A DNA stretch of 35,323 nucleotides from a virus. The stretch lies in IMG/VR virus record IMGVR_UViG_3300042945_001366, positions 1-35,323 of that record; one strand, given 5' to 3'. Both the position numbers and the translations under genes were made by a program. The notes beneath the pieces are model-generated. The model was not told where the DNA came from and ran no database searches. It saw only the letters and a list, made by a program, of their open reading frames with translations. This document shows positions 1-35,323 of this stretch, piece by piece. Within the stretch, counting starts at the first letter, position 1. Every line of letters begins with the position of its first letter.

Positions 1-1917
1 ACCTGTAATTCTAGAATACTCAGCTACAGCATTAGTAAACTTAGGATCCATCCAATTTTCTTTATACTTACTAGAGTTATAAAGTATTTTATTAATATTT
101 TGTAAAGCTTTATAATCTGCTTCACTTATAGGTTCACCTGTATTACCACCCATATTGTATTGCTGTACACCACCCATTTCATGTTTCCAACCTGCAGCAT
201 TACGTGCAAAATTAGCACGTTTAACTTGTGTAGAACTATAATCTTCACTGTTAGCCAATACGTGTCTTGCAAACTCTTGTACACCCATTCCTGCACGTTC
301 AGCACTTGCAGTAAATTTACCTTTATTTGCAGGGTTAATATGTATACCACCTTTTTCATACTTAGCATTAATTTTAGCTTCTTGCTCAAGCATTTCTTTA
401 GTAGGTTGTTTACCACTACCAGCATTAGCTCTTATATTATCCCATAATCCTCTTTGAGAATATGAACCATCTGCACGTTTAATCATTCCACCATTAGCAT
501 AATTAGCAATGTAATTACTTGCTTCTTTAGGTGACATATGTGCTTCTAATCTAGATCTTAATAATCCTTCAGGTAGTTTACCACCATTAGCATAAGTTAA
601 TGAATTGTAATCTTCATCACGCATATAATCATTTACAGTTGGTACCATCATTTGGCCACCAGCCATATACATACCACCCATTCTAGCCATTGCATATTCA
701 CCCTCATTACCTTCAGGCAAACCCATAGGTTCAGTATTTTCATTATCTCTTGAAGGTACTAGACCTAATCTTTTAGCATAATTTTTAACTTTCTCCTGTT
801 TAAGAGATTCTTGTTGAGCAAATAAGTTTTGAGAGTTAATCATCATAGCTTTTTTCAATTCTTTTTTAGCGTTAATTGATGCTTCATTAATAGGTAGTTT
901 ATCAAATTTTTTATCTAATTTGCTAGTATCATTTTTTTTATTTGCATCAGCAAATGACATATCTGTACCAGGTACTTTTAATTTATCAGAAAATATTATA
1001 CTACCACTAGGTATTTGTTGTTCAGTTAATTTAACACCACCTTCTTCATGAGAAGGAGCACTGTCAGGTAATTGTACAAATCCACCATCACTAGCTTTAA
1101 TGTAGTTTTCACCACCTTCTAGTTCAGCAACTATTTGACCACCATTTTTAAACATTTGTAATGAATTAACAAACAATGGTTTTTTATTAGGATTATCCCA
1201 AACTCTTTGCATACCACTACTTAATCCACCATTACCAAACATTCTAATATCTGTAATAGCTATTTTATTATCATAAGGAGTTTTAATAACACCACCTAAT
1301 GCATATTTCATTCCACCATATCTAGCATACACGCCAGCTTGTTGTGGACTCATAGTATTAGGTACACCTGTATTCATGTTAGGATTAATCATTGTAAGCA
1401 TATTTGCATTACTACCACCGGGTACACCTGCTGAACCTATTCCTTGACCTGCAGCCATAGATCCTAGTTTACCTAATGATGTAACCATGCTACCAGCCAT
1501 TTGTGCATTAGGATCACTTGCACTACCATATGATATACCTTGACCAATTCCTTGTGCTGCAGTACCTATTGCAGCTTCAGGAGATGCTAATCCTGTAAGA
1601 GCTCCTGTAATAGCACCTGCTGCTTTGCCATATCCAGCAATAGAATTTTGTTGCCTTATTTCATCTTCAGTAGAATTACCAGCTTTTTGCAAAGCCTTAT
1701 AACCCATATCAGTTAATTGATCAGTTGCACCCATTGTCATGGTGTCAAGCAATCCTTCACCTACGCCATACGCTCCAGCGCCTATATCTTTCCATACTCT
1801 GCCACCATCTCCATATTCAGAAACTCCATAATAAGGATTATATACAGCAGGTAATTTGAATGGCATTTGAGTGCCACCACTTTTATATTTTTTAACTAAA
1901 GATTTTTTATTTTTCAT
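1..1917 (-). CDS. Large Gly-Gly-rich internal virion (cargo-type) protein, 3' end missing
   Basis: The reading frame is open from an ATG at 1917 to the left edge, so at least 639 residues are present and the C-terminus lies outside the window. The protein is dotted with short motifs ending in Gly-Gly, usually preceded by an aromatic or Met residue (KYKSGG at 10-15, then MFGNGG, MFKNGG, TYANGG, NYANGG, KYEKGG). A hydrophobic Gly/Ala-rich stretch lies near residues 60-150. Residues about 520-580 begin GGIHI and continue through a segment with KGKFTA, VQEFARHVL and RANFARNA, a block I associate with internal or structural proteins of crAss-like and other Bacteroidota phages. It follows the muzzle gene, where crAss-like phages place virion cargo proteins. 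The function is inferred from position and repeats; no catalytic motif was recognised. Confidence 0.7.
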   Translation of the reverse strand, partial: MKNKKSLVKKYKSGGTQMPFKLPAVYNPYYGVSEYGDGGRVWKDIGAGAYGVGEGLLDTMTMGATDQLTDMGYKALQKAGNSTEDEIRQQNSIAGYGKAAGAITGALTGLASPEAAIGTAAQGIGQGISYGSASDPNAQMAGSMVTSLGKLGSMAAGQGIGSAGVPGGSNANMLTMINPNMNTGVPNTMSPQQAGVYARYGGMKYALGGVIKTPYDNKIAITDIRMFGNGGLSSGMQRVWDNPNKKPLFVNSLQMFKNGGQIVAELEGGENYIKASDGGFVQLPDSAPSHEEGGVKLTEQQIPSGSIIFSDKLKVPGTDMSFADANKKNDTSKLDKKFDKLPINEASINAKKELKKAMMINSQNLFAQQESLKQEKVKNYAKRLGLVPSRDNENTEPMGLPEGNEGEYAMARMGGMYMAGGQMMVPTVNDYMRDEDYNSLTYANGGKLPEGLLRSRLEAHMSPKEASNYIANYANGGMIKRADGSYSQRGLWDNIRANAGSGKQPTKEMLEQEAKINAKYEKGGIHINPANKGKFTASAERAGMGVQEFARHVLANSEDYSSTQVKRANFARNAAGWKHEMGGVQQYNMGGNTGEPISEADYKALQNINKILYNSSKYKENWMDPKFTNAVAEYSRITG

Positions 1918-1974
1918 GTATATAATTTATTATGTTATATATATATTTAATATAGTGTTTTTATTGATAAAGTG

Positions 1975-1982
1975 CAAATTTA
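1975..1982 (-). promoter_or_regulatory. Candidate -7 promoter element before the internal virion protein
   Basis: On the minus strand this reads TAAATTTG, a match to the Bacteroidota -7 consensus TAnnTTTG, in the 100-base spacer between the muzzle gene and the gene starting at 1917. It follows a hairpin at 1996-2012. No clear -33 TTG at the normal spacing was found, so the call is tentative. Confidence 0.35.
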
Positions 1983-1995
1983 TAATATAACATAA

Positions 1996-2012
1996 GGTGT
2001 TATAATAACACC
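1996..2012 (-). terminator. Hairpin after the muzzle gene, possible weak terminator
   Basis: GGTGTT and AACACC form a perfect 6-bp stem around a 5-base loop just beyond the stop codon of the 2018-6568 gene. On the minus strand it is followed by a T-rich but interrupted tract, so it could be a weak terminator or an mRNA 3' stabiliser. Confidence 0.4.
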
Positions 2013-2017
2013 AAATG

Positions 2018-5000
2018 TTATCTATCAGAAATGCGATAAGTTGATTTAAGATTATGTAGTATAAACCTGTTATTCAGTATGTTATTGTACTCCATATCAA
2101 CAACCAAGTATTTATCTCTCATTCTATCACCAAACAATGTTTTAGTTAATATAGTAGGATCAAATATAGATTTAGTGTTGATATTGTTTGTATCATAATT
2201 AACCTTATTTCTAGGTAATTGCATATTGTAACCTTGCTCAGATTTCCTTAAAGTAGGATTAGGAAATGTAGTACTTAATGTTACCCAGTCAGTATTCTGA
2301 TATTCATTATAAGCTCTTATCTTAGTGATTGTATTGTTAAGGTAAGGTATATCATCAGAATCTCCTAGATAATCGTTTATAACGTCTTTAAATAGCAAAT
2401 TATCCTTAATTGATTCACTTATCCAAGATAGGTTATCAAATACTTTAGTATATATTGGATTTTCATTAATATTAACTTTTAAAGTAGATGGATAAATATT
2501 GCCGTAAAACTTACAATAATCTCCTACATTGTGCAAATAAATTTTACTACGAACTCCTGTATCATATGAATTAATGCTATATAGTTTATTATGATTATTT
2601 AAATAAATGTATGGGGTAAAACTATAGAATGAACTAAATGCGCCTATTAAATCTGAGTAAACTATAGTATATTTTTCACTGTAATTAGGTGGTTCATCAG
2701 TTACGTAAGTATTTAAAAATGTGTAAATAAACTCATTATTAATGTAATCATAAGTTGTTAAAATACCTTTACCTATTATAGGATTATCATTAACTAGTAT
2801 ATGATCATGTAATACTTTATTTACAAAACCCCTATTACCTTTAGTATCACTTATAGGACTAACAGATTGGCCATCAAATAAGAATATCTTTTTATGCCTT
2901 GAGTCAACAAATGTAATATGTGTATTTGACCTATTAACTGACCATTGGTGTTTACTACCAGAGTCTATAGAATAATATACGTGTTTTTGTATTACTTCAC
3001 CTGTACCTATACCAATAGATTGTAAGTTTTGTGTAGTAACAGTTTCATAAGGGTTAACTATTAACAATCCTATTGCTCTATCTTGTACAAAGTACATATT
3101 GTTTTTAAGTATTTGTAAAGCATTTATAGGGCCATAACTACCTTCTACATCATAGTAATTATCTACAAATACACTAGTCCAACTATCAGATGTTTCACCA
3201 TTTATCTTAACCTCAGAGTAATAAACCCTATTGTTCCATTCATTTGTTAAATTAAAGAATATAGGTCTAGGGTAATATTTTTTAAGTGTATTTTCAAATG
3301 AAAAACTTGAAACATAAATATACTGATCTGATCCTGAAGCTGCACTTCCTGAATCATTATCTAAATCAGAGTTAACATGCAGTCCATCTCTTAAATCAAC
3401 ATTTTTATAAGATTGGTGTGGGAAATACCAAGTTTGTGAATGTTTTTCAGGAGGAGTTACTTGAGTTCCTCCCCAATTTTTAATACATTTTTGAGCATCT
3501 AATATTCCATGAAATACATCACCGCCAAATACTTTTATTTCATAAGTTCCATTTTCAGCAACAGGATAATATGCACCAGTAGGTATATATTCTCTATTAG
3601 CTCTTCTTGTATAGGTTCTACCGCCATATTGAGTTTTTAAAACACGAGGTTTAAAATGTATACCTAGTAATTTAGAATTACCTTGTACTGCTGCTGTTGA
3701 GCAAACTCCAGCAAATGTATAATTAGTCCAGTTAAATGAAGATCCTTTTAATCCAACAATAACTGTTGGTGATCCATTTGAATACCATCCTGATCCTCCA
3801 CTAGGATCCTGATCTCTATTATTATAAATAGCACCACCTACTGATGATAAAGCTGGACTGCTTGATCCTTGAGCTACATAAAAACCTTCTTTTATAGTGT
3901 GAATATAAGGTGCTCCAAAATATGATGTGTTGTAAAAAAAGCCATAACCTGAAGATATAGGTAAATTGTAGTATTTTTTTATGTAATATTTTTCAGCAGG
4001 ATTTGCTATACTAAAAAGACTTGGATTAATAGCACTATCTAATACTTTTTCATAAACTTCAGTTAAAATCATTTGATCATCTTCTTCAAAATCATCATTT
4101 GAATTATCTACAAGTGACTCCATTGAGTGATAGCATATTAAATCTTTACTAGCATATCCATTACTTGCAGGAAGCACAATTGGATCACAAGAATCTAAAT
4201 TTAAAGCTGATGGAGTAGTATAATGACTATAAGGCATATAATAATTACTATCTGCTACACCTGTAGCAACTTGTGTAATTAAACCATGAGATTTAATAGT
4301 TCTGTCAGCTTGAGTTCTTAAACATCTAACTATTTCATAACCAGATATAATATTAGAAACTTCTTTAGGTATGTTAATTTCAAAGTTAATATAAGGAACT
4401 ACAAGATATGCACTTTCATCTGAAGTAGTAGTATCATAAAACATGCTTCTAAAATCAGGACATTGTGCACCTTGTTCAGTTTCATCACGTAATGCTGGAT
4501 CAGCCGTATCTGAATAGTCAGGAAATTTAATATCTCCTATCCATTTAACAAATGAAGTTTCTCCAGTACGTGATTTAAACACTATACCAAAACTATATAT
4601 TTCATTATGTTGATATGATCTAAATGCTCCTGATAGATATTCAAGAGCCATAGTATTTAAACTATTATTTTGCTTGTATCTTTGATTAGGAGCTCCATTA
4701 AAAAATGTAGGATCTAAAAATGAACCATTTGATAAACCTGCAGCTTTTCTATAACCATTGGGATATAACTGACCACTACCAGGATTATCTCTTGCAGTAC
4801 CCTCTTGAGTACTTGTGCCATTTACAGGCCACTCAGGAAATGCATCAGCTCTTAATAATAAATTACCAAATGAATAACTTATATTAGGACCTGAACCACC
4901 TACAACAGAACTAAGTCTTTTGTACTTCATTGTGAAGTCAAAGTTAGGATCTTCAGTAGTACTCATACCTAAGTTAATTAAAGGTATAAGGTCAGCATCT

Positions 5001-6568
5001 TGTGGTATATTTGCGTAATCATTTACAGTTGATATAGTATAAGGTTGAGGAACTGTGTCACCTTCGTATTGCAAAACATCAAAATCATCTTGATTTTGTA
5101 TAAACCTATAAGTTCTAGTATCGTATGCGTCAAGTATTGTATCTATATCACTTCTAACATTTCCAAAGAATAGTCTATTATCTTTTTGTTCAATAGTTTT
5201 ACAGTGACTAAATAATACATTTTCAATAAGCAATTCGTCAACAGTAATTTCTTCATTAGTATTAGGATCATTAACCCATGTAGTTAATATAGTTGAATTA
5301 CCATTTATTACTTGTGTATCAAATTTGTAAACATAAAATAAATTTATATTTGCTACATCTCTAGTAATTATAACAAACTCTATATTATCATAATCTGTGT
5401 CAACTCCTTGCACTTCAAATCTAAGAGCTTTATTAACTCCACCAGGAACACCTGTTGCTGCAATACTACTAAAGTTATTTAAAAACTTTGTAAAGTTTGA
5501 AGTCTTTTGAGGAATAGGTGCAATTATATTTGATAAACTTGAATAGTTTGTTATAGCACCATTATTCTTTGTTAACCTATAAGCGCATTGATAAGTAGCA
5601 GTATCTGATATATTATTAACAGCGCCATTGTCTATAACTTCATTTAATACCGGAACTGACATATTAGTTAATGGACGTAAATTTGTCAAATCAACATTTA
5701 ATGCCATTAAGTTAGGATCTTTTACATTCACTGTTCTTACAGGATTATAAAAGTCTGTCCAATAAATACGTTGTAAATTATTTAATTCATATCTGCCTAT
5801 TGCAGCAGATGTAGGTATAGGATGATTTATTGTAAAGTTTAAATAGTTGTTGTACAGCAAATATACTGTAGTAGTTTTAAGTAATTCATCATAAACTAAT
5901 TCCCATATTTGACCTATTTTATTAGTGTTTGTTTTGTGACATGTAAATATGTAAATATTTTCATTAATAAAAGTAGATCCTATTACTACTAATGGATCTG
6001 ATAAACTTACACTTGGAACAAAAGGTGTATTAGCAACACTTGTTAAATTACCATCAGCATCTACATAATCTATTCCTGAAGTTCCACTTACTTGAGTAAT
6101 AGTAACTACTGGTTCAGTTGATAAATCTCCACCGCATCCTTTGTATTCAGGTTGCTGATATATTACAATGTAATCAGAATTGTATGCTAATGCAAATGCA
6201 GCAGTTCCTGTTGATGTACCATAACAATTAGGTAAAGAACTTATTAACCCAACAAAAGAATTTATATTAGTGTTTTCATTAATAAGAATATTTGGTGTAG
6301 TTTCTCCATTTACAGTAATTGTAACAACTCCTGGTAAGAAGTTATTATCTACATCATATTCCTTTCTTATAGCCAACTTATAAACACTTCTTATTACAGG
6401 AAAACTTATTTGGCATTCATTCCCTTTAATATTTACTAAGGATGCATTAGAACTACCTAATTCAGTTACAGGTCTAAAATTTAAAGCTTTTACGTACTGA
6501 TCCTTAGCCTGATATAATTTAGATATATCAGAATTCATTCCGTTTTGAAAAGTATTATTACTATCCAT
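2018..6568 (-). CDS. Tail muzzle/stabilisation protein, crAss-like
   Basis: This 1516-residue protein is the largest in the window. Its opening (FQNGMN at 7-12, then DISKLYQAKDQYVKALNFR and a SLVNIKGNE segment near residues 40-55) resembles the long tail or 'stabilisation' proteins of crAss-like phages that form the distal tail muzzle. The rest is rich in Asn, Tyr, Ser and Thr with little helix, as expected for a beta-rich virion protein; there is no signal peptide or membrane segment. Its ATG overlaps the stop of the preceding ring-protein gene by one base (TAATG), implying translational coupling with the connector proteins. The length fits muzzle proteins (about 1400-1500 residues). Assignment rests on length, N-terminus and gene order. 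Confidence 0.7.
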   Translation of the reverse strand: MDSNNTFQNGMNSDISKLYQAKDQYVKALNFRPVTELGSSNASLVNIKGNECQISFPVIRSVYKLAIRKEYDVDNNFLPGVVTITVNGETTPNILINENTNINSFVGLISSLPNCYGTSTGTAAFALAYNSDYIVIYQQPEYKGCGGDLSTEPVVTITQVSGTSGIDYVDADGNLTSVANTPFVPSVSLSDPLVVIGSTFINENIYIFTCHKTNTNKIGQIWELVYDELLKTTTVYLLYNNYLNFTINHPIPTSAAIGRYELNNLQRIYWTDFYNPVRTVNVKDPNLMALNVDLTNLRPLTNMSVPVLNEVIDNGAVNNISDTATYQCAYRLTKNNGAITNYSSLSNIIAPIPQKTSNFTKFLNNFSSIAATGVPGGVNKALRFEVQGVDTDYDNIEFVIITRDVANINLFYVYKFDTQVINGNSTILTTWVNDPNTNEEITVDELLIENVLFSHCKTIEQKDNRLFFGNVRSDIDTILDAYDTRTYRFIQNQDDFDVLQYEGDTVPQPYTISTVNDYANIPQDADLIPLINLGMSTTEDPNFDFTMKYKRLSSVVGGSGPNISYSFGNLLLRADAFPEWPVNGTSTQEGTARDNPGSGQLYPNGYRKAAGLSNGSFLDPTFFNGAPNQRYKQNNSLNTMALEYLSGAFRSYQHNEIYSFGIVFKSRTGETSFVKWIGDIKFPDYSDTADPALRDETEQGAQCPDFRSMFYDTTTSDESAYLVVPYINFEINIPKEVSNIISGYEIVRCLRTQADRTIKSHGLITQVATGVADSNYYMPYSHYTTPSALNLDSCDPIVLPASNGYASKDLICYHSMESLVDNSNDDFEEDDQMILTEVYEKVLDSAINPSLFSIANPAEKYYIKKYYNLPISSGYGFFYNTSYFGAPYIHTIKEGFYVAQGSSSPALSSVGGAIYNNRDQDPSGGSGWYSNGSPTVIVGLKGSSFNWTNYTFAGVCSTAAVQGNSKLLGIHFKPRVLKTQYGGRTYTRRANREYIPTGAYYPVAENGTYEIKVFGGDVFHGILDAQKCIKNWGGTQVTPPEKHSQTWYFPHQSYKNVDLRDGLHVNSDLDNDSGSAASGSDQYIYVSSFSFENTLKKYYPRPIFFNLTNEWNNRVYYSEVKINGETSDSWTSVFVDNYYDVEGSYGPINALQILKNNMYFVQDRAIGLLIVNPYETVTTQNLQSIGIGTGEVIQKHVYYSIDSGSKHQWSVNRSNTHITFVDSRHKKIFLFDGQSVSPISDTKGNRGFVNKVLHDHILVNDNPIIGKGILTTYDYINNEFIYTFLNTYVTDEPPNYSEKYTIVYSDLIGAFSSFYSFTPYIYLNNHNKLYSINSYDTGVRSKIYLHNVGDYCKFYGNIYPSTLKVNINENPIYTKVFDNLSWISESIKDNLLFKDVINDYLGDSDDIPYLNNTITKIRAYNEYQNTDWVTLSTTFPNPTLRKSEQGYNMQLPRNKVNYDTNNINTKSIFDPTILTKTLFGDRMRDKYLVVDMEYNNILNNRFILHNLKSTYRISDR

Positions 6569-7287
6569 TAGTGACGTTTTAAATTCTCTACGTTATTAAT
6601 ATTCCTAAAGTTTGTAGTGTAAGCGTTTTGACTAGGTATCAACCTAACCATAACATTCTTCAAGCTGTTTAATTGTGCAAGATTTGGCATATTTGCAGAT
6701 CCTTTAGCAGCTGCTACGTACCATAACCATTCTTGTTCAGACTTTTGCATAACTTTATCAGCAGTATTTCCTTTACGCCAATCTCTGTAATCAATCATAT
6801 ATGTTACATATGATGAACAGGCTTTCATGAAATGAACATCATCTGGTATTAAAGGATAACCTTCATCATCAACTGGTACACCTAAATATGATATACAAAT
6901 GTAATCTTGTTGCCTTATTTGAGATTCAGTTATATCAGTTATAATATAACTATTATTAATATAGAATTTATTTTCAGTACAGCATCTTGGCAATATATTA
7001 GTTTCACATCCAAATTCAGGAATTTGACTAGCATTTGCCCAAGATAATACTCCGTTAATATAAGATATTGTTATTAACTTATAGAAATTAGCTGGTAATT
7101 TAACTTTACCATCAACGATAGGTAAGTTAGTAGATATTTCATCATACTGATAAAACGTACCTATTAATTCTAAGGCTTCAGCAATCCACTCAATTACATG
7201 AGATTCATTAATCTCAGTTGTTAGACCTAAATCCCTATATAGTTTAGCCATTACAGCCTTACTACTTACATATCCATTTATTGCCAT
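6568..7287 (-). CDS. Tail ring / head-tail connector protein
   Basis: 239 residues. A helical N-terminus (VSSKAVMAKLYRDLGLT, then HVIEWIAEALELIGTFYQY) leads into a beta segment with a 'KLPANFYKLITI' stretch, the pattern of short-tailed phage ring or tail-tubular-A-like proteins of crAss-like phages. It is coupled to its neighbours on both sides by one-base overlaps. It should form part of the ring stack joining portal to muzzle. A second ring-like protein (7729-8415) lies two genes upstream with a related layout (helical N-terminus, then 'WILPINCLDLIEV'). Which corresponds to which ring in crAss001-type virions cannot be decided by eye. Confidence 0.6.
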   Translation of the reverse strand: MAINGYVSSKAVMAKLYRDLGLTTEINESHVIEWIAEALELIGTFYQYDEISTNLPIVDGKVKLPANFYKLITISYINGVLSWANASQIPEFGCETNILPRCCTENKFYINNSYIITDITESQIRQQDYICISYLGVPVDDEGYPLIPDDVHFMKACSSYVTYMIDYRDWRKGNTADKVMQKSEQEWLWYVAAAKGSANMPNLAQLNSLKNVMVRLIPSQNAYTTNFRNINNVENLKRH

Positions 7288-7724
7288 TAATTATAAAAAT
7301 CTAATTGTTTATTATTTACAGCATCAGCTATTAATCTTGATGCAGTTCTACAAGGTTTAAAACTATAGTATCTTTTACCTTTTACTCCGCAGTGAACTTT
7401 ACTCCATTTCCATTTATAACCATACATTGAACCATGATATATAATCATATTCTGTTCTTTACTAAGCTTATAATTAACCCTCCAATTCCTTTTATTATCC
7501 TCAGTAAATGTATTTTGAAACTTATGTATAAATAACTTACCTAATTTAAAAGGTAAAGTTAATGTTTCACTGTTGTAAATTATCTTAGTCCTAACTTCTA
7601 AATTAAACTCTTTTAGAATTTTAGAATAAGTTTTGTAATCTACATAACTCCTATTCTTTTTTATAGCAGTTTCTTTATAATATTTGTAAAAATCTCTAAG
7701 TCCTATATCCTTAGTGTAACCCAT
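7287..7724 (-). CDS. Small basic tail-module protein, conserved crAss-like type
   Basis: 145 residues, Lys/Tyr/Trp-rich, with an N-terminal 'DFYKYYKE' and a central 'LTLPFKLGKLFIHKF' followed by aromatic-basic segments (GYKWKWSKV, KRYYSFKPCR). I associate this pattern with a small protein found between the ring-protein genes of crAss-like phages; its role is unknown to me. It has no membrane segment and no enzymatic motif. It lies 4 bases after one ring-protein gene and overlaps the next by one base, so it is probably made with the tail connector proteins and could be a tail assembly factor. Confidence 0.5.
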   Translation of the reverse strand: MGYTKDIGLRDFYKYYKETAIKKNRSYVDYKTYSKILKEFNLEVRTKIIYNSETLTLPFKLGKLFIHKFQNTFTEDNKRNWRVNYKLSKEQNMIIYHGSMYGYKWKWSKVHCGVKGKRYYSFKPCRTASRLIADAVNNKQLDFYN

Positions 7725-7728
7725 TTAT

Positions 7729-8415
7729 TTATTGTTTTGTTGGTAATCTATCTAATGTATTGCTAGAATCATTAGTGTTATCCTGTGGCATACTCATGAA
7801 TGGATATATCTTAGTTTTTAAAACTATATTAGTTATATCGCTAGCCATTTTTAAACTTATAGGATAAAATGAATTAATATCATAGCAAGTATTTCCATCG
7901 CAGCTTACGTAATTAGATAAATCTGATGGAGTTTCCCATAAACCATATACATTTATTCTATTTAAAAACTGAGAATTTATAATGTAAATATAGTTATTTT
8001 TTAAATACCATTTAGTTTTATCTGTAGTATATTTGTTATAATTGTTGTATTTACTTTCAAATGCAGTACTTTTAGATAATATATTACCAGATATATCTTC
8101 AACTCTTACAATTGAATTATCATGTACAGTATCAATAGTACTAGGAACTTGCTGTTGAGTTCTTAATATTTTGCAATTAGTAGTTACTTCACAGCATTCA
8201 GATTTATCAACTTCTATTAAATCTAAACAGTTTATTGGAAGTATCCAACTATCATTAATATCATCTTTCTTTTCTAATGATTGAGCAATAAGCATTGATC
8301 TTACTTCATCAATCCAATATTGAATTTGAGCATCTTCTATACGAAAATCAATAGGGTTACTACCACTAGTTGCAATATTCCTTATATCAGATATTATCTT
8401 ATTAGCTGTTACCAT
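7729..8415 (-). CDS. Tail ring / connector protein (second copy-type)
   Basis: 228 residues. It begins with two predicted helices (KIISDIRNIAT and DAQIQYWIDEVRSMLIAQS), then 'DSWILPINCLDLIEVDKSECC', followed by a beta-rich body. This resembles gp4/tail-tubular-A-like adaptor proteins and the ring proteins of crAss-like phages. It lies between the lysis cassette and a small basic protein, in one run with the second ring protein and the muzzle gene. Cys pairs occur around residues 72-80. The function is inferred from fold pattern and gene order. Confidence 0.55.
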   Translation of the reverse strand: MVTANKIISDIRNIATSGSNPIDFRIEDAQIQYWIDEVRSMLIAQSLEKKDDINDSWILPINCLDLIEVDKSECCEVTTNCKILRTQQQVPSTIDTVHDNSIVRVEDISGNILSKSTAFESKYNNYNKYTTDKTKWYLKNNYIYIINSQFLNRINVYGLWETPSDLSNYVSCDGNTCYDINSFYPISLKMASDITNIVLKTKIYPFMSMPQDNTNDSSNTLDRLPTKQ

Positions 8416-8416
8416 T

Positions 8417-8956
8417 TTATACTATTTTATTATATACTTTAAATATACTCCAACCTAAGAATGTAAGTAAAACAATCCATGCTGTGTAACCTGATTTAAT
8501 TATAAATGATTGCCATGCAGTAACTTTGTATATTATTTTAGGTTCAAGAGTTACCTTTTTATTCTCAATTCTTAACTTATTATTTTCAATTGTAATCTTT
8601 TCATTAACTTGTAATAAACTATCAACATCACATTTCTGAACTAATGTATTATTTTTAGTATCAGTATATAATGTTTGTTTAATGCCGTTTTTCTTAGTTT
8701 GTTTATAGAAAGGTTTTAACTTACCTGTACTATCACAAAATTGATCACATGGCCCAGGAATAACTATTGAAGGGCCTTGTATAGTTTTATAAACAGTATC
8801 ATGTACTGTTATAGTTTTACTCCATGAAGAGTCAATTATTGTTACAACTTCAGTTAATACTGGACATTCAGAACATATCTTAGCACGTTTCTTTTCAGTA
8901 ATACAGCTTACTAATAGTAATAGTATTGCAATTATTAATATTTTACTTTTCTTCAT
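8417..8956 (-). CDS. Predicted one-piece spanin (lipoprotein with C-terminal membrane anchor)
   Basis: 179 residues. Residues 2-17 are a short lipoprotein signal ending in the lipobox LLVSC, with Cys18 as the predicted lipidated residue for the inner leaflet of the outer membrane. A coiled-coil-prone stretch rich in Glu, Asn and Lys (about 113-140, with NEKITIENNKLRIENKK) precedes a C-terminal hydrophobic segment (about 150-172, 'WIVLLTFLGW') and a short basic tail. A lipoprotein end plus an inner-membrane end in one chain is the design of u-spanins such as phage T1 gp11, which join the two membranes in the last step of lysis. The start overlaps the holin-like gene by 14 bases, and the endolysin lies just upstream. 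Confidence 0.6.
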   Translation of the reverse strand: MKKSKILIIAILLLLVSCITEKKRAKICSECPVLTEVVTIIDSSWSKTITVHDTVYKTIQGPSIVIPGPCDQFCDSTGKLKPFYKQTKKNGIKQTLYTDTKNNTLVQKCDVDSLLQVNEKITIENNKLRIENKKVTLEPKIIYKVTAWQSFIIKSGYTAWIVLLTFLGWSIFKVYNKIV

Positions 8957-9164
8957 CTTTAAAAAAATTTGTTAAAAACTTACCAGTTATACCTATAAAT
9001 AAAGTAATACCTATAATTATTTTAAGTTCCTTAGAACTATAAACTGTTTTTAGATCATCAAATGCCATTAAACCACCTGCACCTACTATAGCTGCAGATG
9101 CTAATAAAGCATCACCTATTTTTCTCCATTTCTTAGGAGTTGTTTTGTAATAATTTTTCAACAT
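8943..9164 (-). CDS. Small membrane protein, probable holin
   Basis: 73 residues with a basic N-terminus (KNYYKTTPKKWRK), two hydrophobic segments (about 18-36, with ALLASAAIVGAGGLM; and about 47-66, with IIIGITLFIGITGKFL) and a charged C-terminus DEEK. This is the size and topology of a two-helix holin. It lies one base after the endolysin stop and overlaps the spanin-like gene, giving a compact endolysin-holin-spanin cassette. Holins share little sequence, so the call depends on topology and context. Confidence 0.6.
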   Translation of the reverse strand: MLKNYYKTTPKKWRKIGDALLASAAIVGAGGLMAFDDLKTVYSSKELKIIIGITLFIGITGKFLTNFFKDEEK

Positions 9165-9165
9165 A

Positions 9166-9630
9166 TTATTTATCTAGTATTGGTGGGTGAATAAATATAG
9201 AAACACTATATTTCCTTTCTCTTATCATAACTACACCACCATTAGAGTCATTATTAAGAGCTGTGTTACCTTCAATTGTTTGAAAACTACCATTGCCTAA
9301 GTCTTTAACAAAGATGCCTGTATGGTCATATCTACCATCTCCATTCCAATCAAATAATACTATATCTCCAGCCTTAGGGGTTTTAGTAATCCATTTCTTA
9401 TCCCTAAAATATGCATAACCTGATTGGCAACCTGCAAATCCTGGAAATCTAAATCCTATTTTAGGTAAAGGTAAACCTACTTCATTATAACACCAACTAA
9501 CAAATAATGCACACCATGCTACACCATTATATTTTGCCCATTCACCATATTTCTGTTTATTAGAATTTTTTGGTTCTTCACAAGTACCAACTTCTAATTT
9601 AGCAATATCTACTATCTTTTGACCTTTCAT
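9166..9630 (-). CDS. CHAP-domain endolysin
   Basis: 154 residues, essentially one CHAP (NlpC/P60-like) domain that cleaves peptidoglycan as an amidase or endopeptidase. The catalytic Cys lies in 'VAWCALFVSWC' (Cys40), the His in 'YDHTGIF' (His103), and a supporting acidic/amide pair in 'TIEGN' (Glu120, Asn122). 'PKAGDIVLFDW' is the typical CHAP strand before the His. There is no signal peptide and no separate cell-wall-binding domain, as usual for Gram-negative hosts; export would depend on the holin encoded next. A possible weak terminator and AT-rich promoter-like spacer precede it, so the cassette may have its own transcript. Confidence 0.85.
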   Translation of the reverse strand: MKGQKIVDIAKLEVGTCEEPKNSNKQKYGEWAKYNGVAWCALFVSWCYNEVGLPLPKIGFRFPGFAGCQSGYAYFRDKKWITKTPKAGDIVLFDWNGDGRYDHTGIFVKDLGNGSFQTIEGNTALNNDSNGGVVMIRERKYSVSIFIHPPILDK

Positions 9631-9664
9631 ATATATAATATAACATTATTTACTTAAATAAGCA

Positions 9665-9687
9665 AGAAAAACTATAAATTATATAGT
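9665..9687 (-). terminator. Weak intrinsic terminator overlapping the fibre gene stop
   Basis: ACTATA and TATAGT (9671-9676 and 9682-9687) form a perfect 6-bp stem around a 5-base loop that includes the fibre gene's stop codon, followed on the minus strand by TTTTTC. The stem is all A/T except one G-C pair, so efficiency would be low. Confidence 0.35.
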
Positions 9688-10659
9688 GTTTTCCATTTTA
9701 ACAAATACTTGATTTACAGTCCATACTGCAGAAGATCCTGAGTTTACTGTAATACCTAAAAAAGCATTGGCTGTTGTGCTGTTAAAACCAGCAGATGTTG
9801 CAAATGCTCCACCATTACCATTTGATAAACCTGCTTGATCTAATTGGTGCACTAAAGAATAATGACCTACTAATACAGCAGATGTTCCTGAACCTACAGT
9901 TCTAAATATGCATTGTATAGTAATTATACCTGCATCTACAGCAGCTGTTTGTACGGCACCTGTAAATGTTAAAATAGTTGCATCAGTTGTGCTTGAATTT
10001 TCACCAAATCTTACAGTCCATTCTGGAGCATCTGCACCTGCAGCAGTTTTAGTAACTGATATATTCCATGTAATAACAGTACCAGCTTTTATGCTAGCTG
10101 TAGATATAGCAGAATTAGTTAAATAAGTAACTGTAGCAGCTGTAATTTCTTGATTACCAGTACTATTATTAAAATGCTGTTTAGATTTATTGTTAAATGT
10201 ATTCCAATCTGTAGAAGAAAGGTAACCATCAGTTGATGTATTAGATTGACTAATACTTAATGTTCTATTTGTTGTTAAATCACCACCTCCTAATAAAGGA
10301 GATGTAGTGTTTGTAGTTAAATCGTTTTTAACAGGTGTATATCCTAAAGCGCTTGTAACGTCATTAGAGTTTATTCCTGAAATATAACCTTCAGGATTAC
10401 TTAATGGATAATAATTATCTGTTAATAATTTTTCTGTAGCTATAGAAACTGGTTTATTTAAATCAGATGTATTATCTACATTGTTTAATCCTACACTGCT
10501 TTTATTTAACCCTGTTATGTTATTTGTTGGCAACAAGTATTCAGTATACCTGTTTTTATTAATTGCCCTAAAAACTCCCTTGCTAGTAAAGTATACTTCA
10601 TTAGGTATTAGTTTGCCATAATACCTTAATGATAATAATTCTTTATAGTCAATATTCAA
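9679..10659 (-). CDS. Tail fibre / receptor-binding protein
   Basis: 326 residues. Residues about 53-90 carry the phage tail-fibre stalk motif 'VGLNNVDNTSDLNKPVS', and 'VTSALGYTPV' follows near residue 105; both recur in trimeric tail fibres. After 'LSSTDWNTFNNKS' near 150 comes a Thr/Ala/Ser-rich beta domain (about 165-326), likely the receptor-contacting tip. It is the last gene of the fibre cassette before lysis and overlaps the upstream coiled-coil membrane protein by 4 bases. Expected to be a virion surface protein. Confidence 0.7.
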   Translation of the reverse strand: MNIDYKELLSLRYYGKLIPNEVYFTSKGVFRAINKNRYTEYLLPTNNITGLNKSSVGLNNVDNTSDLNKPVSIATEKLLTDNYYPLSNPEGYISGINSNDVTSALGYTPVKNDLTTNTTSPLLGGGDLTTNRTLSISQSNTSTDGYLSSTDWNTFNNKSKQHFNNSTGNQEITAATVTYLTNSAISTASIKAGTVITWNISVTKTAAGADAPEWTVRFGENSSTTDATILTFTGAVQTAAVDAGIITIQCIFRTVGSGTSAVLVGHYSLVHQLDQAGLSNGNGGAFATSAGFNSTTANAFLGITVNSGSSAVWTVNQVFVKMENTI

Positions 10660-10901
10660 TTTAAATCTTCTAATCTTGAAACTCTTTGCTTAACTTCTTT
10701 AACATCTTCCTTTAAGTTAGTATGATCATTGGTTAAAACACCTAAATCTTTTTCCATTCTATTAACAGACTTAGCAATACTTTGTAGTTGAGAAACTCCT
10801 AATTTGCCAACGTAGGCTAGTATAGCTAATAATGTAATAACTAACCATATTAACACTTTAGTATCTGTAACACTTGTTAAACCGCTAGAAATAGTATCCA
10901 T
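10656..10901 (-). CDS. Small membrane/coiled-coil protein, possible second holin or haemolysin XhlA-like
   Basis: 81 residues. A short polar N-terminus is followed by one hydrophobic helix (about 16-34, with KVLIWLVITLLAILAYVG) and a C-terminal coiled coil (about 40-80, heptad-like 'SVNRMEKDLGVL', 'NLKEDVKEVKQRVSRLEDL'). One membrane helix plus a coiled coil resembles XhlA-type lysis accessories, though in those the order is reversed. It is coupled to the fibre gene by a 4-base overlap, so it could instead be a fibre-associated protein. The function is unresolved. Confidence 0.4.
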   Translation of the reverse strand: MDTISSGLTSVTDTKVLIWLVITLLAILAYVGKLGVSQLQSIAKSVNRMEKDLGVLTNDHTNLKEDVKEVKQRVSRLEDLN

Positions 10902-10942
10902 AATTCTTTAATTTTTATTTGTTTTAATATATCCTAACACTT

Positions 10943-11173
10943 TTAAACTTCGTATTTAATTAATTCATTATTTACCCAATTAATTATATCAGTATCATTC
11001 CAATCCGATACATAAGTATATCCTGTAAAGTTAATACCAAATGAAGCAGAATCGGTTACTAATAGAATATCAGTATTACATTCTTTTGTTATGATATTAT
11101 CATGTACAGTTAATACTGTAACTGTTGGATTAATTATTTCTAAATTAAATTCCGGAAATTTATAAGTTGGCAT
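10943..11173 (-). CDS. Small hypothetical protein of the fibre cassette
   Basis: 76 residues with a beta-strand-rich pattern (YKFPEFNLEIINPTVTVL, then VTDSASFGINFTGYTYV) and no membrane segment. It lies 4 bases after the DUF1566-type gene, co-directional with the fibre genes. The family is not recognised; by position it may be a small fibre accessory or a baseplate-type protein. Confidence 0.4.
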   Translation of the reverse strand: MPTYKFPEFNLEIINPTVTVLTVHDNIITKECNTDILLVTDSASFGINFTGYTYVSDWNDTDIINWVNNELIKYEV

Positions 11174-11177
11174 ATTA

Positions 11178-11789
11178 TTAAGTTAAAGTTGTTCCTGATA
11201 CTGTGAATACTCGATTGAATAGTGAACTAATTCCTGCAGTTTTACCTGTGGTAAATACATGCAATGTAGTTGAATTGATTAAATAAAAAGCATTAGCGGT
11301 ATTATTAGCATCTGTTGTTGAACTCCAAAAATCACCTACTAAACTAAAAGGCGCATAGTTAATCTTATTAGCAGGTGTATTACCCCAATTAACCAAACTT
11401 AAATATTCCATCATGTTTGCTAATTTCCACCCACTTGTAAAAGTTCCTATTGTAAATGTCAAAGCATTATCAATAGCTTGGTTCCAAGTATAACTACCTG
11501 TTGCAGGTCTCTTTAATCGATACCATCCTAATACAGTTGAACCATCATAAGTTGACCAATCAATTACAATGTTATTAGTATAGGTTGAACCTCCCAACTC
11601 ATCAGTAAATCTATTAGTATTACCGAATGGATTATTAGCTGCTAATACACTAAATGAAGTTGCTCTACCTGTGCCTAAGTTTGGGTCATCGCCAGTTCTG
11701 TAAGATGTTGTTTGCCCTGTCTTCATTAACTTTGCAGTTGTTAATGGACTTGATGCAGGAGCAGTAGCTTTTATATAAATCTCATTCAT
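11178..11789 (-). CDS. DUF1566 / C-type-lectin-like adhesin on the virion
   Basis: 203 residues. The C-terminal half (about 70-200) has the pattern of DUF1566 (Lcl C-terminal) domains: 'GWYRLKRPATGSYTW' and 'AIDNAL', then 'GWKLANMMEYLSLVNWG', then 'FWSSTTDANNTANAFYL'. These domains have a C-type-lectin-like fold used for binding surface ligands. The N-terminal part (1-65) is Thr/Ser-rich. It lies within a row of small fibre genes, so a host-recognition role is likely. The fold is the one often diversified by retroelements, but no reverse transcriptase or template repeat is visible in this window. Confidence 0.6.
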   Translation of the reverse strand: MNEIYIKATAPASSPLTTAKLMKTGQTTSYRTGDDPNLGTGRATSFSVLAANNPFGNTNRFTDELGGSTYTNNIVIDWSTYDGSTVLGWYRLKRPATGSYTWNQAIDNALTFTIGTFTSGWKLANMMEYLSLVNWGNTPANKINYAPFSLVGDFWSSTTDANNTANAFYLINSTTLHVFTTGKTAGISSLFNRVFTVSGTTLT

Positions 11790-11790
11790 T

Positions 11791-12216
11791 TTATAATCTT
11801 GTTGCGTTTAATACAACTACCGAAGCAGTTGATGCAGTTATTGTTATTTTAGAACCTGATGCTATTGTATTGCCTAATGTATAAGCCACATTATCATCTT
11901 GAATAGTTATTGTAGGTGAATTTAAAACATTGGTAATTGAATCAATAGTTAAGTTATATCTATTGTAAAAATTAACTGTTTGAGCATCTACTAACTCAAC
12001 TGTTATTTTAGGTTTTTTTACAATTAAATCACCGCATGTTAAATTATTAGTTGACAAATCAACTGCACCTGTAGCGCCTGTATAAGGTACTAATGAAGCA
12101 AATTTATTATCTGTATAAGCTTTAATAGCTTTTTGAGAAGGCACAACTAAATCACTATCAAATGATAAAGTTGCATCTGTATCTATAGGTACTCCTTTTG
12201 TTGTTCCTTGTGCCAT
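11791..12216 (-). CDS. Short tail fibre protein
   Basis: 141 residues. The segment 'LSFDSDLVVPSQKAIKAYTD' (about 17-36), followed by 'VPYTGATGAVDLSTNNLT', is a motif seen in many phage tail fibres near the attachment or trimerisation region. The C-terminal half is a beta-rich Thr/Ile/Ser domain. The stop is one base from the next gene's start. Likely one subunit or segment of a modular fibre; no enzymatic motif is visible. Confidence 0.6.
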   Translation of the reverse strand: MAQGTTKGVPIDTDATLSFDSDLVVPSQKAIKAYTDNKFASLVPYTGATGAVDLSTNNLTCGDLIVKKPKITVELVDAQTVNFYNRYNLTIDSITNVLNSPTITIQDDNVAYTLGNTIASGSKITITASTASVVVLNATRL

Positions 12217-12226
12217 ATTTTATCTT

Positions 12227-13477
12227 TTATCTACTTATTTCTTCCCAGTCCATTGATGCAAGAACAGCTCCTCCGCCACCTCCTGCACTAGTAGCTACTA
12301 CAATAGTAAGTTCAAATGGAGTTGACGTTAATCCATTTCTTTCAAGTTGTGTTTTAAAAAGTGCTTCTTTAAGAATATCAACTTGAGTTGATCCTTGATT
12401 TGACACACTAAAAAATCCACTTGCAAGTATTCTTCCTCCTGTAAATGAAGTTCCTGTTATATTATATTGAACAGAAGAACCTCCAGGCGCATCAACCCAA
12501 GTACCTGCTGTTGTAGTTCCACTTGCTATTACTTGCCAGTTATAGTCTCCTGAAGTAGTTGCTATTATAGAAATTGCTGTACATATTACTATAGCATCTA
12601 AGCGACTAGGAGATGTTTTAAGTTTTAAACTTACTACAGGATAAAATGTTCCTGAAACTGTTAATGTTTTTGGAGTTGTTACAGGAATACCAACAGCTTG
12701 TTGTAATCCATTAAGTTGATATCCACCTTCAGATAATACTGTAGAGCATATTTGTTTTAATGTACTTGCGCCACTTGTAGCAGTTGTATTTGTTATTTCA
12801 TATCTTAATGGTAATGAAGCTGTAGTAATGTATGTAGATGTAATTAAATTAGCGTGATGAAATTTATGACAAACATAAAAATTACCATTTATTACAAATC
12901 CTATTCTAACTGTACCTACACCTAACCATTCTAAATCCATAAATAATATTTGAGATTTAGTTAAATCAAGTGTAATTCCACTAGGGCCTGAACCGTCTAA
13001 AGGATCTATATTCCAACTTGATTGAGCAACAGGTGTATTTACTAATGTTCCTGAAACAGAACTTCTTTCAACAAAACTTACTGTGCTATCATTTTGTTCT
13101 AAATAATATCCATTTGCTGCTCCATAATAACCTACTCTTTGCCTAAGCCCTGTTTTAGCAGCACTCATTACAAACGTGTTAAGCACAAGAAGGCTTTTGC
13201 CAGGTTGATAAGAAAACACTTTTGTAGTTTCTCTAAGTACTTCAGAACCTGATGCAGATGTTACGTTTAAATCTACAAGACCTTGATTAGCATTAAATAC
13301 AGCAGTACCACTAGTAGCTGTAGCTGTTGACCATAATTCATTATCATCAAATCTATGACTTGAATCAAATAGTGTAAATGGATTACTAACTCTTAGTCTA
13401 CCAAATGCATCTACGTTAGGAGAGTTTGCATATGAAACCTCACTACTAAATATACTGTATCCTGAATATCCTTGCAT
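12227..13477 (-). CDS. Virion adhesin/structural protein with DAFGRLRVS motif
   Basis: 416 residues. Near the start is 'NVDAFGRLRVSNPFTLFDS' (about 21-39), a signature I associate with a structural protein found in many marine and environmental tailed phages. The rest is beta-rich and includes 'VLNTFVMSAAKTGLRQRVGYY' and 'LFMDLEWLGVGTVRIGFV', consistent with a jelly-roll-like domain. It lies between two other surface proteins. Its position in the virion, head fibre or tail, is not certain. Confidence 0.6.
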   Translation of the reverse strand: MQGYSGYSIFSSEVSYANSPNVDAFGRLRVSNPFTLFDSSHRFDDNELWSTATATSGTAVFNANQGLVDLNVTSASGSEVLRETTKVFSYQPGKSLLVLNTFVMSAAKTGLRQRVGYYGAANGYYLEQNDSTVSFVERSSVSGTLVNTPVAQSSWNIDPLDGSGPSGITLDLTKSQILFMDLEWLGVGTVRIGFVINGNFYVCHKFHHANLITSTYITTASLPLRYEITNTTATSGASTLKQICSTVLSEGGYQLNGLQQAVGIPVTTPKTLTVSGTFYPVVSLKLKTSPSRLDAIVICTAISIIATTSGDYNWQVIASGTTTAGTWVDAPGGSSVQYNITGTSFTGGRILASGFFSVSNQGSTQVDILKEALFKTQLERNGLTSTPFELTIVVATSAGGGGGAVLASMDWEEISR

Positions 13478-13481
13478 AAAA

Positions 13482-13811
13482 TTAACTTAATTCTGTACCA
13501 AATAATTGAAATGAAAGACTAGCATTTCCTGAATATACTCTTACAACATCTGTTGTTGCAAGAGATATACCTATAGTTGCAATAAATGTATCATTGCCTG
13601 CTAATGTAACGTCATAATAAAGATAATCTTTATTCGCTGTAGATCCACCACCTTGAGAAATAGATACTCTAAATGTAGTTTGTGTTCCACCTCTATTACA
13701 TATAGAAATTGAACTACATACAGCAGATCTAGAAGCAGGAACAGTATATAAATCTGTTTCTGTTGTAGCTGAAGGACTAGATTGTCCTAATATTTTATAT
13801 GCATTTGCCAT
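13482..13811 (-). CDS. Small virion surface protein, decoration or fibre type
   Basis: 109 residues. The sequence begins 'YKILGQSSPSATTETDLYTVPA' in shape and continues 'SSISICNRGGTQTTFRVSIS', a pattern common in small phage structural proteins that form a single beta-sandwich. Such proteins often accompany the DAFGRLRVS-type protein, which is the next gene here with a 4-base gap. Probably a capsid decoration or fibre-tip protein; there is no direct proof of location. Confidence 0.5.
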   Translation of the reverse strand: MANAYKILGQSSPSATTETDLYTVPASRSAVCSSISICNRGGTQTTFRVSISQGGGSTANKDYLYYDVTLAGNDTFIATIGISLATTDVVRVYSGNASLSFQLFGTELS

Positions 13812-13812
13812 A

Positions 13813-14313
13813 TTATGCTCCCATTAATAAAAATAAATCTTGATATCCCAATGAAGAACTATTAGTTCCTAAACCTGGATCAAGTTGTGCAGTTTCTATT
13901 ATATAAAACTGATTAAGATTTGAGTAATTAACTGCTTTAATTGTTATTGAATATATTAAAGCAACTGATGCATCTGTATAAGCACTAGATGCTATGTAAT
14001 TACCAGTAGTTGCATTTAATGATACAGTAACTGGATTTAAAGATATATCTAAAGGCGTTTCATAAGTCGGTTTATTTGCACCGTCAACTTTTGAAAGTAT
14101 AGCGTTACCCGACAAGCCAAATTCCCCTTCGTTGATAGTCGATGTTGAAGGCTTAGTGATGGTGCCGCTTGTTCCTGTGATAATCTCGTAATATGTGACC
14201 TTATATTCATTGTTTTCTAAATTTGTTACTCTAGCTTCTAGTCCAGCAGGAGATGATCCTGAAGTTGGATTAGATGAAAATAACCTGTATTTATATTTTA
14301 AAAAATTACTCAT
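13813..14313 (-). CDS. Fibre-cassette protein with an atypical central segment
   Basis: 166 residues. A short basic N-terminus (NFLKYKYRLF) leads to 'GLEARVTNLENNEYKV', probably a short coiled-coil trimeriser, followed by a beta-rich domain. The DNA for about residues 40-85 (roughly 14050-14200) is visibly richer in G and C than its surroundings and uses codons rare in the neighbouring genes, suggesting a module acquired by recombination. The family is otherwise unrecognised; the setting suggests a virion surface protein. Confidence 0.45.
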   Translation of the reverse strand: MSNFLKYKYRLFSSNPTSGSSPAGLEARVTNLENNEYKVTYYEIITGTSGTITKPSTSTINEGEFGLSGNAILSKVDGANKPTYETPLDISLNPVTVSLNATTGNYIASSAYTDASVALIYSITIKAVNYSNLNQFYIIETAQLDPGLGTNSSSLGYQDLFLLMGA

Positions 14314-14337
14314 TATTATAAAGTTTCAGATTTAAGT

Positions 14338-14365
14338 ATTAAAAACAATTTATTGTTATTTTTAA
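14338..14365 (-). terminator. A/T hairpin between fibre genes, possible weak terminator
   Basis: ATTAA and TTAAT arms with an inner AACAA/TTGTT pairing form an A/T-only hairpin between the genes ending at 14369 and starting at 14313. It may slow transcription or just be AT-rich spacer. Confidence 0.25.
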
Positions 14366-14368
14366 TAT

Positions 14369-14728
14369 TTATTTATAATACTGAACATATAATCTTGCAG
14401 TATTTCCAGATGTAGCTATTATTCTAAAATTAATTAGATTTTCTAAAGAGCTTACGTCAAATATATCTAAATCAGCTAATCCTATTCCATCGTTTGAAGA
14501 TGGAGGTGTTGTATCTCCTAACAGTAAATACCTTGCAGATATTCCAGTAGCACCTGCGCCAAACTCAATACGCATTTCAGCATAATTTGCATTATCTGGC
14601 ACTGTTAAAGAAAATGGTGCAACATCATCAATAGATACTAATTCATAACCTATAGCAATCTTATCTTTTTTTGTAACCTTTAATAAATCTAAAAGTATAC
14701 TTTTTGTTTGATCTGAATTAAATGGCAT
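14369..14728 (-). CDS. Small virion-associated hypothetical protein
   Basis: 119 residues. 'FSLTVPDNANYAEMRIEFGAGATGISARYLLLGD' in shape, then 'RIIATSGNTARLYVQYY' at the C-terminus, suggest one compact beta-sandwich, as in small capsid decoration or fibre-tip proteins. An N-terminal helix contains 'ILLDLLKVTKKDKIAIG'. It sits in the fibre cassette with short gaps on both sides. The family is not identified. Confidence 0.45.
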   Translation of the reverse strand: MPFNSDQTKSILLDLLKVTKKDKIAIGYELVSIDDVAPFSLTVPDNANYAEMRIEFGAGATGISARYLLLGDTTPPSSNDGIGLADLDIFDVSSLENLINFRIIATSGNTARLYVQYYK

Positions 14729-14749
14729 TTTATTTTAATTTTAATTTTA

Positions 14750-15040
14750 TTAATCATCATTGCAGTCACATTTGCCGCAAATATCTTTAGCGTTTTGTAC
14801 AACTATAGCAAATTCTTCAGTAGTTAAACAGTTAATTGTGTTTAAATCTTCAGGTACTTCGCCACTAATAGGGTTTTGTAAATTATATTTTAATAGCTCT
14901 TTTATAAAAGAATTAAGCAATATAAGTTTAATAGAGTCATCACAAGCACCATTCACCAAGTTATTACCAATATCTATTGATAAACTTGCAGAACAGCACT
15001 TTAACTTTGTTATTAAAAAATCTAATTCTTCTTGAGTCAT
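14750..15040 (-). CDS. Small Cys-rich hypothetical protein of the fibre cassette
   Basis: 96 residues from an ATG at 15040, one base past the collagen-like gene's stop; a longer reading from 15076 would overlap that gene and adds a non-conserved-looking leader, so I prefer the shorter one. The protein is mainly helical with a Cys pair near the start (KCC) and a C-terminal cluster CGKCDC, resembling the Cys-rich tails of the proteins encoded at 15042 and 15587. The shared cysteines could mean metal binding or assembly contacts among these virion proteins. The function is unknown. Confidence 0.45.
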   Translation of the reverse strand: MTQEELDFLITKLKCCSASLSIDIGNNLVNGACDDSIKLILLNSFIKELLKYNLQNPISGEVPEDLNTINCLTTEEFAIVVQNAKDICGKCDCNDD

Positions 15041-15041
15041 T

Positions 15042-15545
15042 TTATACTTGCCATATACTATGTAATACTGCAGCACTTATTGTTGCTGTACTACTTGTTG
15101 TGTTTATAACTAAACCAATTACATCTGTGTTTGCAAATGTAATTAAACCAGTTTTAAAATGAATTTGACCAAATGTTCCAAAATCAACTCTTCTTGATGG
15201 CCCAACTTGCGAACCATTTTTTGTAAAATAAAAAGTACAATTGTGAGAATCTTCTGAATCTATATTCATATCTAACCACAATATATAAATTCTATTAGTT
15301 GAATCTTTAAATAAGTTAGTTTCAAGTCCTGTAAAAGTATTTACTCCTGAAGTTAAATCACCGCTTAATTCTGTTACAGCAGATGAAGATTGAAATATAA
15401 TTCTTTCTTGAGTTCCTGAAGGGCCTGGATCACCTTGTGGGCCTTGAGGGCCTGTAGGGCCAGCTGGGCCAATAGGGCCTTGTGCACCTGTTGCACCAGT
15501 TGGAATTAACCCATTATTTATTTCATCGTTACAAGTTGTGCACAT
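15042..15545 (-). CDS. Collagen-like fibre protein
   Basis: 167 residues. An N-terminal Cys pair (MCTTC) is followed by about nine Gly-X-Y triplets at residues 17-44 (GATGAQGPIGPAGPTGPQG, then GDPGPSG), which should form a collagen-like triple helix. The C-terminal domain (about 48-167) is beta-rich with 'RIYILWLDMNI' and 'VDFGTFGQIHFKTGLI', resembling a trimeric head domain. Trimeric collagen-stalk proteins occur as head or tail fibres in phages. It lies among other surface-protein genes. No C1q/TNF relationship could be tested by eye. Confidence 0.65.
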   Translation of the reverse strand: MCTTCNDEINNGLIPTGATGAQGPIGPAGPTGPQGPQGDPGPSGTQERIIFQSSSAVTELSGDLTSGVNTFTGLETNLFKDSTNRIYILWLDMNIDSEDSHNCTFYFTKNGSQVGPSRRVDFGTFGQIHFKTGLITFANTDVIGLVINTTSSTATISAAVLHSIWQV

Positions 15546-15586
15546 TTTTATAATATTTTATAGTATTAATATAATGATTTTTTTAA

Positions 15587-16183
15587 TTATCTGCAAGTTT
15601 TACAACCAGTATTTGTACATAATTTATCTAGTATATTCTTTATAGTAGTATACTCTGTTAAATTATTACAAAATGCAGCATATTTTAAAGACTCTAAAAA
15701 AGCTTCAGCTTTTAAAAAGTTCATAGTATTCTTATTATTTTCTCTGTAAGAATCACATTCTCTTACATTTATTTTAGCCTTTAATCTTGATACACAGCAA
15801 GTTGAGTTGCATGTAAAAATATAAGACTTAGTAGTTGAAACAGTTAGCTCCTCATCATCTAAATTGATGTATGTTACTGTGTATTTAAATGTCCATTGAC
15901 CATCTTCAATATTAGTTCTTCCTCCTATTTGACTAGCAGGTATAACATATTGAAAATTTGGATTAGAATTAGGAAAGTAAGTTGTTGTTAACAAATTTAC
16001 CGTGTAAGTAACTAAATCTGGCGCAGTTATTACTAATGTAGCTGAAACTACTGAAGCTAATCCTGGAGGTGGATAATACCCTGTAGGATTAGTTGTTGCA
16101 TTATATGCACCAGTTTGATCTGAAAATGTTAATTCACTACACCCTGTAGTTTGACAAGCGTTAAAGTTTAATACTAATGCCAT
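15587..16183 (-). CDS. Virion structural protein with Cys-rich helical tail
   Basis: 198 residues. Residues 1-125 are beta-rich with 'SVVSATLVITAPDLVTYTV' and 'GQWTFKYTVTYIN', suggesting an Ig-like or fibronectin-like sandwich. Residues about 126-198 are helical and Cys-rich (CNSTCC, CDSYR, CNN, CTNTGCKTCR). The gene begins just after the terminator that ends the 16269-17555 gene, and is the first of the fibre cassette. Likely surface-exposed; the specific role is not recognised. Confidence 0.5.
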   Translation of the reverse strand: MALVLNFNACQTTGCSELTFSDQTGAYNATTNPTGYYPPPGLASVVSATLVITAPDLVTYTVNLLTTTYFPNSNPNFQYVIPASQIGGRTNIEDGQWTFKYTVTYINLDDEELTVSTTKSYIFTCNSTCCVSRLKAKINVRECDSYRENNKNTMNFLKAEAFLESLKYAAFCNNLTEYTTIKNILDKLCTNTGCKTCR

Positions 16184-16204
16184 TTAATATGATTTATTTG
16201 ATTT

Positions 16205-16249
16205 AAAAAAACCCAAAGTTGCACAGCACATGGCTATACAACTCTGGGT
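16205..16249 (-). terminator. Strong intrinsic terminator after the major structural gene
   Basis: On the minus strand, ACCCAGAGTTG (16249-16239) pairs with CAACTTTGGGT (16221-16211) as an 11-bp stem with one G-U pair, followed directly by seven T. It lies 20 bases past the stop of the 16269-17555 gene and separates it from the fibre cassette. Confidence 0.85.
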
Positions 16250-16268
16250 AACAACAAAGGTAAAAAGT

Positions 16269-17555
16269 CTAGATAGAAATGTTTGCAAATGCACCAGGAG
16301 TACTAGTCATCCAAGCATCAAGAATATCTTTAGCATCTTGACCTACAGCTGACAATGAGTTAAAAGCACCACCAGCAGTTATTGCAGGTACAGCGATTAA
16401 CACTGATTTATTTGCAGTTGCAACAACACCAGTTGGAGTAGTTACAGAATCATTAAATTCAATAGTTATTAAGTCGTATTTTAAACGTACTTTAGCAGCA
16501 GCAGTAGATAAGTTAGCTACAAGTGGACTAGTTAAAACAGCAACAGTAGTAGATATGAAATATTTAATCTCATAATTAACACCGCCTAATTCAACTTTCT
16601 CACCTGGTCTAATGATTGCAGCTACAGTTGCACTAAATGTAACAGTATCTTCACCAGAAGTACCAGTTACAGTTGGAGTAATTGCAGCAGAAAGAAGGTA
16701 AGTTGAAGTAGAAGCATATTCAAATACTGGAATAGGCCACATTCTTCTGTTAATAGCACCTTCGTATGCTAAATCTTTATTCTCAATAGTGTAAACTTGG
16801 TTGTAAGTACCTGAACCATAAGCCATTGGTTGGATTAATGTACAAGTTGTAGTTGTACCAAATCCTGAAGCATCATTAACTTGTACTGAGAAATATACTT
16901 GGTTAGGAGTATAAGTAGTGTTATAGAATTGATCTACATCTTTTGCAGTGATTTCAACACCAAATGCAGTTGCACCAGTTACACCATAAACACCTGTACC
17001 ATTACCTACTACTATAGCTACAACTTCAGCTTTCCATGAACTATTGTTGATAGTTGAAGCGATTGTAGTTGCTAAACCTAATTGAGTAGCAGAAGCTGGT
17101 GATTGGAAATTTACATTTAGTAACTCAGGACGTTGTGAATATAACCATTTATCATTTTTAAAACGAATAGTAAAGTTATAGTTAGTGTCATTGTTAACTT
17201 CAATTGAACCACTTGCAGCAACAGTTACACCAGCAGTATTTACATAACCACGTTGATAACCGATAGTCCACACATTTCTTTTAGCAGGAGCATAAGATTC
17301 TGCTTTGTAAGAAGTAACTGCTGTACCAGCAATTTTCATTGAACGTTTTACATATTCAGACTTACCTTCTACAATGTAGATAGCAGGTTGAGTTGTAATA
17401 GTATCAACACCAGCTGGATTTAAAGCTAGCATATCTGTACCATAAATTCCAATCATACCAGGCGTAATAGCTGATATTGCCGAATTATCAGCAGGCATTG
17501 CTGTACCAGCGTCTGCGCTGATGAAAGTGTTTTGCACTCTGTGAATGTTATTCAT
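16269..17555 (-). CDS. Abundant virion structural protein, probable auxiliary capsid or head-fibre protein
   Basis: 428 residues, no membrane segment or signal peptide, rich in Ala, Thr and Val. The N-terminus ('VQNTFISADAGTAMPADN', then 'ITPGMIGIYG') and later strands ('WTIGYQRGYVNT', 'YNFTIRFKNDKWL') point to a beta-rich virion protein. Base composition is less AT-rich and codon choice closer to that of the major capsid gene than to the flanking fibre genes, and it has its own strong terminator; both suggest high expression. In crAss-like phages, auxiliary capsid or head-fibre proteins are encoded near here. A tail-tube role is less likely if the phage is short-tailed. Confidence 0.5.
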   Translation of the reverse strand: MNNIHRVQNTFISADAGTAMPADNSAISAITPGMIGIYGTDMLALNPAGVDTITTQPAIYIVEGKSEYVKRSMKIAGTAVTSYKAESYAPAKRNVWTIGYQRGYVNTAGVTVAASGSIEVNNDTNYNFTIRFKNDKWLYSQRPELLNVNFQSPASATQLGLATTIASTINNSSWKAEVVAIVVGNGTGVYGVTGATAFGVEITAKDVDQFYNTTYTPNQVYFSVQVNDASGFGTTTTCTLIQPMAYGSGTYNQVYTIENKDLAYEGAINRRMWPIPVFEYASTSTYLLSAAITPTVTGTSGEDTVTFSATVAAIIRPGEKVELGGVNYEIKYFISTTVAVLTSPLVANLSTAAAKVRLKYDLITIEFNDSVTTPTGVVATANKSVLIAVPAITAGGAFNSLSAVGQDAKDILDAWMTSTPGAFANISI

Positions 17556-17581
17556 TTTGTTTTAATTTTTAAGTTTTATAA

Positions 17582-17992
17582 TTAGATAATTGAGTAATTA
17601 ATTTTCAATAAGCTGTTAAAAGCTGTAGCGCTATGTACGTTTCTTACTTTAACAACAAATGATCCATTAGATACTGAAGTTACAGTTGCAACTGGAGCTC
17701 CTGTACCGCTGTTTACAACAGTTAATAATACTACTGAATCAGAGAAACATTTTGAATTAGTTACAGTAAATGAACCTGCATCAGTGTCAGCTGCAGTAGT
17801 TAAAGCTACAGTTGATATTACACCTGATTGAGTGTTAATTGTTACACCTGTACTAATAGATGTTAATTGCGTTACAGCAGTTTTTTCAGTTATAGCAGTA
17901 ATCATTTCTGCCACTTTTCCACCTAGCACTCTAGGATTTGTCAACAAACTTCCTAAGAAATATGCTGGTTTAATATTGGTTATTTTAGCCAT
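17582..17992 (-). CDS. Capsid decoration/surface-type protein
   Basis: 136 residues. The segment 'VTQLTSISTGVTINTQSGVIS', followed by 'FTVTNSKCFSDSVVLLTVVN' and 'GSFVVKVRNVHSATAFNSLLKI', matches a pattern shared by many small phage structural proteins with a single beta domain that binds the virion surface. The gene lies between the connector gene 18004-18735 and the abundant structural gene, and its composition is similar to the latter. Likely produced in many copies. Confidence 0.55.
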   Translation of the reverse strand: MAKITNIKPAYFLGSLLTNPRVLGGKVAEMITAITEKTAVTQLTSISTGVTINTQSGVISTVALTTAADTDAGSFTVTNSKCFSDSVVLLTVVNSGTGAPVATVTSVSNGSFVVKVRNVHSATAFNSLLKINYSII

Positions 17993-18003
17993 TTTATAAT
18001 TTT

Positions 18004-18735
18004 TTATTCTTTTTGGTTATCAATTATTGGAGTAAATGTTGTATTACGTTTAGCTTCTATACCTTCTAATGCAATTTTAATAGCTTCATCAACAATCTCT
18101 TGATGAGTGTGCTGAGATAATTCACAATTAGTTGGAGTAGTTAAACTCATTGTTAAAGGCTTTTTAATATACCTAAGTTTATAAGTTGCTACATTGCAAA
18201 CAGGTGAACAAATTAATTCAGATTTATCTTCATACATTAACCTTAATACTTTGTAGTAGTCAGGTTGTTTAAATGCATCTAAAGATACTTTATCAAATTC
18301 TACATGTGATATAGGTCTTACTTCAGCATATTTAACCTGATAATTATTATAAGATATTCCTGTATCAGGATCTGTATAACCTATTGTGTGATCATTACAC
18401 TTATCACAATGTTGTTCAACTCTTTCTTGTATTATAAACCAATAATCTTGTGGTAAAGTAAAAAACCTTGCATTAGAATTAATATTTGTAGAGATTTTTG
18501 CATTACCTACAACATTAACACTTCTAACTAATTCTTTTAAATCATCAGTCCTTTTTTGAGTTTCTTCAAAAGAAGTTCTTTTAGTATTAGTTATACCGTA
18601 TCTTTGTTTTACAAACCTATCCTGCGCCTGATTAAGAAGTAAATCAATTTCTTCAGGTCTAAAGTTTGGATAGTTTAAGTTATCTAACTTATCCATCCCA
18701 AACCTAAAAGATTGATGCATTTCTGTAATCGTCAT
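18004..18735 (-). CDS. Head-tail connector / head-completion protein, crAss-like
   Basis: 243 residues. The N-terminus ('MTITEMHQSFRFGMDKLD', then 'FRPEEIDLLLNQAQDRFVKQRYG') is a conserved helical opening I associate with a structural protein encoded downstream of the major capsid gene in Bacteroidota phages. The middle has 'FTLPQDYWFIIQERVEQHCDKC' and a CNDH pair that could bind metal. Its ATG overlaps the preceding gene's stop by one base. The helical start plus a 'LPxDYW' strand is like the ring proteins at 6568 and 7729, so a connector role is reasonable. Confidence 0.5.
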   Translation of the reverse strand: MTITEMHQSFRFGMDKLDNLNYPNFRPEEIDLLLNQAQDRFVKQRYGITNTKRTSFEETQKRTDDLKELVRSVNVVGNAKISTNINSNARFFTLPQDYWFIIQERVEQHCDKCNDHTIGYTDPDTGISYNNYQVKYAEVRPISHVEFDKVSLDAFKQPDYYKVLRLMYEDKSELICSPVCNVATYKLRYIKKPLTMSLTTPTNCELSQHTHQEIVDEAIKIALEGIEAKRNTTFTPIIDNQKE

Positions 18736-19538
18736 TATTTACCTTTATTAAGTTTATTTAATCTTGTTTCTAATACTAATTTAACAGATTGATTCTTAGG
18801 ATTCTTAAAGAATTCTACGCATTCTTCTGTTGAATTTGCAATGGTATCATCACCATGTTTATAGTAATTACCCATTCTTTTTATTAACTTCTTCTCCTCT
18901 AATTCTTTAATAAATGCTTTAGTTTTAAGATCACCATCAGTCATTATGTTAAAGAAATTCTTAGGATCTCTTTTCAATTCTAAGTACAATTGAGAGCTTG
19001 CAGAATCTTCTGACATTAAATCTATGCCTGCCTTACCGAATAGCCTTAAATTGGCTCTTTTCTCTTCAGGAGAGCATTTCATTATTAACTTCATACCTTC
19101 GTATTCAAAGTTAAATGTTTCAAGTTCAGCCTTAGCTTTAGCTTCTTCATTATCAATAAAGAATAAAGCATTAGGGTTATTCTTTTCAATCTCACTATTA
19201 GCTACTTTATCAGCGGCTAACATAACCTTATATTTAATCTGATTAATAGGGTTATCTAGTACTAGTTCATTGGTTTTAGTATTATGTAGTCGGATTGAAT
19301 GTTCAATATTGAATATATCACTCCACCACTTACTATGTCTGTTTAAATCACCTTGTTTAAGGTTAAGAAGCTTTTCATAATGCTCCTCTTCACTTTTTGT
19401 TAAACCTGTTTTAAATCCACCTTTCTTATCATATGGAGCACCTAATGTGGTAACTGACTTTGCATATGAAGAAATTCCAAAATAACCTGCTCTAGGTATC
19501 CTTTTAATTTTGACTGTACTTGGGCCATCAAATTCCAT
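18735..19538 (-). CDS. Conserved head-module protein, crAss-like type
   Basis: 267 residues. The opening contains 'AGYFGISSYAKSVTTLG' and 'GGFKTGLTKSEEEHYEKLL', which I recognise as a pattern of a conserved gene next to the major capsid gene in Bacteroidota phages, without a known function. The remainder is charged and helical with many Lys and Glu, and the C-terminus is basic. It starts after the capsid-gene terminator and a 7-base tandem repeat, so it may begin a new transcript. It could be an assembly factor or minor head protein. Confidence 0.5.
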   Translation of the reverse strand: MEFDGPSTVKIKRIPRAGYFGISSYAKSVTTLGAPYDKKGGFKTGLTKSEEEHYEKLLNLKQGDLNRHSKWWSDIFNIEHSIRLHNTKTNELVLDNPINQIKYKVMLAADKVANSEIEKNNPNALFFIDNEEAKAKAELETFNFEYEGMKLIMKCSPEEKRANLRLFGKAGIDLMSEDSASSQLYLELKRDPKNFFNIMTDGDLKTKAFIKELEEKKLIKRMGNYYKHGDDTIANSTEECVEFFKNPKNQSVKLVLETRLNKLNKGK

Positions 19539-19565
19539 TGTTGTTTTACTTTTTAATTGTTGTTA

Positions 19566-19594
19566 TACTTTTTACTTTTTACTTTTTACTTTTA
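19566..19594 (-). repeat. 7-base tandem repeat in the leader of the 18735-19538 gene
   Basis: Four copies of a TACTTTT-type unit on the plus strand (AAAAGTA on the minus strand) lie between the capsid-gene terminator and the next start codon. Related AAAAAGT stretches occur before the GroES gene near 22640-22650. Confidence 0.6.
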
Positions 19595-19599
19595 ATTAA

Positions 19600-19629
19600 A
19601 TAAAAGGGGGCAAGCGGGCGCCTACCCCC
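19600..19629 (-). terminator. Strong intrinsic terminator after the major capsid gene
   Basis: A GC-rich hairpin, on the minus strand GGGGGTAGGC pairing with GCTTGCCCCC (10 bp with two wobble pairs, loop GCCC), is followed by TTTTATTT. It lies 18 bases past the capsid-gene stop and is one of the most GC-rich spots in this AT-rich window. Confidence 0.88.
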
Positions 19630-19647
19630 AGTTTATATTAATCATTA

Positions 19648-21105
19648 TTAAGAGATGCTATCAACGTCTAGAATTAATTGACCTGCATCTGTAGGATCTT
19701 TTAACATTAATCCACACTCACTTAGTACATGGAATTCGTATCCATCTACTGGTGATGATGAAGTACCGTTTTTCTTCATTCCATAAGGAGAAGCTAATCC
19801 TTCAATATAAGTTGAAGCCATTTCACGACCTTTATGGTATACTTTCATTACGTTAGATTCACCATTGTATTGTTTAAAGTTTAAGAAAGTTGCTTTATAA
19901 GACTCAGCTGGCTTACCAGTTTGAGGATGTAAAGTACGGTTACGAACTACAGAGTTATACAAAGGACACTCTTTTAATACAATCTTATCACCATTTAAAC
20001 CGATGTAAGTTTTGAACTGAGCACCTAAAGTTAATTCTTGACCTGAACCAGTGATGAATTTGCTATCAACTAATGTAAAGTTACTAGCTGAACGCTTCAT
20101 AGCTTGGTCAAATAAGTTCATAAATTGACGACCACATAATGCAACGTACTCACGATTTCCATCTTCAGTACCGTTGTATGATAAATCATCCATAAAGTCA
20201 CGTAATACTTGTTCAGTTAAAGAAGTATAGTAACGTTTGTTTGCAGGAGCAATTTGCTCTTCTAAACCAGCACCCATGTAAACAGGATTTCCAGAAGAAC
20301 CTTTCATGTTAGTCATACCGTTAGTTCTAACGTTACCCTTACCATAAATTAAAGCTTTTTCCATTTCATCCATCCACTGAGCCCAGAATTCCCATTCTGC
20401 ATATTTCACCCAAGTAAAAGCAGTTTCTTTACCTTGAGGATCCATAATTCCAATTTTCAATACTTTGTTTGAAGCAGCACCAGTTACAGCGTACATCTTA
20501 CGGAAAGTACTCATGTAGTTTTCCATCATGAATGGAGTAGCATAAGTAGTATCTCCACTAGTACGTGAATGATCGTGTTCAACAGTATTAAAATCTTTAG
20601 ATAATTCATTACCAGTTCCTAATACAGTTTGAGGTACAAACGCTGTAGGATCTTTAGTAACTAATTGTAATTCGTATACAAAGTCAGCACCATCTTGGAA
20701 AGGTTCAGCCATTACACGTACAGAGTAACGAGCATCATCTAATACCAATACGTCACCAATTGTAAACCATTTTTCAGGTAAACCAACACGGAAAGTAGTG
20801 AAGTTAATACCAGGAGTACTTCCACCATCACCATAAGTTGATTGTGCAACTGAAATAGGCACAGCCTTTTCAGAGTCACCCATTAAAGGCCAACGGTAAA
20901 CGATATTATCTAACTCCTTAGTACGACCTGTACCAGTAGTTAAAAATGATAATGCGTTTTTGTAACCATTTTGTTTGTTATACACACGAGTGATAACTTC
21001 TGACGCCATTGCTGGTTCTGTCAAAAAGAAGGTAGAAAGGTGAGTAGCTTGAGTTAAGCCTGTATGCCAATTACCTTGCGAAATTTGTAGGTCATTTAAG
21101 ATCAT
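19648..21105 (-). CDS. Major capsid protein, HK97-fold, crAss-like
   Basis: 485 residues, the usual length for crAss-like major capsid proteins. The N-terminus ('LNDLQISQGNWHTGLTQA', then 'FFLTEPAMASEVITRVYN') and the 'NIVYRWPLMGDSEKAVPI' segment match what I know of that family. A later 'FWAQWMDEMEKALIYGKGN' stretch corresponds to the long spine-helix region of HK97-type capsids. Base usage is less AT-rich than neighbours, fitting very high expression. The gene follows the scaffold-like gene and is closed by a strong hairpin terminator. The leader is A-rich (AATAATAACTAAA before ATG) with no Shine-Dalgarno, typical of Bacteroidota translation. Confidence 0.85.
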   Translation of the reverse strand: MILNDLQISQGNWHTGLTQATHLSTFFLTEPAMASEVITRVYNKQNGYKNALSFLTTGTGRTKELDNIVYRWPLMGDSEKAVPISVAQSTYGDGGSTPGINFTTFRVGLPEKWFTIGDVLVLDDARYSVRVMAEPFQDGADFVYELQLVTKDPTAFVPQTVLGTGNELSKDFNTVEHDHSRTSGDTTYATPFMMENYMSTFRKMYAVTGAASNKVLKIGIMDPQGKETAFTWVKYAEWEFWAQWMDEMEKALIYGKGNVRTNGMTNMKGSSGNPVYMGAGLEEQIAPANKRYYTSLTEQVLRDFMDDLSYNGTEDGNREYVALCGRQFMNLFDQAMKRSASNFTLVDSKFITGSGQELTLGAQFKTYIGLNGDKIVLKECPLYNSVVRNRTLHPQTGKPAESYKATFLNFKQYNGESNVMKVYHKGREMASTYIEGLASPYGMKKNGTSSSPVDGYEFHVLSECGLMLKDPTDAGQLILDVDSIS

Positions 21106-21137
21106 TTTAGTTATTATTATTTTAGTTTATAAATTCC

Positions 21138-22286
21138 TTATTTTAAATTTTTAAATCCTTGGAATGGATTTGCGTCATAACTTTCATCAGTTCTACCAGA
21201 TGAAATTTTATCTTTACTAGATTTAGTATAGTTTTTAAGTAAGTTATGGTACTTATTAGCTACTTTAGTTTCTACTTGTTTTTCTAATTTACCTACATCA
21301 AACTTATTCATAGCTTGTAAAGCAAATAGAATTGAAGCTTCTCTATCAGAATCTACAGCTTGTTGATAAGCAGTTTTACCTGTTTTCCTATCTACTGCAG
21401 TCATAAAGTTCCAAAGATTTTCCTTAACTTTTGGGGTTAATTTAAATCCTTTAACATCTTCTTTCTTCATTAACTCATCTTTGAAAGTATCCCAATAAGC
21501 CTTTTGAGCCTTTTGTTGTTCAATTTTCTGAGCCTGTTGAATTCTAAGAATCTCTTCTTTTTGAGCATCTTCAAACTTCTGAAGCTTATTTAAAGCTGAC
21601 TTAGCACGTTTTTCTAAAGTACCATTGTCACTCCATTCAGTAACTATATCATCAATATCTTCATTAGATTCTCCAGCTAATCTTAAAGATTCTACAACTG
21701 CAGCCTTTTGATTACTTTCATTATCTAAAGAAAAGTTGCTCCATGAGTGTTCTCCATAATATATATTTAGAAAATCTCTAGGATTACCACCATTCTGTGT
21801 AAACTCTAATAGTTTTACAAAGTCTGGATCTAAACTTTCTGACCATTTACTAATTCTGTTTTCAACAGTTTTATTTACTAGATTTTCCAACCCTTCCTCT
21901 TCGTCAGTAAAATCTTCATCGCTATCATCAAAATCAAGAATGTTTTTTTCATATAAAGATTTAGCGAATTCTCTAATTCCGTTAGACTTACTAGGTTCAT
22001 TATCCTCAGATTCTTCTTGAGAATCAATAGGAGCTTCAAATTCCTCTTCTTCCTCAATTACAGGCTTTTCCTTTTTAGTAGTTTTTTCAATTACTTTAGC
22101 TAATGCAGCATCACCTGCAGCTAATCTTTCCTCATCTTGAATCTGATCAGGTTCTTCTAAAATATTATCATCTGTACTTATATCCGAAGGGATATCGTTG
22201 GTAGGTGCATCTTCAACACCAAATCCACCCTTTAAAACATTGAATGCTTTAAAAGGATCTGTTAAATTACTTTTTTCTTTTGCCAT
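21138..22286 (-). CDS. Capsid scaffold-like acidic protein
   Basis: 382 residues. The N-terminal third is very acidic and low-complexity (many Asp/Glu, e.g. 'EEEEEFEAPIDSQEESEDNE', then 'DFDDSDEDFTDEEEG'), the middle is helical, and residues about 225-270 form a Gln/Lys/Glu-rich coiled coil. The basic C-terminus ('NLLKNYTKSSKDKISSGR') would bind the capsid shell. Acidic/helical composition and position immediately before the major capsid gene are typical of phage scaffolding proteins. No Ser/His protease motif was seen, so the maturation protease, if any, is not fused here. Confidence 0.6.
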   Translation of the reverse strand: MAKEKSNLTDPFKAFNVLKGGFGVEDAPTNDIPSDISTDDNILEEPDQIQDEERLAAGDAALAKVIEKTTKKEKPVIEEEEEFEAPIDSQEESEDNEPSKSNGIREFAKSLYEKNILDFDDSDEDFTDEEEGLENLVNKTVENRISKWSESLDPDFVKLLEFTQNGGNPRDFLNIYYGEHSWSNFSLDNESNQKAAVVESLRLAGESNEDIDDIVTEWSDNGTLEKRAKSALNKLQKFEDAQKEEILRIQQAQKIEQQKAQKAYWDTFKDELMKKEDVKGFKLTPKVKENLWNFMTAVDRKTGKTAYQQAVDSDREASILFALQAMNKFDVGKLEKQVETKVANKYHNLLKNYTKSSKDKISSGRTDESYDANPFQGFKNLK

Positions 22287-22295
22287 TGTTGTAAT

Positions 22296-22304
22296 GTAAA
22301 TATA
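22296..22304 (-). promoter_or_regulatory. TATATTTAC box before the scaffold gene
   Basis: The minus strand reads TATATTTAC, nine bases before the scaffold start codon. The same nonamer precedes the starts at 31567 and 32387, with a G variant before 23746. It resembles the Bacteroidota -7 element. Confidence 0.4.
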
Positions 22305-22372
22305 ATATTAATTGTTATACTTTTTATAGTTTTTACCAAATTCCATTTGTATTTATATAGCCATTAGTGTTT

Positions 22373-22636
22373 TTATAGTATTGCGTAAATATCACTTTGA
22401 CGCAAAACTACATAAGTTTTACCTTGAATTTTAATTTCAGCGCCTGCATGTTTACCATGCAATATTGTTTGACCTGGCTTAATGTACATCTTTTCATCAG
22501 ATTTGCCAGGCCCAACACATATTACTTTACCCATTAAAGGTTTTTCTTTAGCACTATCAACTATTATAATACCAGCTGAAGTTTTTTCTTCAGGTTGAAA
22601 CGGTTCAATTATTACTTTATCTAGTACAGCTTCCAT
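22373..22636 (-). CDS. groES: GroES-type co-chaperonin
   Basis: 87 residues covering a whole Cpn10 domain. The start 'LDKVIIEPFQPEEKTSAGIIIVD' in shape holds the first strand and the mobile loop (about 16-32) with the hydrophobic GIIIVD that docks on GroEL; 'GKVICVGPGK' and 'VKPGQ'-like 'IKPGQTILHGKHAG' are the family's core strands, and 'YVVLRQSDIYAIL' is the C-terminal strand. It probably works with the host GroEL to fold capsid proteins, as T4 gp31 does. No GroEL gene is present in this window. It lies between ferritin-like genes and the scaffold/capsid pair. Confidence 0.85.
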   Translation of the reverse strand: MEAVLDKVIIEPFQPEEKTSAGIIIVDSAKEKPLMGKVICVGPGKSDEKMYIKPGQTILHGKHAGAEIKIQGKTYVVLRQSDIYAIL

Positions 22637-22662
22637 ATTTTTACTTTTTACCTTGTTGTTAA

Positions 22663-22797
22663 TTATCTTCCTTGTCCTTTATACTTTTTAATTGCTTTAC
22701 ACTTAGGGCCAGTTCTTTTAGCGTGTTTACCAACTTTCCTTTTACCATAAGTCACCTTTGTTGTTAATTCTTTAGAGCCAGCTTTAAGTTTTGCCAT
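22663..22797 (-). CDS. Small Lys/Arg-rich protein of the capsid operon
   Basis: 44 residues from an ATG at 22797, with the stop at 22663. The protein is strongly basic (LKAGSKELTTKVTYGKRKVGK in pattern, then 'HAKRTGPKCKAIKKYKGQGR'). The C-terminal 'KKYKGQGR' resembles the ends of small basic proteins I associate with Bacteroidota phage capsid regions. It lies 2 bases from the ferritin stop and 26 bases before the GroES start, so it is translated in the same run. It may bind packaged DNA or a chaperone client; the function is inferred only from charge and location. Confidence 0.6.
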   Translation of the reverse strand: MAKLKAGSKELTTKVTYGKRKVGKHAKRTGPKCKAIKKYKGQGR

Positions 22798-22799
22798 GA

Positions 22800-23336
22800 T
22801 TACCACTCTTTCATTTCATTATCTAATAAACGTAAAGCAACTTTATCTTCTCCAAATGCATTTAATTGATCTACCCAATTTTGCATTTTATCATGCTCCT
22901 CAACTTGCTCCTTTAAAAATCTTAACGCTAATTCATAAAGCATATGATCACCTTTTTTCATAGCATCACTTGCTAAATCTTTACATTGTTTAGTAACAGT
23001 TATTTCATGGTCATATGACATCTTAATAATCTGTGGTAAACCTGTATAAGTTTGACTAGGTGCTTTTAAAGCAGGAGTTGCAGGTTGTACACCCATTGCT
23101 AATAAATATTCTCTTGACCAATCTGAATGAACTAATTCTTCATTTGAATATTTTTTCCATAGTGCAGCAGCACCAACATATCCATTATTGTTAAGCCACA
23201 TACTCATTGATAAGTATATACGTGAAGAATATTCTTCTTGTTCAATCCTGTAGTTTAAATAATCTACACATTCAGTTGAAAGTAGAATATTCTTACCTGC
23301 AGTTGAAGTTTTAAATTTTGCTATATCTAAAGCCAT
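22800..23336 (-). CDS. Ferritin (FtnA-like) encoded by the phage
   Basis: 178 residues, the length of a full bacterial ferritin. The four-helix pattern has candidate ferroxidase residues at the expected spacing: Glu34/Glu35 in 'IEQEEYSSRIYLSMSMW', Glu67 and His70 in 'NEELVHSDW', Glu111 in 'SYDHEITVTK', and Gln144/Glu147 in 'LKEQVEEHDKMQNWVDQL'. It would oxidise Fe(II) and store iron as a 24-mer. It lies 2 bases after a Dps-like gene and just before a small basic protein and GroES, within the capsid operon, so it is expressed with structural genes. Whether it is packaged or acts in the infected cell is unknown. Confidence 0.85.
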   Translation of the reverse strand: MALDIAKFKTSTAGKNILLSTECVDYLNYRIEQEEYSSRIYLSMSMWLNNNGYVGAAALWKKYSNEELVHSDWSREYLLAMGVQPATPALKAPSQTYTGLPQIIKMSYDHEITVTKQCKDLASDAMKKGDHMLYELALRFLKEQVEEHDKMQNWVDQLNAFGEDKVALRLLDNEMKEW

Positions 23337-23338
23337 TT

Positions 23339-23746
23339 TTATTTTAAGTTTTTAAGTTTATATAATGTTTGGTAAGCTAAAGTGCTTATTTCATCTATTT
23401 GATTTTGAATCCATGTTTCTCTGAACATGATGTATGCCATTCCACTATCAGTTAAAGATACTAAATCTTCTAATGCAATAACAGGATCTACTTTTTCAGA
23501 TGCAGGTATACTAATGTTTACTAGATCATATTTACCTTGATACGATTCAATTAAAGTATCTAATAGATCTAATAACTCATCGTAAAACTCATTTAAAGCC
23601 TTATGGGCAGCATATGAACCTATACCTGATACATTTAGATGGGTAAGATGTATTTGATCTCTAATCTGAAATAACTTACCAAAGAATTCACCTGCTTTAA
23701 TATTTTTACCAGCTGGCTTTGCAATTTGTTTATTTATATTAATCAT
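23339..23746 (-). CDS. Dps-like ferritin-family protein
   Basis: 135 residues from an ATG at 23746; a longer reading would need a TTG start at 23764 inside the promoter-like box. The segment 'RDQIHLTHLNVSGIGSYAAH' followed by 'LDTLIESYQG' matches the Dps ferroxidase region with exact spacing: His36, His48, Asp63 and Glu67 correspond to E. coli Dps His51, His63, Asp78 and Glu82, while Asn52 replaces Asp67. Dps dodecamers oxidise iron with peroxide and can shield DNA. The N-terminus (INKQIAKPAGKNIKAG) is basic, as in DNA-binding Dps. It lies just upstream of the ferritin gene. Confidence 0.75.
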   Translation of the reverse strand: MININKQIAKPAGKNIKAGEFFGKLFQIRDQIHLTHLNVSGIGSYAAHKALNEFYDELLDLLDTLIESYQGKYDLVNISIPASEKVDPVIALEDLVSLTDSGMAYIMFRETWIQNQIDEISTLAYQTLYKLKNLK

Positions 23747-23760
23747 TGTTTTAATTTTGT

Positions 23761-23769
23761 GCAAATATA
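23761..23769 (-). promoter_or_regulatory. TATATTTGC box before the Dps-like gene
   Basis: On the minus strand TATATTTG matches TAnnTTTG exactly, 14 bases before the ATG at 23746 and just after the stop of the 23774-24661 gene. No clear -33 element was seen. It may drive the Dps-ferritin-GroES run. Confidence 0.45.
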
Positions 23770-23773
23770 ATAA

Positions 23774-24661
23774 TTATTGTTTTGTAATTGATTTATTTTT
23801 ATTATCTAAAATTCTTTTTATATCTTCATCAGAATAAAATTGAGTAGTTCCATATGATTTTTCTGGTTTATCCTTAATAAAATCATTATAAAAACTATAT
23901 ATTTTTGCCGCACCTTTTAACTCTCCTTTAGGCGCAAATGTTGAAACAATTTCAGATAAAGCTCCTTTATAATCATCTTCTGCAATATTTTTAGTTGCAT
24001 TTGCTACTCCTCCAATTACACCTGCTGTACCTGGTAGATAAGAAGTTGTTTTTAATAAAAAATCAGCAATTCTTAAATCTTTTTCAGCATTTTTTTGAGC
24101 TAAAAACTTTTGCCTTAAATATTCTTCATTATTAGTGTTAGCAATACTATTTTGTTCTTTACCAACTGCATAAGTTGTAGTAGCTGTTGGATTTAAACTT
24201 ATTGTATTTTTGCTATTAGAAATGTTTATAAATCTTGGAACTTCTTCATTTTTTTGTTGCTGTTTGTTTTTTTCTTTTGCAGTTTCAAAATCTTTTTTTC
24301 TAACAAAACTATCTCTTAAATCTGGAGAAGGAGAACTAGGTAATAGCGTGCTTATTTGTGGCATAAAATTAGGTCTAGAATCATCATCTTCTAATTGTGA
24401 ATTAAAAGAGTTTGCTGCCCAAAAATAGTCATTAGGATTTTCAGAAGCCACAGGCCCTGGTCTTCTATAATCAGAAAATTCTAATTCTTTTTTATCTTTA
24501 TAATTTTTTTCAGGTTTTGAATCAACAACTCCTCCATTATCAAATTTTTTAAAAGTTTCATTATAATCTTTTACCATATCATGATATGACATACGTGGAT
24601 TAGCTTTTCTAAAACTATTCATGTATTCTAATCTTTGCTTAACTGGTAATTTATAGTACAT
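23774..24661 (-). CDS. Internal virion protein, crAss-like type
   Basis: 295 residues. The N-terminus ('KLPVKQRLEYMNSFRKANP', then 'MSYHDMVKDYNETFKKFDNGG') is a pattern I associate with head-internal proteins of Bacteroidota phages, and contains one copy of the aromatic-x-x-Gly-Gly motif (FDNGG) that recurs many times in the protein at the left edge of the window. The middle is low-complexity (Ser/Pro, then Gln/Lys/Glu), and residues about 200-260 contain a Gly/Ala/Val-rich stretch ('TAGVIGGVANATKNIA'). It follows the portal and a small protein with an 11-base overlap. Confidence 0.5.
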   Translation of the reverse strand: MYYKLPVKQRLEYMNSFRKANPRMSYHDMVKDYNETFKKFDNGGVVDSKPEKNYKDKKELEFSDYRRPGPVASENPNDYFWAANSFNSQLEDDDSRPNFMPQISTLLPSSPSPDLRDSFVRKKDFETAKEKNKQQQKNEEVPRFINISNSKNTISLNPTATTTYAVGKEQNSIANTNNEEYLRQKFLAQKNAEKDLRIADFLLKTTSYLPGTAGVIGGVANATKNIAEDDYKGALSEIVSTFAPKGELKGAAKIYSFYNDFIKDKPEKSYGTTQFYSDEDIKRILDNKNKSITKQ

Positions 24662-24860
24662 TTTTATTTATATTAAAAGTATTGTTTTTGCATAATCTAA
24701 CATCATTACTATTGTAATGTTTTATAATGCCATTTTCTTCAAGTGCTACAACAAATACTGTGTTCTCCTGTGGCCCATAGTCCATTAAAAACAATACTAT
24801 ACCATGTCCATGGGGAGTAATTACCCACATTACTTGTTGCAGCTCGTGAATTAAAGCCAT
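24651..24860 (-). CDS. Small conserved protein between portal and internal virion protein
   Basis: 69 residues. 'MWVITPHGHGIVLFLMDYGPQENTVFVVALEENGIIKHYNS' in outline suggests a small beta-barrel domain (SH3-like spacing of strands). It overlaps the portal gene by one base and the next gene by 11 bases, so it is translationally coupled on both sides. Similar small genes follow the portal gene in crAss-like phages, function unknown. There is no membrane segment. Confidence 0.5.
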   Translation of the reverse strand: MALIHELQQVMWVITPHGHGIVLFLMDYGPQENTVFVVALEENGIIKHYNSNDVRLCKNNTFNINKNVL

Positions 24861-27406
24861 TATTTATTTTTGTTTTTTGCTTGTAACTTTAGTTTTTCCA
24901 ATTGCATTTTCTTATCCATCATCTCCTTATCTAACTTAGCTTTTTTATTAGCTAATTCAATTTGGTTATTATTCTGTTCCCTAATCATTTGCAATTTCTT
25001 ATTTTCAATTTCTTGCTTAGATTGAATTTCCTTTTCTTTCAAGTTCATTTGCCTATTAGCTTTTTCCTTATCATTCATTAATCTAGATTGCTCCATAAAT
25101 GATTTAGATGCAATATCACGCTCTTTTAAAGATTGTGCAGCTATTTCCATAGGATCAGGAATTCCATTCATGTTAGCGTCTAATTCTTGTTGCCTAGCAT
25201 AAACATTAATTTCTGCAGTTTGAATTTTAGTTTCATTAGCACTATCAGCAATGTATTGTTGTAAATCCCTATCTTTTTGTTTTTCAGCTAATTGTTCATC
25301 ATGCATTTGTTTTTGTATAGCAAGTTGCTGTTGTTGCATTTGCATTTGTTGATCTTGAGCAGCTTTATCCCTAGCTTGTTTAGCTTCTTCACCTCTCTGT
25401 ATAGTTCTAACTATATCTCTAGGACTATCATTAATCATACTATCAATCATTGTAGATAAATCAGCTTTATCAGATTGTAAAGCAACACTCATTAATTGTT
25501 TTAATGATTCTTGAACTTGACGATCTTTTTGTGATCTTGAAACAAACACATTGAATTCTGTATTATCTAAATCACCTTGTGCAATATCAATAATATCTAA
25601 TCCCATATCATCTAAGATATACTGAACTTTTTTACCATTACGATAAGCTATTTTAGCACATTCAATTAAAGCAACATATGCTCTACGTTTAACTTCATCA
25701 TGTGAGTCAAATAGGTATTCAGTAATCATTGCTGATTGTTGTACACTACGTTCAACATTACCTACTAATTCTTGATTTGATATAGCACCTAATCGTTGAG
25801 GTGTTACACCTGATATAAATGCTGTTTGTTGTTTAATGTATTCTAGTGTAGAAATGTATTGGTTTATTGTGTTAGCCAATGACATATCAATAGATTGAAA
25901 CTGGTTAAAGTTTGAAACCTTACCAATCATACTACCTTTTCTACCTTCCTCATGTGAATTAATAAATGCTATTTTCATAGCCTTCATGTAATACATCCAC
26001 TTATTAATATCTATACCTTCTGACCTAGGTATTTGTGCTAAATCCATTAACATTATTTTACCTTGATCACTAGCAAATGCTAATTCTAATCTATAAGATA
26101 TAATGTTGTATAAATACTGATAAGGCTTTAAACGATCCATTAAAGATACTGCCTTAGAGTTAGTAGCATTGTAAATCAATCCTACATATCCTAACTTGCA
26201 GTAGTATGGATTATCCATTCTTCTTCTTTGATTTTCCTTAGGCTTAATACCTACGTAAATATCAGTTCCTACTTTAACACCTTCCCATACTTCGTTAATC
26301 CAAAACTCTTCAGTTTTAGCATCAGGAAAAGCTTGTTTAAATACTGATAATTCAAAAGATTCGTCTACTATCTTTTCAATTTCAATTCCTTCTTCATCAG
26401 TATATTTTAAATGATATAATTTTTTAAATGACTTCCACTCAACTCTAACTACACGTATTAATCTTGAGTTAGGGCCACCAGATGTATTAGTTGAACTATA
26501 GTTAGCTATACCTGTATCAACTACACCAATATTATTGTTTCTATCAATATCTAAGTTAAACTGAAACTGATTGTTATAGTTGTTATAACTACCAGCCATG
26601 TTTCTAGATAAATCTTCTAGTCGTTGTATTTCTGCTGGTGATAAATCTGCACCAAACTCATCTACTATTGATGAAGGTGATAATAATCTTACCTCAGCTA
26701 CAGCTTGTGCATCATCTACATAGTCTGTATCACCATCTAGTATAATTGTAGTATTTAAAGGATTACATCTTCTAAATGTAACTTCTTCATTGTTTGTAAT
26801 ACCAACCCAATAGATTTCTTCACCTGCTAATAAAACATCCTTCCATCCTTTCTTAAATACTTCTTTAGTATTAAGATACTTTTTAAGGTGTTTCATTATT
26901 TTATTACCTTGAGATTCTATAATATCTGATATATTATATTTCTCATACTTAATTATTTCTTCAGGAGTTGGAGGAGGATTATTAGGATCTATTGTACTAG
27001 GATCAATCTCACCTATTAATAGTTCTTGTAATGCTGCAATTATTTTAGCTTTAGTATTTTCTTGTTTCCTTGTAATATCTAAAGGACTCTCTGATATTAC
27101 TATACAATTATCAGGTCTAGTACATTCTTCACCAATTAATAAATTAAATGCTGGAGATACTATATCATAATGTTGTAATGTTGCAGGGTATTCATTATCT
27201 TGAGTTCCTAATGGATTACAAACGTATTCTAAGTCTGCTTTATTAAACTTACCATTAAATAAATCATAATTGATTTTCTTTTCATAGTTAGAATTACGAT
27301 TAGATGATCCTGAACTATATGTTAACCTTTCATAGTAACTTAGAGTATCAATTCCCCACTCTTTTGTTTTTTTCTTAAAAGGTAATTTCTGTATTGGTAA
27401 AGACAT
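24860..27406 (-). CDS. Portal protein
   Basis: 848 residues, close to the ~800 typical of crAss-like (P22-type) portals. It follows TerL by 20 bases, the normal phage order. Residues 1-650 have a mixed alpha/beta pattern with the segment 'RLELAFASDQGKIMLMDLAQIP' and 'FISGVTPQRLGAISNQELVGNVERSVQQS', typical of the portal wing and stem regions. The last ~160 residues are very Gln/Lys/Glu-rich and helical ('QQMQMQQQQLAIQKQMHDEQ' and onwards), which would form a long C-terminal barrel or coiled coil extending into the head. It should form the dodecameric DNA entry and exit channel. Confidence 0.8.
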   Translation of the reverse strand: MSLPIQKLPFKKKTKEWGIDTLSYYERLTYSSGSSNRNSNYEKKINYDLFNGKFNKADLEYVCNPLGTQDNEYPATLQHYDIVSPAFNLLIGEECTRPDNCIVISESPLDITRKQENTKAKIIAALQELLIGEIDPSTIDPNNPPPTPEEIIKYEKYNISDIIESQGNKIMKHLKKYLNTKEVFKKGWKDVLLAGEEIYWVGITNNEEVTFRRCNPLNTTIILDGDTDYVDDAQAVAEVRLLSPSSIVDEFGADLSPAEIQRLEDLSRNMAGSYNNYNNQFQFNLDIDRNNNIGVVDTGIANYSSTNTSGGPNSRLIRVVRVEWKSFKKLYHLKYTDEEGIEIEKIVDESFELSVFKQAFPDAKTEEFWINEVWEGVKVGTDIYVGIKPKENQRRRMDNPYYCKLGYVGLIYNATNSKAVSLMDRLKPYQYLYNIISYRLELAFASDQGKIMLMDLAQIPRSEGIDINKWMYYMKAMKIAFINSHEEGRKGSMIGKVSNFNQFQSIDMSLANTINQYISTLEYIKQQTAFISGVTPQRLGAISNQELVGNVERSVQQSAMITEYLFDSHDEVKRRAYVALIECAKIAYRNGKKVQYILDDMGLDIIDIAQGDLDNTEFNVFVSRSQKDRQVQESLKQLMSVALQSDKADLSTMIDSMINDSPRDIVRTIQRGEEAKQARDKAAQDQQMQMQQQQLAIQKQMHDEQLAEKQKDRDLQQYIADSANETKIQTAEINVYARQQELDANMNGIPDPMEIAAQSLKERDIASKSFMEQSRLMNDKEKANRQMNLKEKEIQSKQEIENKKLQMIREQNNNQIELANKKAKLDKEMMDKKMQLEKLKLQAKNKNK

Positions 27407-27426
27407 TTATCTATATTATTAATTAA

Positions 27427-29454
27427 TTAATTTCTTGTTATTTTGTATGTGTTTTTCTTAAACAATGTTTGAGTAAAAAATGGATCTAACTCTAACAGTG
27501 TTTGAGGTGTTGAACTATCCAGATGCAATTTATGAAGTTCTTTAGATTGTAATATGCATAACATAAATGCAACTACCCTATCCGTATTAACTTCCCTATC
27601 ATATGCAACTAGTTCTTTTAGTAAAGGTATGGATTTTATTGTATGTAAGTTCATAATCTTTTGCCCATCTATATCTTCCCTTTCTTCATACAACCATTGC
27701 TTTACATAAATCTCACATTGATCTTTTATGCCTTCACTCATATGTATACCATAACCACGATTAACATTTGAGTTCTTAACTATGTCTTTTATTATTGCAG
27801 GTTGTTCACAAAGATAGTGTAAACTATTCTTTTGTTCAAAATATATCTTTAAACCTTTTAATTGGTTTTCATATAAGCACTTTGCATTATAGTATATGCA
27901 AAGCCTTCTGCAAGTTTCATAGAAATCATCCGCCCTATTAGGCCTTCCAGTAAATTCTGCAACAATTTGGTCATACGTGTGTCCATTATTCATAAATCTT
28001 TTATAAACAAAGAATGAACCTAATGATTCACTAGTTGTTGCTTTATCCTGATCATATGGATCGCATCCTGCAATATATAAACCATAAGGTGGATTATTTA
28101 TTGGATCTTCCCATAAAACTACACAACCTTCTTTAGGTTCTTCTTTACCTAAAGGATAATTTGTAATATCTATTAGATCTGGATTAATTCTAAACTTTAT
28201 TTTACTTTCACTATCAAAATACAGCTCACCTTTCTTCTTATCTTGATTAATAGATTCAGTAGTTTCTACTTTACCTAACCAATCTAGTAATTCTATTGAT
28301 GCAAATACTGTACCTTTATTTCTAAGGAATGCTTCTTTCCAATGCAATGGGAACTGAGTAGTAATATTATGGAGTGCTTTAGAATCCATACTATTCTTTT
28401 TACTAGTTCTCTCAAATAATATATCATCAGTAGCTGCTTCAATATTTGAGTTACCATCACTATCAACCATTGGCTTTTTATACCATTGAGATTTAGGATC
28501 TCTGCATATACCCCACCTACCTTTTGCAGCACTACTAAAGAATGCTATCTTATTGCCAGGGTTGTCAGGATTATCAAATTCTAACATGTTATACTTTGCA
28601 GGATTTGTAAACATCTCATAAAAATATTTACTACCTGAATCCATGTCACCAGAACTACCAAATACTAATGCTACTCCTGTGTATATATTACCATCTTTAA
28701 TCAATGGTTCAGTATATCCGTATGAATCTACTATGTTATTAAATACACCAGCTTCATCTAATATTAACCAGTTTGCACTTAAACCTACGGCAGCAGTTGG
28801 ATTATCTTTAAAGCTAATAGCTTTTACAGAACTTTGATAACCTTTCCATACTTTAACTCCACCTATATCTGCTTGATACCTAGCCATTACATAATCTTTT
28901 AAATCTGGATTACGTTGCTTTCTAAATTCTGTATTAGCATTTAAAAAGTTAAGATTATCAACAGCCATGTTCATTGTATTCTGACTAAAGTTAGAATAGA
29001 ATGCGCCTATTACAGCTCTACTATCTGGGTAGAATGTAAACTCATGTGAACATACAGCAGCTGCTTTATATGACCATCCTTGACGTCTACCTTTAACTGC
29101 AGTCATACATTTTTGATTTAATCTGCAGTATTCAATCATGTGAAAGAACTCATAGTCTAAATCTACAAACCTAGGAAAGATTTTAGATTTCTTGCCAGTC
29201 TTTTCATTGTGCCCTAATATTGGGCAAAAATTTAAATAAAAAAAATGTGCTCCAGTAATTGTTATACCTGCACTATTTGTTATTCCATATACACAATCAT
29301 CATGTACCTTCTTCCAAAAATCCATGTACTCTATTGTACCTGGTACTTTGTTAGTGTACATCCCTTGTTCATTAAAGAATTCAGCTAAGTAACTAAACTC
29401 TTTAGTACTAGTAAATGTATCAACGTGTGGTATATAAGGATTATCGTTTATCAT
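27427..29454 (-). CDS. terL: Terminase large subunit
   Basis: 675 residues. The ATPase domain has a Walker A-like 'KGRRQGWSY' (122-128; GRRQGWS replaces the usual GxxxxGKT/S), a Walker B 'WLILDEAG' (229-236) with catalytic Glu, and a coupling motif near 'VFGSSGD' (264-270). The C-terminal nuclease has 'YIAGCDPYDQD' (Asp465), 'LYENQ' (Glu529) and a late Asp in 'DRVVAFMLCI', matching the RNase H-like active site. It packages and cuts genomic DNA at the portal. It shares one base with the upstream gene. Confidence 0.9.
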   Translation of the reverse strand: MINDNPYIPHVDTFTSTKEFSYLAEFFNEQGMYTNKVPGTIEYMDFWKKVHDDCVYGITNSAGITITGAHFFYLNFCPILGHNEKTGKKSKIFPRFVDLDYEFFHMIEYCRLNQKCMTAVKGRRQGWSYKAAAVCSHEFTFYPDSRAVIGAFYSNFSQNTMNMAVDNLNFLNANTEFRKQRNPDLKDYVMARYQADIGGVKVWKGYQSSVKAISFKDNPTAAVGLSANWLILDEAGVFNNIVDSYGYTEPLIKDGNIYTGVALVFGSSGDMDSGSKYFYEMFTNPAKYNMLEFDNPDNPGNKIAFFSSAAKGRWGICRDPKSQWYKKPMVDSDGNSNIEAATDDILFERTSKKNSMDSKALHNITTQFPLHWKEAFLRNKGTVFASIELLDWLGKVETTESINQDKKKGELYFDSESKIKFRINPDLIDITNYPLGKEEPKEGCVVLWEDPINNPPYGLYIAGCDPYDQDKATTSESLGSFFVYKRFMNNGHTYDQIVAEFTGRPNRADDFYETCRRLCIYYNAKCLYENQLKGLKIYFEQKNSLHYLCEQPAIIKDIVKNSNVNRGYGIHMSEGIKDQCEIYVKQWLYEEREDIDGQKIMNLHTIKSIPLLKELVAYDREVNTDRVVAFMLCILQSKELHKLHLDSSTPQTLLELDPFFTQTLFKKNTYKITRN

Positions 29455-29978
29455 TAATTCTTGTTTTCAAATAATCCTAATGTAGCATTACCTCTTACTC
29501 TATCTCCAGTTGATTGTTCTTTAATGCAATTATCCAACGCTTTTTGCACTGCTTCTTGCATCTTAGGCATATCAATAATAGCTTTCTGTATTTTAGTAAC
29601 ATTATCCTCATTGTATGTTGTTGTTGAGAAGAATAACTCCATGTTAACTATACTTGCTTGTGCAGCTCTAAATAACTTCATTGCTGGTGTAGTAAATATA
29701 TCTTCAAATGTTTTTATCCCCTCCTTTATTATGGTAGTTAGTTTAAATCCTTTATCCTCCAATATATTCTCAACAATTAATCTGTGCCTATCTGCATCAC
29801 TTAATTGAAAGAATGGAGATTTAAAAGATGAATAATACCATATGTATTTAATTGCTTTAACAGCTTCAATCTTTTCTTTACTCTTATCCTTTTCCCATAT
29901 TGATTTAAATGGTTCTATAACTAAACACTCTGGTGCTATTATTATTTTACCATCTTTTAGATCTATTATCTTCGTCAT
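29454..29978 (-). CDS. Protein preceding TerL, possible small terminase
   Basis: 174 residues and predominantly helical: 'VKAIKYIWYYSSFKSPFFQLSDADRHRLIVENILED' in outline, then a C-terminal helical region ('VTKIQKAIIDMPKMQEAVQKALDNCIKEQS'). It shares one base with TerL and one with the upstream gene, and the position just before TerL is where a small terminase is usually encoded. No clear DNA-binding helix-turn-helix was identified by eye. It could equally be a conserved crAss-like virion protein. Confidence 0.4.
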   Translation of the reverse strand: MTKIIDLKDGKIIIAPECLVIEPFKSIWEKDKSKEKIEAVKAIKYIWYYSSFKSPFFQLSDADRHRLIVENILEDKGFKLTTIIKEGIKTFEDIFTTPAMKLFRAAQASIVNMELFFSTTTYNEDNVTKIQKAIIDMPKMQEAVQKALDNCIKEQSTGDRVRGNATLGLFENKN

Positions 29979-30226
29979 TACAATATTAATTTAGGTGAAC
30001 CATCCTCATTTAAATTATCTGGTAAAATGATGTTTGGCTTTTGAGTTTCATCCCACCACTTAGCAAAAAATGCTACGGCTTCTTGTAACCCTGCAACTTG
30101 CAATTCTAAATTCTTTATCCTTCTTTCTTTTTCTAATAGGCATGAAGTTAAACTGAACTTGTTTTGCTTCGTATGCCTTTCTATACAATTCTTTTCTTCT
30201 AACGGTTTTGAATGATCTATTATCAT
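29978..30226 (-). CDS. Small coiled-coil protein overlapping another frame
   Basis: 82 residues. The C-terminal half ('LEKERRIKNLELQVAGLQ', then 'EAVAFFAKWWDETQ') is a plausible coiled coil. The N-terminal half overlaps, in another frame, the gene at 30060-30344 over about 167 bases, and looks less protein-like there. The real product may start later, or the two frames may be joined by a frameshift near 30125-30150. It overlaps the gene before TerL by one base. Confidence 0.4.
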   Translation of the reverse strand: MIIDHSKPLEEKNCIERHTKQNKFSLTSCLLEKERRIKNLELQVAGLQEAVAFFAKWWDETQKPNIILPDNLNEDGSPKLIL

Positions 30227-30344
30227 ATATGTGACTATGGTTTATTTCTGAATCATCTTCTTCACTTTCCAAATGTTCTGGGTAAGGAAGTCCTTCATCA
30301 TACTCTTCTTTTTCCGGGTTGTAATTTTTTAAAGTCTTTATCAT
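30060..30344 (-). CDS. Small charged protein overlapping two other frames
   Basis: 94 residues. The N-terminal part is acidic ('YPEHLESEEDDSEINHSH') and the middle is basic ('FKTVRRKELYRKAYEAKQ', then 'IRKRKKDKEFR'), looking like real protein up to about residue 75. The end ('RVTRSRSIFC') reads like out-of-frame sequence, where the frame of the 29978-30226 gene looks better. The start overlaps the 30298-30606 gene by 47 bases. A +1 shift into the other frame is one explanation; separate overlapping genes are another. Confidence 0.4.
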   Translation of the reverse strand: MIKTLKNYNPEKEEYDEGLPYPEHLESEEDDSEINHSHIYDNRSFKTVRRKELYRKAYEAKQVQFNFMPIRKRKKDKEFRIASCRVTRSRSIFC

Positions 30345-30606
30345 ATCTAGTAGATTTTGAGTAAAAACCTTTTACTACTGTAGCCCTAACTAGTTTAGAT
30401 ACTACCTCATATGGACTATTAACCTTATAGTATTTATCTCCTATTATTAAAGTGCAATACTTGTTTATTATTGCTCCTTTAGGACTAATAAATTGCTCTA
30501 TTTCAGCATTGTCCATTTCAAATACTTTTTTATATATAATATCCTTTTTAACAATCTTGTTATTATTAGATATTACATCTGATATGATTTCAAGTTCATG
30601 CTTCAT
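30298..30606 (-). CDS. Small hypothetical protein of the early minus-strand run
   Basis: 102 residues. 'HELEIISDVISNNNKIVKKDIIYKK' followed by 'ISPKGAIINKYCTLIIGDKYYKVNSPYEVVSKLV' suggests a small alpha/beta domain, and the C-terminus is basic ('KKLQPGKRRV'). The family is not recognised. It lies one base from the zinc-ribbon-like gene's stop, within the string of small genes upstream of the terminase. Confidence 0.45.
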   Translation of the reverse strand: MKHELEIISDVISNNNKIVKKDIIYKKVFEMDNAEIEQFISPKGAIINKYCTLIIGDKYYKVNSPYEVVSKLVRATVVKGFYSKSTRYDKDFKKLQPGKRRV

Positions 30607-30607
30607 A

Positions 30608-30895
30608 TTACCATTTGTTTAATGGGCATATTGAATTTAATGACTTTGTTTTTTTAGATAATGGGCATCCACAACCTGGATACAACTTATCCTTACTTCT
30701 TTTTTCCTCGTAATAATTAAAGTCTGATGTAGGGTAATCTTTTACATTAGATGAGCATACATTATTAACATTTAAGTTACAACCAGCACATGCTTCAGCT
30801 CTTTGATCTGCAAGTTTAAGTATTTCATTTGTTGGGAATGCATCATTAACCCAACCTTCTTTAATCTCTCTTAGTTTCCTTAACCACTTTTTCAT
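30608..30895 (-). CDS. Small Cys-rich (zinc-ribbon-like) protein
   Basis: 95 residues from the ATG at 30895 (MKKWLRKL); a reading from 30907 adds four residues and a longer overlap with the upstream gene. Six cysteines are arranged as CxxC (Cys36, Cys39), Cys47, then CxC (Cys75, Cys77) in 'YPGCGCPLSKKTKS' and a final Cys90 in 'CPLNKW', indicating zinc binding. I associate this pattern (GCGCPL then CPLxKW) with small proteins of Bacteroidota phages, role unknown. The basic N-terminal helix could contact nucleic acid. Confidence 0.55.
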   Translation of the reverse strand: MKKWLRKLREIKEGWVNDAFPTNEILKLADQRAEACAGCNLNVNNVCSSNVKDYPTSDFNYYEEKRSKDKLYPGCGCPLSKKTKSLNSICPLNKW

Positions 30896-31085
30896 AATTG
30901 TGTACAAACCATTTTGAGGGTTTAACCTTACCTAAATATATTAGGCTTACTTCTTTTAAACTTCTTTTCTGAATACTCAATTCAAGTACTTTAAACTCTG
31001 AATCAATTATCCTTTCTAACTCTACTTTACTAAGTCCATGTTTATCTTTTAACTTAGTAAGTACTTCATCAATTAATGGACTCAT
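30861..31085 (-). CDS. Small HU/IHF-like DNA-binding protein (tentative)
   Basis: 74 residues. The pattern 'IDEVLTKLKDKHGLSKVELERIIDSEFKVL', then 'LKEVSLIYLGKVKPSKWF', follows the HU/IHF layout: helix-turn-helix dimer core, then the hairpin with a Tyr-Leu-Gly-Lys turn. The DNA-binding beta arm appears short or absent, as in some crAss-like IHF relatives. It overlaps both neighbours, so it is part of the compact minus-strand run upstream of the terminase. A conserved crAss-like small protein of unknown function is the alternative. Confidence 0.4.
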   Translation of the reverse strand: MSPLIDEVLTKLKDKHGLSKVELERIIDSEFKVLELSIQKRSLKEVSLIYLGKVKPSKWFVHNYEKVVKETKRD

Positions 31086-31206
31086 TCTGATTAAAGGTTT
31101 TAAGTTCTATAGTATCCTTAGTATAAGTTAATTTAAATTTAAATCCTTTATCTAATCTCTCGTATCTCTTAAGTCCTGTAAAAAGCTTATTTAAAAACTC
31201 TTCCAT
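31069..31206 (-). CDS. Very small hypothetical protein
   Basis: 45 residues from an ATG at 31206 (MEEFLNKLFTGLKRY), ten bases after the upstream gene's stop; longer readings from 31245 or 31260 would overlap that gene. It is highly charged ('YERLDKGFKFKLTYTKDTIELK'), probably a single small alpha/beta unit, and overlaps the next gene by 17 bases. The family is not recognised. Confidence 0.4.
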   Translation of the reverse strand: MEEFLNKLFTGLKRYERLDKGFKFKLTYTKDTIELKTFNQNESIN

Positions 31207-31216
31207 ATTCTCAATA

Positions 31217-31567
31217 TTAGTTATCCTGTAATTCGTTAGCTTCATGTACTTCAAATTCAAAACTTATTTTACCATCCTTAATTATACTAAGTATATTAGG
31301 GTTTATACTTAAATCCTTATTCTTATCATTACTTAAAAGAACGCCTTTATCTCTTAACCTTTTAATATAATTATTAGTTATAAACTTATCCTTATTTAAC
31401 TCTTTTCTTAACAGATCCCTTGCATCAATATTAACAACAGTTAAACCATTATTCAACAATATTGAAAGTATATCCATTTCAAGATTAGATAGGTTTAAGT
31501 TAAAATTAATAACCATCAATATGGCTTTATAATAATCTTTTCTTTCTACAGGTATGTTGTATTCCAT
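31217..31567 (-). CDS. Winged-helix-like small regulatory protein
   Basis: 116 residues from an ATG at 31567 (MEYNIPVERKDYY). The longer reading from 31618 adds sequence that covers the promoter-like box and is unlikely. The segment 'LSNLEMDILSILLNNGLTV' followed by 'YIKRLRDKGVLLSND' is the shape of a winged-helix domain (helix, turn, recognition helix, wing), suggesting DNA binding and a transcription or packaging regulator. It sits directly downstream of the structured region 31640-31960 and a TATATTTAC box. Confidence 0.45.
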   Translation of the reverse strand: MEYNIPVERKDYYKAILMVINFNLNLSNLEMDILSILLNNGLTVVNIDARDLLRKELNKDKFITNNYIKRLRDKGVLLSNDKNKDLSINPNILSIIKDGKISFEFEVHEANELQDN

Positions 31568-31570
31568 AAT

Positions 31571-31579
31571 GTAAATATA
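31571..31579 (-). promoter_or_regulatory. TATATTTAC box before the winged-helix gene
   Basis: The minus strand reads TATATTTAC only three bases before the start codon at 31567, the same spacing as at 32387. If it is a -7 element, the transcript would begin at about the start codon and be leaderless. Confidence 0.4.
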
Positions 31580-31639
31580 ACATATAATATTATATCTACC
31601 AAATTTATTATATAACAACCCTTATTATCTATAAATAAG

Positions 31640-31960
31640 AATCCCCTTTCAACCTGTTCGGCATCTTGAGTTAATATTACTATCAACCGATTTTAACCTT
31701 TGTAATTTCAATAGATCAGTATTGAGCCCTTGTAGTTACCTACAATCTGGTTACTTGATTCCTGTTAATTCAGGGGGATACTTTATACCCATTGTACCAG
31801 CTATCTATATTCCTTACATCAAAGGTCTGTTTCTAAGCTATAGGGGACAACTTCATTCATATATCTGAACTATTAACCCTACGTCTGATCCCTTACTTCT
31901 TTATACCTCAGGGATGATACAGCAAGTTACTGTGCTTATAATACTAATATACAATATTTT
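31640..31960 (-). ncRNA. Candidate structured RNA in the minus-strand module
   Basis: This is a gene-free stretch (the whole gap is 31568-32002), less AT-rich than its flanks, with nested pairings. ACCTTTG and CAAAGGT (31696-31702 and 31820-31826) close a multibranch loop containing hairpins 31708-31713/31720-31725 and 31730-31735/31740-31745, and a stem 31747-31754/31794-31800 that itself holds two hairpins (31761-31774 and 31775-31790). Outside, 31642-31646 can pair with 31843-31847, and there are short stems at 31888-31915 and 31919-31933. The 31736-31739 loop reads GTAA on the minus strand, a GNRA tetraloop, which supports minus-strand transcription. The family is not recognised; it could be an mRNA leader or an independent RNA. 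Confidence 0.5.
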
Positions 31961-32002
31961 AATGATATATCCTAGTAAAAAGAGATAATATATGTTATTA
32001 TA

Positions 32003-32263
32003 TTATGTATTTTCAAAATCATCTATCCCCATTATCTTTTTGTAGAAAAAGTCATAACTCTCAAAGTTTATTAACTCCTGGTTAATATGTGGTATCTCAT
32101 CACCATTTAGATTATCATTATACCTCTTCCTTTTAACACCCTCCTTTAAGTATATTACCTTCCTGCCATTAATAATCATACTACCTTTAATCTCATTTTC
32201 AGAGAAGTGCTTACTTTCATCATTCATAAAAAACTGTTTTTGTTGGTACTCATCATTGCTCAT
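32003..32263 (-). CDS. Small hypothetical protein at the head of the minus-strand module
   Basis: 86 residues, charged and Asn-rich ('MSNDEYQQKQFFMNDESK', 'SMIINGRKVIYLKEGVKRKRY', 'ELINFESYDFFYKKIMGIDDF'). The central segment could form a small beta hairpin; no motif is recognised. It overlaps the preceding 44-residue gene by 11 bases, and is followed by the structured RNA-like region. Its place near the divergent promoter region suggests early expression. Confidence 0.45.
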   Translation of the reverse strand: MSNDEYQQKQFFMNDESKHFSENEIKGSMIINGRKVIYLKEGVKRKRYNDNLNGDEIPHINQELINFESYDFFYKKIMGIDDFENT

Positions 32264-32387
32264 TACTATTAATATCTATTGTTTCAATTATTTCAATTAC
32301 CTCTAAATCTTGGATCATCCTATTGATGCCAATTAACTTTAACTCCCTTAACCTAAACTTAAGTTCCTCATTATTAATATTATCCAT
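32253..32387 (-). CDS. 44-residue helical protein, first gene of the minus-strand module
   Basis: ATG at 32387, TGA ending at 32253, overlapping the next start by 11 bases. The protein is one long charged helix ('NEELKFRLRELKLIG', then 'MIQDLEVIEIIETIDIN'). It begins three bases after a TATATTTAC box, the arrangement seen at 31567, which supports the start. The coupling to the next gene also supports it. The function is unknown. Confidence 0.5.
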   Translation of the reverse strand: MDNINNEELKFRLRELKLIGINRMIQDLEVIEIIETIDINSNEQ

Positions 32388-32390
32388 AGA

Positions 32391-32399
32391 GTAAATATA
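32391..32399 (-). promoter_or_regulatory. TATATTTAC box, candidate promoter of the minus-strand module
   Basis: TATATTTAC on the minus strand ends three bases before the start at 32387. TTTG lies about 16 bases upstream of it, close to the Bacteroidota -33 element spacing. It would drive the whole leftward run. Confidence 0.45.
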
Positions 32400-32430
32400 A
32401 CTATTTTTTTAATACCAAAATTTTTTTTGT

Positions 32431-32495
32431 AAAATTTTTTAAAATTTTTTGTGTGTATTATTTTGTGAAAAATTTTTTGTGTATATTTTTTCGTG
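32431..32495. repeat. Tandem AT-rich repeat in the divergent spacer
   Basis: A short AAAATTTTTT unit at 32431-32440 is followed by two imperfect copies of a 27/28-base unit (32441-32467 and 32468-32495), each AAAA(A)TTTTTT then GTGTGTAT or GTGTATAT and ending in TTTT(T)GTG/CGTG. Homopolymer-rich, bendable and easily melted DNA between two diverging modules could serve as promoter DNA or a replication origin. Confidence 0.6.
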
Positions 32496-32501
32496 AGCCA
32501 C

Positions 32502-32533
32502 CCCCAACTCTTAGCCCCTACTAAGTTTTGGGG
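32502..32533. other. Hairpin in the divergent spacer
   Basis: CCCCAA and CTTAG (32502-32514) pair with CTAAG and TTGGGG (32521-32533), interrupted by a 2x2 internal loop and capped by CCCCTA. It stands out as GC-rich in AT-rich surroundings. In the plus transcript it would sit about 50 bases before the first start codon; in the minus direction it is upstream of the promoter box. Confidence 0.5.
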
Positions 32534-32581
32534 AAAAAAGGTTTTTCTCTGCAAATCAATTAACAACTAAAAACAAAAATT

Positions 32582-32848
32582 ATGAAAAATTTTAAAGTTA
32601 TCCAAAGTAACCCTAATTCAAAAGGTGGGTTTGTTACTAAAATGCAATGTGAAACTATTGTAGGAGATGCAATCTTCGGCGACAAGGTTAGCACATTGAC
32701 ATACTATATTAGTGGTACTAAACAAGTACCTGTTGATAGTATGATACCTGAAAGTGCGTTGTTCCCAAAGTACAAAGTTGTGGAGCACCCTATGGTTAAC
32801 CCATCTACAGGGGAAGAGTTTATGGGCAAGTGGTTACATGTTGCCTAA
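32582..32848 (+). CDS. First gene of the plus-strand module, hypothetical
   Basis: 88 residues. 'MKNFKVIQSNPNSKGGFVTKMQ' and 'DKVSTLTYYISGTKQVPVDS', then 'YKVVEHPMVNPSTGEEFMGKWLHV', suggest a compact beta-rich fold of the OB or small-barrel kind; nothing identifies a function. The leader TTAACAACTAAAA before ATG has no Shine-Dalgarno, and similar leaders precede most genes of this module. A near-perfect intrinsic terminator follows seven bases after the stop, so it is transcribed alone, suggesting high or separately controlled expression. Confidence 0.6.
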   Translation: MKNFKVIQSNPNSKGGFVTKMQCETIVGDAIFGDKVSTLTYYISGTKQVPVDSMIPESALFPKYKVVEHPMVNPSTGEEFMGKWLHVA

Positions 32849-32854
32849 TAATAC

Positions 32855-32890
32855 GGTATTACTGCAGAAATGCAGTAGTACCCTTTTTAT
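32855..32890 (+). terminator. Intrinsic terminator after the 88-residue gene
   Basis: GGTATTACTGCA pairs with TGCAGTAGTACC (12 bp, one wobble pair) across a GAAA tetraloop and is followed by CTTTTTATT. It lies 6 bases after the stop codon. Confidence 0.92.
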
Positions 32891-32931
32891 TATTTAAATT
32901 TCTTATTATTAATCATTTTAAATTTCAAATT

Positions 32932-33021
32932 ATGTTATTAGATTTCCTATCAGCTTTAGTATCAATCGCCCTATTGATAAGCTTTTTAAGGTTAGTATCT
33001 CATAAAGATGCGTGGTACTAA
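32932..33021 (+). CDS. 29-residue membrane peptide
   Basis: ATG at 32932 to TAA at 33021. The peptide is MLLDFLSALVSIALLISFLR in its first 20 residues, one hydrophobic helix, then a short polar end (LVSHKDAWY). A longer frame from 32830 runs through the terminator and is not credible, so the internal ATG with an A/T-rich leader is preferred. A terminator-like hairpin follows. A small membrane peptide in an early phage module might modify the host membrane; the function is unknown. Confidence 0.45.
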   Translation: MLLDFLSALVSIALLISFLRLVSHKDAWY

Positions 33022-33035
33022 TGGTTTTAAGGGTT

Positions 33036-33098
33036 AAATGGCTTGGAAGTGAGTGGTAGTGGGATGCACATCCATCCACTCTATTTTCAACCATTTTT
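33036..33098 (+). terminator. Extended hairpin, probable terminator
   Basis: An outer stem AAATGG(C)TTG with CAACCATTT (33036-33045 and 33088-33096) encloses GAGTGG/CCACTC (33051-33056 and 33076-33081) and GGAT/ATCC around GCAC. The stem ends in TTTTT, so a terminator is likely, although the inner loops are large. Confidence 0.6.
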
Positions 33099-33198
33099 AG
33101 AATCATTCAAATTTGCTATTGCTGTAAATATATATAGCCATTAGTAAATATTAACATATAAAAATATAAATTATTAACTAGTTTTAAAACTTAAAAAC

Positions 33199-33399
33199 AT
33201 GAACAAACAACTATTGTTACAAATGCTTGAATTAGCATATAGTAATCAACAGTCTAAAGCTATAAATGAATTATGTTTACAAATAGCTGTTGATCCTGAA
33301 TTAGATGACACTATAAATATTGTTGATTTTTCTAATGAATTATATTCAGTTAGAAGTATTAGATTGATTAAACAATGTTTTAATTTCAAGCTGTTATAA
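33199..33399 (+). CDS. Small hypothetical protein before the large RNA-like region
   Basis: 66 residues, helical and Leu/Gln-rich ('MNKQLLLQMLELAYSNQQSK', then 'INELCLQIAVDPELDD' and 'LYSVRSIRLIKQCFNFKLL'). The leader AACTTAAAAAC before ATG follows the plus-module pattern. The stop codon sits inside the first stem of the structured region (33394-33417). The function is not recognised. Confidence 0.5.
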   Translation: MNKQLLLQMLELAYSNQQSKAINELCLQIAVDPELDDTINIVDFSNELYSVRSIRLIKQCFNFKLL

Positions 33400-34160
33400 C
33401 TTATGCATGAGTTATAATAATACCAATAGAAGTATTGGTTTAGCAAATTAAAATTATGTGCAACTTACACAACAGTTATATTGGTAATATGGAGTAATCC
33501 ACAGATTAAACAAACTCATTGTAGTTTGCATTGTATAAGTTACAAGACATTAACTTAGTGGTAATATAACTACCACGGCAACAAAGTGCTAAGCATCACT
33601 ATTGTAAAAACTGCTTATTTTACAGAGTAATCTGTTGTATTATTTTACACATTCTCATAGCATAAGGAATGATAAGTGAGTGCAGTATATCAGAACCTCA
33701 GCAACAATGGTGTTGTAAAGTAAACTCTGATGATACTAATAGCTCTACCTTGTGCTATGAGATAACATACTTATAGGTTGTCCATTAACTTGGCTTAGCA
33801 TGGAACCTACGAACAGGTGTAAGGCCTGTATTTTTATTAACCATATTACCTATAGGGTTTGAAATCAAGTAATTGATTATAGGTAAGGTGTAAGAAACCT
33901 AAATCTAGAATAAACAGATATAATTCCCAAATGAAACTGTTTATTTGTTAATTTAAACTATGTAATATATGAAAATCAACTTTTAAGTTCAGCCGCTTAA
34001 AGGGTAAAAGTTATGGGGAGTCTTTGACTTCCCGTATAAAAAGACAGACGTTTAATGGCTGATAAACGTGATTAACCTACTTGTTGAAATACAAGATTAA
34101 GTTGCACTTGAATAAGGTTGCTAGGTATGCTGTCCACCGAATCCAAAGACTTCCCTTTAA
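33394..34160 (+). ncRNA. Candidate large ornate non-coding RNA
   Basis: About 800 bases without a credible gene but dense with stems on one strand. Main stems: 33394-33401/33410-33417; 33422-33428/33433-33439; 33462-33470/33533-33541, enclosing hairpins at 33478-33490, 33490-33501 and 33511-33528; 33558-33563/33571-33576; 33603-33609/33618-33624; a 15-bp helix 33653-33667/33748-33762 enclosing 33684-33694/33726-33737 and 33702-33706/33711-33715; 33774-33784/33801-33809; 33846-33854/33878-33886 with an inner 33864-33877 hairpin; 33909-33917/33937-33945; 33978-33985/34005-34012; 34015-34022/34026-34033; and 34043-34047/34130-34134 enclosing three more stems. Loops at 33494-33497 and 33869-33872 are GTAA (GNRA) on the plus strand. 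Size is in the GOLLD/ROOL range, but I cannot match it to either. Confidence 0.65.
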
Positions 34161-34197
34161 TTAAATTAGAAATTATTAACAATTAAAAAATAAAACC

Positions 34198-34359
34198 ATG
34201 ACAAACGAAGAATTATTATTGCAATTAAACAATGAATTACAATTAGCTATTGAAGAATTAAATGATTGCGTTGAATGTAACCCTGATTGGGAAAAGATGC
34301 AAATGGAATTAATTAGTAGCATTGAACAAGAAATTAACGCTTTAAATGAAGAACTATGA
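34198..34359 (+). CDS. 53-residue acidic helical protein
   Basis: ATG at 34198, TGA ending at 34359. The protein is almost entirely helical and acidic ('MTNEELLLQLNNELQLAIEE', then 'CVECNPDWEKMQMELISSIE', then 'QEINALNEEL'), a probable coiled-coil dimer with a CVEC pair in the middle. The leader AATTAAAAAATAAAACC matches the A-rich pattern of the module. The ATG of the next gene overlaps its stop (ATGA). The function is unknown. Confidence 0.55.
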   Translation: MTNEELLLQLNNELQLAIEELNDCVECNPDWEKMQMELISSIEQEINALNEEL

Positions 34360-34442
34360 CTGATTATGAGAAATTATACTATGAAATGGTTCAATCTTAT
34401 TTAGCTAATAATGCTTGGCTTTACACATTTATTTACAATTAA
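34356..34442 (+). CDS. 28-residue peptide, coupled by ATGA overlap
   Basis: ATG at 34356, TAA ending at 34442, sharing ATGA with the previous gene, so it is probably translated by reinitiation. The peptide is MTDYEKLYYEMVQSYLANNA followed by WLYTFIYN: aromatic-rich and amphipathic. Nothing identifies a function. Confidence 0.45.
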   Translation: MTDYEKLYYEMVQSYLANNAWLYTFIYN

Positions 34443-34454
34443 AAACTAAAAAAC

Positions 34455-34679
34455 ATGAAAACAACAAAAACAATTATCGTATTTATAGTAGCTTATATGT
34501 TACTTTACTTATTATTATCATCAATTGGTTGTATATTCTTTAATAAAGATTTACAACATTATAGTTATTCAGAATGCATTGGTAACACAATGTGGTTTAT
34601 GATGTATAACTTATTTATAGGTTGGTGGGTAGCAGGTATAGTAGCAAATGATTATTATGAAACAATTAACAAACATTAA
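34455..34679 (+). CDS. Small two-helix membrane protein
   Basis: 74 residues with two hydrophobic segments (about 7-27, with IIVFIVAYMLLYLLLSSIGC; and about 46-65, with MWFMMYNLFIGWWVAGIV) separated by a polar loop with 'KDLQHYSYSECIG'. The leader ACAATTAAAAACTAAAAAAC follows the module pattern. It could alter the host membrane or exclude other phages; that is a guess from size and topology. No lipobox. Confidence 0.55.
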   Translation: MKTTKTIIVFIVAYMLLYLLLSSIGCIFFNKDLQHYSYSECIGNTMWFMMYNLFIGWWVAGIVANDYYETINKH

Positions 34680-34693
34680 AAACAATTAAAACA

Positions 34694-34789
34694 ATGAAAA
34701 CATTATCAACAGATTTAAAAAAAATATTATTAGCTACAAGTTTACTTGTAACAATAGTAGTAATTGAATTAATTTCAGCTTATTATTAA
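34694..34789 (+). CDS. 31-residue membrane peptide
   Basis: ATG at 34694, TAA ending at 34789. The N-terminus is basic (MKTLSTDLKK) and is followed by one hydrophobic helix (ILLATSLLVTIVVIELISAYY). The leader CATTAAAAACAATTAAAACA is A-rich and lacks a Shine-Dalgarno. It lies 14 bases after the previous membrane-protein gene, so the two may be transcribed together. Confidence 0.45.
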   Translation: MKTLSTDLKKILLATSLLVTIVVIELISAYY

Positions 34790-34807
34790 CAACTAAAACA
34801 ACAAATC

Positions 34808-34996
34808 ATGATTAAAACAACTAAAAATGGTAGACCTATTATAAATAGAACTACAAAATTACCTGTTCATACACGTAGTGTTGAACATAGTATTAAAATG
34901 CTAAAAGAAATGCTTACTATAAGCATGACAAAGAATGATGCAAAATGGGCATCAATTAAAGCTGATATCAGCTTAAAAGCATTAAAGAATATATAA
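34808..34996 (+). CDS. Small basic hypothetical protein
   Basis: 62 residues, basic ('MIKTTKNGRPIINRTTKLPV', then 'HTRSVEHSIKMLKEMLTISM', then 'TKNDAKWASIKADISLKALK'). The leader TTAACAACTAAAACAACAAATC has the module's A-rich form. There is no membrane segment; a helix of about 25-62 is likely. The pattern might be a small nucleic-acid-binding or inhibitor protein but no family is recognised. A strong hairpin follows four bases after the stop. Confidence 0.5.
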   Translation: MIKTTKNGRPIINRTTKLPVHTRSVEHSIKMLKEMLTISMTKNDAKWASIKADISLKALKNI

Positions 34997-34999
34997 TAA

Positions 35000-35037
35000 A
35001 ATAGGTTATGATACTTTAAATAGTATTGTAACCTATT
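35000..35037. terminator. Hairpin between two small genes, possible terminator
   Basis: AATAGGTTATGATACT pairs with AGTATTGTAACCTATT, 16 bp with two wobble pairs and a six-base loop. A run of T follows only on the minus strand, so on the plus strand it is more likely a processing or stability element than a good terminator. Confidence 0.5.
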
Positions 35038-35051
35038 ATAAAACACTCAAA

Positions 35052-35222
35052 ATGAATAGATTTAACAAATTCCTAATGAAACATAAGTTTATAATAGGTA
35101 TGATACCTTTTATAACTTGTCCAATAGTATTAATAAGTCATAATATATACATTCAATTACCTGTTTGTATATTACAATTGATAGTTATTATAGCTTGGAT
35201 TAGAATAGCAAAATTATCTTAA
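35052..35222 (+). CDS. 56-residue membrane protein
   Basis: ATG at 35052, TAA ending at 35222. A basic N-terminus (MNRFNKFLMKHK) is followed by two hydrophobic segments (about 13-30, with FIIGMIPFITCPIVLIS; and about 37-52, with CILQLIVIIAWIRIA). It belongs to the same class of small membrane proteins as 34455-34679. The leader CACTCAAA before ATG is A-rich. The remaining 101 bases to the window edge contain no further recognisable gene. Confidence 0.5.
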   Translation: MNRFNKFLMKHKFIIGMIPFITCPIVLISHNIYIQLPVCILQLIVIIAWIRIAKLS

Positions 35223-35323
35223 AAATATTAAATAATATGAATTCTCTATAACATATAGCATCAAATTAACCAAACCTATAATGGTGGCTTTGTATAGTTA
35301 GATTAGTATTATTTATACTCCTG

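Follow-up and report, generated by a model that had tools for sequence, protein, structure and literature searches.

Small conserved RNA domains and a variable linker in a gene-free region of crAss-like phages

GOLLD assembles into a homo-oligomeric cage and its expression rises at lysis. To our knowledge, the functions of both GOLLD and ROOL remain unknown. GOLLD is a phage-encoded RNA found near tRNAs, with a well-conserved end region and a variable linker that is able to hold genes or RNAs (PMC12286853). ROOL is likewise a phage RNA, often located near tRNA islands, and contains pseudoknots and a variable linker (PMC12286853). The original prediction, made for the window analysed here (35,323 nucleotides, positions 1 to 35,323 of IMG/VR record IMGVR_UViG_3300042945_001366), was that a gene-free region at 33394-34160 on the plus strand carries a large structured RNA resembling these two. 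The gene-free stretch is a patchwork of structured RNA, in which a 611-base piece that was recently gained or lost lies beside a small ancient fold, and the boundaries 33394-34160 do not correspond to one natural unit. The small fold, termed beta, is common to related phages and absent from RNA databases (Rfam), and may belong with a second domain, alpha, to one RNA; the literature searched contained no report of such a structured non-coding RNA from crAss-like phages.

Setting and folding of the gene-free region

The 35 kb virus contig encodes a terminase, a portal and a major head protein that match phage head and packaging families, and the best named relatives of the portal are crAss-like phages of the human gut (about 35% identity). 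The structural genes are located on the minus strand, and their block includes a ferritin-like domain protein (22800-23336, minus strand; Pfam PF00210, E 9e-23). From about 32580 onwards small genes form a plus-strand module that contains the gene-free region, which is real, as no ORF of at least 60 aa was found on either strand of 33447-34454. Stop-codon recoding is known in crAss-like phages. The longest reading frame in 33447-34160 does not exceed 48 aa under the standard code or with TAG read as Q or TGA as W, hence recoding hides no gene there and this candidate explanation was ruled out. A blastn comparison of the gene-free region with 50,697 phages returned zero matches, and promoter scans for a Bacteroidota-type pattern and for sigma-70-like sites gave neither above chance.

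Folded as a whole, the plus strand of 33394-34160 reaches -197.2 kcal/mol (z -4.8) with none of 20 shuffled sequences as good. The fold of the minus strand is at least as good (z -7.0), so folding energy cannot assign the strand; the plus strand is assigned from the G-U pairs, which become A-C on the opposite strand, and from the covariation in beta. In a sampled z-score scan most 120-nt windows of the gene-free region are not outliers, and a small number of strong and long-range helices thus carry the fold signal. The GTAA tetraloops that had been described on the plus strand are present near 33492 (GGA-GTAA-TCC), near 33625 (CAGA-GTAA-TCTG) and in beta, where the GNRA loop occupies 33819-33822.

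The suggestion that the element is undescribed is borne out by the Rfam covariance-model search, in which no family matched the region or its relatives. The GOLLD and ROOL models have no match at the gathering threshold in the window or in 14 relatives, and none at E<=10 in 32400-35323. Searches for group I and group II intron cores (Rfam) found none in the window or its relatives, and those for tmRNA with tRNA-like ends and a tag ORF (Rfam/ARAGORN) found nothing in the window. Two permissive Rfam matches in the window, sroE (E 0.096) and MIR2617, were judged to be chance.

Elsewhere in the window, a gene-free element of about 380 nt on the minus strand (31619-32002) aligns in most of 14 other crAss-like loci, poorly in L045. 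For 11 sequences RNAalifold predicts 21 pairs, of which 10 show compensatory changes, and a closing helix UCCCC/GGGGA; no Rfam match was found for the element, which is a candidate for another structured RNA, of wider conservation, near the terminase block.

A 611-bp segment that is absent from the closest relatives

A terminase search in IMG/VR yielded 53 loci, among them two close relatives, L002 (terminase 100% identical to that of the window, about 96% identity to the window) and L003 (99% and about 94%, respectively). Both align on either side of the region and skip from 33158 to 33763/33770, and this exact junction defines a 611-bp presence/absence segment (33159-33769, plus strand) that is flanked by 7-nt TAACATA repeats (33152-33158 and 33763-33769). 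The empty junction in L002 and L003 reads ..TATTAACATA|CTTATAGG.., and the window has the same flanks plus 611 bases. L003 also lacks a second length-variable segment (33837-33948, plus strand). These absences speak against a single large conserved RNA spanning 33394-34160: the 5' half, 15-bp helix included, is missing from close relatives, and beta is kept. A gain of the 611 bp in the window lineage would be the simpler reading because the more diverged L003 shares the empty junction with L002; a loss in L002 and L003 is the less simple one.

The segment contains a 66-aa ORF (33199-33399, plus strand), a 15-bp helix and most of the stems listed in the original prediction. No Pfam match was found for the ORF, which has a 72% identical relative in L076 followed by a different RNA; the L076 phage contig also carries a tmRNA gene (4689-5061, ARAGORN) with a tag ending EEVAVAA. 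The 15-bp helix is exactly as predicted (33653-33667 with 33748-33762, one G-U pair), with further helices enclosed, and closes a lineage-specific hairpin module (33653-33762, plus strand) that folds at -40.4 kcal/mol (z -6.0, 0/200 shuffles). Neither this module nor the 5' half has a homologue among the loci compared. A common ACACATTC start and an ATAACA end are suggestive of homology between the module and the Y modules of other loci described below.

Upstream of the segment, an extended hairpin (33022-33102, plus strand) is common to L002 and L003, and 33022-33165 folds with z -4.7 (0/200 shuffles) at 87-93% identity with these relatives. Downstream of beta lies a structured segment (33949-34165, plus strand) known from the window and L003 only, which is 97% identical between the two, as compared with 96% for beta and 78-94% for the small plus-strand ORFs. 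Within it GGGGAGUCUUUG is predicted to have mutually exclusive partners (34014-34035 versus 34143-34157), either in a local hairpin or with the 3' end CAAAGACUUCCC, in a switch-like manner. A scan of IMG/VR with the GGGGAGTCNTTGACTTCCC pattern returned just L003 and L055, the latter rejected as a chance match at a gene end of an unrelated phage.

The beta and alpha domains in related phages

Beta was discovered through short matches of 33763-33794 in distant loci, which revealed a conserved domain downstream of tRNAs, and a scan with GTTGTCCWTTAACTWGGYW gave 13 stretches, almost all within this phage group; a match in L066 was discarded as a chance hit. This domain of about 65 nt is the deeply conserved part of the region. 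In the window it occupies 33773-33836 on the plus strand and, as judged from an alignment of 13 distinct phage sequences, comprises a P1-P2-P3 three-way junction, a P4 hairpin with a GNRA loop and a U run. Both-side changes are found in 8 of its 15 pairs, none of 500 shuffles reaches its covariation score, and 93.8% of the alignment cells are paired, against 19.5-50.8% for slid pairings used as a control. A profile from which the window, L003 and L062 were left out detects the window (E 4e-9) and L003 (E 8.5e-10). Of the large structured RNA originally envisaged, a part is therefore truly structured with covariation in homologues, namely beta, whereas the 5' half lacks homologues and a single conserved RNA across 33394-34160 is not supported.

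P1 (33774-33779 with 33804-33809, plus strand) shows both-side changes in four of six pairs, with exchanges UA/AU/GC/GU and GC/AU/UA. P2 is a CC[A/U] UUAACU [U/A]GG hairpin (33782-33784 with 33791-33793, plus strand) in which A-U and U-A alternate (7 versus 6 sequences) beneath a nearly invariant UUAACU loop. P3 varies in size from a few nucleotides in the window, L003 and L062 to about 70 nt. P4 (33813-33835, plus strand; CAGG U[GUAA]G g CCUG then UUUUU) covaries between CG, UA and AU and has a GNRA loop in 13/13 sequences (GUAA, GUGA, GAAA, GCAA or GAGA), a bulged G and a trailing U run; a terminator scan of the window called 33813-33829 within it terminator-like. With covarying P1, P2 and P4 and the GNRA loop, the window has the beta domain by which, together with an upstream alpha, the alpha-beta family is defined; of alpha it has only the doubtful pseudoknot described below. 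Beta is present as one strong copy in 11 of 17 phage records, including all five of 86-91 kb, and none above chance was found in the other six, most of which are clear fragments. The genes adjoining beta differ between lineages, which argues against the regulation of one gene.

Alpha is about 85 nt long and consists of hairpin A with a conserved UGAUAGUU loop, an H-type pseudoknot and hairpin C. It is clear in ten relatives, with a weaker match in L005 and L048. Since MAFFT misaligned hairpin A, its arms were paired up directly, and in this arm-by-arm comparison the 7-8 bp are fully complementary in all variants. Compared in the same way, the pseudoknot stems S1 and S2 covary, L005 included, with the variants ACAG/CTGT, ACA/TGT and ACAT/ATGT as well as AGTGTT/AACACT, AGTATT/AATACT, AGCATT/AATGCT and AGTTGTT/AACAACT. 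Alpha occurs without beta in L005 and L048; conversely, the window lineage and L062 carry beta but no alpha that can be recognised. A stretch at 33108-33139 (plus strand; CAR-AUUU-GCUAU-UG-CUG-UAAA..-AUAGC-C), picked out by eye in the window, L002 and L003, might be a diverged alpha pseudoknot, an assignment of low confidence: the alpha profile did not detect it and one pair there is broken in the window. The alpha/beta region of L019 gave chance-level matches only against phages, and the three matches of a GTDB scan with the hairpin-C motif, in Megasphaera and Mucilaginibacter, were dismissed as chance, none having a full alpha domain around it.

A tRNA gene ends 3-5 nt before alpha in six phages (L016, L019, L023, L040, L057 and L064), and an acceptor/T-arm minihelix takes its place in L024, L051 and L005. 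In the minihelices upstream of alpha (L024, L026, L051, L005 and L048) a short spacer replaces the D and anticodon arms. The tRNAs of L019, L053, L040, L057 and L064 have irregular anticodon loops, to which ARAGORN assigns anticodons of 2 or 4 letters or, for Asn, ATT. L064 also contains a full-length sub-threshold tmRNA match (6973-7350; 28.8 bits, E 3.6e-9) with a possible tag ending LQAA.

Alpha lies upstream of beta on the same strand in ten phages, and the linker of 94-817 nt between them holds exchangeable hairpin modules or ORFs. The linker bears an ORF in three of the ten. Reading frames between alpha and beta are a gene in L057, a small ORF in L024/L026 and the start of an HNH-like ORF in L051. 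The 611-bp segment of the window occupies the place of this variable linker, directly before beta. Two kinds of module are recognisable among the loci. The intergenic X module, AATCTCTTAACGGTGGTCGCCTGGAGATTT, occurs once per locus in L010, L016, L019, L023, L025, L031, L040, L051 and L053. The Y module, a long stem CCTAATGCAC..GTTGTAAT / ATTACAAC..GTGCTTAGG with changing interiors, is found at most twice per locus in a subset of the X-module loci.

Possible roles and comparison with described RNAs

The best explanation, which we hold tentatively and rate just short of probable, is a new phage RNA with alpha and beta ends and a hypervariable linker, transcribed as one molecule and acting in trans. 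The conserved RNA would consist of the two small structured ends, which would form the functional core of a trans-acting, phage-encoded structural RNA as proposed for GOLLD and ROOL, and the linker would be a passenger loop in which structured modules and small genes can be inserted or exchanged. The 5' end would probably arise from tRNA 3' processing, as the RNA lies directly behind a tRNA or minihelix in most relatives, and the 3' end would probably form at the terminator-like P4 hairpin. In the window, a 611-bp insert (the 66-aa ORF and hairpin modules) would then take up the place of the linker directly upstream of beta, and the apparent large RNA would be the sum of linker insert, beta and downstream segment. 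That the two ends belong to one molecule is suggested by their order and adjacency in ten phages and by loop-loop complementarity: AGUUGG in hairpin C is complementary to the UUAACU loop of P2 in 10/10, a U-for-C change in L051 being kept as G-U, although a match is expected by chance in about 6% of loop pairs. The AGUUGG loop is absent from hairpin C of the beta-less L005. Alpha and beta also occur apart, which counts against one molecule, and P4 with its U run could be merely a terminator.

This last point leads to a credible, if not probable, alternative, that alpha and beta are separate cis-acting mRNA elements of a polycistronic early transcript, alpha serving in 5'-end protection or processing after tRNA excision and beta as a terminator or 3'-end stabiliser. 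Their separate occurrence and the position of the L062 beta about a dozen nucleotides past a stop codon speak for it, but a general terminator would not be expected as a single copy per genome, the loop and junction nucleotides of beta are more conserved than a terminator would require, and the two domains are neighbours in ten phages. It is unlikely that the locus is simply a recombination or homing hotspot, in which RNA modules such as mobile hairpins or decayed ribozymes spread as passengers alongside HNH enzymes and small genes, the large structure of the window having no RNA function. The 611-bp segment between 7-nt repeats, the NUMOD/HNH-like ORFs (read by eye) that adjoin the linker in L051 and L053, and the recurrence of stem modules within and between genomes would all fit such a hotspot, which nevertheless accounts neither for the covariation of alpha nor for the single copy of beta and finds no matching intron family in Rfam. 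A single large, ornate GOLLD/ROOL-like RNA across 33394-34160 is very improbable: strong folding, length, phage setting and the tRNA neighbourhood in relatives had favoured it, yet phages whose terminases are 99-100% identical lack half of it (L002 and L003, which largely refute it), and it has neither an Rfam match nor a homologue of its 5' half. Single-sequence folding of such loci can thus make recent insertions look like a single large conserved RNA.

The preferred reading, one RNA with conserved ends, can be set beside three described systems. The alpha-beta locus is reminiscent of tmRNA (ssrA) in combining a tRNA-like part, a pseudoknot and an ORF at a single locus, and differs in having no terminal tRNA-like domain formed by 5'-3' pairing and no tag reading frame. 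With ROOL it shares the phage origin, the tRNA neighbourhood, pseudoknots and a variable linker, whereas the ROOL core is much larger, the alpha-beta linker can contain ORFs and cmscan gives no match. Like GOLLD it is phage-encoded and structured, with a tRNA neighbourhood, a conserved end and a variable linker with genes; in contrast, the conserved 3' region of GOLLD spans several hundred nucleotides and the alpha-beta RNA only about 85 plus 65 nt (beta without P3). The originally noted likeness to GOLLD and ROOL thus persists in relatives as a loose architecture of conserved ends, variable linker and neighbouring tRNA and does not extend to an Rfam match. With its small covarying core, present once per genome, and a linker that is freely exchanged, the RNA is tractable for testing. 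It is possible, though doubtful, that environmental crAss-like phages encode a bipartite RNA whose ends dock by loop-loop pairing around a swap-in linker and which is cut free from a precursor containing a tRNA or minihelix; this would add a third phage RNA architecture to those of GOLLD and ROOL.
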